The notes under the pieces are model-generated. The model had not been told where the DNA came from and ran no database searches. It worked only from the letters and a program-made list of their open reading frames with translations. Both the position numbers and the translations under genes were made by a program. Shown here one piece after another: positions 1 to 64,000 of a DNA stretch of 64,000 nt (within the stretch, counting starts at the first letter, position 1; each line of letters opens with the position of its first letter). The stretch covers positions 1-64,000 of the forward strand of contig JACRCD010000077.1 of the NCBI GenBank assembly GCA_016219175.1, given 5' to 3'. Source of the stretch: Deltaproteobacteria bacterium (GTDB taxonomy: Bacteria; Desulfobacterota; Desulfobulbia; Desulfobulbales; SURF-16).

Positions 1-151
1 ACATGTATAGCCTCGCTCTCAAAAATACACTACGCCTTGTATATCGAATTTTGTTACTTAGCCATCCGGGCTTTGTCGCCGACTTTTTACGAGTTCATCA
101 ATTCTTTGTTCGAACCACAAAAAAATGGCATCATTCTAACAGGAGAAAAAA

Positions 152-1591
152 ATGAAAAAGGTTTTGAAAAAATCAGCCGCGCTTCTTTTCACCGTCATGG
201 GCACCTGTGCCGTAGCCACCGCTGTCAATGCCGGCGTTATCGACAGCTGGAACACCAGCAACGTTATAATTGCCCCCGGACCTTATACGGAATATGTCAC
301 CTATTACAGCACCATTTATACCGACGCGAGCAAAACAACAAGCAACGGCGTCATCTCCTGGAAGGAGACCGATGTCCAGGCCCCCGGTCTGAAGGTCGTC
401 AATGGCGACGATGTTGACGGCAGCAACTGCCTGATGACCACCGGCTTCAACCCATACGACCTGACGGACAAGCAGTGCAGCGATCCTCTTCAATCCAGCA
501 AACGCTTCAAGGTAAAAAACACGGCCAACGGCCCGGTTGATGTTTCCTTCAATGTCTCCGACGGCATGCTCAATGTCTACAGGAGTTTGCAGAAACTGAC
601 CGACGGCACCGACTCCCGTTGGAGCGGCTTCACCATTCAGCTGGGCTTTACCGTGAATGGCGTTTTTGTTCCTTCAGCCGCAACCGACGGCCTCGGCTTC
701 TCGGATGTGAGCGGCAACGTCTGGACAGCACCGGTTACCACCTACCAGACCCTGCCTGATATCTTCTCCGCCTATTTCGCCCAGGGATTGGCCGGTCCAG
801 CCGACCAGTACCATCCGGAAACGGGTTATTTCAACCCCACCGTACGCATGGGTTTTGGCATGATCGCCACCGAAGACGCCATCACCAGTGACGGCATCAC
901 CGCCAGCTACTCCGACATCTTCGGCCACTGGCTGAACAGTTCCGCCGTGCCCATCGGCATCTTCTGGGATAATGACGGCGACATCAATACCGACAACGTC
1001 CTGATGGCCAACTGCGCCGACGCCAGCGACATCACCAAAGCCGGCACCTTCAGCGGCGACGACATCACAGGGCTGACCTGTAACGGCGTCTGGGTCACCT
1101 ACCGGTCACAGCCCGGGCTCGATGCCAATGGCATTCCCTATCCCTCGGACGGCGTCCCGAACATCATCACCCTGGCCGCCCTTGACCCGAACGGTGTCTA
1201 CACCAGTATCACCGAGGCAGTCGCCTCCGGCAACCCGGCCCCCTATTATATGGATTATATAGAAGATCTGGCCAACCTGGGCCTTAACTTCTGGATCTCC
1301 GTGGGCGACACCAGCGCCTGGCCCACCCCGGGCAATTTCACCATCCGCTACACCCCGGTGGTGGCCGATGGGGAAGTTCCTCCCCCGGTTGGCCCGGAAA
1401 CCCTGTGTAGCGACGGCCTGGATAATGACGGCGACAACCTGACGGATTGCGCCGACCCGGATTGCCTCGGCATTTCCTCCTGCGGGCCTGAAGGGGCCTT
1501 GAAGACCTGTTCGGACCACATTGACAACGACGGCGACGGCCTGACCGACTGCGCCGATCCAGGTTGTGTCAAAAACAAATCCTGCCGTTAA
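152..1591 (+). CDS. Secreted protein with two C-terminal Asp-rich repeats
   Basis: No enzyme family was recognised. Residues 1-27 form a classical signal peptide (Lys-rich start, hydrophobic core, cleavage after Val-Asn-Ala), so export through Sec is expected. The body (about 30-415) has no motif I recognise. The C-terminus (about 419-479) holds two related repeats of the form C-S-D-x-x-D-N-D-G-D-x-L-T-D-C-A-D-P-x-C, resembling calcium-binding Asp-rich repeats of other bacterial surface proteins; each keeps three or four Cys that could pair after export. The start is fixed by AGGAG shortly before the ATG at 152. The gene stands alone and is closed by a strong terminator. Surface or extracellular location is inferred. 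Confidence 0.8.
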   Translation: MKKVLKKSAALLFTVMGTCAVATAVNAGVIDSWNTSNVIIAPGPYTEYVTYYSTIYTDASKTTSNGVISWKETDVQAPGLKVVNGDDVDGSNCLMTTGFNPYDLTDKQCSDPLQSSKRFKVKNTANGPVDVSFNVSDGMLNVYRSLQKLTDGTDSRWSGFTIQLGFTVNGVFVPSAATDGLGFSDVSGNVWTAPVTTYQTLPDIFSAYFAQGLAGPADQYHPETGYFNPTVRMGFGMIATEDAITSDGITASYSDIFGHWLNSSAVPIGIFWDNDGDINTDNVLMANCADASDITKAGTFSGDDITGLTCNGVWVTYRSQPGLDANGIPYPSDGVPNIITLAALDPNGVYTSITEAVASGNPAPYYMDYIEDLANLGLNFWISVGDTSAWPTPGNFTIRYTPVVADGEVPPPVGPETLCSDGLDNDGDNLTDCADPDCLGISSCGPEGALKTCSDHIDNDGDGLTDCADPGCVKNKSCR

Positions 1592-1610
1592 CATTGTTGC
1601 GCGCCTCACC

Positions 1611-1638
1611 CCCGGGCGAAATTTTGCTTCCGCCCGGG
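1611..1638 (+). other. Hairpin in the 3' UTR of the secreted-protein gene
   Basis: CCCGGGCG (1611-1618) and CGCCCGGG (1631-1638) are perfect inverted repeats with a 12-nt loop. A pyrimidine-rich stretch with eight T follows. It may be an auxiliary terminator or an mRNA-stabilising stem ahead of the main terminator. Confidence 0.5.
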
Positions 1639-1664
1639 ACTTTCCTCTCTTTTTTTTCACTCCG

Positions 1665-1699
1665 CCCACCCTGTCCCCATGGACAGGGTGGGTTTTTTT
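1665..1699 (+). terminator. Rho-independent terminator of the secreted-protein gene
   Basis: A perfect 12-bp stem (CCCACCCTGTCC at 1665-1676 with GGACAGGGTGGG at 1681-1692) closes a 4-nt loop and is followed at once by seven T (1693-1699). This is a textbook intrinsic terminator for plus-strand transcription from 152. Confidence 0.93.
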
Positions 1700-1773
1700 C
1701 ATGCCGGTCATGGGTAAACCCGCGGCTGTGTAATAGGCTGTAATCTGTTTTCATCCGCCATGAACAACCGCTG

Positions 1774-3245
1774 TCACAGATCCACGGCAATCTCCCGGAA
1801 TTGCTCCAAGGCGGCCTGGAGGTCTTCGATTATTTCCGCGGCAATGACAGCTGGTTCTGGCAGGTTGTCGGAATCCTCCAGGGACTGGTCCTTGAGCCAG
1901 AAGATATCGAGATTGGCCTTGTCGCGGCTGATGATTTCGTCATAGTCAAAGCTCCGCCAGCGACCGGTCTGGTTGTCTTCGGACCTGGTGGGTTTGCGGT
2001 CCCGGCAGTTGATCGGGTTGTAACACTGCGCAAATTCATCAAGATCCTCGCGTTTGAGCGTGTTGGTCTTGAGGGTGAAATGCATGTTGGTGCGCAGGTC
2101 AAAGATCCAGATCTTTCTGGTCCAGGGAGTTTCCGGGGCCGGTTTTTTATCAAAAAAGAGGACGTTGGCCTTGACCCCCTGGGGATAGAATAAACCGGTG
2201 GGCAAACGCAGCAGGGTGTGGACATCGCATTCGTGCAGGAGCTTGCGGCGCACGGTCTCACCGGCCCCGCCTTCAAAGAGGACGTTACCCGGTATCACGA
2301 TACCGCCGCGGCTGTGCGGGCAAGCAGGGTTTTGACATGTTGGACGAAATTGAGCTGTTTGTTGGAGGTGGTGGCCCAGAAATCCTCCCGCTCGACAATA
2401 TCCGTCTCCCTGAAAGCCTTGCCGTCTTCGCCGACAATGGTGGTGCTGCTCTTCTTGCCGAACGGCGGATTGGTCAGCACGATCTCGAAACGCTCGCCCG
2501 GGTCGCCGGCCAGGGAATCGGCCACGGTCAAGGGCAATTCGCCACCGTTGGTGCCGATGCCGTGCAGCATGAGGTTCATGGCGCAGAGCCGGGCGGTATT
2601 CTGGACCAGTTCCCAGCTGGAAAAGGTGGTGTCCTTGAGCGCCCGTTTTTCCTCTTTGGTCATATTGGGGTTGTTGGCGATGATGTAATCGTGGGCGGCC
2701 AGCAAAAACCGCCGGTGCCCCAGGCCGGGTCGCGGATTCTCTCCCCCGGTTTGTGCCGGATCACATCCACCATGGCCCGGATCAACGGCTGCGGGGTGAA
2801 GTATTGCCCGGCCCTGGATTTGGTGTCCTGGGCGTTCTTTCCCAGCAGCCCGTCGTAGGCGTCACCCTTGACATCGGCGCTCATCACCGACCAGTTTTCC
2901 CTGCCGATCAGATCAACCAGCAACCGGCGCAGTTTGGCCGGGTCCTGAAACTTATTCTGGGATTTGTTGAAGATCAACCCGAGTAAGCCCTTTTCACGGC
3001 CCAGGGTTTCCAGGGTATGGCGGTAGGTCGAACAGTTCGTCGCCGTCCTTTTTGATCAGGCTGAGCCAGTCGAAGCCTTTCGGCATCGCGCTTGCTTTGT
3101 TGTACTGCGGTTTGGTGCGCTCGTCGGCCATCTTGAGAAAAAGCAGATAGGTCAACTGCTCGACGTAATCGCCGTAGCTCATGCCGTCATCCCACTGAAC
3201 GTTACAGTAGTTCCAGAGTTTTTGTACTATATTTGCTGGGGTCAT
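1774..3245 (-). pseudogene. hsdM: Type I restriction-modification DNA methyltransferase subunit, frameshifted
   Basis: Four minus-strand reading frames join into one HsdM (N6-adenine methyltransferase): 2994-3245 (N-terminal helical domain), 2660-2993, 2295-2705 and 1774-2298. Family hallmarks are present: G-Q-Y-F-T-P, the SAM-binding motif I (as D-P-A-W-G-T-G-G-F, with Trp where the family has Cys) and the catalytic N-P-P-F-G. The frame changes near 3010-3025, 2695-2705 and 2300-2320; each time the expected HsdM sequence resumes in another frame. No hsdS or hsdR follows at the 3' side. It is most likely a decayed remnant, although indel errors in the assembly could give the same picture. Flanking genes are intact, which favours real decay. 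Confidence 0.85.
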
Positions 3246-3287
3246 TAAACGGCCTTATATGTTAATCATCAAATAAAAAACGGGGTG

Positions 3288-3303
3288 AAATTACATGGTC
3301 AGA
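3288..3303. repeat. Left half of a possible island-boundary inverted repeat
   Basis: AAATTAC-ATG-GTCAGA lies between the hsdM remnant and the DUF5131 gene. It matches, with a 3-nt insertion, the reverse complement of TCTGACGTAATTT at 7663-7675 on the other side of the island. The match is short, so chance is possible. Confidence 0.35.
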
Positions 3304-3315
3304 ACAAAGATAAAT

Positions 3316-4035
3316 CTACGCTGCAAAAGCTGCTGCCGGTCTCTCATTGTATGTCTTCCCGTGGAGTAGTCGCCCAGCCTTTTTCTTGTTCACTCCTCCC
3401 CATTGTTTGAAGAAGAAAGGAGTATTTTTATCTTCGCACTGAGATTGAATACTTTCGACCCACGTCTGTTCCATCGGCCTTGCGCCAGGGCCAGATTCAC
3501 CACCAACGATAACCCAGTCAATGCCTGTTAGATTCATCCGAGGCACGTCAGACAGCAGCGGTTCCATAGATAAAAACTTTATTGCAGCATTAGTATTCCG
3601 TAGCAAATCAATACGGTGGCGGTAATCATCTTTCTCAACAGTGACACCCATCCAGACATTTTTGGGCCAAGCCAACTTCTGTTCAAGACCCGCCAAACGT
3701 TCCGCTCTTTTAGTTAAAACTTGAAACTTGTGCCAATGCGCTTTCTGCATCACCTCAAACACCCGACAAATAAACTCATCAGAAATATCTTCATGAAACA
3801 TGTCGCTCATCGAATTAACGAAGATCGTTCGCGGCTTCTTCCAGTGTAGCGGATACTCCAGCATGTGTTCATGAAGGGTGACCTCAAAACCATTACGATA
3901 ATTACGTTGCCCCATGGCTTTTAATCGTGAGGCCATGCGTTCCGCGTAGCAATTGACGCATCCAGCACTAATTTTGGAACACCCGGTAACTGGATTCCAG
4001 GTAGCATCTGTCCATTCAATTTTACTCGCACTCAT
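3316..4035 (-). CDS. Three-Cys DUF5131 / phage Gp37-Gp68 family protein
   Basis: The protein starts with the family signature W-N-P-V-T-G-C-x6-C-x2-C-Y-A (C19, C26, C29), a three-cysteine motif reminiscent of an iron-sulfur site. V-N-S-M-S-D-M-F-H, L-T-K-R-A and V-G-G-E-S-G-P-G-A-R-P motifs follow, all typical of the family found in phages and defence-rich regions. Length (239 aa) is normal. Its biochemical activity is not established. The start codon overlaps the stop of tcmP by ATGA (4032-4035), so the two are translationally coupled, as is usual for this pair. The low GC compared with genes beyond 8 kb suggests transfer. Confidence 0.85.
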   Translation of the reverse strand: MSASKIEWTDATWNPVTGCSKISAGCVNCYAERMASRLKAMGQRNYRNGFEVTLHEHMLEYPLHWKKPRTIFVNSMSDMFHEDISDEFICRVFEVMQKAHWHKFQVLTKRAERLAGLEQKLAWPKNVWMGVTVEKDDYRHRIDLLRNTNAAIKFLSMEPLLSDVPRMNLTGIDWVIVGGESGPGARPMEQTWVESIQSQCEDKNTPFFFKQWGGVNKKKAGRLLHGKTYNERPAAAFAA

Positions 4036-5159
4036 GTCGCTCTCTCCGTTGTATATATAACTCTTGGACTTGCTGTTTTAACGTTGTTCCATCCAAGATA
4101 GAATGAGTTTTTTCTAGCTGGCTTGTCCTTCGTAATATCCCAAACTTTTATCGACCCTTTCGACTGCATACCCCGCAAAACCTCGTTGGATCTTGAAGGA
4201 GAGAATCCCTTTTGAAGGCAAAATTCATTCAATGCTATATTGTCTGGTTTGTAATCGTGGATGAAATTTAGAAGATCTTTTTCAAAAAGGTCGACCTTTC
4301 GGATGGTATTCAATTCCTCGAAAAGTGATTTCTGCCCACCCCACGACAAGTCCCCATCGATATTGTAATTAGCTTCTCCAGTTGCTTTGTCCAAAGACCA
4401 ACAAACAGTTAGAAATTTTTCCAGCCCCAATATGTGCCCAGACCCGAAGATAATTCCGTAAATATTCCCACCCTTCTTGATGGAGAAAGGTGCCAGATAG
4501 TAGGACAGACCTCCGAGTTTCTCTCTAAAATGCTCGCAGAGGTACCTATGAATAACCGTGTATTCCTTATCTTTTAATGCCTCGCTACTTATATCAAATT
4601 TACCACCGATTTCCTGGGTCTCGATGAAACGGTTGATTATTGAAGATGATATAAAAAATAAGATATCAGTCCTACTACACTTAGCCATTTCTCCTACGAC
4701 CTCAGGAGTAACTTCTTTGATTCCAAATTGATCCATAAAAACCAGATTGGCCGTATCGTGAGCCCGCATTTGCATCAAATGCTGCTCCAGTGACTCACGG
4801 AATGGTTTGGCGCTGTATTCAAATTTGCAGCACGCCTTACCACAGGCTATTTCACACACATGTTTCTTGAGCTTCTTTATATGTTTCTCTTCAATATCGT
4901 TAAAAACCACACGAGCAGAGACATTGGAGTAGGTAACAGAGTGATGTTCGCAAAATTGTTTTAGCTCCTCAACAATGATTAAAGACGATCCAAGATTCCC
5001 GGCAGCATCCTTCCCGGGGCCAGCAAAAAAATCATAGATAGAAACCTCTACCCCCTTGTTCGGGAAAACAGGTAGCCATTCCTGTAAGTAGCGACGAAAA
5101 ACATCAAGTTTAACCTGTGTCGCATCATCAAATTTTTTTTCATAGAACTTTTTGTTCAT
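4032..5159 (-). CDS. tcmP: Three-Cys-motif partner protein TcmP
   Basis: This is the known partner of three-Cys-motif proteins. Residues 42-51 (Y-D-F-F-A-G-P-G-K-D) look like a Rossmann/SAM-type glycine loop, followed by an acidic strand end (F-N-D at 86-88) and F-M-D-Q-F-G (141-146), where DNA/RNA methyltransferases have motif IV. A cysteine cluster (C102, C106, C110, C111) precedes a helical region. The C-terminal part (about 295-350) reads like a winged helix. Length, 375 aa, is within the family range. It is coupled to the DUF5131 gene by ATGA. Methyltransferase-like folding is inferred; no substrate is known. GC is lower than in the flanking chromosome. Confidence 0.8.
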   Translation of the reverse strand: MNKKFYEKKFDDATQVKLDVFRRYLQEWLPVFPNKGVEVSIYDFFAGPGKDAAGNLGSSLIIVEELKQFCEHHSVTYSNVSARVVFNDIEEKHIKKLKKHVCEIACGKACCKFEYSAKPFRESLEQHLMQMRAHDTANLVFMDQFGIKEVTPEVVGEMAKCSRTDILFFISSSIINRFIETQEIGGKFDISSEALKDKEYTVIHRYLCEHFREKLGGLSYYLAPFSIKKGGNIYGIIFGSGHILGLEKFLTVCWSLDKATGEANYNIDGDLSWGGQKSLFEELNTIRKVDLFEKDLLNFIHDYKPDNIALNEFCLQKGFSPSRSNEVLRGMQSKGSIKVWDITKDKPARKNSFYLGWNNVKTASPRVIYTTERAT

Positions 5160-5197
5160 TCCAAATTCTCATCGTCCACAGGGCGTTACAGTATTTA

Positions 5198-5226
5198 TCT
5201 GCCTAAAAAGGAGAGAGGTAGGCAGA
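5198..5226 (-). other. Hairpin between the two gene pairs of the island
   Basis: TCTGCCTA (5198-5205) and TAGGCAGA (5219-5226) form a perfect 8-bp stem in the 114-bp gap between the 443-aa gene and tcmP. No T-run follows on the minus strand, so it is not a clear terminator. It could attenuate or process a shared transcript. Confidence 0.35.
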
Positions 5227-5273
5227 ATCCCATAGTCTTTGTAGGATATTTACGCTGCTCATAATTTAGTGGT

Positions 5274-6605
5274 TTACACGTTTCCATAATATTTCTTGTG
5301 TAAAGCTTTTCTCGTTGACTCAAGCAATGCTTCGGACTTCGCCAATGCCCCTGCTACTAGTTTTGCTATCAACTTGTCTTTGATTTCAATGTTATCAAGT
5401 CTGTATTTCTCGACGAGAAAATACCAGTTTTCGCGAGGTTTTTGAAAAGCAAGTTTGTTTAGAATTCGGACATCACTAGCGAGACACTGATTTAAATAGT
5501 AACGCCATCTGTCTTCAGTAAATTTATCAAGAATCTCATCTGCTACAGCTGATGCGTCCCAACTGGTCCCGTAACTATTACCAAGCCTGACCGCTAGGAT
5601 CGCGGAAGCACATGCCGGAAATGCTGGGGTTGGAATTGTTGATCCTAGGCTAAAAAGTGCTCGGGTTGGAGCCCCTTCATTGTAGAAATTATTCATACCT
5701 TCATGAGCACGAATTACAGCTTCAGCAGCTTTTACGAATGTATCAGATCGCAAATTCTCTGGAACAAAATCAAACCCTCTAACTTTTAAAAGTGCTTGCT
5801 TAATTCCACTCGTAGCAGTCGCCTTCCCCGCAGCAAAAACCTCGGCATAAGCATGGCCTACTTGCCACTTTTCCGTATCTCTAATATTTTTCCATACTAG
5901 AGGTAGAATAGTATTAAGATTCGCTAGGGAATTCTCAAGTTTCGCCCCTACCTCTGTTTTGATCACAGACAGTAATATTGTGATTGTTAATTTTTGGAAA
6001 AAATAAGGGGATGTAATCAGCATGGACACTCTAGTGTCATCTTTATTTAGTGTTTCCGACTCGAGAGCAGATCGGAACTCAGCAAACTTAGTCGCAACCT
6101 CAATTTTTGGTTTACCGAGAATATTCCCGACACACGTTTTGAGTGAAAGAATGGCTTCTAATTCGTCGAGCTCTATCCCTTCGTTATCAATCTCTGAGGC
6201 ATCTAAACTAGCAAAGTGGGCAACAATCTCATGTGTATGCCGAAGTCGCATTGCTTCTGTAGATGAGACAACTCCCAACTCTTCAGCAAGTCGAATGGCT
6301 TCTTTCTCAGTAATCGAACTTATTGGGTCATCGTCTTCATCTAAGTCTTGTTTGCCAAGCATCTCACCGACAAACTGCATCCCAAGCGTACCAAGTTCTT
6401 TTTTGAGTGCCGCCATCGACTTAACCCAAACAAAATTGATGGCCATTTCAAAGTTGCCTGCTTGAAAGGCTTGTGCTACCTGCGTTTGCTCTCTCTTGCT
6501 TAATTGTTTTGCATACCCTGTAATTAAGGCAGGGTCCTGCAACTTCGAGGGAACAATCTCATGTTTCGGGGGCTCCCAAACGGCTAATGAATATTGATCT
6601 GTCAT
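5274..6605 (-). CDS. Uncharacterised helical protein, partner of the DAC-like gene
   Basis: I do not recognise this 443-aa protein. It has no signal peptide or clear membrane segment and appears largely alpha-helical, with an acidic stretch (about 87-91) and a Lys/Arg-rich tail. No Walker, nuclease or protease motif is evident. The ATG at 6605 was chosen because it overlaps the stop of the upstream gene as ATGA (6602-6605), which implies translational coupling; the open frame reaches 27 codons further up, inside the upstream gene. Strict pairing with a cyclic-dinucleotide-cyclase-like protein suggests an effector or binding partner, but that is inference only. AT-rich composition marks it as part of the island. 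Confidence 0.75.
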   Translation of the reverse strand: MTDQYSLAVWEPPKHEIVPSKLQDPALITGYAKQLSKREQTQVAQAFQAGNFEMAINFVWVKSMAALKKELGTLGMQFVGEMLGKQDLDEDDDPISSITEKEAIRLAEELGVVSSTEAMRLRHTHEIVAHFASLDASEIDNEGIELDELEAILSLKTCVGNILGKPKIEVATKFAEFRSALESETLNKDDTRVSMLITSPYFFQKLTITILLSVIKTEVGAKLENSLANLNTILPLVWKNIRDTEKWQVGHAYAEVFAAGKATATSGIKQALLKVRGFDFVPENLRSDTFVKAAEAVIRAHEGMNNFYNEGAPTRALFSLGSTIPTPAFPACASAILAVRLGNSYGTSWDASAVADEILDKFTEDRWRYYLNQCLASDVRILNKLAFQKPRENWYFLVEKYRLDNIEIKDKLIAKLVAGALAKSEALLESTRKALHKKYYGNV

Positions 6606-7627
6606 AGTTTTTCTTTCCTGAAGTCTGCACTTCCATCTTGTGACTGCATATAGACTGCACTCAAACCACGGCCAATTTTTTCGCACAGTGACTGATACGC
6701 CCGACGCCTTGCTCCTCCAGAAACCTTTGAAGTTACTTTTTTGGGCGATGCAATAAAACAGTTGTATGATAGCAATACTCCTAACGGATTGAATGCAACG
6801 ATTCCATCCGAATTAACCATTCCTTCGATAAGTGCCATCTGCGACCTAAGTTCACTGAGATCAAGATCTTTAGCTATGACACCCTTGACTGTTTTTGCAA
6901 AATCCAGAGCAGGTGTGAGGTCGATTCCATCATCGAGTGATTTTGGTTTTTTTGCCTTTGAAGTAACTGCTATGAGCGTTCCATGGGAACGGAGCAACGC
7001 CTGCCCTAATGCTCTACGCAAAAATGTTTGTACCTGTTCTCGTATTTGTTCATCGACTTCTACACAAATTGTTGAAACTAGTTCGTCTATGTACCTCCCT
7101 GGCGGTGGCTCTTCTGCTTTTTTATGTGAAAGGTAGATATTGTGCTTTTTCCCGAGATAATTCCTGATTTCTACGCAATCACCGCCAGTTTGATGCACTC
7201 TAACAACCTTTGCGGAACCGTCATCGCCCGAAAGTAATGTTTGACCAACTTCGACGGAAAGAGGACTTAGATCGCCATGAAAAAGCCCATATTCGAATTG
7301 GCCATTAGACATTTCAATATATATTTTCCAGTCCCCAATTGCTAACGGTGCAGCCTTCTTCAGCGCCTTCATTATTCCATCCGTATCGTTGCTAGCGCCC
7401 CCTAAATGGATAGAGCTATGCCCAGGGAGGAATTTGAGCATTACACTTAAATTTTCACAGAGATACATCTCTGGTGCTAAATGGATACCCTCTTCTGTAT
7501 ATCGAGATAAAGCTACTATTAGCTCAACAAGAGTTGAAGATTGCACAAGAGGTTCCATTCCGCACTCGGTGGCGAAGTCATGGACGCTGCCAAACAAATG
7601 ATTCCGGAATGTAATGTTTTCTGTCAT
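6602..7627 (-). CDS. DisA/DAC-like (DACNV-type) putative nucleotide sensor or cyclase
   Basis: The C-terminal part (about 205-341) has the layout of a diadenylate cyclase (DAC/DisA_N) fold: a G-T-L-I-A-V strand (216-221), S-D-G-I (273-276) in place of the catalytic D-G-A motif, and G-G-A-R-R-R-A (304-310) in place of G-T-R-H-R-A, then S-Q-D-G. The second motif lacks the Thr and His of active cyclases, so it may bind nucleotides without cyclising them. The N-terminal 170 residues resemble no family I know. DAC variants of this type have been predicted in biological-conflict loci. It is coupled by ATGA to the 443-aa gene downstream. Remote similarity, not certain. Confidence 0.6.
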   Translation of the reverse strand: MTENITFRNHLFGSVHDFATECGMEPLVQSSTLVELIVALSRYTEEGIHLAPEMYLCENLSVMLKFLPGHSSIHLGGASNDTDGIMKALKKAAPLAIGDWKIYIEMSNGQFEYGLFHGDLSPLSVEVGQTLLSGDDGSAKVVRVHQTGGDCVEIRNYLGKKHNIYLSHKKAEEPPPGRYIDELVSTICVEVDEQIREQVQTFLRRALGQALLRSHGTLIAVTSKAKKPKSLDDGIDLTPALDFAKTVKGVIAKDLDLSELRSQMALIEGMVNSDGIVAFNPLGVLLSYNCFIASPKKVTSKVSGGARRRAYQSLCEKIGRGLSAVYMQSQDGSADFRKEKL

Positions 7628-7653
7628 CGCTTACCTTCCTTGAAATACCGAAC

Positions 7654-7911
7654 TCAAAATGGTCTGACGTAATTTTTTACACGCTTGAGGTTGGCGACAA
7701 CCTGTGCTTCGGTCTCGCGGGCAATAGACAGTAGGCGATCGACTTCAGAAACAATGTTGGTGTCCTTCATATCCTGGACCAGCCAACCGGCCTGGGTAAG
7801 CAGATTATCGATTTTTTCGCGGGCGTGAATTTCGCAAGCCATGTGTTCCCATTTATCTCGTACTGAGTTTGCGGCAGGAAATTTTCCAAAAAAATAGTGA
7901 CCTGAAATCAT
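7654..7911 (-). pseudogene. HsdR N-terminus/HsdS C-terminus chimeric remnant
   Basis: This 85-codon frame reads as two restriction pieces joined. Residues about 28-51 (A-R-E-K-I-D-N-L-L ... G-W-L-V-Q-D) match the start of type I HsdR subunits. Residues about 55-77 (S-E-V-D-R-L-L-S-I-A-R ... A-N-L-K-R) match the coiled-coil C-terminus of HsdS specificity subunits. The last residues after Lys-Arg diverge from HsdS and coincide with the island edge. A deletion from early hsdR to late hsdS explains this, implying an ancestral order R-S-M on the minus strand. The product is probably non-functional. Confidence 0.6.
7663..7675. repeat. Right half of a possible island-boundary inverted repeat
   Basis: TCTGACGTAATTT is the reverse complement of AAATTAC(ATG)GTCAGA at 3288-3303 apart from the three extra bases there. 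It lies exactly where the HsdS-like reading frame loses its family similarity. Confidence 0.35.
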
Positions 7912-8176
7912 AAAGTAAACCGTGCGGATCGCCGGGACTAATCTTTTGCCGCCCGGTTGTCAGCTGGAATATGATCACCATTAAAAACTAGCACCCTAAC
8001 TAAATAATGTCACGCAAAAAAGTAATTTAGCAAAATTTCTTGTTTCTTGATATGGGTATGTTGTGGTCATATTGCGGCGCTATGGGGAAAAATAGGAAAA
8101 TTTACCCATCTTTTGTTACTATGGATATGGAGCGAGCCCATGCCCCCAAGGATACCCCCTCCCGTGAGGAAAAGAC

Positions 8177-8926
8177 ATGACTGAGCAGAGCAGTAAATGG
8201 CAGACAAAAGAGCTGGCCCAGACTTTTTTAGAAGGGGTCCGGGGGGCTATTCCGGCAGCGGACTTCCAGTTGGCGGTACTGGGCAAGATTGTCAGCATGT
8301 GGCAGCCACGCCCAACCAGGATTTTGGACCTGGGCTGCGGGGATGGGGCTCTCGGCCGGCTGCTGCTCGATGCGCATCCGTCAGCCCAGATCTTCTTCGC
8401 CGATTTCTCGGAGCCGATGCTTGAAGCTCTACGGAAACGAATCGCCGGCAAGCGGCGGGGTGCGATCATCCAGGTGGATTTCGCCACCCCGGCTTGGACA
8501 AAAGAGTTTGCGGCGCAAATCCCTTTTGACGTCATTGTCTCGGGTTTTGCCATCCATCATCAGCCGGATGAACGCAAGAAAGAACTCTATGGGGAAATTT
8601 TTGGGCTGCTGAGCGCAGGCGGCGTTTTCTTGAATCTCGAACACGTCAGTTCGGCAACCCCTGCGGCAGGAGCGCTTTTTGACAGCTTCTTCGTCGATCA
8701 CCTCTTACGTTTCCATCAAGGGACGACTCCGGGGAAGACAAGGCAGGAGATTGAGCAGGCCTACTATCAGCGGCCCGACAAGAAGGAAAATATCCTCGCC
8801 CCAGTTGACACACAGTGCCAATGGCTGCGCGGCATTGGCTTTCAGGATGTCGATTGTTTTTTCAAGGTTTTCGAGCTGGCCCTGTTTGGAGGGAGGAAAG
8901 CAGCGAGCCCGGAGCGGGAAAAATAA
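8177..8926 (+). CDS. Class I SAM-dependent methyltransferase
   Basis: Residues 49-60 (I-L-D-L-G-C-G-D-G-A-L-G) are a clear motif I of class I methyltransferases; an acidic residue after the second strand (about F-A-D-F) would bind the SAM ribose. V-S-G-F-A-I-H-H at about 120-127 is a motif IV-like strand seen in small-molecule and tRNA carboxymethyl-type enzymes, and G-G-V-F-L-N-L-E follows as in this group. Length, 249 aa, is normal. A GAGGAAA ribosome site sits before the ATG. The substrate cannot be told from sequence. It reads away from the island and has the higher GC of the chromosome. Confidence 0.8.
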   Translation: MTEQSSKWQTKELAQTFLEGVRGAIPAADFQLAVLGKIVSMWQPRPTRILDLGCGDGALGRLLLDAHPSAQIFFADFSEPMLEALRKRIAGKRRGAIIQVDFATPAWTKEFAAQIPFDVIVSGFAIHHQPDERKKELYGEIFGLLSAGGVFLNLEHVSSATPAAGALFDSFFVDHLLRFHQGTTPGKTRQEIEQAYYQRPDKKENILAPVDTQCQWLRGIGFQDVDCFFKVFELALFGGRKAASPEREK

Positions 8927-9023
8927 TTGCCGTTGCGCAACGGTCCGGTATTTGCGTTGTTATGCCGGGTCCCATCCCCAGCCGATGGATTCCGGCGTAC
9001 TGTTCTGGCAAAAGGATGCATAC

Positions 9024-9476
9024 ATGATGAACCACAGGATGACGAAAGATAAAATTACGGCGCGGACTATTTCCTATCATTTAACGGGGTATGGAGTTTT
9101 GCTGTTTCTCATCGTAGGCGATGAGCTGTTTGATTTCCCGCATAATATATTCGGCGTGCCCGCCACACCTGCCAACTGGGCTGAGACCTTTATTGAGGGG
9201 AGCTATATTGTTTTATTAAGTTTCTTCACCATCTATTTGTCCTTGCGGTTTTTAAAGCGGATTAAATTCCTTGAGGGTTTTCTGCCGATCTGTTCATTTT
9301 GCAAAAAGATCCGCAAGGAAAATGAATGGACGTCACTGGAAAAATATATGAGCGACCATTCCGAGGTTCTTTTCTCCCATGGCATATGTCCCGGCTGCGC
9401 TGAGAAATATTATGGCGAACATCTCGGCCGGGAGAAAGACGGTGTACCCCATGGGCGGGCAGAGGATGAAGTATAG
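9024..9476 (+). CDS. Membrane protein with a four-Cys C-terminal zinc-ribbon-like domain
   Basis: Two hydrophobic segments (about 17-33 and 61-78) are followed by a cytoplasmic domain with L-P-I-C-S-F-C-K-K-I-R (C90, C93) and H-G-I-C-P-G-C (C122, C125). This paired-CxxC module often ends sensor histidine kinases, PAS proteins and response regulators of deltaproteobacteria, normally attached to a signalling domain; here it is attached only to a membrane anchor. AAAGGA at 9011-9016 sets the ATG at 9024. Metal or redox sensing is a reasonable guess but unproven. The gene follows the methyltransferase by about 100 bp and may share its transcript. Confidence 0.65.
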   Translation: MMNHRMTKDKITARTISYHLTGYGVLLFLIVGDELFDFPHNIFGVPATPANWAETFIEGSYIVLLSFFTIYLSLRFLKRIKFLEGFLPICSFCKKIRKENEWTSLEKYMSDHSEVLFSHGICPGCAEKYYGEHLGREKDGVPHGRAEDEV

Positions 9477-9492
9477 CGGCTTCGCCGGGCGC

Positions 9493-10497
9493 TCATGGCC
9501 GCAGTTCCTGTTTCAGCAGACAGCAGGAGATGCGGGTCAGCGGTTTACCCCGGGCATCGTAACGGATATTGCCAGGCTGCAGCAGCTTGTTCATCACGCA
9601 TCCTTCGGCAATATCAAGCGTGAAGAGTTGTTCCTCGGTCAGGCCGCTGTTTCGGACCAGCCGGTTGTTGTCGATGGTAAAGGTGTGGAGCGGAAAGTCC
9701 TCGCACAGGGGGCATTGGTAGACCCTGCCGTTGGGAAAGATGAAATAGTTTTCGGCAACCTTGCCGGCGCAGGAGAAAGTTTCCCCCTCTTCGAGAAAGA
9801 CCTTGGGAAAAATCACATGGATGCCGAGGTCGGCAGCCTGCCGGGCAACCCGGGGAATGACGGTCAGCCATTCTTCCGGGGTGAGCTGCAGGGTGTCATC
9901 CGGGTATGCGGCTGATTTACCCCTGAGGCCGATGACCTGGATGAAAAAACGTTTGACTCCCAGCTCTTTGAGAAGGGCGGGCATGCGGGCCAGGTGGTCA
10001 ATATTCAAGCGGCTTACCGTGTAGATGAGGCTGACGTCAAAGCCCAGGGCAACCGCTTTTTTTATGTTGGCGGTGCAGGTGGCGAACACCCCCTTGCCGC
10101 GGATCGGGTCATTGATCTCGGCCGCCGGGCCGTCCAGGCTGAAGCTGATGACCGCGTCCCGGGGCTCGATTGCCGCAAGCAGGTTGTGGAACAAAAAACC
10201 GTTGCTGTCCACCGTGACCGTCCGGTAGCCCAGTTGCCTTGCCGTTTTGATCCCCGCGATCAGATCGGGGTGCAGGGTCGGCTCGCCTCCCAGAAAAATG
10301 AGATTGGTCTCCTTGTCCGGATCAAGGAAGAGACGCAGCCATTCCGCCATGGTTTCCTTTGAAACCGCGGTGCTCCCATGCTGTGCCGGGTTGATGTAGC
10401 AGTGGAGGCAGGAGAGGTTGCAGGCAGTGAGGATATGGAAAAAAACATTCCGTTCCCGGGGCTTGAAGCCGACGGTTTTGACGGCAGGGGTGGTCAT
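9493..10497 (-). CDS. Radical SAM protein with SPASM-like C-terminus
   Basis: The N-terminal C-x3-C-x2-C motif (C26, C30, C33 in T-A-C-N-L-S-C-L-H-C-Y) binds the [4Fe-4S] cluster that cleaves SAM; G-G-E-P-T-L-H-P (a GGE motif) follows. C-terminal cysteines (C-A-G-K ... Y-Q-C-P-L-C) are placed like an auxiliary-cluster SPASM/twitch region. The target is unknown; family members modify peptides, cofactors or sugars. The start at 10497 has AAAGGA seven bases upstream; an in-frame ATG at 10530 lacks such a site. It diverges from a tiny His-rich membrane protein gene. Confidence 0.78.
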   Translation of the reverse strand: MTTPAVKTVGFKPRERNVFFHILTACNLSCLHCYINPAQHGSTAVSKETMAEWLRLFLDPDKETNLIFLGGEPTLHPDLIAGIKTARQLGYRTVTVDSNGFLFHNLLAAIEPRDAVISFSLDGPAAEINDPIRGKGVFATCTANIKKAVALGFDVSLIYTVSRLNIDHLARMPALLKELGVKRFFIQVIGLRGKSAAYPDDTLQLTPEEWLTVIPRVARQAADLGIHVIFPKVFLEEGETFSCAGKVAENYFIFPNGRVYQCPLCEDFPLHTFTIDNNRLVRNSGLTEEQLFTLDIAEGCVMNKLLQPGNIRYDARGKPLTRISCCLLKQELRP

Positions 10498-10619
10498 CGC
10501 TTTTTCCTTTGCGGCTTCATTTGTCTTCATGTGGATTCAGGTTGCTATTTCCCGTGAATAGAGGTAAGTGTTTTTTTGAAAATCAGGCCTGTTTACAAAA
10601 CGGATAAGGAGGAGAGAAC

Positions 10620-10727
10620 ATGGGCGGACATGGACATCATCACGGGGAAGACAGCAGTGTTCCATTCAAGGTTGGCATTTTTCTTATTTGCACATTTGTT
10701 CTTATCGTTTTGATCGCCACGCTGTAG
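10620..10727 (+). CDS. 35-aa His-rich single-span membrane protein
   Basis: An AAGGAGGAGAG ribosome site, among the strongest in the window, precedes an ATG at 10620. The peptide opens with M-G-G-H-G-H-H-H-G-E-D (four His in the first eight residues), then one hydrophobic segment of about 18 residues to the C-terminus (stop at 10727). The layout suggests a small inner-membrane protein with a metal-binding His cluster outside the membrane, like accessory subunits of membrane complexes. No family was recognised. It lies in the 250-bp space between the radical SAM and deaminase genes. Confidence 0.6.
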   Translation: MGGHGHHHGEDSSVPFKVGIFLICTFVLIVLIATL

Positions 10728-10777
10728 CGGCTGGTTTTCCCCCGGGGAAATGTCCGGGCGGGAATTCCGCGGTTCCG

Positions 10778-11287
10778 TCATTTCTGCTCCAGGGTATAGG
10801 CGGCCAGATAGCTGTCTCGCCAGTAATCGTGGCTGGGATTGAGGAAAAATTGTTTAAAGAGGTCGAGGCTTTCCCGCCGCAAAACGTGGGGAATGACTTC
10901 CATGTCTATCTGCCGGTACAGAGGGTTGAGCCGCGCCACGGGAAGGGCGGTACCCCCTCCCATGGCGTCTTCATAGGCAAAGACGATTTTCCGCACCTGG
11001 CTGAGCATGAGGGCCGCATAGCACATGAGACACGGCTCCATGGTGCAATAGGCGATAATCCTGCCGGGGTGGCAATCCTGACTGCTGATGTTTATCTGAC
11101 GCAAGGCGACAATTTCAGCATGGTCGAGTTCGTTTCTGGCGTTCTGGCCGGTATTGGCCCTTCTGCCCCTGGCAATGACCTCGTTGCCAACGACAAGGAC
11201 GCATCCCACTGGAAATTCGTTTTCCGCCAGAGCCTTCCGCGCCTCTTCCAAAGCCTGTTTCATGAAATGTTCGTGGCTGAGCATCAT
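10778..11287 (-). CDS. Nucleoside/tRNA-adenosine deaminase family protein
   Basis: The cytidine/deoxycytidylate deaminase fold is shown by H-A-E (56-58, zinc ligand and proton-shuttle Glu) and P-C-L-M-C (85-89, two zinc ligands). N-E-F-P-V-G-C-V-L-V at the N-terminus is typical of TadA/guanine-deaminase-like proteins. At 169 aa it is a little longer than TadA, with a C-terminus (about 120-169) unlike E. coli TadA, so a free nucleoside or base substrate is as likely as tRNA. It diverges from the dNTPase gene, which also acts in nucleotide metabolism. Confidence 0.75.
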   Translation of the reverse strand: MMLSHEHFMKQALEEARKALAENEFPVGCVLVVGNEVIARGRRANTGQNARNELDHAEIVALRQINISSQDCHPGRIIAYCTMEPCLMCYAALMLSQVRKIVFAYEDAMGGGTALPVARLNPLYRQIDMEVIPHVLRRESLDLFKQFFLNPSHDYWRDSYLAAYTLEQK

Positions 11288-11324
11288 GCCTTTTCCTGAT
11301 AAGAATTAAAATCAGCTGGTAAAA

Positions 11325-11366
11325 TACCACGAAGTTCGCAAAGCACACGAAGAAAAATTTACGAAT
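11325..11366. repeat. Short imperfect 9-bp periodic repeat
   Basis: Three consecutive degenerate copies of a 9-mer ending in CGAAG or CAAAG (CCACGAAG, TTCGCAAAG, CACACGAAG) lie between the divergent deaminase and dNTPase genes. Such periodic CACGAAG tracts recur in intergenic DNA of many bacteria; a function is unknown. Confidence 0.4.
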
Positions 11367-11383
11367 GAAGTAATTCCCTGAAA

Positions 11384-12424
11384 ATGACATCAATACGTCA
11401 GGAAATTGAAGCGCGAGAAAGAGCCCATCTGTCTCCCTACGCCTGTTTGAGCGCCGAGAGCCTGGGGCGGATCGCCCCTTTTGAGCTCTGCCCCATCCGC
11501 AGCGCCTTCCAATGTGACCGGGACAGTATCGTCTACTCAAAGGCCTTCCGCAGACTCAAACACAAGACCCAGGTTTTTCTGGCGCCAACCGGTGATCATT
11601 GCCGCACCCGCCTGACCCATACCCTGGAGGTTTCCGAGATCGGCCGGACCATTGCCCGGGCCTTGTCCCTGAATGAGGATCTTGTCGAGGCCATAGCCCT
11701 GGCCCATGACCTGGGCCACACCCCATTCGGGCATGCGGGAGAGAGTGTGTTAAACCAGCTGCTGCCCGGCGGGTTTTCCCATTACCGGCAAAGTCTGCGG
11801 GTGGTCGATGTGCTGGAAAACAACGGGGAGGGTCTGAATCTCACCTTTGAAGTGCGGGACGGTATTGTCAAGCATTCCAAAGGCTATGGCGAGGTGCTGC
11901 CCGATAATAAGCGGGATTTGCCGGTGACCGCGGAAGGATGCGTGGTCCGCTATGCCGACATCATCGCCTATCTGAGTCATGATCTCGATGACGCCATCCG
12001 CAGTCTGGTGATCCGCAAGGATGATATTCCCGCCAAGTGTCAGAAGGTGCTGGGGGATAAACATCACCAGAGAATAGTCACCATGATTGAAGGGGTGCTG
12101 AGCGAGACGCTGCCCCGGGACGGGAAGCTTATGTTCGGCATCGAGAAGAGGACCGGCGACGTCATGCGGATCCTCAGAAAGTTTTTATATGACAAGGTCT
12201 ATAGTTCTCCCCAGGTGCATAATGAATTTGTCAAGGCGAGCAAGATGCTGCGGGAATTGTACCTCTATCTGCTGGAGCATCGCGATTTTCTGGAACAGGA
12301 GATCGGTTCGTTTGCCGAAAGCGCCTCGCCCGAACGGCGCGCCGGTGATTTTATCGCCAGCATGACCGACCGCTATGCCCAGAATATGTACCAGAAAATT
12401 TTTTGGCCAAAGGCCCTGGCCTAG
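11384..12424 (+). CDS. dgt: Deoxyguanosinetriphosphate triphosphohydrolase-like protein
   Basis: This HD-domain dNTPase hydrolyses dNTPs to nucleosides and triphosphate, limiting dNTP pools. The metal-binding set is visible: R-L-T-H-T-L-E-V (H79), A-H-D-L-G-H-T-P-F-G-H (H108-D109) and a distal Asp in S-H-D-L-D-D-A. The N-terminal R-R-L-K-H-K-T-Q-V-F motif is typical. At 346 aa it is of the short Dgt type rather than the ~500-aa enterobacterial enzyme. No strong ribosome site is seen before the ATG. Dgt-type enzymes can also limit phage replication, but nothing here ties it to defence. Confidence 0.88.
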   Translation: MTSIRQEIEARERAHLSPYACLSAESLGRIAPFELCPIRSAFQCDRDSIVYSKAFRRLKHKTQVFLAPTGDHCRTRLTHTLEVSEIGRTIARALSLNEDLVEAIALAHDLGHTPFGHAGESVLNQLLPGGFSHYRQSLRVVDVLENNGEGLNLTFEVRDGIVKHSKGYGEVLPDNKRDLPVTAEGCVVRYADIIAYLSHDLDDAIRSLVIRKDDIPAKCQKVLGDKHHQRIVTMIEGVLSETLPRDGKLMFGIEKRTGDVMRILRKFLYDKVYSSPQVHNEFVKASKMLRELYLYLLEHRDFLEQEIGSFAESASPERRAGDFIASMTDRYAQNMYQKIFWPKALA

Positions 12425-12465
12425 TACGCAGCCGTCACCCGCTGCTGAAACATCATGATAAATCC

Positions 12466-12492
12466 GGTGGGCGCGAGGAAGCCGTGCCCACC
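12466..12492 (+). terminator. Hairpin after dgt, weak terminator candidate
   Basis: GGTGGGC (12466-12472) pairs with GCCCACC (12486-12492) across a 13-nt loop, 45 bp after the dgt stop. No T-run follows, so intrinsic termination would be weak. Confidence 0.3.
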
Positions 12493-12530
12493 CTAGCGAA
12501 AAATCCATTCATTTACACACGGAGCGAGAG

Positions 12531-12842
12531 ATGTCAGAGGAAGTGAAATTCATACCTTACGAGATGGCGCTGAAGATTGTCGGTAACGTGATTGAAGAGG
12601 AACATATTCACGAGCCGGACCGGCGTATTTTGACCGTTTATGATAAGCAGGGCCATGAGCTGTGCTGGTATGACGCCGAGGATATTCTGGCGGAGGCTGT
12701 GCCGGATAATCCCAAGGACCAGGATTCGATCAAGCGGGCGGCGGTGGAGGTGATCATGCACCAGATTCCCGAGTGGGTCATGGAAGATCTGCTGAAAAGG
12801 ACGGCGAAACAGGAGAAGCCCAGCTGCGCTTGCAAAAGCTGA
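12531..12842 (+). CDS. Small conserved-looking soluble protein of unknown function
   Basis: A 103-aa acidic protein without signal peptide or membrane segment and of no family I recognise. Its most notable part is the C-terminal tail K-P-S-C-A-C-K-S, a C-x-C pair that could bind metal or a cluster. GGAGCGAGAG before the ATG is a good ribosome site, and codon use fits the chromosome, so the gene is probably real. It follows dgt by about 100 bp and converges on an SDR gene with an inverted-repeat element in between. Confidence 0.65.
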   Translation: MSEEVKFIPYEMALKIVGNVIEEEHIHEPDRRILTVYDKQGHELCWYDAEDILAEAVPDNPKDQDSIKRAAVEVIMHQIPEWVMEDLLKRTAKQEKPSCACKS

Positions 12843-12857
12843 AGAGCATAGGGGGTT

Positions 12858-13030
12858 ATTCCAATTCCAAATCAAAAGTAGAACGCGAACACCCCGCGAG
12901 GGGGTATAAAGGCAAGCGAGCAGCGACGCGACAGTACAATTAGTACGGCAAGGAGCCGCGCAGCGCAGCCGATTCAGTTCAATCCCCTCTTGAGGGGGAC
13001 AAAGTTATACAAATGATTTGGAATTGGAAT
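12858..13030. mobile_element. 173-bp inverted-repeat element (MITE-like)
   Basis: ATTCCAATTCCAAATCA (12858-12874) and its exact reverse complement (13014-13030) bound a segment with no coding potential. Inside are two short GC stems, CCCC-GCGA-GGGG near the left arm and CCCCTC-TT-GAGGGG near the right. No target-site duplication was found. The right arm runs into the stop codon of the SDR gene (13030-13032), so it also lies between two convergent 3' ends and may act on transcript ends. Confidence 0.6.
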
Positions 13031-13845
13031 TAGAGGATGCCCCTGGGCATGGGCGCAACCAGGTCCGCGCCCAGGGTATAACCGCCGTCAAGCCTGATGA
13101 CGGCGCCGGTCATGAAAGGCGCGTCTTCAATGAGAAAAAAGACGGTCTTGATGATATCCTCCATTTTGCCGGTTCGGCCAAGCAGGGTATGGTTGATAAT
13201 GGCCTGCTGTTCCGCGCGGGAAAGCAGGGACCAGCCTCTGGTCCCCGCGGCGTGCCGGGTTTCAAAAAAGCCGAGCATCACCTCGTTGACCCGCACCTGA
13301 GGCGCCCCTTGCCTGGCCCATGTTTCCGTGAAGGAGGAAACCGCCCGGTTGGCGGCGCTGTAGCCGTCGTTAAAGATGAGGCTGGCCGGTCCCGAGCGTC
13401 CGACTATGGCCGCGATGGAAGAAAAGTTGATGGCAATCCCGTCTCCGGATGATTTCAGGAGCGGCAGAGCCTGGTTGAAGACAAACCATTTGGCCTTGAG
13501 GGTGGTTTCCATTTCCAGATCCCACTGCTCAGGGGTGTAGGGGCCATGGACAATCGGCATGCCACCCCTTTCGATATTGTTGATCAGGATGTCGAGGCTG
13601 CCGAATCTGGCGGCGATTTGCGCAAACAACCCGGCAATCTCTCCGGCCTGGCGCAAATCAACCTTGACCGGCAGGTAGTCGTAGCCAAGGGCGGCAAATT
13701 CAGCCTGCATCTGCCGGGCTTCCTCGGGCCAGTCGTAATAGGTAACCGCGACCTTTGCTCCGGCCGCGGCCAGGGCGAGGGCGAGATGTTTGCCGATACC
13801 CTTTGCCGCCCCGAGCACCAAGGCTGTTTTGCCGTGTATGTTCAA
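13030..13845 (-). CDS. SDR-family protein lacking the catalytic lysine
   Basis: A 271-aa Rossmann protein of the short-chain dehydrogenase/reductase family: G-A-A-K-G-I-G (12-18) binds NAD(P), N-N-I-E replaces N-N-A-G at 89-92, and the C-terminal G-A-V-I-R-L-D-G-G-Y is typical of FabG-like members. In the active site Tyr is kept (Y162) but the Lys four residues later is Asn (N166), so normal oxidoreduction is doubtful. It may be a degenerate enzyme or a binding protein. The stop codon lies at the edge of the inverted-repeat element. It is co-oriented with mltD, 12 bp away. Confidence 0.8.
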   Translation of the reverse strand: MNIHGKTALVLGAAKGIGKHLALALAAAGAKVAVTYYDWPEEARQMQAEFAALGYDYLPVKVDLRQAGEIAGLFAQIAARFGSLDILINNIERGGMPIVHGPYTPEQWDLEMETTLKAKWFVFNQALPLLKSSGDGIAINFSSIAAIVGRSGPASLIFNDGYSAANRAVSSFTETWARQGAPQVRVNEVMLGFFETRHAAGTRGWSLLSRAEQQAIINHTLLGRTGKMEDIIKTVFFLIEDAPFMTGAVIRLDGGYTLGADLVAPMPRGIL

Positions 13846-13857
13846 CTTCAGGAAGAG

Positions 13858-15594
13858 CTAAAGAGCGGATTTTTTGCCATCGCGCATGGAAAGCGGGCCG
13901 ATGGTATCCGGATCGGCGACCTTCAGCAGGGTGCCGGGCAGAATCACGTTGCTGCGCAGCTTGTTCCATTGTTTCAACTGGCCGGGATCCAGATCAAAGC
14001 GGCGGGCAATCTTCCACAGGGTGTCGCCATCCTGCACCTTATAGAAGGTGGGCTGGCTGGGGGCCTTTGCACTCTTTGTCGCCTCTTTTTTGGCCGCTGT
14101 CGTCGTCGCCGTCTCCGGCCGGGAGGCGGTGACGACGGTGGCTGCCCCCTTGGCATCGGTATCATAGATGGCAAGTTGTTGGCCAACGTTGATATGATGG
14201 ATGTCACTTAATTTATTCCAGGAAACGATCAGGTCTATTGAGACATTGTAGCGTTTGGCGATGAGGGAGAGAGTTTCTCCGGGCTGGACCTTGTGTTGTA
14301 CCATGCGGTTGTCGATATTGCCGCGGGCCTGGGCGGGAATATCCTTGTCGGTGAGGATATATTCGCTGACCTGATAAGGAATGCGCAGCCGCATCCCCGG
14401 CGACAGGCTGGATTTGCGCAGATTGTTTGTTTTCAGCAGGGTCGTTTTGTTGACATCGTAAAGTTTGCAGATTTTTGTCAGGGTTTCCTTCTCGCCCACC
14501 ACATGGGTTTTGAAATCCGTGGTGACGGTTTCCTTGACCCTGGGGAGATTTTTGGCGACCAGCTCCTTTTTGCCGACCGGAACCTTTAAGGGATAGTTTT
14601 CCTGGTCCGGCGGGGTGACGAGCTGGGGCAGGCTGCGGTTCAGGTTGCGCAGTTCCTCAAGGTCGGCGTTGCAGGCCACTTCCACGGCCCGCAGGGAGGT
14701 CCAGGCCGGAACCTCTATGGTTTCATAGGCCAGGGGCGGCTGATAGTTGATGCCGGTAAAACCGTATTTTTCAGGGTTTTTGGCGATGATAATGGCGGCG
14801 ATGAGTTTGGGCACGTACCTTTTGGTCTCGCCGTTCAGATACTCCTCCCGGGCAAGCTCCCAGAAGTCATCCTTGTTGTAAGCCTTAAGCCCCCGGCTGA
14901 TCTTGCCGCAGCCGGCGTTATAAGCGGCCACGGTCAGATGCCAGTCGCCGAACATGTCATACAGATCGGACAAATAGGCAACCGCGGCCTTGGTGGATTT
15001 CTCGGGGTCACGCCGCTCATCCACATAGCTGTTGATTTCCAGGGAGTAATCCTTGGCGGTCGGGGTCATGAACTGCCAGGGGCCTACCGCCTTGGCGGTT
15101 GAAAAGGCGGTCAGGCTGTAGCCGCTTTCTATCATGGGCAGATAGGCAAGATCCTCGGGAAGGCCTGCCTCCCGGAGCTCTTCCTTGATCATGGGCAGGT
15201 AGCGGGTGGATCTTTCCAGCCAACGGGTGAAGATGTCACGGTATTTGTTCTGGAAAAAATCCAGATAAAACTCGACCTGCCTGTTCATGGTCACAGGGTA
15301 GTCATAAGAAACTTCTTCCTCGATAGTATAGGGTTTTCCCGCTTCCCAGGAGCCGAGGGTTTCCAGTTCCTTTATTTCCTCGGCCGCTGTCAGTTCAGGT
15401 TCCGGGACAGTGGCTTCATCGGCCGGAAACTCGCTGGCGGTATCGGGTGCGTCCTCGTCTGTCTCTGCCGCGGTGGCGGAAGCGGTGCGGGCAGGGTAAA
15501 GATTGCTGGTGGAATCCGTTGCCGCGCAACCCCACAGGGAGAGAAGCAGAAAAGGGAGAAGAAGCAGAAAAATGTAATGTTGTTTCGGCCGCAT
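13858..15594 (-). CDS. mltD: Membrane-bound lytic murein transglycosylase D with three LysM domains
   Basis: An outer-membrane lipoprotein that cleaves peptidoglycan glycan strands. The lipobox L-W-G-C (C23) follows a hydrophobic signal. The SLT domain begins near residue 130 with the catalytic Glu in P-M-I-E-S-G-Y-S (E156) and A-V-G-P-W-Q-F. Three LysM peptidoglycan-binding modules follow (about 365-415, 430-475 and 520-565). The start at 15594 was chosen because it directly precedes the lipoprotein signal; the frame stays open 31 codons upstream. The acidic linker between lipobox and SLT (about 25-90) is long. It diverges from a large PBP, so wall hydrolysis and synthesis genes lie back to back. 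Confidence 0.9.
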   Translation of the reverse strand: MRPKQHYIFLLLLPFLLLSLWGCAATDSTSNLYPARTASATAAETDEDAPDTASEFPADEATVPEPELTAAEEIKELETLGSWEAGKPYTIEEEVSYDYPVTMNRQVEFYLDFFQNKYRDIFTRWLERSTRYLPMIKEELREAGLPEDLAYLPMIESGYSLTAFSTAKAVGPWQFMTPTAKDYSLEINSYVDERRDPEKSTKAAVAYLSDLYDMFGDWHLTVAAYNAGCGKISRGLKAYNKDDFWELAREEYLNGETKRYVPKLIAAIIIAKNPEKYGFTGINYQPPLAYETIEVPAWTSLRAVEVACNADLEELRNLNRSLPQLVTPPDQENYPLKVPVGKKELVAKNLPRVKETVTTDFKTHVVGEKETLTKICKLYDVNKTTLLKTNNLRKSSLSPGMRLRIPYQVSEYILTDKDIPAQARGNIDNRMVQHKVQPGETLSLIAKRYNVSIDLIVSWNKLSDIHHINVGQQLAIYDTDAKGAATVVTASRPETATTTAAKKEATKSAKAPSQPTFYKVQDGDTLWKIARRFDLDPGQLKQWNKLRSNVILPGTLLKVADPDTIGPLSMRDGKKSAL

Positions 15595-15912
15595 TGTTTG
15601 ACCCACGTTTTTATTTGGTTGAAAAGCCAAATGAATGTTCGCTGCGTGGTGCAGATTTATCTGAACATTCTCATGACTTGCGGTCATTCGACTGGAGAGG
15701 TCGATACATCAAGAGGTATATCAGATCAGTGACAAATATTATGCCAATCATAATTTCATACATGACACGGAAGGTAAATGCAATTAAAATTGTCTTCAGC
15801 CGTGATGCTTTTCTTGCGATTGTGTCTGAAAAGCATTATGAAACCAGTTTGGTTTTGGCGGATTTTACGCCAAATGACATGAATAATAATTCATTTTTAT
15901 ATTGTTAATGGA
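15595..15912. promoter_or_regulatory. Divergent control region of mltD and the large PBP
   Basis: This 318-bp AT-rich gap holds no convincing gene. It has several palindromes: ATTATG-CCAAT-CATAAT at 15738-15754, a hairpin TTTGGCG-N7-CGCCAAA at 15854-15874 and ATGAAT-AATA-ATTCAT at 15879-15894 just before the PBP start. These may be operators or leader structures for wall-stress control. No consensus promoter was assigned. Confidence 0.4.
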
Positions 15913-18900
15913 ATGTTAAAAAAAATACTACTTTTTTTTGCCGTGTTGACTTGCGCAGTGGCTCTCTCGGGTGTCGGGCTCTACTACTGGCTGGTGGTCT
16001 ATTCGCCGGGCGAATCCATCCGGCAGGAGAATATCGAGAAAAACCTGGGCATGGAAAGTCCTGTTTTCTATCGCGACGGAGTGGAAAAAATAGGCGTCTT
16101 TTTTCAGGATGCCCACCGCCAGTACATATCGTATGACCGGTTGCCCGCTTTTTTTGTCAATGGCCTGATCGCTGCCGAGGACAACCAGTTTTTTCAGCAT
16201 CATGGGTTTGATTTCGGTGGATTCGCCAGGGCCATGATGGCCAATGTCCGGGCTCTCAGGGTCGTCCAGGGCGGCAGCACCATTACCCAGCAGACCGCCA
16301 AGAATCTCTTTAAACGGGAAGGACGGTCGGTGGGGTCGAAGTTAACCGAGCTGCTTTTCGCCCTGCGCCTGGAATACCATTATCCGAAAGAAAAGATCCT
16401 CGAGTTTTACGCCAACCAGTTTTATGTGAGCGGCAACGGCCGCGGCTTGGGCGTGGCGGCCCGGTACTATTTTGACAAGGAGCCGGAGCAGCTTGATCTG
16501 GTGGAGTCCGCCTTTATTGCCGGCAGCGTCAAACGGCCGAATTTCTACAATCCGTTCATCAAAAACGATGCGGAAAGCGTGACCAAGGCCAAGCAGGAGG
16601 CCAAAGTCCGCGTGGCGTATGTGTTGGGTCATATGCGCCGACTGGGGATGATCACGCCTGAGATGTACCAGGAGGCCTTGAAGAGGGAAATCCCCTTCAA
16701 CCGGGGCAAGATGCAGTTCCGGCTGAACACCTTGATGGATCTTGTCAGGGACGGCCTGGATGATCCTGTTGTTGAAGCGGCGCTCGTGGATTTCGGCATT
16801 GAAAACGTCTCCACTTCCGGGGTGCGGATATTCACCACCATTGAGCAGAAAATTCAGGACGGCAATCTCTTGGCCCTGCAAAGCGAGCTGAGCCAGATTG
16901 ACGTAAAACTGCTGGGCTATGACCGTGCCCAGCTGCAGAAGCGTTACGCCGATTTACCCTTTGCCAGCGGCAACGACTTCGCCTTGGGGCAGTTTCTGCT
17001 AGCCCGGGTGGTGGAGATCGAGAACGGCCCTCCAGTCCGGCTGCGGGTCTCTTTTGCCAAAAATGGCCAGGGGGGCATGCAGGGAGTAGTGGATGAACAG
17101 GGATTAAAGCCGCTGTTCGCTTCGCTGGCCCAGTATGGCGGACAGCGCTGGAGCGCCGCGACCGGCCGGGATTTTTCCACGGTGCTGAAAGAGATCCAGG
17201 CAGGCGATCTTGTCTACCTGTCCGTGCGGGCTAAGGATCCTGTCTCCGGCGAGTACGCATTGAATCTGGAAAAGTACCCGGAGCTGCAGGGAGCGTCACT
17301 GGTCATGCAGGAGGGCAAGATCCTGGCCATGGCCGGGGGAATGGATAATTATTTTTATAACAGGGCGATAGCCGCCAAAAGGGCCATGGGGTCGGTGGTC
17401 AAGCCTCTGCTTTATACGGCGGCTATTCAGCTGGGTTGGAATGCCCTGGATCAGCTGAACAATGAAAGGGATATGTTTACTTATCAGCGCAACGCCTATA
17501 TCCCGCGCCCTGATCACGTCAGTCCCCATAAAAGGGTATCCATGAGCTGGGCAGGGGTGCATTCGGAAAATGTGGCGTCCGTCTGGCTGCTTTATCATCT
17601 CTGTGACCGGCTTAATCCCGGCCAATTCAAGGAAGTTCTGGAGCAAGTCGGCATGGCCCGGGAGAACGGCGAGTCTTATGAGCAATATACGCGCCGTGTC
17701 CGGGACAAGATGGGGGTGATGGTGGATGCGGATACGCTGCGGAAGGCCGCCTTCGAGAAGGCGGTGGCCGCAAGCGAGGCGGATCTCATTTTTGACGGCA
17801 AGCAGGACGAGTTGCAGTATCTCGCTGTTTTTCACTTCAGTGATAAATTTGAAAAGGAACTGGAGCAGTTGACCGAGGACGTGAGCGGGGCCGAAGGTGA
17901 ATTGCGCCAGCAGATTGTCAGCCGGAATTTCACGCGTTACAGGGATTTACAACAGAGATTGCAAAATGAGAAAGAGTCCCTTGACGCAGGCTCCGGAGAA
18001 TCCGTCATCCCCTTTTTTTACTACCAGCCGGCCGTGGAAGACAATGAGGACGGCTGGCCCGATCTTGTTTTCACGGCGGAAAGCAGGGTCTGTTATACGG
18101 AAAGGGTTCCGGGAGGAGGGTGGTACCCGGTGCGGCGGGCGGACCTGCGGCAACTGCTGGCGGAAATGAGCAGCGAAGCCGCGGCCGCTTTCTGGGCTGG
18201 GGTCCGGATTGACAATCAGCTCAGCCTGGCCACCCTTGATCTGCTGCAGGAGAATTTCCGGAAGGAACTCGAGAAGTTGTCCGCCCAGCCGCCTTACGGC
18301 GAGGAAGTTCTGCATTCCATCCGTGATTTCAGGGTGCTGGCCGGCTTGCGCTATCTCATTGAGTTCTGCCGCGCCATGGGGGTGACCAGCAACCTTGAGC
18401 CGGTGCTGTCCTTCCCACTTGGTTCCAACGTCATGAGCCTGTATGAGCTGGCCCGGGTCTATGGCGCGCTGACCAGCGGCATGACCTATGCCGCGGAAGA
18501 CGGACAGAACCCTGCCCTGGCCCTCATTGACCGGATTGAGGCGGCTGACGGCGAGATCATTTACGAGAGCGTTTTCACCAAAAAACGGGTGATTGATGAA
18601 AAGACCGTGATGGCTGTCAGTGATATTCTGCGCAACGTGGTCAAGTTCGGTACCGGCCGGCAGGCCAACAACATGGTTCTGCACAGCAGCGACCCGGCGG
18701 TGGAAGGTCAGCTGGCCGATCTGCAGCTGGCCGTGCCGGTGTTCGGCAAAACCGGCACATCCAACCGCTTTACCAACTCTTCCTTTGCCGGGGCCGTTCC
18801 CGGGGTAAAGGGCAGGGGCGATGGGGTGGTTCTGGATGAGAAAAGCTACGTCATCGCCTCGTATGTGGGGTTTGACGACAACAGACCAATGATCCGCACC

Positions 18901-19212
18901 TCCACCCACATCACCGGAGCCAGCGGGGCGTTGCCGATCTGGGCCAAAACGGCCCGGAGTATCATCTCTGACATGAATTACGCCGGGTCCCTGGATCTGG
19001 TTGACATGGCGTTTTCCGGCAGCGGCGACATCCCCCTCCATTATCCTGATCTCGGGCAGATCTCCGTGCCGGTGGCTGTTGAGGAAGGGGGGCTTGCCGC
19101 CCAGTCCGAGGCGGGCGGTGGGGGCAGGTCTCCTGTCATCACCTTCGGAAAAGTGAGCACCGGCGGGGAAGTTGAATTGGGGAGACATTTTCTCCCCTAT
19201 TGGCATAATTGA
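15913..19212 (+). CDS. Large class A penicillin-binding protein (PBP1-type)
   Basis: Bifunctional peptidoglycan synthase: an N-terminal membrane anchor (about 5-27), a GT51 glycosyltransferase with E-D-N-x-F-F-x-H-x-G (from E89), G-G-S-T-I-T-Q-Q (about 120) and K-R-P-N-F-Y-N-P-F, then a transpeptidase with S-V-V-K (S494, K497), S-E-N (551-553) and K-T-G-T (946-949). At 1099 aa it is well above the usual 750-900. The extra length lies between the S-x-N and K-T-G motifs, where about 390 residues separate motifs normally about 190 apart; this insert is partly charged and helical. All catalytic motifs are intact. The cell-wall lipoprotein downstream may be a partner. Confidence 0.9.
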   Translation: MLKKILLFFAVLTCAVALSGVGLYYWLVVYSPGESIRQENIEKNLGMESPVFYRDGVEKIGVFFQDAHRQYISYDRLPAFFVNGLIAAEDNQFFQHHGFDFGGFARAMMANVRALRVVQGGSTITQQTAKNLFKREGRSVGSKLTELLFALRLEYHYPKEKILEFYANQFYVSGNGRGLGVAARYYFDKEPEQLDLVESAFIAGSVKRPNFYNPFIKNDAESVTKAKQEAKVRVAYVLGHMRRLGMITPEMYQEALKREIPFNRGKMQFRLNTLMDLVRDGLDDPVVEAALVDFGIENVSTSGVRIFTTIEQKIQDGNLLALQSELSQIDVKLLGYDRAQLQKRYADLPFASGNDFALGQFLLARVVEIENGPPVRLRVSFAKNGQGGMQGVVDEQGLKPLFASLAQYGGQRWSAATGRDFSTVLKEIQAGDLVYLSVRAKDPVSGEYALNLEKYPELQGASLVMQEGKILAMAGGMDNYFYNRAIAAKRAMGSVVKPLLYTAAIQLGWNALDQLNNERDMFTYQRNAYIPRPDHVSPHKRVSMSWAGVHSENVASVWLLYHLCDRLNPGQFKEVLEQVGMARENGESYEQYTRRVRDKMGVMVDADTLRKAAFEKAVAASEADLIFDGKQDELQYLAVFHFSDKFEKELEQLTEDVSGAEGELRQQIVSRNFTRYRDLQQRLQNEKESLDAGSGESVIPFFYYQPAVEDNEDGWPDLVFTAESRVCYTERVPGGGWYPVRRADLRQLLAEMSSEAAAAFWAGVRIDNQLSLATLDLLQENFRKELEKLSAQPPYGEEVLHSIRDFRVLAGLRYLIEFCRAMGVTSNLEPVLSFPLGSNVMSLYELARVYGALTSGMTYAAEDGQNPALALIDRIEAADGEIIYESVFTKKRVIDEKTVMAVSDILRNVVKFGTGRQANNMVLHSSDPAVEGQLADLQLAVPVFGKTGTSNRFTNSSFAGAVPGVKGRGDGVVLDEKSYVIASYVGFDDNRPMIRTSTHITGASGALPIWAKTARSIISDMNYAGSLDLVDMAFSGSGDIPLHYPDLGQISVPVAVEEGGLAAQSEAGGGGRSPVITFGKVSTGGEVELGRHFLPYWHN

Positions 19213-19257
19213 AAAGGTATTTTGAAGAGTCAACAGAAGGAAACAGTTAACAATATC

Positions 19258-21021
19258 ATGCGTGACAAGAAATTTTTATCAGGTGGTTATGGTCTGGCGT
19301 TTATCATCCTTTTTGCCTTGGGCGGCTGCCAATCGCTGGGGTCTTCCATGGGAGGGTTGGTCACTCCGAAAAAAAAGGTGCAGCCCATGGAGGAGGCGGA
19401 AAAAGCAAAGCCTGCCGTGAGCGGGGAAAAGGATATTGCCGCGGTTCCGCCGGGGCCGGGGCCGTCTCCGGTGGTGGCGCCGGCTGTCCCCGCTATTCCC
19501 GAGGGCAGCATGGTGGTTGATGCCGATGTCTTTTCGAGCATGGCCGGCTATGTGTCCGGCAGAAAGGGCCAATACCGGGACATGCTGTCCCGGTGGCAGG
19601 GAGTGGCCGCGGACTTTGCCCGCCGGGATCTGGCCGCGCCCCAACCGGAAAAGTGGCAGGAATGTTTGGGCATCCTTGAGGTAATAGTTGATGAGTACAC
19701 CGTGTTAAATTCCATGCTGAAAAGCAGCGGCAAGGATCAGCCCGGCCGCCAGTCCTTTTCCCCTTCTCTTGTTGTTTTCCAGAAGGATATCTCGTTTCTG
19801 GAAAGCGGTTGCCAGGAGGTTTTTACCCTCACTGCCGCGGTTGTTGCCGGCGAGCGGGACGCGGGCCGGATAAGCTATTCCGGACAGGCCGAGGAGGTTA
19901 TCCGCTACTGGGCCAAACAGCAGGATTATGCAAAAGTGGTGGATGCCTATGAAAATCTTGGCGCTGAGGGAGCGGCGGGGGGCAAGCTTTCTGCCGAGGC
20001 CCTTGAACTGTACGCCTACGCCTTGAAACACGAGGGGAAAATGATCAAGGGTGCGGAGGTTCTGCTTGAGGCCGCGAGTGAAAAGGGGGAGACGCAGGGA
20101 TGGCCGCTCCGCCTGCAGGCCGCTGAATTGTTTTTTGCGGAAGGAGAGTTTGCCCGGGCCCGGACGGAATATGACAGCCTGCTTCATCTTTTTTCCGGCA
20201 TGAAGCCCGCTTTGTCCGAGGTTGAAAAACAGCTGGCCTTGCTTGGTGGACAGGAGGATCATGGTCAGGAACTGGAACTCTACAGGATGGCCCTCAAGGG
20301 CTGGCTGCAGGGGGAAGGGCGGGAATTGACCCCGGATCTGGTGGACAGTGCGCGGATTCTGGAGGAAAATTTTCCTCAATCCGATTATGCCAGGATGGGC
20401 AGGGAGCTGATCGCCAAGGTTTCAGGCGGAGCTCCGGATAACGGGGACGACCCGGTGCAGCGAGCGCGCCGGCTGGCCGCGGACAGGCAATTCCCGCAGG
20501 CCCTGGAGTTACTCGCGCCTTTGCAGGCGCTGGAGCCGCATGCGCAAGAAATTGACGCCCTGGTTGCGGAGTTTACGGCGGAGCTGGAGAAACAACAGGC
20601 TGGAGAAGCCGAGGCGGCTCAAGCAATGAAGGAGGCTCTGGCCAAGAAGTGGCAGGAGGCCATGCAGGTTCTGGATCACCGGCAGTTTGATCAGGCCATC
20701 GTCTTATTCGCCGAACTGGAAGAGTCGGAGGAATACCGGGACCAGGCCAGGATGAAAATTTCCGAGGCCATGAATCTCGCGGCGGCCGAACTGCGGAAAG
20801 AGGCGGCCAATTTATTTGTCAAATCGAGAAAAACGGAAAATGTAGAACAGAAAACCGCGCTGCTGCTTGAGTCAAGGAACCTCTTGCTGCAGGTGCAGCA
20901 GAAATACCCCCAGGCTGAAATCATCGATAAGGTAAAACAGAATCTGAAAGCCATAGAAGATCAGATGCGGGCCATCAATCCGGATCTGCTCAGCGCCCCG
21001 GAACACGTGGCCCTGCCATGA
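19258..21021 (+). CDS. TPR-like outer-membrane lipoprotein
   Basis: A lipobox L-G-G-C (C24) follows a hydrophobic signal. After a Pro/Ala linker (about 45-80), the rest is alpha-helical with alternating Ala/Glu/Leu patterns typical of tetratricopeptide or Sel1-like repeats (clear from about 200 on) and a coiled-coil tail (about 430-560). The ATG at 19258 begins the lipoprotein signal; a TTG at 19222 with AAAAGG upstream is an alternative and would add 12 residues. It begins about 45 bp after the PBP stop, so co-transcription is likely. It could tether or activate the PBP, as LpoA/LpoB do in enterobacteria; that role is inferred, not seen. Confidence 0.7.
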   Translation: MRDKKFLSGGYGLAFIILFALGGCQSLGSSMGGLVTPKKKVQPMEEAEKAKPAVSGEKDIAAVPPGPGPSPVVAPAVPAIPEGSMVVDADVFSSMAGYVSGRKGQYRDMLSRWQGVAADFARRDLAAPQPEKWQECLGILEVIVDEYTVLNSMLKSSGKDQPGRQSFSPSLVVFQKDISFLESGCQEVFTLTAAVVAGERDAGRISYSGQAEEVIRYWAKQQDYAKVVDAYENLGAEGAAGGKLSAEALELYAYALKHEGKMIKGAEVLLEAASEKGETQGWPLRLQAAELFFAEGEFARARTEYDSLLHLFSGMKPALSEVEKQLALLGGQEDHGQELELYRMALKGWLQGEGRELTPDLVDSARILEENFPQSDYARMGRELIAKVSGGAPDNGDDPVQRARRLAADRQFPQALELLAPLQALEPHAQEIDALVAEFTAELEKQQAGEAEAAQAMKEALAKKWQEAMQVLDHRQFDQAIVLFAELEESEEYRDQARMKISEAMNLAAAELRKEAANLFVKSRKTENVEQKTALLLESRNLLLQVQQKYPQAEIIDKVKQNLKAIEDQMRAINPDLLSAPEHVALP

Positions 21022-21166
21022 AAAAAATGACAACCACCGATAAGCACTTGAAAAATGCTGTGTGATTTGCGCAAATAGAAAGAGGTTGTAAAGTAAGCAA
21101 GGGATTTCTTCTTGTGCAAAAATAGACATTGGGGTTCCCGTAATGTCGAGCGGCGGAGGTCGCGGT

Positions 21167-23914
21167 ATGGCTGGTGCTGAACAAGGTGTGGACGAGCTGC
21201 TTGATGACTTGGCAGTTAAAATCATGGTGATTGAGCCGGGTGATCTGTCATCCGTAGGCGATCTTCTCGAAATTCTTGAGAGGTTGCAGAGCGCGGTAGA
21301 GCCAGCCACACAAAAAAAATTGCAGCAGATGATCAGGACCTTTCAGGAGGCGTTGCAGAAGCTGGTCATGGGGGAACTGCCCGACACGGCGGCGAGCTAT
21401 GAAAAGCTTGGTGAGTGTATTTCCCGGATGCAGGAGGTGCTGCGAAACGGTGAAGACGCAGCACCCCTTGGCTCCTTCTTCGCCCACTTGCGGGACATCG
21501 GCTTTGCGGTTGAGTCCGGGGCAACGGACGGGGTAAGCGGCGGGCAGTCGGGTTTTTCACGGGACAGGGAATTGATTGAGTGCTTTGTCGATGAGGCGGC
21601 CGAGTTTCTTGGCTCCATTGAAGCAAATATTCTGCAGCTTGAAAAAACCCCGGGGGACAGAGAGGCGGTCAACGCAATTTTCAGGGCCTTTCACACCATC
21701 AAAGGAACGGCCGGCAGTGTTTCTCTTGATGAGATCAGCCGGCTGGCCCATGCCACGGAGAATTTGCTGGATGAGGTGCGCGGCGGCCGGTTTGCCATGG
21801 ATGGCGATGTGATCGAGGCGGTGCTGGGCGTTGCGGATACCTTGCGAGAGATGATCGCCCAGGTGCGCGATGTGTTCAGGGCTGAGGCTGACTACCAACC
21901 CGCGGGCATAGATGCGTCACTGGCTTTGATCAACCGCCTCATGGAGAAAAAAAAGGGGGGCGGTCCGGCGGAGGTCAAAAGGGATGCCCTGCCGGAGGCG
22001 CAGAGAGTCAAGCCGTCCGGAACATCGGAGAGTCTCGATCTGGTCTGCCGCATCATGGACAAGGGTGCTGGGCAAGGCGCGAAAACGGATCCCGGAAAGG
22101 ACGGATTGGCGGAACCGCCTGTCCCATCTCCTCTTGAGCAGGGGCAGGTCCCTGACTTTATGAAAGACGGAGATCTGCTCAGCGGCTTTATCTCTGAAGC
22201 ATTTGAACATCTGGAAACAATTGAGCTCAATGTCCTGGAACTGGAGCAGAATCCGGATGATATCGAGATCATCAATAATATTTTCAGGCCTTTTCATACC
22301 ATTAAAGGTGTTTCCGGCTTTCTCAATCTGACCACCATCAACAAGCTGGCCCATGCCACGGAAAATCTTCTCGATGATGTGCGCAACAGCAGGCTGTCCA
22401 TGAACTCGGCCATCATTGATATTGTCTTGGGCGTTGGCGATTTTCTGCGCAACATGATCCAGAATGTCAGCGACGTTCTGGAAAAGGGTCCCGAGGCTTA
22501 CCGGCCATTTGACATCAAGGAATTTCTGGAACGCATCAAGATCTGTCAAGGCGGCGACGTTGCGTCCCTGCCCATGCCAAAGTCGGTTTGGGATGTCCAA
22601 ACCCCGCGGCTTCAGCCAAGGCAGCCCCTGCCCGCGGATCAATCCGTTCAGGAGAGCGTTGAGCCCATGCTGGCCGGGAGCAGAACGCCGGAGCCGGGCG
22701 TCACCGCGGCAAACCTCGCGCAAAAGAAGAATATCGAGGCCTCGATTAAAGTTGATGTGAAGAAGCTCGATGGTCTGGTCAATGCGGTCGGGGAGCTCGT
22801 TATCATGCAGGCCATGGTCCGGCACAATCCTCTCATTCAGGAGTTGTCCGATCCGAAATTGAACAAGGATTTCGCCCAGCTGACCCGCATCACCACGGAG
22901 TTGCAGAAAACAGCCATGTCCATGCGCATGGTTCCCATCCGCCAGACCTTTCAGAAGATGACCAGGCTGGTGCGGGATCTTTCCAAGAAAATGGGGAAAA
23001 AAGTGGATCTGGTCATGGAGGGGGAGGATACCGAGATTGACCGCAATATGGTTGATTCAATCTATGATCCCCTGGTGCATATGATCCGCAACTCTGTCGA
23101 CCACGGCGTGCAGCTTCCGGCGGAGCGGGTGAGGACTGGCAAACCGGAAACCGGCACGGTGCGCTTGAGCGCCTATCAGAAAGGCGGCAATATCATCATC
23201 GAGATCGCCGATGACGGGGATGGCGTCAATACGGCGAAAATCCGCAAAAAGGCCCTGGAGCGCGGCTTGATTCAGGAGGATGGCCATTACAGCGATCACG
23301 AAATAAACAATCTGATCTTTCTGGCGGGCTTTTCCACCGCCGATAAAATAACCGATGTGTCCGGCCGCGGGGTGGGGATGGATGTGGTAAAAAAAGGGGT
23401 GGAGAGCCTGCGAGGGAAGGTGGAGTTGCAGAGCACCCCTGGCGAGGGTTCTCTCTTTCTCATGTATCTTCCCCTGACTCTGGCCATCATCGACGGCATT
23501 GTCGTCCGGGTGGGATCCGAGCGCTATATCATACCCACCATTGCCATCCGGGAATCCATGCGGCCGCGCATGGAAAATTATAATACGGTGCAGGGCAAGG
23601 GCGAGACCCTGCTTGTCCGGGATACCTTGCTGCCTATTATCCGCCTCTATCATGTTTTCGGCGTGGCGGGGGCCTGTGTTGATATCAGCCAGGGCATCAC
23701 CGTGGTGATCGAGAATGAAGGCAGGCAGCGGGCTCTGCTGGTCGATGAGTTGCTTGGCAAGCAGGAGGTGGTCATTAAGAGTCTTGGCGGCTATATGCAG
23801 GATGTGAAAGGCGTTGCCGGCGGGACCATCCTTGGCGATGGCAGAGTGGGGCTGATCCTTGACCTGGCCGGGCTGATCAATGTCAGTGAGGAGATGGGAT
23901 CCGGGGTAATTTAA
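21167..23914 (+). CDS. cheA: Chemotaxis histidine kinase CheA with two phosphotransfer domains
   Basis: Receptor-coupled kinase of chemotaxis. Order: an N-terminal helical region (1-130); Hpt1 with F-H-T-I-K-G-T-A-G (H176); Hpt2 with F-H-T-I-K-G-V-S-G (H377); a P2-less linker; dimerisation domain (about 530-610); HATPase with M-I-R-N-S-V-D-H-G, D-D-G-D-G and G-R-G-V-G-M-D-V; and a CheW-like domain (about 780-915). Two active-looking Hpt domains are unusual for CheA. ATG 21167 has GGAGG seven bases upstream; an ATG at 21143 has only a weak site and would add eight residues. First gene of a six-gene che operon. No cheY or receptor gene is in the window. Confidence 0.93.
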   Translation: MAGAEQGVDELLDDLAVKIMVIEPGDLSSVGDLLEILERLQSAVEPATQKKLQQMIRTFQEALQKLVMGELPDTAASYEKLGECISRMQEVLRNGEDAAPLGSFFAHLRDIGFAVESGATDGVSGGQSGFSRDRELIECFVDEAAEFLGSIEANILQLEKTPGDREAVNAIFRAFHTIKGTAGSVSLDEISRLAHATENLLDEVRGGRFAMDGDVIEAVLGVADTLREMIAQVRDVFRAEADYQPAGIDASLALINRLMEKKKGGGPAEVKRDALPEAQRVKPSGTSESLDLVCRIMDKGAGQGAKTDPGKDGLAEPPVPSPLEQGQVPDFMKDGDLLSGFISEAFEHLETIELNVLELEQNPDDIEIINNIFRPFHTIKGVSGFLNLTTINKLAHATENLLDDVRNSRLSMNSAIIDIVLGVGDFLRNMIQNVSDVLEKGPEAYRPFDIKEFLERIKICQGGDVASLPMPKSVWDVQTPRLQPRQPLPADQSVQESVEPMLAGSRTPEPGVTAANLAQKKNIEASIKVDVKKLDGLVNAVGELVIMQAMVRHNPLIQELSDPKLNKDFAQLTRITTELQKTAMSMRMVPIRQTFQKMTRLVRDLSKKMGKKVDLVMEGEDTEIDRNMVDSIYDPLVHMIRNSVDHGVQLPAERVRTGKPETGTVRLSAYQKGGNIIIEIADDGDGVNTAKIRKKALERGLIQEDGHYSDHEINNLIFLAGFSTADKITDVSGRGVGMDVVKKGVESLRGKVELQSTPGEGSLFLMYLPLTLAIIDGIVVRVGSERYIIPTIAIRESMRPRMENYNTVQGKGETLLVRDTLLPIIRLYHVFGVAGACVDISQGITVVIENEGRQRALLVDELLGKQEVVIKSLGGYMQDVKGVAGGTILGDGRVGLILDLAGLINVSEEMGSGVI

Positions 23915-23948
23915 TCGAATGATTTCCTTTTATGCATGAGGTGATGGA

Positions 23949-24461
23949 ATGGCAAGTGCGGCAGGAGCGCAGGCAACCGGGAAACAGAATGTGAGCGAGT
24001 TGGCCGGCAAGTATCTTACCTTTGATCTTGGCAAGGAGGAGTACGGTATCGGTATTCTGAAGGTCCGGGAAATTATCGGGCTGATGGAGATCACCGCCGT
24101 GCCCCATACGCCGAGATACATCAAGGGGGTTATCAATTTGCGCGGCAGCGTCATTCCTGTCCTTGATCTCCGGTCTAAATTCAATATGGAGCCCCAGGAC
24201 TACAATGAGCGCACCTGCATTATCGTAGTCGAGGTGCAGGGCGAGTCGGGCATCATTCTGGTGGGCATGATTGTCGATTCGGTGTCGGAGGTTCTGAACA
24301 TCGTTGATGGGGAGATTGAACCTCCGCCGACCTTCGGCGGAGGTGATGTTGAGACGGCGAATTTTCTCGGCATGGCAAAGATCAAGGGCCGGGTGAAAAT
24401 TCTGCTTGATGTGGACAAGGTGATCGGCGAATCCGGGCTGGGCCATTCGGCCGTGATGTAG
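23949..24461 (+). CDS. cheW: Chemotaxis coupling protein CheW
   Basis: A 170-aa CheW, the scaffold that links CheA to chemoreceptors. The conserved strands are clear: Y-L-T-F-D-L-G-K-E-E-Y-G-I at about 22-34, V-I-N-L-R-G-S-V-I-P-V-L-D-L-R at about 61-75 and the C-terminal I-L-L-D-V-D-K-V. A short Ala/Gly-rich N-terminal extension precedes the domain. GAGGTGATGG before the ATG is a good ribosome site, 35 bp after cheA. Confidence 0.95.
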   Translation: MASAAGAQATGKQNVSELAGKYLTFDLGKEEYGIGILKVREIIGLMEITAVPHTPRYIKGVINLRGSVIPVLDLRSKFNMEPQDYNERTCIIVVEVQGESGIILVGMIVDSVSEVLNIVDGEIEPPPTFGGGDVETANFLGMAKIKGRVKILLDVDKVIGESGLGHSAVM

Positions 24462-24492
24462 AGCATAATGCGCAGGCCTTGAGGAGTTTGGG

Positions 24493-25335
24493 GTGGATAT
24501 TTGTTTTCAGCAGGGCCGCTTGACGGATGACGACTTTAAAAAATTCAGTGCGCTTATCTTTGCCAAAACAGGCATCCACCTGAAACCGGAAAAAAAAGAG
24601 CTTCTCAATGCCCGCCTGGGAAAAAGGCTCAGGGCGTGCCAGCTCGATTCGTTTTCAGAGTATTACGACCGGGTTGTGCATGACTCCAGCGGCAACGAAC
24701 TCGTTCAGCTCATCAACTGCGTTTCCACTAATTTTACCAGCTTTTTCCGGGAAAAGGGTCATTTCGATTTTCTTTCCTCATCGGTGTTTCCCCAGTTCGG
24801 CAAAAAGGGCGGTTCGACAGCGCCATGTAAAATATGGTCAGCCGCCTGTTCCTCGGGGGAGGAGCCATACACCCTGGCCATGGTCACGGCCCTGTACATG
24901 GCCAGGAATCAGTCATTCCGCGCTTCAATACTGGCAACGGATATTTCCACCAAGGTGCTGGCCATTGCTGAAAAGGGTATTTATTCAATGGACAAGATCG
25001 AGCAGATTCCGGCGGAATTGCTGCGGAACTATTTCCAGAAAGGGGTGGGGAACTGCAGCGGCTATGTCAAGGTAAAGGATGAACTGCGGCGGCTCGTGAC
25101 CTTCCGGCACATTAACTTAATGGATGCCTTCCCCTGGAAAGAGGAAATGGACGTCATATTCTGCCGCAACGTCATGATTTACTTTACCCGCGAAACCCAG
25201 GCGGAGCTGGCGGAGAAATTTTACCACTGTCTGGCCCCTGGCGGCTATCTCTTTATCGGACATTCCGAAAGTTTGACAAGCATAGGCCATCGTTTTCAGC
25301 AGGCGGCCACGACTGTCTATAAAAAAATCAAGTAA
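24493..25335 (+). CDS. cheR: Chemoreceptor methyltransferase CheR
   Basis: SAM-dependent methyltransferase that methylates receptor glutamates in adaptation. An N-terminal helical CheR domain (about 10-65) precedes the catalytic domain with W-S-A-A-C-S-S-G-E-E-P-Y (about 113-124), I-L-A-T-D-I-S and F-C-R-N-V-M-I-Y-F, all standard. Length, 280 aa, is normal. The start is a GTG at 24493 with GAGGAG seven bases upstream. The stop codon TAA lies inside the first bases of the MITE that follows, so the insertion touches the end of the gene without altering known motifs. Confidence 0.95.
   Translation: MDICFQQGRLTDDDFKKFSALIFAKTGIHLKPEKKELLNARLGKRLRACQLDSFSEYYDRVVHDSSGNELVQLINCVSTNFTSFFREKGHFDFLSSSVFPQFGKKGGSTAPCKIWSAACSSGEEPYTLAMVTALYMARNQSFRASILATDISTKVLAIAEKGIYSMDKIEQIPAELLRNYFQKGVGNCSGYVKVKDELRRLVTFRHINLMDAFPWKEEMDVIFCRNVMIYFTRETQAELAEKFYHCLAPGGYLFIGHSESLTSIGHRFQQAATTVYKKIK
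25324..25331. repeat. Target-site duplication, left of MITE copy 1
   Basis: AAAATCAA directly precedes the element and is repeated exactly at 25457-25464. An 8-bp duplication fits transposase-mediated insertion. Confidence 0.65.
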
Positions 25336-25456
25336 CTACCCAGGTAGATAGACTGAAGGCTGTGTAGACTGAAGGAAAAGCGCCTAAAATATGCAATACG
25401 ACAGTACCGACAGCCCTATAGCCTTCAGCCTACAGTCTAAACAGCTGGATAGTTAC
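25332..25456 (+). mobile_element. MITE copy 1 (~125 bp) between cheR and cheD
   Basis: The ends are GTAACTACCCAG and the reverse complement of GTAACTATCCAG, giving 12-bp terminal inverted repeats with one mismatch. A copy in opposite orientation at 30624-30746 matches over its full length with about ten differences, including the core AAAGCGCCTAAAATATGCAA. AAAATCAA is duplicated on both sides. The element codes for nothing and has internal repeats of ACTGAAGGCT, so it should fold. It splits the che operon and could affect downstream transcript level. Confidence 0.85.
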
Positions 25457-25500
25457 AAAATCAAATAGAAATTGAGCTGCATGAACACCCGCGTCATTAC

Positions 25501-25989
25501 ATGGTGAATATGAAAGTCATTGTCGGCATATCGGATATGAAGACCAGCAGCAATGTGAGCGATACCCTTATCACCTATTCTCTCGGGTCATGCATCGGGG
25601 TGGTGATCTGGGACCCGGTGGTAAAGGTGGGCGGTATGCTTCATTATATGCTGCCTGAGTCGCGGATTGACCGGGAGCGGGCCCGGAAAAATCCATATAT
25701 GTTTGCCGATACGGGAGTTCCCGCTCTGTTTCAGGAATCCTATCGGCTGGGGGCGGCGAAATCGCGTCTCATTGTCAAGGTGGTGGGCGGATCCCAGATT
25801 CTTGATCCCACCGGTCTGTTCAGCATAGGGAAGCGCAATTACGCGGTTTTGCAGAAGCTCTTTGCAAAAAATAAGATCATCATCAGCCGGGAAAATGTCG
25901 GCGGGTCCGTAAACCGGACGGTCAGCCTTGATGTCGGGACAGGGCGGGTGCTGCTGAAGATTTCCGGCCGGGGGGAGATTGAGTTATGA
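25501..25989 (+). CDS. cheD: Chemoreceptor glutamine deamidase CheD
   Basis: Deamidates receptor glutamines and can exchange with a CheY phosphatase in other bacteria. The catalytic set is visible: L-G-S-C (about 30-33, nucleophile Cys) and M-L-H-Y-M-L-P (catalytic His), followed by K-V-V-G-G-S-Q-I. Length 162 aa is normal. No good ribosome site precedes the ATG at 25501; ATG 25510 is an alternative. The stop overlaps the next start as ATGA (25986-25989). The MITE lies 45 bp upstream. Confidence 0.93.
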   Translation: MVNMKVIVGISDMKTSSNVSDTLITYSLGSCIGVVIWDPVVKVGGMLHYMLPESRIDRERARKNPYMFADTGVPALFQESYRLGAAKSRLIVKVVGGSQILDPTGLFSIGKRNYAVLQKLFAKNKIIISRENVGGSVNRTVSLDVGTGRVLLKISGRGEIEL

Positions 25990-26849
25990 GCCGTGTGGAT
26001 GAAATTCTGGCATTGGTCCGTCACGTGCCGCCCTTTCCCAAGGTCGCCGAGCGGGTCATGTTCCTCATCAGGGATCCCGACGTGACGGCCCATGATCTTG
26101 CTGAAGTGATCCAGTATGATCAGGCCATCACGGCAAATGTGCTTAAAATCTGTAATGCCGCCTATTTCGGGCTGCACCGGAAGATAAGCTCCCTGGATGA
26201 GGGGCTGGTTGTTATCGGCCATGATATTCTGAAAGATATTATCATTGCCAGCAGCAGCGCCCGTTTTTATCAGGGAGCGGTGGGGGGCGGCTACGGGCTT
26301 GAGCCGGGCGAAATGTGGCGGCATTCCGTGGCGTCCGGCATCATGGCTAAAATTCTGGTCCGGCATATTGCAGGGGTTGATCAGGGGAGTGCTTTTACCG
26401 CGGGGCTGCTTCACGACATCGGCAAAAGATTTCTCAGCGGTTTTGTGGCGGATGAATTAACACAGATTGTGGATAAGGTAGAAAAGGAAAACTGCAGCTT
26501 TGTGGAGGCGGAAAAGGAATTTCTGGGTATTGATCATGCCATGCTGGGCGGGATGATTCTTGACAAGTGGGAATTTGATCAACCCCTGGTCGAGGCGGTC
26601 AGGGGCCATCATAGTCCTGATGCCCTGGAAAAAGAGGCGCTGACCGCCATTGTCGCCTTAAGCAACAGTCTTGTGATCTCCATCGGCATTGGGGTGGGGG
26701 CCGATGGCCTTGCCTCGGAACTGAGCGGCAGAGGTCTCAAAAGATTTGCCATTACCTTGGAGATGCTGCAGTTATGCATGGCTGACCTGCTTGTCGAGCT
26801 GGATCGCGCCCAGGAACTGTTGAACATATGCATGAAGGAGCAAGGTTGA
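25986..26849 (+). CDS. HDOD-domain protein of the che operon
   Basis: A 287-aa HDOD protein, a family related to HD hydrolases and found in bacterial signalling. The conserved pattern L-P-x-F-P-like (V-P-P-F-P-K-V-A at 14-21), I-Q-Y-D-Q-A-I-T-A-N-V-L-K, N-A-A-Y-F-G and the L-L-H-D-I-G-K region are clear. The retained H-D at about 142-143 suggests a partly preserved metal site, unlike strict HDOD proteins that lack it. It is coupled to cheD by ATGA, which points to a role in chemotactic signalling. The exact role is unknown. Confidence 0.85.
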   Translation: MSRVDEILALVRHVPPFPKVAERVMFLIRDPDVTAHDLAEVIQYDQAITANVLKICNAAYFGLHRKISSLDEGLVVIGHDILKDIIIASSSARFYQGAVGGGYGLEPGEMWRHSVASGIMAKILVRHIAGVDQGSAFTAGLLHDIGKRFLSGFVADELTQIVDKVEKENCSFVEAEKEFLGIDHAMLGGMILDKWEFDQPLVEAVRGHHSPDALEKEALTAIVALSNSLVISIGIGVGADGLASELSGRGLKRFAITLEMLQLCMADLLVELDRAQELLNICMKEQG

Positions 26850-26938
26850 TGGCATAAGGCATAAGGCACAGGTGAAGGTGCTTTTTTTTTGCCTCATCCC
26901 CGAGGCATGAAAAACGGATTTTCGGATAAAACACCTGA

Positions 26939-28000
<1,062 letters not shown>

Positions 28001-28019
28001 TGCTGCCTTCAACCAGGCA

Positions 28020-28529
28020 TCACCTTTGTCCCCCCACTTCGTTTTCCAGCTGCAGCAACTCTCTTTTTATTTCCACTCCCCCACTATATCCGCCCAGGCC
28101 GGAGGCGCCGACAACCCGGTGACAGGGAATGAACAGGGCGATGGGATTGGCATGGCATGCCTGGCCGATGGCCCGGGCCAGGGATCTGTTGCCCAGTTTC
28201 GCCGCCAGAGCCCCATAGGTTTCCGTGGCCCCGCGGGGGATCCGGCAGAGAAGGTCCCAGACCTGCTGCTGGAAAGGGGTGCCCCAGCTGATGAAAATCG
28301 ATTGCCTGAACTGGTCAAATGGGTGGGGTTCGGCTAGCAGCTGGGCAAACTCAGCAGCTGACAGCCGTTGTTCGGGCCTGCCGCTGAACGCGCCCGCCGT
28401 TTTTTGCAGCCGGATCATGGCATCTTCGTGTTTTTTTTCATCAAAGGTAAGATGGATTGTCCGGTCCCCGTGCAGCAGCTGGTAAAAGACGGGGAAGCCG
28501 GCAACGGTTGTATGTCTGTAAAAAAACAT
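28020..28529 (-). CDS. ogt: Methylated-DNA-protein cysteine methyltransferase
   Basis: DNA repair protein that takes O6-alkyl groups from guanine onto its own Cys. The active site I-P-C-H-R-V-V-G (C136) is intact; F-Q-Q-Q-V-W-D at about 86-92, T-Y-G-A-L-A-A (helix-turn-helix start) and the Arg-finger region are as expected. Length 169 aa fits Ogt rather than the two-domain Ada. It stands alone, convergent with cheB and divergent from the D,D-carboxypeptidase gene. Confidence 0.92.
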   Translation of the reverse strand: MFFYRHTTVAGFPVFYQLLHGDRTIHLTFDEKKHEDAMIRLQKTAGAFSGRPEQRLSAAEFAQLLAEPHPFDQFRQSIFISWGTPFQQQVWDLLCRIPRGATETYGALAAKLGNRSLARAIGQACHANPIALFIPCHRVVGASGLGGYSGGVEIKRELLQLENEVGGQR

Positions 28530-28781
28530 ATCGTCTATCTCCTTGTAATAACATGTCTATTCTGTTTTTTAAGGGGCGGCGTTTGCTTTTTGCCGTGGTT
28601 GTTATGCTATATTTTGCCAGAGAAACAACAAGATGGCTAATATTTCTTCAAGAAAAGTGTTGATTTTCCGATATCTGTTTTATAAGGTGGAATAAATGAG
28701 TTAACCGCTAAAGGAACTTGGCTTGGCTCTTGGCAATCCGCTGTTTTTTCATCAGAAATTTTATTCGCATCCGCACGGGCT

Positions 28782-29897
28782 ATGGCACTGTCACTTGATT
28801 TCCTGAAATATACGATTCGCGGCCAGGTTTTTTTTCTGGGCCTTGCTCTTTTCCTTGTTTGGGCCGCGGCGCCTGCCGCCGCCAAGACCGGCGCAAAGGC
28901 AGCCATCATTAAAACAACGCATAAGGCAGCCCCGGCCAAGAGTCGGGTTGCATCATCCGGCAGAAAGGCAAGGACTGATTCCGGCAAATCATCGCCGGCC
29001 ACGAAGCGAAAGGCCGCGGCCGCCCCACCGCTGGTTTGTTCAGACAGTGAACTCAGAAAAAAATTATCCTCGCGCAGCGCCATTGTTCTTGACTCCCGGA
29101 CGGGATCGGTGCTTTATGCCCACGATCCGGACCGCCCCGCGCAACCGGCCAGTACGATAAAGATAATCACCGGGCTTATCGCCATCAGTTCCCTGCGGGA
29201 TAATGAGATGGTTAAGGCCAGCAGCCACGCGGCCCGGATGCCGAGCTCAAAAGTCAATCTGCGGGCCGGAAAATCCTATGTCGCCGATGATCTGATCAAT
29301 GCGGTTCTGCTTGCTTCCGCCAACGATGCCAGCGTCGCCCTGGCCGAGAAGGTGGCGGGAACCGAATCAAGTTTTGCCCAGTTGATGACCCATAAGGCCG
29401 CGTCGCTCGGGGCGACAAATACCGTGTGCAAAACAGCCTCCGGTCTTACCGCCGAGGGGCAGCATTCGACCGCGCATGATCTGGCCGTGGTTTTTGACAA
29501 GGCCATGGACGATCAGGAGTTTGCCGAGAGGATCCGCAGAACAAAGATCCGCACCAGCTTTGGGCAGGTCTTGCGCAATCATAATAAGGCGTTATGGCGC
29601 GTTGATGGGGCTGTGGGCGGCAAAACCGGTTATACCCTGGCGGCCCGGCAGACCTATGTCGGCAAGTTCGACCGAGACGATACGGAGATTATCGTGGCGG
29701 TCATGGGCAGTGAAACCATGTGGGCGGATGTCAGCAGGCTGGTGGAGTACGGGTTTGCCAGAAAACAGCAGATGGCGGCCATGAATACCCCGGCTGGTTC
29801 GGAAGATGATCAGCTTGCCATGTCAACGGTCCCCACTGCGTTCAAAAATAATTCCCTGCAGGTTCTGACCGGAACCAAAAAACATTCCAAACTATAA
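28782..29897 (+). CDS. D-alanyl-D-alanine carboxypeptidase (PBP5/6-like)
   Basis: Low-molecular-weight PBP that trims peptidoglycan stem peptides. The serine protease set is complete: S-T-I-K (S124, K127), S-A-N (179-181) and K-T-G (281-283). A signal or anchor (about 14-34) is followed by a Lys/Ala-rich basic linker (35-80) not usual for the family. It lacks the long C-terminal domain and amphipathic anchor of PBP5, ending at 371. Periplasmic location is inferred. The next gene starts 15 bp after its stop. Confidence 0.9.
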   Translation: MALSLDFLKYTIRGQVFFLGLALFLVWAAAPAAAKTGAKAAIIKTTHKAAPAKSRVASSGRKARTDSGKSSPATKRKAAAAPPLVCSDSELRKKLSSRSAIVLDSRTGSVLYAHDPDRPAQPASTIKIITGLIAISSLRDNEMVKASSHAARMPSSKVNLRAGKSYVADDLINAVLLASANDASVALAEKVAGTESSFAQLMTHKAASLGATNTVCKTASGLTAEGQHSTAHDLAVVFDKAMDDQEFAERIRRTKIRTSFGQVLRNHNKALWRVDGAVGGKTGYTLAARQTYVGKFDRDDTEIIVAVMGSETMWADVSRLVEYGFARKQQMAAMNTPAGSEDDQLAMSTVPTAFKNNSLQVLTGTKKHSKL

Positions 29898-29911
29898 CTG
29901 CCCGGACTTAT

Positions 29912-30643
29912 GTGACAGCGCCCATCCAGGATGTTGCCGAGGTGCAGCGGGAAAAGCAGGCATGGCGCGATGGCTTAGCCCTGCGCGGCTTGCCTGGCGC
30001 AAATGAGCCCGGCCTTTTCGGTAAAGCAGCCGAACTGCTGCGCAGGGAGGCGAGTTATCGCACGGCGCGGCAGGTTTTTGTCTCGCCCGTGCCCGCGTTG
30101 CAGCAGGTGCGGATCAATTGTCTGCTTGACGGCAAGGATCTTCTCATCCCCGCCCCGGGACTTAAGGAAGGGTTCTATCTTCTCAAGCCCTATACGGTTC
30201 CTTTTTCAGCCCTGCCCCATGCCGTCTCCCTGAAAGGATTCCCCAAATACGGACGTAAGCTCCGCCGCGAGGAGCTGGAAAGTTTGGTTATCCCGCTGCT
30301 GGTCACCGGCGCGACAGCGGTTGACCGGCAGGGCGGCAGACTTGGCGACGGACTCGGTTTTTTTGACCTGAGCCATGCCATTCTTAGCGAACTGGGCGTT
30401 TTAGCCCCCGAGCGGCGCGTCATCACCTTTGTGCGGGAGGAGCAGCTCGTGGACAGCTTTCTGCCCCGGCAGTGTTGGGACGTGCTGTCGGATGTCATTG
30501 TCACGGAGCAGCACCTGTACAGCACGGAGCATGCCGCCGTGCCGCCTGGCCGGATCTTCTGGGAGCTTCTGACTGAAAACAGAATCCGGAAAGTGACCCC
30601 GCTCTGGTGGCTCAGGGGACAAGGTAACTATCCAGCTGTTTAG
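29912..30643 (+). CDS. 5-formyltetrahydrofolate cyclo-ligase-like protein
   Basis: The fold and motifs match the 5-formyl-THF cyclo-ligase superfamily: conserved R near the N-terminus, D-G-K-D-L-L-I-P-A-P and, late, the G-x-G-x-G-x-x-D-like R-L-G-D-G-L-G-F-F-D-L. At 243 aa it is somewhat longer than FolE-type ligases and resembles the less-known subgroup seen across deltaproteobacteria. The start is a GTG at 29912. The last five codons and the TAG lie within MITE copy 2, so the insertion rewrote the C-terminus. Substrate not certain. Confidence 0.72.
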   Translation: MTAPIQDVAEVQREKQAWRDGLALRGLPGANEPGLFGKAAELLRREASYRTARQVFVSPVPALQQVRINCLLDGKDLLIPAPGLKEGFYLLKPYTVPFSALPHAVSLKGFPKYGRKLRREELESLVIPLLVTGATAVDRQGGRLGDGLGFFDLSHAILSELGVLAPERRVITFVREEQLVDSFLPRQCWDVLSDVIVTEQHLYSTEHAAVPPGRIFWELLTENRIRKVTPLWWLRGQGNYPAV

Positions 30644-30746
30644 CCTGTAGACTGAAGGCTATAGGGCTGTCGGTACTGTCGTATTGCATATTTTAGGCGC
30701 TTTCCCATCAGTCTACAGCCTTCAGCCTATCTACCCGGATGGTTAC
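30624..30746 (-). mobile_element. MITE copy 2 (~123 bp), inverted relative to copy 1
   Basis: The reverse complement aligns with 25332-25456 end to end. The ends are GTAACTATCCAG and GTAACCATCCGG (as complement). Flanks GGGACAAG and GGGACGAT agree at six of eight positions, a plausible decayed 8-bp duplication. It lies between convergent genes and supplies the stop of the cyclo-ligase-like gene. Its hairpin potential could help end transcripts from both sides. Confidence 0.8.
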
Positions 30747-30769
30747 GGGACGATAAACCCATGCCCGTC

Positions 30770-32143
30770 CTACGCTTCATCCGCCTCCAGACCATATTTT
30801 TTCAGTTTTCGCCACAGTGAGACCCGGTCTATGCCCAGCATTTTGGCGGCCAGGGTTTTGTTTCCCGCCGTTTCCTGCAGCACCCAGAGAATGTAAGCCT
30901 GCTCCTGTTCGTCAAGGGTGGGAATCTCGCCGCTATCCTTTCTCCTGAAGGTTTTCAACGCCATGCCCCGCAGATCATCAGGCAGGTGGCTGGCCTCGAT
31001 CACGGGCCGGTCTGTCAGGGCCACCCCGCGCTCGATGATGTTTTCAAGCTCCCGGATATTGCCCGGAAAATCATAGCGCATCAAAATATCGAGGACCTCC
31101 TGGGAAACGCTCTCCACCTGTTTGCCGGTCAGGGTTGCATATTTTTTCAGGAAATGGCTGACCAGCAGGGGAATGTCGTCTTTTCTGTCCACCAGGGGCG
31201 GGAGGGTGAGGGAGACGACATTGATGCGGAAATAGAGATCATGGCGGAAGTGTCCTGCCTGGACCTCTTCCTGCAGATTCCTGTTGGTGGCGGAGATAAA
31301 GCGCACGTCAACCTTGACCGGGGTGGTTGAGCCCACGCGCAGGATTTCTTTTTCCTGCAGGGCGCGCAACAGTTTGACCTGCATGGTCAGCGACATCTCC
31401 GTCACCTCGTCCAGAAAGAGGGTGCCGCCATCCGCCATTTCGATCAGCCCTTTTTTCATGGCGGTCGCGCCGGTGAAAGCCCCTTTTTCATGGCCGAAAA
31501 GCTCGTTGGTCAGCAACTCTTCGCTGAAGGCCCCGCAGTTTATCGATAAGAGCTGACCGTTTTTCCTGGGGCTGACGGAGTGGATCAGGCGGGCGACAAG
31601 TTCCTTGCCTGTGCCCGACTCGCCGCACAGCACCACATTGCTGTCGGTCTGGGCAACCTGTTCCGCGGTGCGCAGCAGCTTCAGCATCTGCGGATTATTG
31701 GTGACAAGACGCGTTTCGCCATAGAAAACCTTGAGATGCTCTCTGAGTTTCTTGTTTTCCTTTTTCAGGCCGGTTTTTTCCAGCGCCTCGTGCACAACCT
31801 TGCGCACCTCGTCCAGCTTGTAGGGCTTGGCGATATAATGAAAGGCCCCGGCCTTCATGGCCTCTATGGCGGAATCCACCGTGGCGTAACCGGTGATCAT
31901 GAGAACCTCGGTGTCGGGATGCAGCTCCTTGGCCCGGCCAAGCACCCCCATGCCGTCCACCTTTTCCATTTTCAGATCGGTAATGACCAGATCATAGTCA
32001 TGCTTTTCCAGCAGACGCACGGCGTCAGGTCCGCTCATGCATCCGGTAACGCTATATCCTTCTTTTTTCAGGACATAGACCAGATTGGTCAGGGCAACCT
32101 CTTCGTCATCAACAACCAGAAGGCGATTCGCCTCTTTATTCAT
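30770..32143 (-). CDS. Sigma-54-dependent response regulator (NtrC family)
   Basis: Receiver domain with phospho-acceptor D56 (V-I-T-D-L-K-M), AAA+ domain with Walker A G-E-S-G-T-G-K-E (174-181), the sigma-54 contact loop G-A-F-T-G-A (221-226) and L-F-L-D-E-V Walker B, then a C-terminal Fis-type helix-turn-helix (about 415-455, L-G-I-D-R-V-S-L-W-R-K-L-K). A full-length activator of sigma-54 promoters, 457 aa. It is coupled to its kinase by ATGA (32140-32143). The likely target is the divergent SafE/Usp operon, whose promoter has the right sigma-54 elements. Confidence 0.93.
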   Translation of the reverse strand: MNKEANRLLVVDDEEVALTNLVYVLKKEGYSVTGCMSGPDAVRLLEKHDYDLVITDLKMEKVDGMGVLGRAKELHPDTEVLMITGYATVDSAIEAMKAGAFHYIAKPYKLDEVRKVVHEALEKTGLKKENKKLREHLKVFYGETRLVTNNPQMLKLLRTAEQVAQTDSNVVLCGESGTGKELVARLIHSVSPRKNGQLLSINCGAFSEELLTNELFGHEKGAFTGATAMKKGLIEMADGGTLFLDEVTEMSLTMQVKLLRALQEKEILRVGSTTPVKVDVRFISATNRNLQEEVQAGHFRHDLYFRINVVSLTLPPLVDRKDDIPLLVSHFLKKYATLTGKQVESVSQEVLDILMRYDFPGNIRELENIIERGVALTDRPVIEASHLPDDLRGMALKTFRRKDSGEIPTLDEQEQAYILWVLQETAGNKTLAAKMLGIDRVSLWRKLKKYGLEADEA

Positions 32144-33582
32144 ATGGTTTCTCCGTCATCATCATCCCTGAGCCAGATGACAAATGTCGTCCCTGCCCCG
32201 GGATTGCTTTCAACTGCGATATGCCCTCCGTGCGACTCGATTATGTCGTGCACAACATAGAGGCCAAGTCCGGATCCTTTGCCCACATCCTTGGTGGTAA
32301 AAAATGGATCAAATATTTTTTCGCGGAGATCGGGCGGGATGCCGGGTCCGTCATCCTCCACCATGATCTCCACGACCCTGTCGCGTTCGGTATGGGATTT
32401 CTGGGCGTTAATCCAGATATGTCCGGATTTTTCCAGGGCATCAATGGCGTTTTTGATGAGATTGAGGAAAACCTGCTGCATCCTCTGTTTGTCCACATGG
32501 ACAATAATATCCGCCGGTATGTCAATGGCGATCGCCACGTCCTTGGGCAGCTGGCCTTTGATGAGACGCATGGTGTCGTCCAAAAGCATTTTGAGGCTGG
32601 TGTCTTCCCGGTGGAACTCCTTCACCCTGGAAAACTCAAGCAGCGTGCGGACAATATCCCTGGCCTTGTCTGTCTGACTCTCGATTTGGCGCAGGAGACT
32701 TTTTTTGAAATCCAAATCCGCCTGTTCGATCTCTTCGGACAGGATCTGGGCGGAAGTGGAAATGTTTGAGAGTGGGTTGTTAAGTTCATGGGCCACGCCG
32801 GCCAGCAGGGTGCCCAGCGCGGCGAGCTTTTCCGACTGGACCAGCTGCCTTTGCCGCGCCTGCAATTCCAGGTTCATCCTCTTGAAGGCGCGCAGCAGTA
32901 CGTTGATTTCCTCTTCCGCCTCGGCCTGGGGAGGTTCAAGCATCTCGCCATGGGCGATTTTTTTTGTGTAGCCCTCGAGAAGCCGCAGGGAAGAAACAAC
33001 CTTCCGGCCTAAAATGACGGCCATGACCGTGGCCAGAATCACCGAGGCCAGGGCGGAAACCACCTGGATCGAGCGGGTCGTTTGCAGCAGGCTTTTGATG
33101 GAGGCCCGTTCCGTCAGCACGGCCTTCTCGGCAAAATCGGTCAAGGTCTTGCCATGCTGGCGCACCTGCTCCTGAAGATCCAGATAGAGCCTGTTCTGTT
33201 TTTCGCTGATGCCGAGATTTTCCAGCTTCAGCAGGTCGTTTTTGTAGGCCGCCATGGAGCGGAAGATGTCCTCGATCTGGTTCGTGGGGACATGCCGGTT
33301 CAGTTCCGGGGAATTTCCCTCAAGTTGCTGCTGGAGTGTACCCAGGTAATTCAGGGCATCGTCTAAATCTTTCTCCTGCCCGTAAAGAAAGTAGTTTTTT
33401 TCGTAACGGCGCAGCTCCAGGGTGGTCTTGAGAATGTCGTCTATTACCTCGACCAGGGCCACCTTGCGTTCCACCTGCAGTACGATTTCGTACATCATGA
33501 AGGCCGTGAAGCAGACCATAAACAGAAGCAGCGCTGATCCGGAAATAATCTTTTTCCTGATGCTCAATGCCGCAATCTTCAT
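32140..33582 (-). CDS. Membrane sensor histidine kinase, partner of the NtrC-type regulator
   Basis: Two membrane segments (about 10-31 and 172-192) enclose a ~140-aa helical periplasmic sensor, probably a four-helix bundle. A HAMP linker (about 193-245), the HisKA domain with V-A-H-E-L-N-N-P-L (H265) and the ATPase domain with D-D-G-P-G-I-P, F-F-T-T-K and G-S-G-L-G-L follow. The NtrB-like H-E-L-N-N-P box fits a sigma-54 system. Ligand unknown. The gene begins the kinase-regulator operon; its start faces the small-protein/exporter operon. Confidence 0.92.
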
Positions 33583-33753
33583 GTCTTTTCCTCCCCGGTC
33601 ATTTTATCCACAGCGACATAAGTCCGATCCATCCCGCCTTGCCGCGTCATTCACCGCGCTACCAGGCTGCTCCGCCGGTCACCTCGTTCGTTCCTTGCCA
33701 GACCAAGCGCCTGGAACTCAGGTCGCATCTACAGTTTGCCCATCATACATCAT

Positions 33754-33772
33754 TTGTTGCTAATCGCAACAA
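33754..33772. promoter_or_regulatory. Candidate activator site 1 (TTGTTGC-N5-GCAACAA)
   Basis: A perfect 7-bp palindrome with 5-bp spacer, about 145 bp before the sigma-54 promoter. Its core GTTGC-N5-GCAAC recurs at 33846-33860. The layout is that of upstream activating sequences bound by NtrC-family dimers. Confidence 0.65.
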
Positions 33773-33845
33773 TATGTTTACTTGTGCAACACTGGTAATA
33801 ATATCTCATGAAATCAGTATGTTGTTCCGTGGGTAAAATTTTCGC

Positions 33846-33860
33846 GTTGCAAAAGGCAAC
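33846..33860. promoter_or_regulatory. Candidate activator site 2 (GTTGC-AAAAG-GCAAC)
   Basis: Second copy of the palindrome, 90 bp from the first (about 8.6 helical turns) and about 57 bp before the -24 element. A half-like TTGTGCAAC lies between them near 33783. Confidence 0.65.
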
Positions 33861-33916
33861 ACGCTGTTTTTTTGGCGTTTCCGTGTAACTTGTTGAATTT
33901 AAAGTATTAATTTTGG

Positions 33917-33932
33917 TGGCATCCCTGTTGCA
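33917..33932 (+). promoter_or_regulatory. Sigma-54 promoter of the small-protein/SafE/Usp operon
   Basis: TGGCATCCCTGTTGCA matches TGGCACG-N4-TTGCW with GG and GC ten bases apart, differing only at the C and G after TGGCA. Transcription would begin near 33944, about 75 bp before the first gene. Confidence 0.85.
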
Positions 33933-34017
33933 CAATAGGGGGGCGAAACGAACGGACAGAACCCAACTTAACACAAATTTTCGCCCGCTCCCGCGGGGCA
34001 ATGATGAGGAGGAAGAG

Positions 34018-34176
34018 ATGAAAAAATTAACCCGTTTTGACTGGCTGATGATGGCTGTCACTTTTGCTGAAGCCGGCATGGATTTAGGGCGGGAACGCAA
34101 AGCATCCCCGCCGCGGCCGGAAAAAAATCGCGCCGTGACAACGGATGGTCGGCCCGTGGCTGGCGTGCGTTTGTAA
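34018..34176 (+). CDS. 52-aa small protein, first gene of the SafE/Usp operon
   Basis: GAGGAGGAAGAG directly before the ATG at 34018 is a very strong ribosome site, which sets the start well inside a longer open frame. The product is a short helix-forming protein (M-K-K-L-T-R-F-D-W-L-M-M ... ) with a basic, Pro-rich tail. No family recognised. The distance from the sigma-54 promoter suggests it heads the operon. Confidence 0.65.
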   Translation: MKKLTRFDWLMMAVTFAEAGMDLGRERKASPPRPEKNRAVTTDGRPVAGVRL

Positions 34177-34179
34177 AAG

Positions 34180-34710
34180 ATGGCTTTGGCAGGCGCAACA
34201 ATGGAAAAAATCATCAAGGCATTCCAGGATTCAATGGCAGCTGCGGCATTTGCCGAGGCGGATGAACATGAAAGCGCGCGGGAGTTTTTGCGAGCCGGGA
34301 AAAATGCCCATAAAAAAATCCTTCTGGGCACCGATGAAACCCAGCTTGCCCCGAAGGTGGTGGCCTACGCCCTGAACATGTGTGCCCGGCTGGGAGTTGG
34401 TCTTGAAATAGTGCAGGTTCTTCCCGAGGCATCCATGCCGAAGGATCTGACCATAAAATACGGCAATGAGTCGTTGAGTCCGCAGGAAATGCAAGCAGGC
34501 TTCTCCCGGCGCGGGATTTTGTATGAGTTCTTTTTCGGCAATGCCAGCCTTGAGGAGGAAATCATGCAGCATCTGGCCAAACGGCGCGACATCATGCTGT
34601 TTGTTTTAAGGATGTCCGGCCAGGGCGCAAAAAATCAGAAGGCGGAAAACGATCTCGTCAAGAAGTTCCAATGCCCGGTGGTGATTCTTGATGACCCGCT
34701 GCCGGCCTGA
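34180..34710 (+). CDS. UspA-like stress protein without the ATP motif
   Basis: Residues about 44-176 fit one universal-stress domain: K-K-I-L-L-G-T-D-E-T-Q (first strand), A-Y-A-L-N-M-C-A-R-L-G, V-L-P and the final C-P-V-V-I-L. The ATP-binding G-x2-G-x9-G-S/T pattern is absent (R-M-S-G-Q-G-A-K-N-Q instead), so it is probably of the non-ATP-binding class. An N-terminal helix of about 40 residues is extra. The start may be ATG 34201. Same operon as the 52-aa gene, 3 bp apart. Confidence 0.7.
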   Translation: MALAGATMEKIIKAFQDSMAAAAFAEADEHESAREFLRAGKNAHKKILLGTDETQLAPKVVAYALNMCARLGVGLEIVQVLPEASMPKDLTIKYGNESLSPQEMQAGFSRRGILYEFFFGNASLEEEIMQHLAKRRDIMLFVLRMSGQGAKNQKAENDLVKKFQCPVVILDDPLPA

Positions 34711-34772
34711 AAACAACGTAATATCAATACAGTAAATTTTACCACATAACAAATTAGAGGAGATTAGGGAAA

Positions 34773-35006
34773 ATGCAAAATAAACAAGCCAAGAAGCCGT
34801 ACCTGCAGACCATTATATTCGGCGCGGTATCACTGACGCTCTATATCTATCTTTTCAGAAACGAAAAGCTGGTTATGGACACATTTACCCTGGGCGGCTG
34901 GTACACGGTGCTGCCGATAGGCACCGCTTTTCTTTTTTCATTCATCCACGGCGCCTTTGCCAGCAACATGCTGACATCCCTCGGCCTGGAAGCTAAGAAG
35001 AAATAA
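34773..35006 (+). CDS. 77-aa two-span inner-membrane protein
   Basis: Two hydrophobic stretches (about 11-28 and 42-62) separated by a short charged loop, with a Lys-rich C-terminus suggesting the ends face the cytoplasm. AGGAG lies upstream of the ATG. The C-terminal half (F-S-F-I-H-G-A-F-A-S) is small-residue rich, as in helix-packing subunits. No named family is recalled with confidence. Its place directly before the TauE/SafE exporter suggests an accessory subunit. Confidence 0.7.
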   Translation: MQNKQAKKPYLQTIIFGAVSLTLYIYLFRNEKLVMDTFTLGGWYTVLPIGTAFLFSFIHGAFASNMLTSLGLEAKKK

Positions 35007-35048
35007 TTTTAATCGAATCACATATTCTGAAGGAGAGAAGGAAAATCC

Positions 35049-36398
35049 ATGAAAAAATTACTGATTGTACTGATAACAGCCCTTTTTCTGCTGCCGCTGG
35101 CCTCATCGGCTTTTGCCGCCGGTGGCGCCGGCCCTGACAAGGATCTGCTCAAGGGTGTTTTTCTGCAGGTTGATGCGGCCAGCCATACCGCGGTTTTTAA
35201 ACGGGACGCCGTGGACCAGACCATTACCTATAACTTAGGCAGTAAAATGAAAGCCCAGGATCTGCCTCTCAACAAAAAGGTCATGGTTAGCCTGGACAAA
35301 GAGGCCGGTGAAGGGGTGATCAAGGACGTGGACCGCATGTTCCTGGACATGAACTTCAAAAACATTTTGTCCCTGATCATCGTCGGTTTCGTCGGCGGCC
35401 TGCTGAGCGGGTTTATCGGTTCGGGCGGCGCCTTTGTGCTCACCCCGGCCATGATGACTCTCGGCGTGCCGGGGGCCGTGGCGGTTGCCAGCAACATGTG
35501 CCATAAGTTCCCCAAGGCCATGGTGGGAACCTATAAACGATGGAAGTACGGCCAGGTTGACCTGAAGCTCGCCGCCGTCATGTCGGTAACCGCCATTATC
35601 GGCGTGCAGATCGGTATCCAGGTCCAGAAGGCCATTCTCCATGCCTGGGGCAATGCCGGTTCAAACCTCTATGTCAGCACGGTTTTCGTTATCATCCTGG
35701 TGCTGGTCGGCGGCTATGTCTTCTTTGATGCCAAGAAGCTGGCCAAGGGCGCGGATGTCAGCGGCAATCAGACCTCAAAGCTTGCCCTGGCCATGCAGCG
35801 TATTAATCTGCCGCCCATGATGCACTTCAAGGTGGCCAAGGTGAAAATTTCCGCCTGGATCACCATTCCTGTCGGTCTTGCCACCGGCATGCTGGCGGCC
35901 ACCATTGCCGTCGGCGGTTTTATCGGCGTGCCCGGCATGATCTATGTCATCGGCGCCTCCGCCATGGTGGCCAGCGCCACCGAGCTTGGCATCGCCTTTG
36001 TCATGGGCGCCTGGGGATCCATCCAGTGGGGTCTTTCCGGCTTGATCGACATCCGTCTCGCCCTGCTGCTGCTTTCCGCCTCCTTGATCGGCGTGCAGCT
36101 TGGCGCCTTGGGCACCACCTATGTTAAGGACTACATCATCAAGATGGTCATGGCCTCGGTTATGTTGATCGTTGCCGTCAGCCGCGGCTTTCTGGTGCCC
36201 GGTTATCTTGGCGATGTCGGACTGCGCGCCCCGATTGATCCGGCGACCGCCGCGCTTTTCAGCCAAATCAGTTTCTGGTCGCTGGTTACCGCCCTGTTCA
36301 CCTCTTCCGGCATTATCATCGTGGCCATGATCAGCGGCATGACCAAATCCAGAAGAGAAGAAAGGCTCGTTGCCAAGGAAGTAATCAATAATGGCTAA
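35049..36398 (+). CDS. TauE/SafE-family sulfite/organosulfonate exporter with N-terminal periplasmic domain
   Basis: Residues 1-24 are a cleavable-type signal. A ~75-aa beta-rich domain (about 27-100) follows, then the TauE/SafE membrane core with about eight spans; G-F-V-G-G-L-L-S-G-F-I-G-S-G-G-A near 112-127 and a second G-L-A-T-G-M-L-A-A-T-I-A-V-G-G repeat are the family's half-repeats. Members move sulfite, sulfoacetate or related anions. The extra domain may bind substrate or a partner. Fits an organism that handles sulfur oxyanions. The stop overlaps the Usp start by 8 bp. Confidence 0.85.
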   Translation: MKKLLIVLITALFLLPLASSAFAAGGAGPDKDLLKGVFLQVDAASHTAVFKRDAVDQTITYNLGSKMKAQDLPLNKKVMVSLDKEAGEGVIKDVDRMFLDMNFKNILSLIIVGFVGGLLSGFIGSGGAFVLTPAMMTLGVPGAVAVASNMCHKFPKAMVGTYKRWKYGQVDLKLAAVMSVTAIIGVQIGIQVQKAILHAWGNAGSNLYVSTVFVIILVLVGGYVFFDAKKLAKGADVSGNQTSKLALAMQRINLPPMMHFKVAKVKISAWITIPVGLATGMLAATIAVGGFIGVPGMIYVIGASAMVASATELGIAFVMGAWGSIQWGLSGLIDIRLALLLLSASLIGVQLGALGTTYVKDYIIKMVMASVMLIVAVSRGFLVPGYLGDVGLRAPIDPATAALFSQISFWSLVTALFTSSGIIIVAMISGMTKSRREERLVAKEVINNG

Positions 36399-37248
36399 GT
36401 ACAGAAAGATACTCGTCGCCTACGACGGATCGATCTCAGCCCAGAACGCCCTGCGCCAGGCCTGCCGCCTGGCCCGGGCGGATCAAAGCTGGATCAAGGT
36501 GCTGGCGGTTGTTCCCTTTTATGAGGGCGATCTCGAACTTATCGGCATCAGCAACATCAAGGAGATGATGCTGGGTCCCGGACAGAAACTGCTGGTCGAG
36601 GCCCGGCAGATCGCCGATGATGAACACGTGCATGTGCTCACCAACCTTGAACAGGGTGAGCCGTATGAACAGATCGTGCATGTGGCTGAGGATGAAAGCT
36701 GCGATCTGATCATCATGGGGCGCAGGGGGCGAAACCGCATCGAGAGTGATCTGATCGGCGGAGTAACCGCCAGGGTAATCGGACACACCAACAGGGATGT
36801 GCTGGTCATCCCAGACCAGGCGACCATCAGCTGGGAGAAAATACTTCTGGCCTGGGACGGATCACCCTACAGTCAAGTTGCCTTGGAAACAGCCCTGAAG
36901 CTGGCCAAGGAGAGGAACTCGGTGCTGTGCGCGGTTTCGGTGGCCTATACCAACGATGAGTTTTACGCCCTGGCCCACAAGGCGGCGCAGGAGCTGGTCA
37001 ACAAGGCCGGCGAAATGCTGGAGCAGATCAAAAAACGGGGTGAAGAGGAAGGTGTAACGCTAACCACCAGCATCAAGGAGGGTGAACCGTTTGAGGCCAT
37101 CACCGAGCTGGCCCGTGATACCCATGCCACCCTCATCGTCATGGGGTCCCATGGACGAAAAGGGTTGACCCGGCTGCTCATGGGCAGCGTCACCGAGCAT
37201 GTTGTCGGTCTGGCTTCCTGTCCCGTGCTGGTGAGTCATTTGAAATAA
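36391..37248 (+). CDS. Tandem-domain universal stress protein
   Basis: Two UspA domains (about 4-145 and 147-285). The ATP-binding pattern G-x2-G-x9-G-S is complete in the second domain (M-G-S-H-G-R-K-G-L ... M-G-S-V-T) and near complete in the first (M-G-R-R-G ... I-G-G-V). Each starts with the K-I-L-[V/L]-A-[Y/W]-D-G-S strand. Probably an ATP-binding regulator of the upstream exporter; this is inferred from 8-bp overlap and common pairing. Closed by a strong terminator. Confidence 0.9.
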   Translation: MAKYRKILVAYDGSISAQNALRQACRLARADQSWIKVLAVVPFYEGDLELIGISNIKEMMLGPGQKLLVEARQIADDEHVHVLTNLEQGEPYEQIVHVAEDESCDLIIMGRRGRNRIESDLIGGVTARVIGHTNRDVLVIPDQATISWEKILLAWDGSPYSQVALETALKLAKERNSVLCAVSVAYTNDEFYALAHKAAQELVNKAGEMLEQIKKRGEEEGVTLTTSIKEGEPFEAITELARDTHATLIVMGSHGRKGLTRLLMGSVTEHVVGLASCPVLVSHLK

Positions 37249-37338
37249 ATTTTAGAAAACTATAGATTTCCCGGATGTGCTTTGGAAAATTCCTCTTTTC
37301 CTTCAAGATTTTTGGGAAAATTCCTCTCCCTAAGAGGC

Positions 37339-37372
37339 GGGGACTGCCGGGCATTGGCAGTCCCCTTTTTTT
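37339..37372 (+). terminator. Terminator of the SafE/Usp operon
   Basis: GGGGACTGCC (37339-37348) pairs perfectly with GGCAGTCCCC (37356-37365), a 7-nt loop between, and seven T follow. Two diverged copies of GGGAAAATTCCTCT precede it in the 3' UTR. Confidence 0.93.
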
Positions 37373-37381
37373 ATGCAGTCA

Positions 37382-38278
37382 TCAGGCCTTGTTTTCCTTG
37401 AAGACAGGCTCCATCCCGCACATCTGGGCATAGACGCCGATTTCAGTCTGGAACTGTTTGACGTAAGGGCAGTCCCAGATGGCCAGCATCTTGTTCCGGA
37501 TGAGGAAGGCCGTCAGCATTCGGCCGTCAAATTCCCGGTCATGGTCAGGAGTTCGCTCCAGCATGTAGGGGAAAATCTGGGGCCTGCGGCAGACCTCTGG
37601 CCGGCTGGGGTATATGCGGCAGCCGCCGCTTGCCCCGTCAAGGTTGGGACAGATGCTTAAGCGGGGCAGGATCATGCTCCAGCCCTGTCGCCAATGGTAC
37701 AAGGCGGCCGGACGCTGGTAAAAAGGGATGTCGGTAATGATAAGTGGCAGGTCCGCAGCGGCGGATGTGGCGCGGCTCATGTCGTTATCCACCCTGGGCA
37801 GGTCAAAAAGAGCGGCTTCCCTGGCGCTCAGAGGGATTTCAAAAAACTCCTGTTGCTGGCCGCGGTCTGGCCCGGTGCAGCACAAGGTGCAGCCGCAGGG
37901 ACCGCAGAGCAGGCTGTTGATCTCTTCAAGTTCCCGGGTCAGGACATTTTGCGCGACCCAGCTGTCGATGGCGGTAAACGGGTCCACGGGCTGCAGGTCG
38001 CCGGCAAAGATAACCCGGCTGGGCGGCCGAGGGTGCTTCAATCGTTCAAAGGGGCGCATTGCCTCAAGATAGGGGAGCAGCTCAAGGCCTGGTTGTTCGT
38101 AGCGGATACCCGCTGTTTCCACCGGTTCGGTGAGTTCGGCCAGCAGTGACTCAAGGTCTGCAAAGGGGCCGGTGAGAAAGAGCATGCCGGCCAGCCTGGC
38201 CAGGGGCAAAACGGGATGCGCCAATCTTTTCAGGCCGGGTTGGCATAATGTTCTCTGTTGTGGAGTCAGCATGGCCAT
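37382..38278 (-). CDS. YkgJ-family cysteine-cluster protein
   Basis: Cysteines are arranged as C-G-P-C-G-C-T-L-C-C (about 125-134), then I-C-P-N-L and G-C-R-I-Y-P-S-R-P-E-V-C-R, the zinc- or iron-chelating CxxxCxxCC pattern of the YkgJ/UPF0153 family. The second half of the cluster is the most conserved. At 298 aa it is longer than YkgJ, with an N-terminal ~110-aa region lacking known motifs. Biochemical role unknown; no neighbour clarifies it. It converges on the SafE/Usp terminator. Confidence 0.8.
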   Translation of the reverse strand: MAMLTPQQRTLCQPGLKRLAHPVLPLARLAGMLFLTGPFADLESLLAELTEPVETAGIRYEQPGLELLPYLEAMRPFERLKHPRPPSRVIFAGDLQPVDPFTAIDSWVAQNVLTRELEEINSLLCGPCGCTLCCTGPDRGQQQEFFEIPLSAREAALFDLPRVDNDMSRATSAAADLPLIITDIPFYQRPAALYHWRQGWSMILPRLSICPNLDGASGGCRIYPSRPEVCRRPQIFPYMLERTPDHDREFDGRMLTAFLIRNKMLAIWDCPYVKQFQTEIGVYAQMCGMEPVFKENKA

Positions 38279-38413
38279 ACATAACGGTTTTTGCGGAGGA
38301 TTTCAATCATAATGGTTTTCCGCTCTTGACCGGCAGGCACGGTGCGACTATAGTGCGCCATTTCGAAATGCTCCATGAGCAAATGACCTATTATTCAACC
38401 CATCCAGCACACT

Positions 38414-39198
38414 ATGTCACCTGATAAGCAGCCAGCAACGGAATCCATGGAAAAGCAGGCCCTGACCGAGCACCTGCGGGATCTGCGCACCAGCCTGATC
38501 CGCTCCCTAATTGCGGTGGCCATCGGTTTCGGCGTTTCCTATTATTTCATTGAGCAAATTGGCGTCTGGTTTTTGCACCCCCTCTTTGCCGTGCTGCCGA
38601 AAAATGCCAGTCTGATCTTCACTTCCTACCAGGAGGGCTTTTTTTTTATCTGAAATTAGCCCTGGTCAGCGGTGTCCTGCTGGCCAGTCCGGTCATCTTC
38701 TGGCAGATCTGGTCTTTCATCGCCCCCGGCCTTTACCGGCATGAGAAAAAGGTTGTTCTGCCCTTTTCCTTCCTATCGTCCGTCTGCTTCCTGGGCGGCG
38801 CCTGTTTCGGTTATTACTTTGTTTTTTCCCCGGCCTTCCGTTTTCTCATGGGCTATACCACGGATTTTCTCTCACCCCTGCCCACGGTGACGGAGTACTT
38901 TTCCCTGGCGCTGCGGCTGCTTATCGCCTTTGGCGTTATCTTCGAGCTGCCTGTTTTCATGGTCCTGCTGGCCAAGCTCGGCATGGTGAACGGACCTTTT
39001 CTGAGCAGGAACCGCAAATATGCCTTTCTGCTTTCCTTTATCATCGCCGCCATCGTCACCCCGACTCCTGATGTGGTCAATCAGCTGCTGATGGCTGTCC
39101 CTTTAGTCATCCTCTATGAGGTCAGCATTGTTGCAGTCAGGCTGTTTGGCAAAAAAAGCAGCGGAGCCGGGGAGATGGAGGATGGGGAGGATAATTAA
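38414..39198 (+). pseudogene. tatC: Twin-arginine translocase subunit TatC, frameshifted at a T9 run
   Basis: Frames 38414-38653 and the frame resuming to 39198 together spell a normal ~260-aa TatC: L-T-E-H-L-x-D-L-R near the start, F-T-S-Y-Q-E-G-F-F, S-P-V-I-F-W-Q-I-W and E-L-P-V-F are family signatures. The frame breaks at nine T (38639-38647); ten T or seven T would restore it. This may be a sequencing miscount, a real mutation, or transcriptional slippage. TatC is usually essential to Tat export, so a genuine null would be surprising. No tatA/B lies in the window. Confidence 0.8.
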
Positions 39199-39203
39199 AT
39201 AGT

Positions 39204-40130
39204 ATGTCCCCAAAGGGCATTTGTCTTTTGCTTATTGTTTCTGCTATTTGGGCCCCATTTCGTCTTGTGCTGGCAAACGTAACGCCGGAGTGCGGGACCT
39301 GCGTAGAATCCTTCGGAGGGGAGGCGGATTGCTTACCTTTCAAGTGTCCGGATATTTCTGCTTCATTCGATAAATTTGCAGGATCGCAAGGTGGGAAAGA
39401 CGTTATCGGCTTACTCTCGCGGGTCGAGAATGCAGAGGATTATCCCGATACCATTATTGAGAATGAAAATGTTATGCAGGCCATGAGTTTATTCATTCGC
39501 TTGCCCGGCATCGGAGAGTTGCCTAAAGAAGAGAGGGAATGGCTTTTTCGCTATTTTACCGTGAAGGCTGATTGGGAAAAAGAGATGTCATTCGGGGTTG
39601 CGATGAACCGGGTAAATGGTGACCTTTATTTGGTGGATTTCCATACGGCGGCGACGACTCAGCCGAGCAGTCTCTATGTCTTCGATGGTTCAACTTATAC
39701 CAAAATAGCAAGGGGCGAAAACGGCATGATTGGCGTGACGGATTTCAAAGCGAAAGGCAATGAGTTGGGTGTTATTTATTACCGAGAGAATTCGTCACAT
39801 CCCGAGAAGGATTTTGCCTTGCTGGAAAAAGAAAAAAACGAATGGTTTGTCCGCTGGAATTCCTTTCAGGAAAGTGAGTGGATTTCCGCCGATGGTGATG
39901 TTGAGTATCTGGCTGATGATCTGTCATTGCTTGCGGTGACAGGTTCATGCTTTGGGTTGGGTCGAGTAGAAGAAACAGCACGTAACAAGATATTTGCAGT
40001 TATTGGCCGGCAAGATGCGGGAATATGTTTCACCTCCATCTGGGAACGGAAAGGGGGTGGCTACGTAAGGAAATCAAAACTCCCAGCGGGCTCATCCCTT
40101 TACGAAAGGCTCAGGGAAATGGTTGATTGA
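39204..40130 (+). CDS. Secreted protein of unknown function
   Basis: A signal peptide (about 1-24) precedes a Cys-bearing region (C-G-T-C, then two more Cys by residue 48) and a beta-rich body without a recognised family. Composition is more AT-rich than its neighbours. It begins 6 bp after tatC, so it may be co-transcribed. The 3' end overlaps the HEAT-repeat gene by 39 bp in convergent orientation. Periplasmic or outer-surface location is inferred. Confidence 0.65.
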   Translation: MSPKGICLLLIVSAIWAPFRLVLANVTPECGTCVESFGGEADCLPFKCPDISASFDKFAGSQGGKDVIGLLSRVENAEDYPDTIIENENVMQAMSLFIRLPGIGELPKEEREWLFRYFTVKADWEKEMSFGVAMNRVNGDLYLVDFHTAATTQPSSLYVFDGSTYTKIARGENGMIGVTDFKAKGNELGVIYYRENSSHPEKDFALLEKEKNEWFVRWNSFQESEWISADGDVEYLADDLSLLAVTGSCFGLGRVEETARNKIFAVIGRQDAGICFTSIWERKGGGYVRKSKLPAGSSLYERLREMVD

Positions 40131-40526
40131 TGACCCGTTTCCTGGCTGGTTGTAAAAATCAGCCGCGATTTCGCGTACCTGCGGGTCCGGATCAGTGAGC
40201 ATCGGTTCAATAAGGGCGCGGGCTTCCGGGCCGCCGATGATGCCCAGGAGATGCACGGCCTCGCCCCTGATCCAGGGAGTGGTATCGGCCAGCAGCGGCG
40301 CGAGAGCGGGCACGGCCAGTTGGACCTCGCCGGGCCTGATGACCTTCAGCTCCTCAAAGAGCACCGCCACCCCCATGCGCACCATGAAGCGCTCATCCCG
40401 CAGCAGCTCGCCGGTCAACAGGTAATGGGCCGGATCCTGTTTGAACATGGCCAGGATATTGTCCACATGGCCCATCTCCGGAAAATCACCGATGACCTTG
40501 GTCAACTCGTGATCGCTTGTATCCAT
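40092..40526 (-). CDS. HEAT-repeat protein
   Basis: Two or three HEAT-type helical repeats (about 50-125): L-A-D-T-T-P-W-I-R-G-E-A-V-H-L-L-G and L-T-D-P-D-P-Q-V-R-E-I-A are characteristic, with conserved Asp-Pro and Arg positions. Such scaffolds bind other proteins. 144 aa, soluble, no signal. Its last 12 codons overlap the convergent secreted-protein gene. No partner can be named. Confidence 0.75.
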   Translation of the reverse strand: MDTSDHELTKVIGDFPEMGHVDNILAMFKQDPAHYLLTGELLRDERFMVRMGVAVLFEELKVIRPGEVQLAVPALAPLLADTTPWIRGEAVHLLGIIGGPEARALIEPMLTDPDPQVREIAADFYNQPGNGSSINHFPEPFVKG

Positions 40527-40590
40527 ATTTGGTCCTTGTTTGCGAAGATCGACTGTTTGCCGCTGCTGCTAAAAAATTACCAAGAGCGTC

Positions 40591-40615
40591 ATTCCGGCAT
40601 GCTTCTAGCCGGAAT
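40591..40615. repeat. REP-like hairpin
   Basis: ATTCCGGC (40591-40598) and GCCGGAAT (40608-40615) enclose ATGCTTCTA. The phrase GTCATTCCGGC ... GCCGGAATCCA is a very common dispersed palindrome in bacterial chromosomes. Confidence 0.6.
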
Positions 40616-40685
40616 CCATCGTTTTTCTGAGTACGCCCATTGGCCGCCTTCATTTTTCCTGTCATTTTATAGTATGGGTTTCTTT

Positions 40686-40841
40686 GAAAAAAATCCAAGA
40701 TTAAGTTAGATTCTTTTGACACACGAGAGAAGATGAACAGCAGGGAGCACGCATGTCCTTGTGCTTTCCCTGTTTTCCTCTTTGTTATCATGTCTTCGCG
40801 CTGACGGGAAGTGCGAACGTGGCTGGGAAATAGATGCGTTC
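40686..40841 (+). repeat. Left direct repeat of the toxin-antitoxin cassette
   Basis: Aligns with 42536-42691. Strongest blocks: AATCCAA...TTAGATT-TTTTG at the start, and CTCTTTGTTATCA ... GTGCGAA ... GCTGG ... AAATA at the end. Each copy also has an imperfect stem (GGGAGCAC/GTGC here). Confidence 0.65.
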
Positions 40842-40989
40842 TTTTTTTTACTCGTATTTTGGTGCGTCTGCTTGGGATTGATACTCCGTACCCGCTTCTG
40901 ATTGCACCACCCGCCAGACGTCCGGTTTTGCTTGCCAAGTCTTCAGGGTGAAGGTGCGGAATTAATATTTCGAAAATCATATTTTAAAA

Positions 40990-41018
40990 TTTTTATTAAC
41001 AAAACATGTTAATAAAAA
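40990..41018. promoter_or_regulatory. Putative HigA operator
   Basis: TTTTTATTAAC and GTTAATAAAAA are a perfect 11-bp inverted repeat around AAAACAT, 19 bp before the toxin start. Position and length fit autoregulation by the helix-turn-helix antitoxin. GTTAATAAAA recurs once at about 42709, past the second direct repeat. Confidence 0.65.
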
Positions 41019-41036
41019 TGTTGACCAACGTTCGGA

Positions 41037-41372
41037 ATGCGTATATTCTTTAAAACAAAAAAACTACAAAAGATCTGCTCAGAAGAATCTGAGTCCCGGA
41101 AGCAGCTGGGGGCCAAATGCGGACTGAAGCTGCAACAGCGGATGATGGAACTTAAGGCAGCGCAGGATCTTGCCGACATCTCCCGCTTGCCGCCGGCAAG
41201 ATGCCATGAACTGACAGGGAACAGAACAGGACAACTATCTGTTGACCTGGTACACCCTTATCGTCTTTTGTTTGTCGTTACCAATAATCCTTATCCTGAA
41301 CGGAGCAATGGAGGTTTGGATTGGAATGGTGTCACTGAAATTGAAATCATTGAAATTGCTGACACGCACTAA
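41037..41372 (+). CDS. higB: RelE/ParE-family (HigB-like) toxin
   Basis: A 111-aa basic protein of the RelE/HigB class, which cleaves mRNA on the ribosome. The pattern F-K-T-K-K-L-Q-K at the start, L-P-P-A-R-C-H-E-L-T-G and G-Q-L-S-V-D-L-V-H-P-Y-R-L-L-F are typical of the subgroup whose antitoxin carries an ImmA-like peptidase domain. The C-terminal I-I-E-I-A-D-T-H fits too. Toxin-first order is the HigBA arrangement. Antitoxin starts 15 bp after. Confidence 0.85.
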   Translation: MRIFFKTKKLQKICSEESESRKQLGAKCGLKLQQRMMELKAAQDLADISRLPPARCHELTGNRTGQLSVDLVHPYRLLFVVTNNPYPERSNGGLDWNGVTEIEIIEIADTH

Positions 41373-41386
41373 GAAAGAGAGGCGCT

Positions 41387-42466
41387 ATGCTGACCGCACA
41401 GAAAAAATACGAATTTGAGCCGGATTATGCCATACCACCAGGAGCTACCTTGCTGGAAGTTATGGAATCCCTCGAAATGACGCAAAAAGAGATGGCGGTT
41501 AGAACAGGGGTGACTGAGCAAACCCTGACTCGTATTATTAAAGGTGAGCAGCCGATATCCTATGAAACCGCTAACCGGCTTGAACTGGTTACCCAGGTCC
41601 CTGCCAGGCTTTGGAATAATCTGGAAGCGCAATACCGGGAACAAATAGCTAAAATTGAGGAGAGGCAGAGGTTTAAGTCTCATATCGAATGGCTGAAAAC
41701 TATTCCCACAAAAGAGTTGATTGATCGCGGGTGCCTGGAAGCTGATAAAGATAAGGTGAAGCTGCTGAGAAAGACCCTGGCTTTTTTTGGCGTCAGCAGC
41801 GTCAAGGCTTGGCAAGACGTCTGGGAGATTCCCGCCGTGGCGGCAAGGAGATCGCCGTGCTTTGAATCCCTGCCTGGGGATGCGTCAGCCTGGATTCGGC
41901 AAGGGGAACTGCAGGCCCATGAAAGAGAATGCGCTCCCTTTGACAAAAAAAAATTCAGAGATGTTTTGCAACAGATTCGCTCCATGACCCGCGAAGAACC
42001 TTCGGTGTTCGAACCGGAAATGAAAAGGCTTTGTGCCGAAGCGGGCGTCGCTATTGCCCTGGTCCGCGAGATGAAAAAGGTTCCATGGAATGGCGCAACC
42101 AAGTGGCTTACCCCGCGCAAGGCCATGATTCTTCTTTGCCTTCGCGGCAAAGGGGAAGACAAGTTCTGGTTCTCTTTTTTTCATGAGGCCGGCCATATAT
42201 TACACGACAACAAAAAAGACCTGCTGATCAACGACGATAGTCATGATGATCCCCGTGAGGAAAGAGCCAATACCTTTGCCTCCGAGTTTCTTATCCCTGG
42301 CCGGTACAACCATATCATTCGTCAATTCCAAACAAAGATCGACGTTATCAATATGGCCAAAGAGCTTGATATTGCCCCGGGAATCGTTGCGGGTCGTTAT
42401 CAGTTTTTGACCGGTAAATGGAATTTTTTTAACGATCTGATACGGAAGTTTAATTGGGTCTTATAA
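41387..42466 (+). CDS. higA: HigA-type antitoxin with XRE and ImmA/IrrE metallopeptidase domains
   Basis: Helix-turn-helix at about 21-70 (M-T-Q-K-E-M-A-V-R-T-G-V-T-E-Q-T-L-T-R-I-I-type sequence), then a linker and a ImmA/IrrE zinc peptidase domain with H-E-A-G-H (266-270) and a downstream acidic helix (E-E-R-A-N-T-F-A-S-E-F-L-I-P) that supplies the third ligand. At 359 aa it is much larger than a plain HigA. It should neutralise HigB and repress the operon; the peptidase may act on itself or a regulator, which is speculative. Confidence 0.85.
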   Translation: MLTAQKKYEFEPDYAIPPGATLLEVMESLEMTQKEMAVRTGVTEQTLTRIIKGEQPISYETANRLELVTQVPARLWNNLEAQYREQIAKIEERQRFKSHIEWLKTIPTKELIDRGCLEADKDKVKLLRKTLAFFGVSSVKAWQDVWEIPAVAARRSPCFESLPGDASAWIRQGELQAHERECAPFDKKKFRDVLQQIRSMTREEPSVFEPEMKRLCAEAGVAIALVREMKKVPWNGATKWLTPRKAMILLCLRGKGEDKFWFSFFHEAGHILHDNKKDLLINDDSHDDPREERANTFASEFLIPGRYNHIIRQFQTKIDVINMAKELDIAPGIVAGRYQFLTGKWNFFNDLIRKFNWVL

Positions 42467-42535
42467 TACACGAGATATCATATAGCGCCATGTCGTCATC
42501 CTGGAATGTTTGGAGCCGAGCCATTGTTTTTTGCA

Positions 42536-42691
42536 AAATAATCCAATGCTGAATTAGATTGTTTTGGTAAAAAGGTGAAGTGAACCGCGCGGGGCACGAA
42601 TGATCTTTTGTTTCCTCGTGTTCCACTCTTTGTTATCACTTCTTCATAGTGATGGGAGGTGCGAAAGTTGCTGGAAAATAAATACGTCCCC
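42536..42691 (+). repeat. Right direct repeat of the toxin-antitoxin cassette
   Basis: Second copy of 40686-40841, 1,850 bp downstream in the same orientation. It lies directly after higA, so the two copies bracket the module. Confidence 0.65.
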
Positions 42692-42740
42692 TTTTTGTGT
42701 TGCCCAGGTTAATAAAAGTGTGTGAGGCGCAATAAAGAAC

Positions 42741-43151
42741 ATGAAATTTCTCATATCATTTTTTTTAATAGTTTTAGCGCCGCTAGGTTGCTCTCCATTA
42801 AATATTTATGACTCACCATACAAAATAGTCACCACTCCCATTGATGAAATCAGTTGCCCTCATTCTATATTGGAGAAAAATGTAAACCCTGCATCACTTG
42901 AGCTTAGCAAGTTGGAAAATGCGGATAATTACCTGTATCACTTTAGAATTGGTAACACAAAAGGATTAGGCGCTATCACGCTTTCGTCAAATAAAAACAC
43001 CATAGAATTAAATATTTACAGCACCTCAAAAATCTCAGCAGAAGATAAGAATAATTTTCTTAATGTCGTGCAATTGATACAAAATCAATGTGAACAGTTT
43101 GAAACTAGCAGTGAAATTAAAGAAAATTGGATTTGGGAGTCAGCGGAATAA
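42741..43151 (+). CDS. Small AT-rich lipoprotein
   Basis: Signal with lipobox L-G-C (C17) and a 119-residue mature part with two Cys (C39 and C118) that could form a disulfide. No family recognised. The base composition is far more AT-rich than the chromosome and fits recent acquisition with the adjacent TA cassette. The start ATG has no strong ribosome site. Confidence 0.55.
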   Translation: MKFLISFFLIVLAPLGCSPLNIYDSPYKIVTTPIDEISCPHSILEKNVNPASLELSKLENADNYLYHFRIGNTKGLGAITLSSNKNTIELNIYSTSKISAEDKNNFLNVVQLIQNQCEQFETSSEIKENWIWESAE

Positions 43152-43466
43152 TATAGCTGTTTATAGCCTCACCAGTCAGTTGAGGGGACGCGCAGAACCT
43201 CGGCGGTTACGGGGCAAGTCTTTTGGCTCGCCCCCCACTTCCACCGATGAGCCTGTAAGAAAAGGTAAAAAATATTGATAAAATACGGGCATTTTTTGCG
43301 GATTTAGGCAAGTACGGGCCGTCGTTTATTCTTGAATGAAAAATCGGAAAACCACGGGTCTTGGTGAAATTAAAGGCTTCTGGTGCCATGCACCCCAACC
43401 TCCTTATCCGATCACGCCCGTGCCGGGCGTACACATTTAAATTCCTCACGCTTTAGGAAAGATAAC
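43152..43466. other. Intergenic region without a gene
   Basis: This 315-bp stretch has no convincing coding frame. It contains a small CGCCCG-TGC-CGGGCG hairpin near 43426-43440 and otherwise nothing I can name. Confidence 0.5.
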
Positions 43467-44153
43467 ATGAAGGCAATTGTCACAGGTGGCAACCGGGGAA
43501 TCGGTCTCGAAATAGCGAAAAAACTTCTGGCCAAGGGGTTTGAGGTTCATGTCCTGTCCAGATCCGGAATCGTTTCCCCGCCGGCAGGAATGATCTCCTG
43601 GGCAGCGGATGTCGCTGATTACGAACAGACAATCCGCATTGTTGACAGGATCGGTCCAGCGGATGTGCTGGTCAATAATGCCGGCATCATGAATACCAAG
43701 ACGGCAAGCGACTACTGTCACGACGAGATTCTGCACATTCTCAACGTCAACCTGATTACCTCCGTGCGGCTCAGCGTTCGCGTGGCCGAGCAGATGGCGG
43801 GCAGCGGTGGCGGCCGGATCGTCAGCATGGGTTCGATCGCCGGCGAAATCGGCCATCCCGATATTTGGTACGGCATTTCCAAGGCGGGGATTGTCAACGC
43901 CATGCGGTCACTCGCCAGAACATTCGGTCCGCGCGGCGTGATTGCCAACTCGGTGGCGCCGGGTCCCGTGGAAACGGACATGATGCAGAGCATTCCCCAA
44001 GAGCGCAAGGACCGCTTGCAAGCCGCAACGATCAGGCAGCGGTTCTGCACAGCCGAAGAGGTCGCGGAGACGGTCTGCTGGCTCGCCACCGCTGCCCCGG
44101 CCTGCATCAATGGCGAGGTGATTGACTTGAACAACGGCGTCAATTACCGTTAG
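43467..44153 (+). CDS. Short-chain dehydrogenase/reductase
   Basis: Classical SDR of 228 aa: T-G-G-N-R-G-I-G (6-13) for NAD(P), N-N-A-G (70-73), active-site S near 120-123 and Y135-G-I-S-K139. Similar to 3-oxoacyl-ACP reductase (FabG) but the substrate is unknown. The ATG at 43467 has AGGAAAG upstream; an open frame extends 28 codons further without a start signal. It converges on the ATPase gene with 12 bp between. Confidence 0.85.
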   Translation: MKAIVTGGNRGIGLEIAKKLLAKGFEVHVLSRSGIVSPPAGMISWAADVADYEQTIRIVDRIGPADVLVNNAGIMNTKTASDYCHDEILHILNVNLITSVRLSVRVAEQMAGSGGGRIVSMGSIAGEIGHPDIWYGISKAGIVNAMRSLARTFGPRGVIANSVAPGPVETDMMQSIPQERKDRLQAATIRQRFCTAEEVAETVCWLATAAPACINGEVIDLNNGVNYR

Positions 44154-44165
44154 GCGACCAACCCG

Positions 44166-45323
44166 TCATTCCCGCATGGTATACTGTGTTATATCGGAAA
44201 CATTTTCCAGGGGAAGAACCGTTATGTTCTTGTCGGCCGGATAGGAATTTCTGCCGGGATAGACAATCCAGAGATGAGCAAGCGACAGGTCGTGCAGGGC
44301 AACCCGCATTGATTTACTGATCTTGGGAGCTTCGTTGAACTTGAATTCCACGCCGATACGCTTGCCGTTCTTGATAAAGAACAGGTCAAGTTCAGCACCG
44401 CTGTGGGTGGCCCAGAAATAAGATTCTGCCGGTTTTGTTATCTGCAGGACCTGCTCCAGGGCGAATCCTTCCCACGAACCGCCCAGGCGGGGATTTCCCA
44501 TGAGGCCGTGCATATCCTGTATGTCAAGAAGGGTATGGAGAAGTCCTGTGTCGCGGAAGTAAATTTTGGGCGCTTTCACCTGGCGTTTGTTCAGGTTTTC
44601 ATGCCAAGGCTGGAGTTGGCGGATCATAAACGTCCCGGTCAGAATATCGAGATACGATCGTATTGTTTTGTCATGCAGACCAAGGGAACGCCCAATTTCC
44701 GAGGCATTCAGGATCTGGCCGTGAAAGTGGGCCAGCATGGTCCAGAATCTCCGCATGGATGCAGCCGGGATAGTAATGCCCAACTGGGGAATATCCCTCT
44801 CCAGGAAGGTCCGGATGAAGTTATTTCTCCAGGCCAGACTGTCATCATTATTTTGGGCGAGATAGGCGAGGGGGAAGCCGCCCCGGAGCCACAGTTTTTC
44901 AGAAGAATCGCTTCCCGTCTCTTTGAGATTGAAGCCTGAAAGTTTGACGAACTCTGTCCGGCCCGCCAAGGTTTCCGAAGCGTTTTTGACAATGTGGGGC
45001 GCCGCGCTTCCCAGGATAAGGAAGCGGGCCTTGTTTTCAGGCCTGTCCACCAGAATGCGCAAAACGTTGAACAGGTGGGGCATTTCCTGGATTTCATCAA
45101 GTACGACCAAGCCTTGCAGGGAACCCAGCATTAATTCCGGGTTCTGAAGACGGCGCTGATCCGGGAGGGATTCAAGGTCAAAGTACGTTGCGTTCCGCTC
45201 ATTACCGTAAATGCGGGCAAGCGTTGTCTTGCCGCACTGTCTGGGGCCCAGCAGCGTGGTGACGGGAGCCCGCTTGACGGCGGTCGTGATGCTTTTCAGA
45301 CAGTCTGGGCGCTGGATGATCAT
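44166..45323 (-). CDS. AAA ATPase with DUF4143 domain
   Basis: Walker A G-P-R-Q-C-G-K-T-T-L (26-35) and Walker B L-V-V-L-D-E-I-Q-E define the AAA_14 domain; the C-terminal DUF4143 (about 190-360) carries the E-L-D-L-F-F and V-E-F-K-F-N strands of a PD-(D/E)xK-like fold. Such proteins are widespread, variable and often lie next to mobile genes. Function is unsettled. 385 aa is typical. It stands alone. Confidence 0.85.
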   Translation of the reverse strand: MIIQRPDCLKSITTAVKRAPVTTLLGPRQCGKTTLARIYGNERNATYFDLESLPDQRRLQNPELMLGSLQGLVVLDEIQEMPHLFNVLRILVDRPENKARFLILGSAAPHIVKNASETLAGRTEFVKLSGFNLKETGSDSSEKLWLRGGFPLAYLAQNNDDSLAWRNNFIRTFLERDIPQLGITIPAASMRRFWTMLAHFHGQILNASEIGRSLGLHDKTIRSYLDILTGTFMIRQLQPWHENLNKRQVKAPKIYFRDTGLLHTLLDIQDMHGLMGNPRLGGSWEGFALEQVLQITKPAESYFWATHSGAELDLFFIKNGKRIGVEFKFNEAPKISKSMRVALHDLSLAHLWIVYPGRNSYPADKNITVLPLENVSDITQYTMRE

Positions 45324-45700
45324 GTGTCGATATTAACATTGAAAATTAGGAATATCAATACGAAATTTCAATGATTATATTGGTGGCTCAGTCTGGGAAT
45401 CAAGATCTGACCAAACCAGCCCGTTGATATTTTTAGGACCATAATGAGATTTTTGACTGGCAATCCCGTCCCTGTGGACGCGGAGATAAGGTTCCTGACT
45501 TCGTATCTGATGGAAATTAAAGCGTGCCGGCGAAAGATTTCCTTGTCTTCCTTTTGCGCGGCTCGCACTGTCAAATTTTCCCCCCTCCTGTCAAAAACGA
45601 GAAATATTTTCCTTTCCTTTCCTTATTCTCCTTGCCCTGCTTTCCGATATGTTTCCGTGTAACAACCAAATATTATTGAATTATTTTTTTTATTTGCAGG

Positions 45701-45716
45701 TGGTATGTAACTTGCT
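45701..45716 (+). promoter_or_regulatory. Candidate sigma-54 promoter of the pseudaminic acid operon
   Basis: TGGTATGTAACTTGCT matches TGGCACG-N4-TTGCW with GG and GC exactly ten bases apart; two of the less conserved positions differ. Transcription would start near 45728. A 13-mer shared with the SafE/Usp promoter lies 37 bp upstream (45651-45663). Confidence 0.65.
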
Positions 45717-45741
45717 AAATGAAGTGAAACATAAAGTTTAC

Positions 45742-45768
45742 TTAAGCTTTTTCTTTTCCGGACGATAA
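45742..45768 (+). promoter_or_regulatory. Weak sigma-28 promoter candidate
   Basis: TTAA-N15-GACGATAA resembles the flagellar TAAA-N15-GCCGATAA pattern with two mismatches. It would fit a flagellin-modification operon, but it lies downstream of the sigma-54 start and is only suggestive. The rest of the 45324-45700 gap holds no gene. Confidence 0.35.
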
Positions 45769-45805
45769 GTTTGTTAAAGAAACCGTTACATAATACCCCT
45801 TGGTG

Positions 45806-47095
45806 ATGGAGACGAGCGAAACAATGCAGGTGAAAGAAATGAAATTCAGGATCAAGCAGGTGAGCCAGAAACTTGACCTCCCGGTTTCAACTATTCGTTA
45901 CTGGCAGAAAGAATTTGCTGAATATGTTGATCCGGAACGGACCAACGGGGGACAGCGCAGATATGCGGGAAATGATGTTGATCTGTTGGCCCAGATTAAA
46001 GAACTGGTCTATGTGAAGAAACAGTCCATAGATCAGGCTAAAAAGATTCTGCAAAATGGAGGACGGCAAGTGGAAGGAATCGATTGGACCGACCAGACTA
46101 TTCTGCTCACCGGTGGCACAGGCTCCTTTGGTAAACATTTTTGCCGGGTGATGTTGGAAAAGCATAACCCCAAGGTTATCCGAATCTACAGCAGGGATGA
46201 GCTGAAACAGCATGAAATGCGTATTGAGTTCGGGGATGATCCGCGACTCCGCTTTTTCATCGGCGATGTTCGCGACGGGAAACGATTGGAAAGGGCCATG
46301 GATGGAGCCGATATGGTTGTGCATGCCGCAGCCTTGAAACAGGTGCCTGCCTGTGAATACAATCCTTTTGAGGCAGTGAAGACCAATGTGCATGGCGCTC
46401 AGAATGTGATCGATGCAGCGATCGATACCGGCGTGAAGAAGGTTATTGCGCTTAGCACGGACAAGGCTGTTAATCCCGTTAATCTGTATGGGGCCACTAA
46501 ACTCTGTTCCGATAAACTTTTTACCCAGGGCAATGCTTATGCCGGAGAGAAGGGTACACGTTTTGCCTGTGTGCGCTACGGGAACGTCATTGGCAGCCGC
46601 GGCAGTGTTATTCCTCTTTTTCTCAACCAAAAAAAAAGCGGCACCATCACCATTACCGACGATCGGATGACCAGGTTCTGGATCACCTTGGATGAGGCAG
46701 TGGAACTGGTGATCAAGGCCTTTTATTATATGGAGGGCGGAGAGATCTTTGTGCCGCGCATCCCAAGCATGCGAATTACCGACCTGGCCGAGGCCATAGC
46801 GCCGGAATGTAAAGTTGAGATCATCGGCATCAGGCCCGGAGAGAAGCTTCATGAATCGTTAACAGGTGAGGATGAGGGACGCAATACCATCAGCTATAAA
46901 GGGATGTATGTGATTTTGCCTAATATGAGCTGGTGGGAAAGAAAAAATTATAGGGGTGGAGAAAAGTTGCCTGAGAATTTTGTCTACACCAGCGACAGCA
47001 ATGACGCCTGGCTTGGGGTGGATGAACTGCGCCGGATAGTCTATGGCAATGAAAAAATCACCACTCCCAAAATGCGTGTCAAAGCCGTAGCCTGA
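45806..47095 (+). CDS. pseB: UDP-GlcNAc 4,6-dehydratase (inverting) with N-terminal MerR-type domain
   Basis: Residues about 12-80 form a MerR-type winged helix (F-R-I-K-Q-V-S ... V-S-T-I-R-Y-W-Q-K-E-F ... G-G-Q-R-R-Y). From about residue 92 on it is a full PseB: T-G-G-T-G-S-F-G binds NADP, S-T-D-K-A-V-N-P-V-N-L-Y-G-A-T-K holds catalytic Asp, Lys and Tyr. PseB makes the 4-keto-6-deoxy intermediate of pseudaminic acid. ATG 45806 and ATG 45839 (AGGTG upstream) are both possible starts. An internal GTG at 46070 with a strong ribosome site could give stand-alone PseB. The fusion is unusual. Confidence 0.88.
   Translation: METSETMQVKEMKFRIKQVSQKLDLPVSTIRYWQKEFAEYVDPERTNGGQRRYAGNDVDLLAQIKELVYVKKQSIDQAKKILQNGGRQVEGIDWTDQTILLTGGTGSFGKHFCRVMLEKHNPKVIRIYSRDELKQHEMRIEFGDDPRLRFFIGDVRDGKRLERAMDGADMVVHAAALKQVPACEYNPFEAVKTNVHGAQNVIDAAIDTGVKKVIALSTDKAVNPVNLYGATKLCSDKLFTQGNAYAGEKGTRFACVRYGNVIGSRGSVIPLFLNQKKSGTITITDDRMTRFWITLDEAVELVIKAFYYMEGGEIFVPRIPSMRITDLAEAIAPECKVEIIGIRPGEKLHESLTGEDEGRNTISYKGMYVILPNMSWWERKNYRGGEKLPENFVYTSDSNDAWLGVDELRRIVYGNEKITTPKMRVKAVA
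46058..46072 (+). promoter_or_regulatory. Internal ribosome-binding site for a shorter PseB
   Basis: GGAGG (46058-46062) lies seven bases before an in-frame GTG at 46070. Translation from there gives V/M-E-G-I-D-W-T-D-Q-T-I-L, the usual beginning of PseB (341 aa). Confidence 0.6.
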
Positions 47096-48291
47096 TGTCG
47101 GATCCTCTACGGAAAGAATCGGCCGGTATTATTGGGGAGAAGATGGGGCAACATTATATTCCCTATGGGCGGCAGCTGATTGGGGCAGATGATATTGCGG
47201 CGGTTGTCGAGGTTCTTCAGTCAGCTTGGCTTACCACTGGTCCCAAGGTCACTGACTTCGAAAAGGCGGTGGCCGAGTCGGTCGGGGTGCGCCACGGGAT
47301 TGCGGTCACCAGCGGGACCGCTGCCCTGCACGCCGCCATGTCCGCCATTGGTATCGGTCCGGGGGATGAGGTGATTGTTCCGGCCCTCACCTTTGTCGCC
47401 ACGGCAAATTGTGTCGTCTATGAGGGAGGAACCCCGGTTTTTGCCGATGTTCATGCGGATACCCTGCTTATTGATCCGGATCAGGTGCGTAAAAAGATCA
47501 CACCCCGCACCAAGGCCATCATCGCCGTGGATTACGCTGGGCAGCCCTGCGATTATGATTGTCTCAGCGAAATTGCCGCTGCGCATAAGTTGTTTCTGGT
47601 GGCGGACGGCTGCCATGCCCTTGGGGCTGAATACAGAGGCCGCAAAGTCGGTTCACTTGCCGATCTTACTGTGTTTAGTTTTCATCCGGTGAAGCATATC
47701 ACGACTGGTGAAGGAGGCATGATTGTCACGGATAAATCCGATCTGGCTGAAAGGTTATGCCGCTTTCGCAATCACGGCATCAGTTCCGACCACCGGCAGC
47801 GTGAGAATCAGGGAACCTGGTTTTACGAGATGGTTGATCTCGGCTTTAATTATCGCCTTTCGGATATCCAGTGCGCCCTGGGTATCAGTCAATTGAAAAA
47901 GCTGCCGGAATGGCTTGCCCGGCGGCGTGGGCTGGCGCGGCTCTATGATGCCGCCCTGGCCGATGTGCGTGAAGTTGCACCGTTGACACATAACGGCGAC
48001 AATCAGCACGCCTATCATCTGTATGTTGTCCGTCTGGCTGAGCAAACGGACCGGGAGCAAGTGTTCAGGGAGATGCGGCGCAAAAATATCGGCGTCAATG
48101 TTCATTACCTGCCGGTGCATCTTCATGCCTATTATCGCAACCGCTATAAGACCGCTCCGGGATTGTGCCCGGTCGCGGAGAAGACCTATGAACGCATCCT
48201 TTCGCTGCCCATGCATGCCGGCCTGTGTGATGAGGATGTGAGGAGGGTGGTCAGCGCCCTTGGCGAGGCGGTGGCGGGTGCGGGCCGATGA
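47095..48291 (+). CDS. pseC: UDP-4-keto-6-deoxy-N-acetylaltrosamine aminotransferase
   Basis: PLP-dependent DegT/DnrJ/EryC1 enzyme, second step of pseudaminic acid synthesis. The PLP-binding Lys is K200 in F-H-P-V-K-H-I-T-T-G-E-G-G; S-G-T-A-A-L-H near 67-73 and the D-G-C-H-A-L-G motif are family markers. 398 aa. The ATG overlaps the pseB stop as TGATG. C-terminal Y-L-P-V-H-L-H-A-Y-Y fits PseC rather than ArnB. Confidence 0.93.
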   Translation: MSDPLRKESAGIIGEKMGQHYIPYGRQLIGADDIAAVVEVLQSAWLTTGPKVTDFEKAVAESVGVRHGIAVTSGTAALHAAMSAIGIGPGDEVIVPALTFVATANCVVYEGGTPVFADVHADTLLIDPDQVRKKITPRTKAIIAVDYAGQPCDYDCLSEIAAAHKLFLVADGCHALGAEYRGRKVGSLADLTVFSFHPVKHITTGEGGMIVTDKSDLAERLCRFRNHGISSDHRQRENQGTWFYEMVDLGFNYRLSDIQCALGISQLKKLPEWLARRRGLARLYDAALADVREVAPLTHNGDNQHAYHLYVVRLAEQTDREQVFREMRRKNIGVNVHYLPVHLHAYYRNRYKTAPGLCPVAEKTYERILSLPMHAGLCDEDVRRVVSALGEAVAGAGR

Positions 48292-49838
48292 AGAGTGATT
48301 TGTCGGGAAAACTGCTCATTATCCGGGCGGATGCGGATGTAAGCATCGGCACCGGCCATGTGATGCGCTGCTTGGCCTTGGCCCAGGCCTGGCAGGAACG
48401 CGGTGGGCGGGTGATTTTTTCAGGCAGGATAGAGAGCGACAAATTACGGCAGCGCCTTTCCTCCCAGGGATTTTCTGTTGTTGGCCTGGGCAGCGGCCGC
48501 CCGGATGACCCGGATGCGGACGGGCTCTCTGCGCTGCGGGAACTGTATGGCAATGACCATGAGCCCTGGCTGGTCCTGGACGGTTACCGGTTCAGCGCGG
48601 AGTACCAGCAGAGGTTGCGTGACTCCGGTCTGAAACTGCTGGTGCTCGATGATTATGTCCATCTTCCGGCATATCAGGCCGATATACTGCTTAATCAGAA
48701 TATCGGCAGCGACAGGCTGGCGTACACTATCCCGGCTGAGTCGGTCCTAATGCTGGGGAGCGCTTATGTCCTTTTGCGCCGGGAATTCCGTGGGGTTCGC
48801 AGCCAATTGAAAAACGGCGTAGCGCCCAGGGCCGGACGAATCCTGGTGACCATGGGTGGAGCGGATCCGGACAATGTGACCCTTAAAGTGATAGAGGCCT
48901 TGAAGCTTGCCGAGTTGCCCGGGCTGGAGGCAAAAATCATTGTCGGGCCGGCGAACCAGCACCTGGAAGAGCTGCAGAAAAGTCTGGGACAGGCGTCGTT
49001 TGCCGGGGAGATCCTCTGTGCCGTGGAAGATATGGTTCCGGTGATGCACTGGGCGGATGTGGCAATTTCGGCCGGGGGTGGCACCTGCTGGGAACTGGCC
49101 TGTCTAGGTGTGCCGGCCCTGGTGATCACCCTGGCCGCCAATCAGTTGGGAGTTGCCAAAGGGATGGCCGAGGCTTGCGCCGGGGTGGATTGCGGCTGGG
49201 CGGACAGCCTGACTCCGGAAAGACTTGCCGGATTGCTAGAGGATTTGTGTGGAGACGTGGTGCGGAGGCTGGCAATGCAGAAAGCAGGCCGCGCCCTGGT
49301 TGACGGGCAGGGGGCCGCGCGAGTCGTGGAGAGGATGGCTTTCTTCCCCTTCAGCTTTCGCCCTGCGGGGCCGGAGGACTGTCGGCCTCTGTTTGAGCTG
49401 GCCAATGATCCGGTTGTCAGAAATGCTTCCTTTAAGCGGGAAAAGATTGGCTGGGAAGAGCATCGGCAGTGGTTTTCCCGGCGCATGCAGGACAAAAACT
49501 GTCTGTTCTGGATTCCCCTCGTCAGGGGAGATCAAGCGGCCGGGCAGGTGAGGTTTGACATAGCGGGCGACGAGGCCGTCATATCGGCAAGCCTGGCGAC
49601 TGAGTATAGAAACGCGGGATTGGGAAGCAGGATGATCAATCTGGCCTGCCGGAAGCTTTACACCATCAGGAAGCTCAATCGCATAAAGGCCCTGGTAATA
49701 AAAGAAAACGTTCAGTCATTGAAAGCCTTTGGGCGGGCCGGATTCAAGGTGATGCGCGAGGATACGGTTAAAGGCCTGCCAACTGTAGTGATGACATTTG
49801 AGGATTACCTGGATGAACCAGTGTCTGCACATACATAA
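48288..49838 (+). CDS. pseG: Fused PseG UDP-sugar hydrolase and PseH N-acetyltransferase
   Basis: Residues 1-345 are PseG, a GT-B-fold hydrolase that removes UDP: A-D-V-S-I-G-T-G-H-V-M-R carries the catalytic His (H24), and G-G-A-D-P and S-A-G-G-G-T-C-W-E follow. Residues about 352-510 are a GNAT acetyltransferase (R-P-A-G-P-E-D ... E-Y-R-N-A-G-L-G-S-R-M-I) in the place of PseH. Acetylation normally precedes hydrolysis, so one protein would perform two sequential steps. 516 aa. Overlaps pseC by ATGA. Confidence 0.9.
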   Translation: MKSDLSGKLLIIRADADVSIGTGHVMRCLALAQAWQERGGRVIFSGRIESDKLRQRLSSQGFSVVGLGSGRPDDPDADGLSALRELYGNDHEPWLVLDGYRFSAEYQQRLRDSGLKLLVLDDYVHLPAYQADILLNQNIGSDRLAYTIPAESVLMLGSAYVLLRREFRGVRSQLKNGVAPRAGRILVTMGGADPDNVTLKVIEALKLAELPGLEAKIIVGPANQHLEELQKSLGQASFAGEILCAVEDMVPVMHWADVAISAGGGTCWELACLGVPALVITLAANQLGVAKGMAEACAGVDCGWADSLTPERLAGLLEDLCGDVVRRLAMQKAGRALVDGQGAARVVERMAFFPFSFRPAGPEDCRPLFELANDPVVRNASFKREKIGWEEHRQWFSRRMQDKNCLFWIPLVRGDQAAGQVRFDIAGDEAVISASLATEYRNAGLGSRMINLACRKLYTIRKLNRIKALVIKENVQSLKAFGRAGFKVMREDTVKGLPTVVMTFEDYLDEPVSAHT

Positions 49839-50874
49839 CAGGAAAATAGGCGCGGGGCAGCCGGTTTTCATTGTGGCGGAAATGTCGGCAAATCATGGGC
49901 AGGATTTTGACCAGGCGGTGAAAATCATCAGGGCGGCGAAAGAGGCGGGCGCCGATGGAGTCAAGCTGCAGACCTATACGCCTGATACCATAACCATCGA
50001 CTGCGATAATGACTGCTTTGTCATCAAGGATACCATCTGGGCAGGCAAGAGCCTCTATCAGCTATACGGCGAGGCTTATACCCCCTGGGAATGGCAGCCG
50101 GAATTACAGCAGGTCGCTCACTCCCTGGGTCTGGAGTTCTTTTCCACCCCTTTTGATGCCAGCGCCGTGGATTTTCTGGAGGGCATGGATGTCAGAGTGC
50201 ATAAAGTCGCCTCTTTTGAGCTGGTGGATCTGCCTTTGTTGAAAAAAATCGGCGGGACCGGCAAGCCTGTCATTCTGTCAACAGGCATGGCTACCCTGGC
50301 CGAAATAGATGAGGCGGTCAGGGCGCTTCGCCAATCCGGCGCCAGTGAGCTTGCGTTGCTTAAATGCACCAGTGCCTATCCTGCTCCGCTTGAGGAAATG
50401 AACCTGCGCACCATTGCCCATCTTGCCGAGGCCTTCGCCGTGCCGGTGGGTCTGTCGGATCACAGCATGGGTGTTGCGGTGCCGGTGGCGGCTGTCTCCG
50501 TCGGCGCCTGTATCATAGAAAAACATCTGACGCTCTCTCGATCTAGCACCGGACCTGACAGCGCCTTTTCTCTGGAGCCCGCCGAATTTAAGGCCATGGT
50601 GAACGCGGTGCGCCAGACCGAACAGGCACTGGGCCGGGTGCGTTATGACCCGACGGCAAAGGAAAAACAGAGCCGTATCTTCCGCCGTTCGCTCTTTGTG
50701 GTGCGGGACATGGCGGCAGGCGAGGAATTTACCCAGCGCAATACCGCGTCGATCCGGCCGGGACATGGGCTGCATCCGCGCTACCTGGAGATGGTGCTTG
50801 GCCGCCGGGCCTCGGTTGCCATTACCCGCGGCACGCCGCTGGCCTGGGAACTGGTGGGGGAGGCGAGCAGATGA
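49813..50874 (+). CDS. pseI: Pseudaminic acid synthase
   Basis: NeuB-family enzyme that condenses the 2,4-diacetamido sugar with phosphoenolpyruvate. F-I-V-A-E-M-S-A-N-H, the K-L-Q-T-Y-T-P-D-T segment, K-C-T-S-A-Y-P-A and S-D-H-S-M-G are typical, and an SAF antifreeze-like domain closes the protein (about 290-350). The ATG at 49813 has GAGGA eight bases upstream and overlaps the end of the pseG-pseH gene by 26 bp. 353 aa. Confidence 0.93.
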   Translation: MNQCLHIHNRKIGAGQPVFIVAEMSANHGQDFDQAVKIIRAAKEAGADGVKLQTYTPDTITIDCDNDCFVIKDTIWAGKSLYQLYGEAYTPWEWQPELQQVAHSLGLEFFSTPFDASAVDFLEGMDVRVHKVASFELVDLPLLKKIGGTGKPVILSTGMATLAEIDEAVRALRQSGASELALLKCTSAYPAPLEEMNLRTIAHLAEAFAVPVGLSDHSMGVAVPVAAVSVGACIIEKHLTLSRSSTGPDSAFSLEPAEFKAMVNAVRQTEQALGRVRYDPTAKEKQSRIFRRSLFVVRDMAAGEEFTQRNTASIRPGHGLHPRYLEMVLGRRASVAITRGTPLAWELVGEASR

Positions 50875-51590
50875 ACGTGGCGATCATCCCGGCCCGGGGC
50901 GGCAGCAAGAGAATACCCGGCAAGAACATCAAGCCGTTTGCGGGTCGGCCGATTATCGCCTACTCCATCGAAGCGGCCCTGGACTCCGGTCTGTTTGACC
51001 GCGTCATCGTCTCCACCGACAGCGAGGAGATCGCCGCCGTGGCCCGGCAATACGGAGCCGAAACGCCCTTTATGCGGCCCGCGGCCTTATCCGATGATTT
51101 TACCACCACCGCGGAGGTGGTGGACCACGCCCTGCGCTGGCTACAGGAGTATGATGAACGAGTACGTCATGTCTGCTGCATCTATGCCACGGCCCCGTTC
51201 ATCAGGCCTGAAGATCTGCGGACAGGCCATGAGTTGCTTGTTGGTCACCGCGTCTCCACTGTTTTTCCCGTGACCAATTATCCGAGTTCGATTTTCCGGG
51301 CCCTGAAGATTGAAGCGGACGGTCACCTCGCCATGATGTGGCCGGAGCACGAGCTGACCCGTTCCAACGATCTGCCCGAGGCGTACCATGATGCGGGCCA
51401 GTTCTACTGGCTGGATGTCGCGGCTTTTCTGGCCAGCGGCAGGATCTACGGCCATGATGCGCTACCGCTTATCCTGCCCCGGTGCCTGGTGCAGGACATC
51501 GATACCCCGGAGGACTGGCATCTGGCGGAACTGATGTATGAGGTTCAGGTGCGGCGCGCCGAAAAAAAAGAGAGGAGAGGCAATGACTGA
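50871..51590 (+). CDS. pseF: Pseudaminic acid cytidylyltransferase
   Basis: CMP-sugar activating enzyme of the NeuA/PseF type: I-P-A-R-G-G-S-K-R-I-P-G-K-N (5-18) binds CTP, T-D-S-E-E-I-A and D-A-G-Q-F-Y-W are conserved. It makes CMP-pseudaminic acid, the donor for flagellin glycosylation. 239 aa, coupled to pseI by ATGA. The C-terminal ~25 residues are Lys/Arg/Glu-rich. Confidence 0.93.
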   Translation: MNVAIIPARGGSKRIPGKNIKPFAGRPIIAYSIEAALDSGLFDRVIVSTDSEEIAAVARQYGAETPFMRPAALSDDFTTTAEVVDHALRWLQEYDERVRHVCCIYATAPFIRPEDLRTGHELLVGHRVSTVFPVTNYPSSIFRALKIEADGHLAMMWPEHELTRSNDLPEAYHDAGQFYWLDVAAFLASGRIYGHDALPLILPRCLVQDIDTPEDWHLAELMYEVQVRRAEKKERRGND

Positions 51591-52203
51591 TTTCAAGACG
51601 GCGCAGGAAGCCTTCTGGGCCGGAGAATTCGGCTCACAGTACATCAACCGCAACCCCACCGATTTCGAACTGGCCGGCCGGCTGGCCCTGTTTGCAAAGA
51701 TCATCGGCCGCACCACCCATGTCCGCTCAGTGATCGAGTTGGGGGCAAATATCGGCAACAATCTGCGGGTGCTGGCGCAACTGTTGCCCGGCGCCGCGCT
51801 TGCCGCCGTGGAAATCAATCAGGATGCGGCGGATGTGCTCAGACAATGGGGCAGGGCTGAGGTGCATCATGATTCCATTCTCGATTTCCGGACGGATCAG
51901 TGTTATGATCTGAGTCTTGTTTCCGGTGTGCTCATTCATATGAACCCGGAAGTGTTGCCCCTGGTGTATGATCTGCTGCATCGGCTGTCGAGCCGCTATA
52001 TCTGTTTGGTGGAATATTATAATCCGTCTCCGGTGGAGATACCTTACCGGGGTCACACTGGTAAGCTGTTTAAGCGCGATTTCGCCGGCGAGATGCTGGA
52101 CAGGTTCAGCGATCTCCGTCTGCTGGATTACGGATTCATCTACCACCGGGATAATAATTTCCCGCTGGATGATCTTACCTGGTTTTTGCTTGAAAAGGGG
52201 TGA
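51583..52203 (+). CDS. Pseudaminic-acid-associated methyltransferase
   Basis: Class I methyltransferase with motif I V-I-E-L-G-A-N-I-G-N-N-L (about 48-59) and L-V-S-G-V-L-I-H-M-N-P. The size (206 aa), the N-terminal Q-E-A-F-W-A-G-E-F-G and the location directly after pseF match the pseudaminic acid biosynthesis-associated methylase family. It probably modifies the sugar or its precursor. ATG 51583 has GAGGAGAGG upstream; the open frame begins earlier inside pseF. Confidence 0.85.
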   Translation: MTDFKTAQEAFWAGEFGSQYINRNPTDFELAGRLALFAKIIGRTTHVRSVIELGANIGNNLRVLAQLLPGAALAAVEINQDAADVLRQWGRAEVHHDSILDFRTDQCYDLSLVSGVLIHMNPEVLPLVYDLLHRLSSRYICLVEYYNPSPVEIPYRGHTGKLFKRDFAGEMLDRFSDLRLLDYGFIYHRDNNFPLDDLTWFLLEKG

Positions 52204-52269
52204 TAGATGTGGAATATAAATCTATTTGTTATTCCGTTGCGCGGTTGAACTCTGCTCTGGTTTTTATCT

Positions 52270-52860
52270 GTGGACGATAAAATAATTCCCCCTGCTCGGT
52301 ATTGGGATACATTACATAATATTTTCATCGGTATTCAAGTCACTGATGCAGATGGAAATTACATGACAATGGACAGTGCGGCACGGAATGTTCACGCCTT
52401 CCTGGATTTGCGGAAGAGCAGCGGGCATAAGGTCATGGCTATCGGCAATGGCGGCAGCGCCGCCATTGCCGCGCACATGCAGAATGATTTGAGTAACGCG
52501 GCCGCAATCCGCGCCCTTTCTTTTCAGGATATTCCCACTCTTACCGCAATGACTAATGATTTCGGCCAAGAGGAGGCGTATGCGCGTTTTGTCCAGCATT
52601 GGGCTGATGCGGCTGATCTTCTGGTCGCTATCAGCAGCTCCGGCGCCTCAGAAAATATTCTCAGGGCAGTTCAGGCTGCCCGCAAGATCGGGTGCAGCGT
52701 CATAACATTCTCCGGGTTTGCGCCCACTAATCAGTTACGCCAGAAAGGCGACATTAATTTTTATGTGCCGGCCTCCGATTACGGCTTTGTGGAAACTCTT
52801 CATGCGGTATTGGCTCATTATTTCACCGACCTTATCAAAACCGGCGGGATAGAGGAGTAA
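52270..52860 (+). CDS. gmhA: GmhA-like SIS-domain sugar-phosphate isomerase
   Basis: A 196-aa SIS protein: A-I-G-N-G-G-S-A-A-I-A-A-H-M (57-70) and A-I-S-S-S-G-A-S-E-N (about 117-126) bind the sugar phosphate. GmhA converts sedoheptulose 7-phosphate to D-glycero-manno-heptose 7-phosphate, the entry to nucleotide-activated heptoses. The start is GTG 52270. Kinase, phosphatase and nucleotidyltransferase genes for the same route lie further down the operon. Specificity for this or a longer sugar is not certain. Confidence 0.82.
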   Translation: MDDKIIPPARYWDTLHNIFIGIQVTDADGNYMTMDSAARNVHAFLDLRKSSGHKVMAIGNGGSAAIAAHMQNDLSNAAAIRALSFQDIPTLTAMTNDFGQEEAYARFVQHWADAADLLVAISSSGASENILRAVQAARKIGCSVITFSGFAPTNQLRQKGDINFYVPASDYGFVETLHAVLAHYFTDLIKTGGIEE

Positions 52861-52863
52861 TAT

Positions 52864-54399
52864 ATGAACGGGGCGGTGGAAGTGAAGAAGATTTATTCTC
52901 TTGATTCGCTTGCCGGGAAACTCAAACAATTTAAATCGGAAGGCAAAAAAATTGTCCTGTGCCATGGGGTCTTTGACCTGCTGCATATCGGTCATATCCG
53001 TTATTTCCGGCAGGCCAGCAAGGAAGGGGATGTTCTTGTCGTAACCGTATCGCCTGATCGGTATGTAGATAAGGGTTCGACTCGGCCGGCCTTTACGGAA
53101 AGGTTGAGAGCAGAAGCCATAGCCTCGCTGGATGTTGTCGATTTTGTGGCAATTAACATGTGGCCAACGGCGGAAGAAACATTGCGGCTGCTGCGCCCGG
53201 ATTTTTATGTCAAAGGAGCCGAGTTTAGAGATGAAAGCACCGACTTGACCGGGAAGATTGCCAGAGAGGCCGATGTCGTCCGTGAAATCGGCGCGCAACT
53301 GGTTTTCGCCGAGGATATCGTTTTCAGCTCCAGCAATCTCATCAATCGGTACATGTCTCAATTTACGGATGAGACTAATGAGTATCTCGAGATCTTCAGA
53401 AGCCGCTATCGGCTGGATGAGATTCTGAAAATTATTGACGATATGAAGTCGCTCAAGGTGCTCGTTATCGGCGACACCATTCTGGATGAATATCATTACT
53501 GTTCCACTTTGGGTGTTTCATCGAAAGACCCTGCTCTTGCCTTGCACTATCAATCCAGGGATCTTTTTGCCGGAGGCGCTCTGGCCGTGGCAAATCATGT
53601 GGCTAGTTTTGCCGGCCAGGTGCAGCTTGTCACCCTACTGGGGGAACAAGAGCGGCATGAAGAATTTATCAGATCCCAGCTTGCCGAAAATATATCGTCA
53701 TATTTCATAACCCAGCCCAAGGCGCCCACGACCTTGAAACGGCGTTACCTGGATGGCTACTCCTTTACTAAACTGCTGGAAATTTATGTGATGGATGACT
53801 CCGGTCTGCCTGAGGCGGAAGATCGCAGGCTCTGTTCGTGGATGCGTGAGCACATGGGCGGATATGATCTGGTCGTTGCCGCCGATTTCGGTCATGGCGC
53901 AATCAGTGGAGCGATGGTCGGGGAAATGGCTGGTGGGGCGCCCTTTCTGGCCGTCAATACCCAGGCCAATGCCGGCAATCGGGGGCTGCATGTAATCAAC
54001 CGGTATCCGCGGGTCGATTTTGCCTGTCTTGCCAGCCATGAGCTCAAGCTTGCCATGCGGGATGAAACAGCCCATGTGCGCACCATGACCGACCGACTGG
54101 CCCATCTTCTGCAATGCCGGCAGCTGGTCACCACACTTGGCCGCAGCGGCTGCCTGGTCTGGGGCAGAAATGAAGACCTGCTCGGAATTCCCGCTTTTGC
54201 CATCAAGGTCGTGGACAGGGTGGGGGCGGGTGATGCCTTTTTTTCCATAGCCGCGATGGCCTCGCGACTTGGTGTCCCCAATGAAATTTTAGGGTTTCTG
54301 GGCAATGTAGTCGGGGCTGAGGCGGTGGAGATCATCGGCAATAAGAAACCGATCGACAACCTTCACGTAAAAAAACATGTTACCGCACTTCTGAAATAA
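52864..54399 (+). CDS. Bifunctional nucleotidyltransferase / PfkB kinase in reverse HldE order
   Basis: The N-terminal domain (about 28-165) has H-G-V-F-D-L-L-H-I-G-H, the CTP-transferase signature found in HldE/RfaE C-terminal halves. The C-terminal domain (about 198-505) is a PfkB kinase with A-G-G-A near 240 and D-R-V-G-A-G-D-A-F-F (about 446-455, catalytic Asp). E. coli HldE is kinase first, transferase second; here it is reversed. Likely makes an ADP-sugar from a heptose phosphate, but it could act on a different sugar. 511 aa, 3 bp after gmhA. Confidence 0.8.
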   Translation: MNGAVEVKKIYSLDSLAGKLKQFKSEGKKIVLCHGVFDLLHIGHIRYFRQASKEGDVLVVTVSPDRYVDKGSTRPAFTERLRAEAIASLDVVDFVAINMWPTAEETLRLLRPDFYVKGAEFRDESTDLTGKIAREADVVREIGAQLVFAEDIVFSSSNLINRYMSQFTDETNEYLEIFRSRYRLDEILKIIDDMKSLKVLVIGDTILDEYHYCSTLGVSSKDPALALHYQSRDLFAGGALAVANHVASFAGQVQLVTLLGEQERHEEFIRSQLAENISSYFITQPKAPTTLKRRYLDGYSFTKLLEIYVMDDSGLPEAEDRRLCSWMREHMGGYDLVVAADFGHGAISGAMVGEMAGGAPFLAVNTQANAGNRGLHVINRYPRVDFACLASHELKLAMRDETAHVRTMTDRLAHLLQCRQLVTTLGRSGCLVWGRNEDLLGIPAFAIKVVDRVGAGDAFFSIAAMASRLGVPNEILGFLGNVVGAEAVEIIGNKKPIDNLHVKKHVTALLK

Positions 54400-54425
54400 C
54401 AATCCATGAGTCCTCATCGCCACTG

Positions 54426-55403
54426 ATGGTAAGCCGCTATGAACAATTCGACCGATCGCGGTTGAAAATATTGCCCCTCGGGCTGCGCAGGCATGATCTC
54501 GATCTGTCCGTCGTTTTGTCGTGTGCGCCTGCCTCATCACTCCGCCGGGAGATTGTGGTGACCGCTCAGCAGATTGCCTCCGCCCGGGAAAAGGGTAGCT
54601 CGGTTATCTTGATGATGGGCGCCCATGTGCTTCGTTCCGGTGTGCAGCGGTATCTTATCGATATGCTGGAACGAGGTTTTCTGTCCTGCATCGCCATGAA
54701 TGGGGCCGGCGTTATCCATGATTACGAGCTGGCGGCCTGTGGCGCCACCACCGAAAGTGTGGCCCATTACATCCGCGATGGCCGTTTTGGTTTATGGCGG
54801 GAGACCGGCGCGATCAACGACATCGTTTCTTGCGGAGCGGCGGACGGGCTGGGGCTCGGGGAAGCGGTGGGCAAGGCAATCGCGGAAGGTGATTTCCCGC
54901 ACCGGGATATCAGCGTTCTTGCCGCTGCATACCGCTGCGGTATTCCTGTCACGGTCCATGTGGGCATTGGCTACGATATCATTCATGAGATGCCCAACTG
55001 TGACGGGGCCGCCTTGGGAGCAGCCAGTTACCGGGATTTTCTGATATTTGCCCGGAGAGTGGAAAATCTTGAGGGCGGGGTGGTGATGAATTTCGGCACC
55101 GCGATCATGGGGCCGGAGGTATATCTCAAGGCGCTGTCCATGGCCCGCAATGTTGCGGCGCAGGAGAGCAGGGAAATCTGTCATTTCACTTCGCTGGTCT
55201 GCGATCTTGCCCCCTTGCCGGAGGATTATTCAGCTGAGCCGGGCAAAGGGAACCCCATGTATTATTTCCGGCCCTGGAAAACCATTCTGATCCGGACAGT
55301 GGGCGATGGCGGCAGGAGCTTTTATGTTCAGGGCAGCCATAATGAAACCATTCCGCAATTATGGACCGCCCTGGACCAGCAAACCTGTCAGGCCCTGCCA
55401 TGA
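54426..55403 (+). CDS. Deoxyhypusine-synthase-like protein
   Basis: Central motifs G-A-H-V-L-R-S-G-V-Q-R-Y-L and M-N-G-A-G-V-I-H-D-Y-E resemble the NAD-binding S-G-L-R ... T-G-G-x-x-x-D-x-x segments of deoxyhypusine synthases, and the 325-aa size fits. Bacteria lack eIF5A, and such bacterial members use other amine or sugar substrates or are unassigned. No Lys equivalent to the DHS active site could be placed. Position in a sugar operon is the main clue: perhaps it transfers an aminobutyl- or other group to a sugar. Remote assignment; treat as tentative. Confidence 0.5.
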   Translation: MVSRYEQFDRSRLKILPLGLRRHDLDLSVVLSCAPASSLRREIVVTAQQIASAREKGSSVILMMGAHVLRSGVQRYLIDMLERGFLSCIAMNGAGVIHDYELAACGATTESVAHYIRDGRFGLWRETGAINDIVSCGAADGLGLGEAVGKAIAEGDFPHRDISVLAAAYRCGIPVTVHVGIGYDIIHEMPNCDGAALGAASYRDFLIFARRVENLEGGVVMNFGTAIMGPEVYLKALSMARNVAAQESREICHFTSLVCDLAPLPEDYSAEPGKGNPMYYFRPWKTILIRTVGDGGRSFYVQGSHNETIPQLWTALDQQTCQALP

Positions 55404-56242
55404 AAAAGAATGCGCCGCTCGTCATCGGAGCGGATGGAGAGCTGGGCTCAAGTCTGGCGTTCTTTCTGACCGCGGCTGGCGCCGAACCTTGGACAACCAC
55501 CAGACGTAAGGATGTGGTTGCCGGGAAAAAATTTTTTCTGGATCTGGCGGATCCCGCGACCTGGGAGTGGCCGGCCGGCGTCACTGTCGCTTTCGTATGC
55601 GCCGCCCAAGCCTCTCTTGCCCGCTGCGAGCAAAATCCCGAACAGAGCGGAGAAATAAATGTTGTCCGAACCATCGGCTTGATGCAACGACTGCTCGCCA
55701 AAGGAATATTTGTTATCTTTCCGTCCACCAATCGAGTCTTTTCGGGCAGATCACCTTTTGTCCGGGAAGAGGAGCGGCCCAGCCCATTCGATGAATACGG
55801 CAGGCAGAAGAGTCGCGTGGAAGAAGAATTAATGAAATTTGGGGAAAACGCCGCAATTGTCAGATTCACCAAGATTGTTTCCTCCTCCATGCCTTTGGTG
55901 AAAAACTGGCTGATCGATCTTGGCGGTTCCCGGCCGATTCATCCGTATAGTGATATGTTTCTGGCCCCTGTGTCGACGCGATTTGCCGCAGAGGCATGCT
56001 TTCGTATCGCCGGATTGCGAAAGGGGGGAATATGGCATGTTTCCGGTGTTCGTGATGTCAGCTATGCTGATTTTGCCGTTCGACTTGCCGAGGAAAAGGG
56101 GTGGAGCAAAAGCCTGGTTCAAGCGGTGAAAACCTCCGGCTATGATCATCCCCGCTTTACCTCGCTGGAAACCGGCAGGCTGCGAAACGAGACGGGGATC
56201 GCGCCGCCTGAACTTTCGCAGGTTGTCAGGGAGATTGTCTGA
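55400..56242 (+). CDS. RmlD-like NAD(P)-dependent sugar reductase
   Basis: Extended SDR with I-G-A-D-G-E-L-G (7-14) in the Rossmann loop and Y-G-R-Q-K as active-site Y-x3-K (about 133-137), fitting dTDP-4-dehydrorhamnose reductase-like enzymes. 280 aa. ATGA overlap with the DHS-like gene sets the start at 55400. It may reduce a nucleotide-linked keto-sugar. The substrate cannot be named. Confidence 0.75.
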   Translation: MKKNAPLVIGADGELGSSLAFFLTAAGAEPWTTTRRKDVVAGKKFFLDLADPATWEWPAGVTVAFVCAAQASLARCEQNPEQSGEINVVRTIGLMQRLLAKGIFVIFPSTNRVFSGRSPFVREEERPSPFDEYGRQKSRVEEELMKFGENAAIVRFTKIVSSSMPLVKNWLIDLGGSRPIHPYSDMFLAPVSTRFAAEACFRIAGLRKGGIWHVSGVRDVSYADFAVRLAEEKGWSKSLVQAVKTSGYDHPRFTSLETGRLRNETGIAPPELSQVVREIV

Positions 56243-57309
56243 TGGATTCCTACAGGATTGATTCGCACAAGCTGATGTATCATGTAAAGCGGCTCAACCA
56301 GTGGCTGGCCGGTGAACTGGTCTATCCCCTCTATATTGAAATCAGTCCGGCCGGTCTGTGCAATCACCGCTGTACCTTCTGCGCCCTTGACTTCATGGGG
56401 TACCGCAAGCGTTTCCTTGATTCCGACATTTTTAAACAGAGATTCGCTGAAATGGCACGTCTCGGAGTGAAATCGGTCATGTTCGGCGGCGAAGGAGAAC
56501 CTCTGCTGCACAAGGATATCGGCCGGATGACGCGGGATGCGAACGTGGCGGGGCTCGATGTCGCCTTTACAACCAATGGGGTGTTTTTCCTCCAGGGACT
56601 GGCTGAAGAGATTCTTGACCGCACCAGGTGGATCAAGGTCAGTATCAATGCCGGAACACCGGAAACCTATGCCATGATCCATAATACGAGTGGGGATGAT
56701 TTTGCCGCCGTGCTGCATAATCTGGAAAATGCGGTGGCGGTAAAAAAAAAATTCGGAAGCCCATGCATACTGGGAGCCCAGCTGCTTCTTTTGCCGGAGA
56801 ATTTTAACGAGGTCCTGCTGTTGGCCGGGCTGCTGAAAGATATCGGCCTGGATTATCTGGTGATAAAACCCTATTCCCACCATCCGCTGACAAAAAGCAG
56901 CCGATACAAAAATATCAGCTATGATGGGCTTGATGATATGTGCCGCCAGGCAGAGAACTTCAGATCCGCTGATTTTGAGGTGGTGATACGGCGCGATACC
57001 ATGCAGCGCTGGAATGATCAGTGCCGCCGTTATCGTCATTGCCGGGCCTTGCCCTTCTGGTCATACATCGATTCTGCCGGCAATGTCTGGGGATGCAGCA
57101 TGTATATGGGGGATAATCGTTTCCTGTATGGCAATATTCACAGCAATTCATTTCAGGAAATCTGGGAAGGGGAGGCGCGGCGGTCGTCGCTTTGCTGGGT
57201 CGAAAGTGAGCTGGATGCGGGAAGCTGTCGAGTCAACTGCAGAATGGACAAGGTCAATACTTATCTGTGGGAGCTGGAAAACCCGCCGGCCCATGTCAAT
57301 TTTATCTGA
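56242..57309 (+). CDS. Radical SAM protein of the sugar operon
   Basis: C-N-H-R-C-T-F-C (C40, C44, C47) is the cluster motif; G-G-E-G-E-P-L-L-H follows as the SAM-binding GGE. C-terminal Cys (C-R-R-Y-R-H-C, W-G-C, C-R-V-N-C-R) fit a SPASM-type auxiliary-cluster domain. 355 aa. It overlaps the reductase stop by one base. Radical SAM enzymes in sugar operons can deoxygenate, epimerise or cross-link; which one is open. Confidence 0.8.
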   Translation: MDSYRIDSHKLMYHVKRLNQWLAGELVYPLYIEISPAGLCNHRCTFCALDFMGYRKRFLDSDIFKQRFAEMARLGVKSVMFGGEGEPLLHKDIGRMTRDANVAGLDVAFTTNGVFFLQGLAEEILDRTRWIKVSINAGTPETYAMIHNTSGDDFAAVLHNLENAVAVKKKFGSPCILGAQLLLLPENFNEVLLLAGLLKDIGLDYLVIKPYSHHPLTKSSRYKNISYDGLDDMCRQAENFRSADFEVVIRRDTMQRWNDQCRRYRHCRALPFWSYIDSAGNVWGCSMYMGDNRFLYGNIHSNSFQEIWEGEARRSSLCWVESELDAGSCRVNCRMDKVNTYLWELENPPAHVNFI

Positions 57310-57320
57310 GCTAGCGCTTG

Positions 57321-58004
57321 ATGAAACTGAAGATCGGGCTTGATTTTGATAATACGCTTATCTGCTATGGCTCGCTTTTCCATGATTGTGCGGTGGGCGG
57401 AAATCTGTTGCGTGCGCCACTGCCTGCTAAAGATAGGGACAGTGTGAGAGAGCATATTCGGGCCGCGGTTGATGGTGAAAACAAGTGGCAACAAATCCAG
57501 GCGTGGGTTTATGGCGATGAGATAGACAAGGCGGAAATGTGCGCAGGGGTGGGCGAGTTTCTGCTGCTGTGCAGGCAGAAAAAAATTCCGGTTGTTATTA
57601 TCAGCCACAAAACGCGGTTTGCCGCCAAAAAGAGAGAACAGGGCGGCTCTGATGCGGATTTACATCAAGCGGCCATGCGCTGGATGAAAAACCATTATTT
57701 TTTTGGTGAACAGGGTCTGGGAGTGGCGGAAAAACATGTTTTTTTTGAAGCAACCCGGCAGCAGAAAGCTGACCGTATTGCAGAACAGGGATGTACTCAT
57801 TTTATTGATGATCTGCCGGAAATGTTTGTCGAATCAACCTTTCCCGGCGGAATAATAAAAATGCTGTATTCGGCAACACTGCGCCGCGCTGAAGGTGTTG
57901 ATCATCACTTTTGTTCCTGGACGGATATCAGCCGGTTTTTCAGAGACTTGATTGGGGGTGCAGCCAGGAGTGCGGAGAGGCTGCATGTCGATGATTATTG
58001 CTGA
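57321..58004 (+). CDS. HAD-like phosphatase
   Basis: G-L-D-F-D-N-T (D8, D10) is motif I of HAD hydrolases, V-I-I-S-H-K is motif II with its Ser, and F-I-D-D-L-P near the C-terminus is the metal-binding D-D. No cap domain of a known type. Likely dephosphorylates a pathway intermediate. TTG 57318 precedes ATG 57321; the latter is chosen. Confidence 0.72.
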   Translation: MKLKIGLDFDNTLICYGSLFHDCAVGGNLLRAPLPAKDRDSVREHIRAAVDGENKWQQIQAWVYGDEIDKAEMCAGVGEFLLLCRQKKIPVVIISHKTRFAAKKREQGGSDADLHQAAMRWMKNHYFFGEQGLGVAEKHVFFEATRQQKADRIAEQGCTHFIDDLPEMFVESTFPGGIIKMLYSATLRRAEGVDHHFCSWTDISRFFRDLIGGAARSAERLHVDDYC

Positions 58005-59055
58005 TAGCAGCTCGATGCAAGAGCAGTGTGCTGTTTTTGCAGGATTGCTCGGCAGAGACGTTATTGAAATGAAGCCTCTGCCGGGCGGTCGGAACAGCCG
58101 TGTCTTTTGTCTGATCTGCCCGGACAATAGCTGTTATGCCGGTAAGGTTTATATGGCGGATCCGGATGATTGCCGTGACCGCCTGGGGACCGAGTTTCGT
58201 GCCCTTTCCTTCCTATGGGAGCGCGGCGAACGATCTATCCCCCAGCCTATAGCCATGAGCCGAAAGAGCAGATGTGCTATTTATGAATTTGTCAGGGGGG
58301 CAACTCTGTCGTCGGCGGTGAATGAAACGGCCATTGACAGTGCTGTTGCCTTTCTGGTTCGCCTCCGAGATTATGGTAGAAGAAACGATGCCTGTTTTGT
58401 CGGGGATGCGTCCGAGGCCTGTTTTTCCGCTGAGGATATTGTGACAAATATCACGTTTCGCCTGCAGCGTCTGCGGTCGTTCCCCGACTGTGCCGAGGCA
58501 GCCGATATGGTTCAGACTTTTTTGCAGGATGATTTTTTCCCTTTCTGGGATGAGACGCGGCAGTGGCACCGGCAAAAAATGAATGAATCGGGAAAAGGAT
58601 TCGAGGAGTCTTTATCTTCGGCGGAACGGACCCTGAGTCCTTCGGATTTCGGTTTTCATAATTGTCTGTTCACCGATGACCGGCAGAGGAAAATCGTTTT
58701 TCTGGATTTCGAATATTTCGGCTGGGATGATCCTGCTAAAATGATCGCTGATTTCCTGCTGCATCCTGGAATGTCTCTTCCGGGGCAGCTGAAAAGGAAA
58801 TTTTTTGGCCGGATAACCGCAGCATTTGCAGACTGCCCGCAACTGGCGGAGCGGGTTGAAGCCGTCTACCCCCTGTATGGCTTGAAATGGTGCCTGATTC
58901 TGCTCAATGAGTGCATCCCGGCGGGCAGGCGAAGGCGGCACTTTGCGACCGGGTCGGGGAAACAGAGTGGCTGTCTGCCGCAGCTTCGAAAGGCGCAGCA
59001 GCTGCTTTTGAAACTGAAAGCGGAGTTTGGGAAATTTCCTTACGGGGTGAATTAG
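57985..59055 (+). CDS. APH/choline-kinase-like phosphotransferase
   Basis: Kinase fold with S-P-S-D-F-G-F-H-N (about 217-225, catalytic Asp, here S-D-F rather than H-x-D) and L-D-F-E-Y-F-G-W-D-D-P (about 233-243, metal-binding). G-G-R-N-S-R-V near 34-40 is the nucleotide loop. It may phosphorylate a sugar or amine. GGAGAGG sets the ATG at 57985. 356 aa, overlapping the HAD gene by 20 bp. Confidence 0.72.
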   Translation: MSMIIADSSSMQEQCAVFAGLLGRDVIEMKPLPGGRNSRVFCLICPDNSCYAGKVYMADPDDCRDRLGTEFRALSFLWERGERSIPQPIAMSRKSRCAIYEFVRGATLSSAVNETAIDSAVAFLVRLRDYGRRNDACFVGDASEACFSAEDIVTNITFRLQRLRSFPDCAEAADMVQTFLQDDFFPFWDETRQWHRQKMNESGKGFEESLSSAERTLSPSDFGFHNCLFTDDRQRKIVFLDFEYFGWDDPAKMIADFLLHPGMSLPGQLKRKFFGRITAAFADCPQLAERVEAVYPLYGLKWCLILLNECIPAGRRRRHFATGSGKQSGCLPQLRKAQQLLLKLKAEFGKFPYGVN

Positions 59056-59891
59056 TGGGTGGCGCAGAAAAAAAAATCGGCCTGGATAGACGCTCTCTGC
59101 TACTCAGGAAGAAGATCCTGGAAACATTTGCCTGCGGAGGGCGCGGTCATCCTGCTTCGGCCCTCTCCTTGGTGGAAATAATGCGGGTTCTTTATGATGA
59201 TGTGCTCCGGTATGATCCGGCCGATCCTCATTGGCCAGAGCGAGACCGCTGTCTGCTGAGTAAGGGCCATGGCTGCTTGGCCCTCTATGTGCTGCTGGCG
59301 GATAAAGGTTTTTTCCCTGAACATGAGCTGGAAAAATTCTGCATGGCCGGTGGACTACTGGGTGGGCATCCCGAGTATGGCAGGGTTCACGGGGTTGAGG
59401 CCTCCACGGGCAGCCTTGGCCATGGCCCCTCCATAGGGGTGGGTTTTGCCCTCAATGCCCGCATTGACAGGTTGAATTATCGGGTCTTCGTCATCCTGGG
59501 TGATGGTGAAATTAATGAAGGTTCGGTGTGGGAAGCAGCACTATCCGCCGGCAAACATGCCCTGGACAATATGGTCTTTATCATAGATTACAATAAAATG
59601 CAGTCCTTTGGGCCGGTTGATACCGTGCAGCCCCTTGAGCCGCTTGCCGACAAATGGCGGGCCTTCGGCTGCGCGGTTATTGAAGTTGATGGACACAGTG
59701 TTACCGAACTGCAGCGGGTTTTAAGCCGGCTGCCTTTGCAGGGCGGCAAGCCCACCGCCGTTATCTGTCATACGGTAAAGGGCAAGGGCATCAGGGAAAT
59801 GGAAGATAACCTCAGCTGGCATCACAAGAGCGGCTTTGATGAAGGAGAGATTGCTGCTATGATCAGCAGACTGGAAGATTGCCGTGCGTAA
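59055..59891 (+). CDS. Transketolase, N-terminal (TPP-binding) subunit
   Basis: Half of a split transketolase. G-D-G-E-I-N-E-G-S-V-W-E-A-A (about 149-162) is the TPP/Mg site, K-G-H-G-C-L-A-L-Y (about 74-82) precedes it. 278 aa. The start is GTG 59055, one base into the preceding stop (TAGTG). It pairs with the next gene to move two-carbon units between sugars, which could feed or extend the higher sugar. Confidence 0.9.
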   Translation: MGGAEKKIGLDRRSLLLRKKILETFACGGRGHPASALSLVEIMRVLYDDVLRYDPADPHWPERDRCLLSKGHGCLALYVLLADKGFFPEHELEKFCMAGGLLGGHPEYGRVHGVEASTGSLGHGPSIGVGFALNARIDRLNYRVFVILGDGEINEGSVWEAALSAGKHALDNMVFIIDYNKMQSFGPVDTVQPLEPLADKWRAFGCAVIEVDGHSVTELQRVLSRLPLQGGKPTAVICHTVKGKGIREMEDNLSWHHKSGFDEGEIAAMISRLEDCRA

Positions 59892-60804
59892 AACCTGTCT
59901 TGACATGGTCCATAAACTGGCTGTCCAGGATCCAAGAATTGTGTTTATCGGGTCAGACCTGGGTCACGGGACGCTGGCTGATTTTGCACGGCAGATACCG
60001 GAACGTTTTTTCATGGAAGGGATTTCCGAAGCCAATGTCATTGGCATGGCCAGCGGACTCGCCTTATGCGGGAAAATTGTCTATGTCAATACCATTGCCT
60101 CGTTTCTGACCCGGCGCTGTTTTGAACAGATCGTGCTGGATCTCTGTCTACATAAGGCCAGAGTGCGTCTGATCGGTAATGGCGGCGGCATGGTCTATGC
60201 CCCCTTGGGACCGACCCATGAAACCGTGGAAGACCTTGCAGTTATGCGCGCCCTGCCCAATATGACGGTGGTGGCGCCGGCGGATGCAGACGAGATGAAA
60301 CGGCTGATGCCCCAGACCGTGGATTACCCCGGACCGATTTATATCCGTCTGGCCAAGGGCTATGATCCCATTGTCAGCGCCGACTCGCCTCCCTTCCAGA
60401 TCGGCAGGGGGATGGTGGTCAGAAGCGGAACCGGGGCCCTGCTGATCACCACCGGCATTACCCTTAAAATTGCCATGCAGGCTGCGGACCTCCTTGAGCG
60501 CAACAATATTTCATGCACGATCCTGCACCTGCCGACCATTAAACCCCTTGACCATGAGGCAATTCTCCGGTGTGCCGGGCAGGTTGGTGCCATTGTTACG
60601 GTTGAAGAACATTCCATTATCGGCGGTTTGGGAGGGGCGGTGGCGGAGGTCATCGCCGAGGCGGATTTCAGTTCTCCCAAACGTTTTAAACGTCTTGGCC
60701 TTCCTGATATCTTTCCGGATGATTACGGCTCCCAGTCCGGTCTGCTCAAGAGATACGGGTTGACCCCGGAACATGTGGCGGCAACGGTCAGGAGTCTGCT
60801 GTGA
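59884..60804 (+). CDS. Transketolase, C-terminal (pyrimidine-binding) subunit
   Basis: The second half: F-M-E-G-I-S-E-A-N-V-I-G-M-A (about 42-55) holds the TPP-activating Glu, and E-E-H-S-I-I-G-G-L-G-G near the C-terminus is typical. Starts at GTG 59884, overlapping the N-subunit by 8 bp, so assembly is coupled. 306 aa. Confidence 0.9.
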   Translation: MRKTCLDMVHKLAVQDPRIVFIGSDLGHGTLADFARQIPERFFMEGISEANVIGMASGLALCGKIVYVNTIASFLTRRCFEQIVLDLCLHKARVRLIGNGGGMVYAPLGPTHETVEDLAVMRALPNMTVVAPADADEMKRLMPQTVDYPGPIYIRLAKGYDPIVSADSPPFQIGRGMVVRSGTGALLITTGITLKIAMQAADLLERNNISCTILHLPTIKPLDHEAILRCAGQVGAIVTVEEHSIIGGLGGAVAEVIAEADFSSPKRFKRLGLPDIFPDDYGSQSGLLKRYGLTPEHVAATVRSLL

Positions 60805-62111
60805 AAGCTGTCATCCTGGCAGGAGGCAGAGGGACGCGGCTGGCTCCGCTGACGGACAAAATTCCCAAACCCATGCTGCCGGTGGGCGGCAAACCGATTC
60901 TGCAGCACCAGATCGAGTGTCTGCAGCGTTACGGAGTGAACGAGGTCTTTCTCACCGTGGGCTACGGCGCGGATGCCATTCGCGATTTTTTCGGCAACGG
61001 AGAAAAATGTGCAATCAAGATTCATTATGTGCAGGAGGAAATCCCACTGGGCACGGCGGGGGGGCTGAAGGAGCTGGAAGGCAGAATTGCCGAGGATTTT
61101 TTTCTGATCTATGGTGATCTTCTTTTTGATGTCCACCTGCCTGATTTTTATGCCTTTCATTTGCAAAAAAAAGGGATCGCCACTCTTTTCGTCCATCCCA
61201 ATGATCATCCCCGGGATAGTGATCTGCTGGCAATTGACATTGACCGGCAACTTACCGCAATTTTTGCCAAACCCCATGGCCGGGCCTATCTACCCAATTT
61301 GAGCAATGGAGCCCTCTATGTTCTGTCGCCGGACATTTTTCAGTACCTTCCCGCCAGCAGGAAAGTGGATTTCATGCATGATATTTTCCCCGAGCTTCTC
61401 CGTGGAGGACAAAGGCTGTATGCCTATAAAAGTGCTGAATACGTAAAGGATATGGGAACCAGGGAACGGCTGGCCAAGGTGAACAGGGATTATGATTCGG
61501 GCAAGCCGGCGCGTCTTTCCAAGAGAGCCGGGCGGCCCGCCGTATTTCTTGACCGGGACGGAACCCTGATCGAGGAGGTTGATCTGCTGCACAAGGCAGA
61601 GGATCTTTGTCTGTTTCCCTTTGCCGCCGAGGCGGTGAAAAAAATAAATGAGTCCGGTTTGCTTGCCATCCTCGTCACCAATCAGTCGGTTATTGCCAGA
61701 AATTTATGCAGCACGGAGCAGCTGCAGGTGATTCACAACAAAATGGAATCCCTGCTTGCTGCAGAACAGGGAGCGTTTCTGGATGATATCTTGTATTGCC
61801 CCCATCACCCGCACGGCGGATTTCCAGAAGAAAATCCGGCATACAAACGGCAATGCTCCTGCCGGAAACCGGCAATTGGTCTGATTGAAAAGGCTGTCGC
61901 TCTCTACAATATCGATCTGTCTTCCTCCTGGATGATTGGTGATACGACCGTTGACATCCAGACCGGCAAAAATGCCGGTCTGCGCACTATTCTGGTGCAG
62001 ACCGGACAGCGGGGACAAGATAAAAGGTATGCGGTGGAACCTGATTTTGTTTTCAAGAATTTGTTGTCAAGTGCCGAATATATATACAATGAACAGGAAT
62101 TGGCAAAATGA
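60801..62111 (+). CDS. Fused sugar-1-phosphate nucleotidyltransferase (HddC-like) and GmhB-like phosphatase
   Basis: Residues 1-235: nucleotidyltransferase with L-A-G-G-R-G-T-R-L (6-14) and P-K-P-M-L-P-V. Residues about 245-430: HAD phosphatase with F-L-D-R-D-G-T-L (D251, D253) and the GmhB-type zinc loop C-P-H-H-P-H-G ... C-S-C-R-K-P. Together: heptose bisphosphate dephosphorylation and nucleotide activation (GDP in the HddC route). GTG start overlaps the stop as GTGA. 436 aa. Confidence 0.87.
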   Translation: MKAVILAGGRGTRLAPLTDKIPKPMLPVGGKPILQHQIECLQRYGVNEVFLTVGYGADAIRDFFGNGEKCAIKIHYVQEEIPLGTAGGLKELEGRIAEDFFLIYGDLLFDVHLPDFYAFHLQKKGIATLFVHPNDHPRDSDLLAIDIDRQLTAIFAKPHGRAYLPNLSNGALYVLSPDIFQYLPASRKVDFMHDIFPELLRGGQRLYAYKSAEYVKDMGTRERLAKVNRDYDSGKPARLSKRAGRPAVFLDRDGTLIEEVDLLHKAEDLCLFPFAAEAVKKINESGLLAILVTNQSVIARNLCSTEQLQVIHNKMESLLAAEQGAFLDDILYCPHHPHGGFPEENPAYKRQCSCRKPAIGLIEKAVALYNIDLSSSWMIGDTTVDIQTGKNAGLRTILVQTGQRGQDKRYAVEPDFVFKNLLSSAEYIYNEQELAK

Positions 62112-63079
62112 TTATCACCCGCACTCCTTTTCGTGTCAGTTTTGCCGGCGGCGGGACTGATTTACCGGAATTCTACCGGGGGCATGGATATGGGGCGGTT
62201 GTCTCCGCCACCATAAAAAAATATATGTATATTGTTATCCATCCCTATTTCCATGACAAAATCAGGATAAAATACTCGAAAACAGAGGATGTCGAGGATG
62301 TTGATTCCATTGAGCATCCGATTGTGCGGGAGTGTCTGCGGCGGGTGGGGGTGGAAACCGGGGTGGAAATAGCCAGCTTTGCCGATGTTTCGGCCGGGAC
62401 CGGTCTCGGTTCCTCAAGCTCCTTTACCGTGGGGCTGCTGCACGCCCTTTATGCCTATAAGGGCAAAATGGTGTCCCGGGACAGGCTCGCCGGGGAAGCC
62501 TGTGAAATAGAGATCGACCGTTTGCAGGAACCGATCGGCAAGCAGGATCAGTATGCCGCCGCTTTCGGCGGGCTCAATCATATTCGGTTCAATCGTGATG
62601 AAACGGTTGAGGTGACCCCTGTTTTGCTCGGCACCGGGATGAAAAAGGAACTGGAGTCACGGTTTCGCCTTTATTACGTGGGGGGCAGCCATAATGCCCG
62701 GGATATTCTGCAAGAGCAGCAGGAAAATATCCGTAACAGGACCACAACCAATGCCTGTCTTGAAAATATGCTCCGGCAGGTTCAGGACCTGACCGAGGTG
62801 CTGGCAAAGGGTGAGATTGCCGCTATCGGATCGATTTTGCATGATGGCTGGCTGCAGAAGAAAAAATTGTCCACGGCAATCAGTAATGCTGCTATAGATA
62901 TCTTGTACGACCAGGCCCGCATGTGCGGCTCCTCCGGCGGCAAACTGCTTGGCGCCGGAGGAGCAGGTTTCCTGCTGCTTGACCATGCCAATCATGATGA
63001 TCTGGCCGGTCAAATGGGCTGTAAGTCTATCCCTTTGGAACTTGATAGCCAGGGCAGTAAGGTTATTTTTTTTGAATAG
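62108..63079 (+). CDS. hddA: GHMP kinase, HddA-like (heptose 7-phosphate kinase)
   Basis: GHMP kinase with V-S-A-G-T-G-L-G-S-S-S-S-F (about 95-107, ATP loop) and S-G-G-K-L-L-G-A-G-G-A-G-F near the C-terminus. T-P-F-R-V-S-F-A-G-G-G-T-D at the start is the hallmark of D-glycero-D-manno-heptose 7-phosphate kinases. 323 aa. ATGA overlap with the fused gene. Completes the GDP-heptose route. Confidence 0.85.
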   Translation: MIITRTPFRVSFAGGGTDLPEFYRGHGYGAVVSATIKKYMYIVIHPYFHDKIRIKYSKTEDVEDVDSIEHPIVRECLRRVGVETGVEIASFADVSAGTGLGSSSSFTVGLLHALYAYKGKMVSRDRLAGEACEIEIDRLQEPIGKQDQYAAAFGGLNHIRFNRDETVEVTPVLLGTGMKKELESRFRLYYVGGSHNARDILQEQQENIRNRTTTNACLENMLRQVQDLTEVLAKGEIAAIGSILHDGWLQKKKLSTAISNAAIDILYDQARMCGSSGGKLLGAGGAGFLLLDHANHDDLAGQMGCKSIPLELDSQGSKVIFFE

Positions 63080-63134
63080 GTATCGGTAAATTGGCGCAGG
63101 CGCAGGTATCTTTTCTTCAGTGCGGCAGGCACAT

Positions 63135-63887
63135 ATGGCTCAGAATTCAATAGACACAATACTCGCCCATTCGATCGTGATTATTCCCGCCTTTAACGAG
63201 GAAAAGTCAATAGGGCGGATTGTTGCATGCCTGCGGGAGAATTTTCCCGCCCTGGATGTGCTGGTGGTAAATGACGGGTCAATGGATCAAACGGCTGAGG
63301 TCGCGGCCGCCGCAGGGGCTAGAGTGTTGAGTCTGGTCAATAATATGGGTTATGGCGTCGCCCTGCAGACCGGCTACAAGTATGCCTTTGCCAATGTGAA
63401 ATATCGTTATTGTGTGCAGATGGATGGAGACGGGCAGCATAATCCGGCGGATATTCCCAAACTGCTGGCTCCCCTTGCCGAAGACCGGGCGGACCTGGTT
63501 ATCGGTTCGCGATTTGTCAGCGGCAAAAACGGCTATACCATCCCTTTTGCCCGACGGGCGGGCATCTGGTTTTTCCGGACGCTGGTGCAGCTGTTTACCA
63601 GCAACAAGATCAAGGATATCACCAGCGGCCTGCAGGCCTATAACCGGAAAGTGCTGGCTCGCTATACCTCGGATGAGATGCCCTATTATTATCCTGATGC
63701 CGACGTGCTGATTTTGCTGATCAAGGGCGGCTTCCGGGTGATAGAGATTTCTTCTCCCATGAACGGTAACATCCATGGCAAATCGATGCATAACGGGGTC
63801 TGGTCTCAGGTCTATTACGTAACAATCATGGTCTTGTCCATTTTTGTTATTCTTCTCCGGGGGCTTGGAAAACATGATGCCAGATAG
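63135..63887 (+). CDS. Family 2 glycosyltransferase (DPM/DPG synthase-like)
   Basis: I-V-I-I-P-A-F-N-E-E-K-S (14-25) and the D-G-D-G-Q-H-N-P donor-binding motif (97-104). A C-terminal hydrophobic segment (about 225-245) anchors it. It probably loads a sugar on a polyprenyl carrier. ATG 63135 chosen; GTG 63120 would add five residues. Its end overlaps the next gene. Confidence 0.87.
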   Translation: MAQNSIDTILAHSIVIIPAFNEEKSIGRIVACLRENFPALDVLVVNDGSMDQTAEVAAAAGARVLSLVNNMGYGVALQTGYKYAFANVKYRYCVQMDGDGQHNPADIPKLLAPLAEDRADLVIGSRFVSGKNGYTIPFARRAGIWFFRTLVQLFTSNKIKDITSGLQAYNRKVLARYTSDEMPYYYPDADVLILLIKGGFRVIEISSPMNGNIHGKSMHNGVWSQVYYVTIMVLSIFVILLRGLGKHDAR

Positions 63888-64000
63888 ACAGATAGTGGTG
63901 CTCGGTGTGTTTTTTGTCATTTCCTTTGCGTTTGTGCTGCGAATGATTGTTAATCGCCAGCTGCGCGAGGTCTATGCCGTTGCCTGGGTTTTTGTGACCT
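63874..64000 (+). CDS. DUF2304-like membrane protein, 3' end beyond the window
   Basis: The frame from ATG 63874 (or 63877) overlaps the glycosyltransferase end and stays open to 64000. It encodes a hydrophobic N-terminal span and then R-M-I-V-N-R-Q-L-R-E-V-Y-A, as in DUF2304 proteins that usually follow this glycosyltransferase type. Only 42 codons are visible. Confidence 0.65.
   Translation, partial: MMPDRQIVVLGVFFVISFAFVLRMIVNRQLREVYAVAWVFVT

Follow-up and report, generated by a model that had tools for sequence, protein, structure and literature searches.

The two-component system encoded near the middle of the window (the whole 64,000-nucleotide stretch of DNA analysed here) very probably switches on a divergent operon for a TSUP-family transporter and universal-stress (Usp) proteins, acting through upstream palindromic sites and a sigma-54 promoter. 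We assign this reading, including its full mechanism, a probability of roughly 0.8. The parts, their order, the geometry of the sites, their conservation and the presence of a single rpoN gene in the genome (PF04552, 215 bits) are read directly from the sequence. In the proposed mechanism, the membrane kinase (32140-33582) would sense an envelope signal and phosphorylate the NtrC-type regulator (30770-32143), which would bind three GTTGC-N5-GCAAC-type sites (33756, 33776 and 33846), form an AAA+ assembly and thereby drive sigma-54 RNA polymerase at 33917-33932. The predicted transcript would run to about 37365 and carry the genes for a small protein, UspX, a 77-aa membrane protein, the TSUP transporter and Usp2. 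The circuit probably serves tolerance or homeostasis towards an inorganic (oxy)anion, supported by the stress proteins, and the same regulator probably acts in trans on a small-protein promoter on contig C91 of the same genome.

Control region, kinase-regulator pair and probable target operon

Two exact palindromes, the predicted upstream activating site 1 (GTTGCTAATCGCAAC, 33756..33770) and site 3 (GTTGCAAAAGGCAAC, 33846..33860), lie 161 and 71 bp, respectively, before the sigma-54 -24/-12 promoter TGGCATCCCTGTTGCA (33917..33932, + strand, TGGCA-N6-TTGCA), and are spaced 90 bp apart; the original prediction had the positions of both the palindrome pair and the promoter exactly right. The arms of site 1 extend beyond the GTTGC/GCAAC core to 7 bp (TTGTTGC/GCAACAA with N5). 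A weaker site 2 (GTTTACTTGTGCAAC, 33776..33790), with two mismatches, follows 20 bp after site 1; none of the three sites is assigned a strand. GTTGC-N5-GCAAC occurs twice in the 64-kb window, against a mean of 0.09 in shuffles, and none of 100 shuffles contained two sites. TGGCATCCCTGTTGCA is the sole exact match to the promoter pattern in the window, and we infer a transcription start for the operon near 33943. With one mismatch allowed, the pattern occurs twice in the window against 7.95 expected, and since this is not above chance the promoter alone is weak, the case for it being made by its conserved position. The intergenic region contains one forward -24/-12 match and, within one mismatch, zero reverse matches, so that sigma-54 autoregulation of the kinase-regulator operon was rejected. 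A weak sigma-70-like match (33769-33742) overlaps site 1, and the region has four such matches versus 2.7 in shuffles.

The kinase and regulator genes are both transcribed leftward (- strand) and overlap by 4 bp. The response regulator (30770..32143) is NtrC-type, with Pfam matches for a receiver, a sigma-54 AAA+ domain and a Fis-type HTH, and the GAFTGA motif is seen in its translation; its divergent placement from a sigma-54 control region preceding the TSUP/Usp operon had been correctly predicted, and it is the likely activator. The membrane sensor histidine kinase (32140..33582), identified from Pfam matches, invariant residues and a structure model, has an all-helical periplasmic sensor region in which 13 positions are invariant in 28 sequences, including R58, R59, E61, K62, N63, Y113 and R141; it might be guessed that the arginines hold an anion. 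The sensor model (mean pLDDT 85) is an all-helical bundle, for which no Foldseek match reached E 0.001 (the top rows were NarQ, E 3e-3), and the best VIA-align match was to McpS (Z 15.5, rmsd 2.4, 119 aligned). The VIA-align matches are generic four-helix bundles, designed proteins among them, and therefore no sensor ligand can be named.

The operon lies on the + strand and begins with an unannotated gene (34018..34176) for a 52-aa small protein of what we call the FAEA family, members of which have no match in Pfam or NCBIfam. It is followed by UspX (34180..34710), a divergent universal-stress protein (PF00582, 26.4 bits against a cut-off of 24) with an N-terminal FAEA segment, the true start of which is probably 34201, judging from the ortholog in genome G226 and the profile match. 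The 77-aa membrane protein (34773..35006), which adjoins the TSUP gene and has no curated family match, was detected by tblastn at 77 of 80 related loci (the best 80 of 441 relatives). The TSUP (TauE/SafE) transporter itself (35049..36398, 449 aa) matches PF01925 TauE (123.8 bits, E 1.2e-35) as its sole Pfam family and has no match in NCBIfam, and a sequence-based search for a solved structure returned none. The tandem universal-stress protein Usp2 (36391..37248, two PF00582 domains) comes last, and a terminator-like hairpin with a 12-bp stem and T run (37339..37365) marks the likely operon end. The 'SafE/Usp operon' of the original prediction thus holds as to its PF01925 and PF00582 genes, but the 52-aa first gene and the 77-aa membrane protein had been overlooked; with these, a missed third site and a likely second target on C91, the words 'complete' and 'full circuit' claimed too much.

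Known systems and the proposed anion transport

TauE/SafE sulfite exporters belong to a sulfonate pathway, whereas the window transporter, which shares PF01925 with them, sits in a sigma-54/Usp operon and has about 100 extra N-terminal residues, its TauE domain beginning at residue 109. The kind of circuit is already known, and the literature searched contained neither this lineage of it nor its site grammar. The comparisons below draw on the accessible portions of the papers cited. In Desulfovibrio vulgaris, DVU3303-DVU3305 encode a Lon-receiver protein, a kinase and a sigma-54 regulator, which act on DVU3302-DVU3298 (PMC3333781, PMC4641369, PMC10102598). Rajeev 2011 mapped DVU3305 to DVU3302-3298, which include UspA-type and membrane proteins (PMC3333781), and Kazakov 2015 listed nine sigma-54 operons whose TSUP or PSE transporters have no known substrate (PMC4641369). 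A study by Trotter 2023 tied DVU3303-3305 and DVU3299, a putative anion transporter, to chlorate stress, and DVU0539-0545, of the same layout as the window locus, to molybdate (PMC10102598), also citing activation of the latter operon's promoter by its regulator in E. coli.

The likeness of DVU3303-3305 to the window locus is one of gene content, i.e. a sigma-54 two-component system beside an operon encoding membrane proteins, UspA-type proteins and a putative anion transporter. It includes a Lon-receiver gene, whereas no Lon protease with a receiver domain is present at 27000-42000 of the window, the genome having a Lon-receiver gene on C91. Lon-type loci (L041 from Desulfogranum japonicum, L049, L083, L177 and L178) combine the TSUP family and palindromes of the window locus with regulators at around 50% identity, and therefore the site alone does not name one regulator. 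For DVU0539-0545 the likeness is one of layout, with a kinase-regulator operon divergent from genes for Usp, a transporter, a small membrane protein and Usp. In the window locus the gene order differs from that given for DVU0539-0545 in the accessible text, the small membrane protein coming ahead of the transporter, and the transporter is of the TSUP family, that of DVU0539-0545 being of the PSE family.

These comparisons bear on the export of a 'sulfite-type anion' that had originally been proposed, for which the window offers the PF01925 match, while the closest genetic evidence is on Desulfovibrio under chlorate and molybdate stress (PMC10102598). An exporter of sulfite, or of a related sulfur oxyanion, induced by that anion would suit a lineage of sulfur-cycling bacteria (as judged from record titles) and has a precedent in Cupriavidus necator TauE, a sulfite exporter cited in PMC5840216. 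The same paper, however, judged TSUP function in sulfate reducers not predictable from sequence, and the D. vulgaris counterpart is important under chlorate stress (PMC10102598), while the same class of site also precedes SLC13-type permeases and the transporter is without an NCBIfam match, so that we regard such an exporter as unlikely, if still worth serious consideration. The accessible text of PMC12316311 contains no mention of TSUP.

Conservation and the regulator likely to read the sites

Conservation was assessed from a TSUP protein search of genome contigs, which gave 441 relatives, the best 80 being analysed; 78-locus counts leave out the contig-truncated and wrongly cut L072 and L076, which are still included in the 80, and the spacing and offset tests (n=77) also leave out the near-duplicate L036. 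Among the best 80 of 441, a related kinase is divergent from the operon at 40 loci, and 38 of these have a palindrome (at most one mismatch) followed 40-200 bp on by a promoter match (at most one mismatch), compared with 1 for a reversed-palindrome control. Exact palindromes at the 78 loci number 66 in 61,754 upstream bases versus 10 in 934,556 other bases. A site with at most three mismatches occurs exactly 20 bp after a good one in 20 of 77 relatives, against 3 at +19 and 0-4 loci for each remaining site-to-site offset below 80 bp, and the offset of site 2 is therefore called conserved. Palindrome-to-promoter distances fall into classes of 71-72, 80-84, 89-94 and, mostly, 158-175 bp, which the window distances (71 and 161) fit. 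The short classes (71/81/92) step by about one DNA turn, a test that does not separate 10.5 bp from 9.5-11 bp; a single helical phase for all sites was not supported, the 81 and 171 classes having no common 10.5-bp phase.

The module is also found beyond these loci. Its long-spacing form was located at 42 places in 38 of 257 class genomes (control 0). Of the 30 places examined, 24 run into the gene for UspX, the 77-aa protein or TSUP, with L113 counted among them on a short UspX match alone; the other six comprise three that look like chance matches inside other genes (L096, L103, L112) and three at Usp, Lon-receiver or kinase/SLC13-type genes (L093, L099, L104). Its short-spacing form was located in 11 of 395 phylum genomes (against 1 in the control), several matches sitting between a related regulator and genes for Usp, an SLC13-type permease or a cytidylate-kinase-like protein, with L130 resembling a chance match and L131 running into an unrelated gene. 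At L104, L125, L132 and L182, a GTTGC-N5-GCAAC-type site and sigma-54 promoter lie near genes for a CitMHS/TrkA_C (SLC13-type) permease, Usp and a related regulator, and at L124 and L133 a palindrome and sigma-54 promoter separate a related regulator from a Usp-like ORF, behind which comes a cytidylate-kinase-like gene (PF13189 in L124). The entire module, sigma-54 promoter included, was also seen at L067, L069, L073, L078 and L079, in MAGs titled Thermoleophilia or Actinomycetes, groups in which, to our knowledge, sigma-54 is unexpected. Another locus, L006, lies in a record titled Ktedonobacter racemifer, a title that is probably wrong; the TSUP locus is Desulfobulbales-like (69% identity).

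Within the family, 7 of 22 genomes have a TSUP ortholog (E 1e-60 or better), the six genomes of the genus all among them, and the window TSUP is nearer to that of another genus (G226, 80%) than to those of its own (69-71% over nearly the full length; a partial match reaches 77%). At the four same-genus loci examined, TSUP keeps the palindromes and follows an SLC13-type permease, and the stretches read contain no kinase or regulator near TSUP, which shows that adjacency is not required there.

In the genome itself, seven exact palindromes were found (reversed control 2), two of which are the window sites; the remaining five lie within ORFs, with zero sigma-54 matches downstream in the stretches read. 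The strict module pattern recovers this operon alone, which had suggested a one-target regulon, a view that was dropped because the relaxed pattern adds C88 and C91, giving three places in 4.2 Mb (this operon, a paralogous TSUP circuit on C88 and a small-protein gene on C91; control 0). The C88 circuit has a GTTTC-N5-GTAAC site 166 bp upstream of its promoter, and its regulator, the best paralog in the genome (46%), has the recognition helix DRSTTWRK and adjoins its own TSUP gene and promoter. This second sigma-54/TSUP circuit (L151, C88:47500-58500) also has its own kinase, with the same RRYEKN sensor motif, and receiver proteins.

Recognition helices were compared among full-length regulators, 62 of which were aligned. 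At palindrome loci the regulators have DRVSLWRK as their common helix, altered by no more than a few single changes, even where overall identity is as low as about 50%, and among the genome's 12 closest full-length regulators only that at 30770-32143 keeps it, the other 11 being changed; the row of this regulator (L134) shows no palindrome solely because its stretch stops short of the sites. The correlation suggests that the window regulator recognises GTTGC-N5-GCAAC sites. Upstream of the C91 promoter, at 181 and 92 bp, are site-like sequences with 1 and 2 mismatches, respectively; the promoter precedes a gene for a lone 58-aa protein (L181 9218-9394) in the family of the 52-aa protein, and is divergent from the Lon-receiver gene. 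Because this 181/92 geometry matches that of L074, and in view of the recognition helix, the C91 promoter is a likely trans target of the window regulator. The GTTGC site is absent from the sigma-54 promoters on C64 and C81.

Another sigma-54 regulator, e.g. the partner of the Lon-type receiver on C91, might instead mainly bind the sites, leaving the adjacent pair as one input or as a non-activator. The retention of sites by same-genus TSUP genes that lack a neighbouring regulator would fit this, as would the Lon-receiver gene on C91 and the roughly 30 stretches in the genome matching the AAA+ part of the regulator, but it is improbable given that the recognition helix is kept in 0 of the 11 other closest regulators, that the C91 stretch read has no full-length regulator match, and that kinase and sites are paired at 38 of 40 loci. 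A coincidence of palindromes and promoter without function, to which the commonness of the one-mismatch promoter pattern in the window might lend colour, was rejected as having a negligible chance on the basis of the window shuffles, the failure of any of 20000 intergenic shuffles to yield two exact palindromes, the upstream enrichment (66 vs 10) and the conservation at 38 of 40 loci against a control of 1.

The FAEA family and a possible wider regulon

FAEA proteins (52-63 aa) share the motif FDRLMMAITFAEAxE, strings of which did not occur in the literature searched. Of 56 operon leaders tested, 27 encode one, and a single lone member was seen with a sigma-54 promoter to itself. A 13-member profile matched 11 places in the genome (on C53, C91, C64 and C81), in every group just downstream of a sigma-54 match, and the family is present in 3 of 21 other family genomes; the motif also occurs in Usp and receiver-protein ORFs. 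A faint match to the FimV C-terminal family (E 0.043, below cut-off), with a helix-Gly-helix look, suggests that the FAEA protein could be a single TPR-like hairpin.

More broadly, we consider it conceivable, at somewhat short of even odds, that the enhancer code (three GTTGC-N5-GCAAC sites, set spacings and a -24/-12 promoter), not described before, defines a widespread envelope anion-stress regulon linking TSUP and SLC13-type permeases, Usp proteins and the new FAEA family (possibly TPR-like, and either the first operon product or alone in trans), the code being inherited by different regulator lineages in MAGs labelled Desulfobacterota, Nitrospirae and Actinomycetes/Thermoleophilia. The analysis turns a guess about one genome into a regulatory grammar open to testing, in which the regulator is named, along with three sites, one promoter and two predicted targets, and which could help to assign signal and substrate to a large and mostly uncharacterised transporter family of sulfur-cycling bacteria, and a small-protein family is exposed that the profile libraries used here miss. 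Two-FAEA-repeat proteins also open two further sigma-54 operons, one at L205 and L152 (C81:50500-64000) and one at L204 (C64:73500-83000), where they are followed by receiver-domain ORFs, and the C81 operon runs on to a kinase-like ORF and a third TSUP gene.
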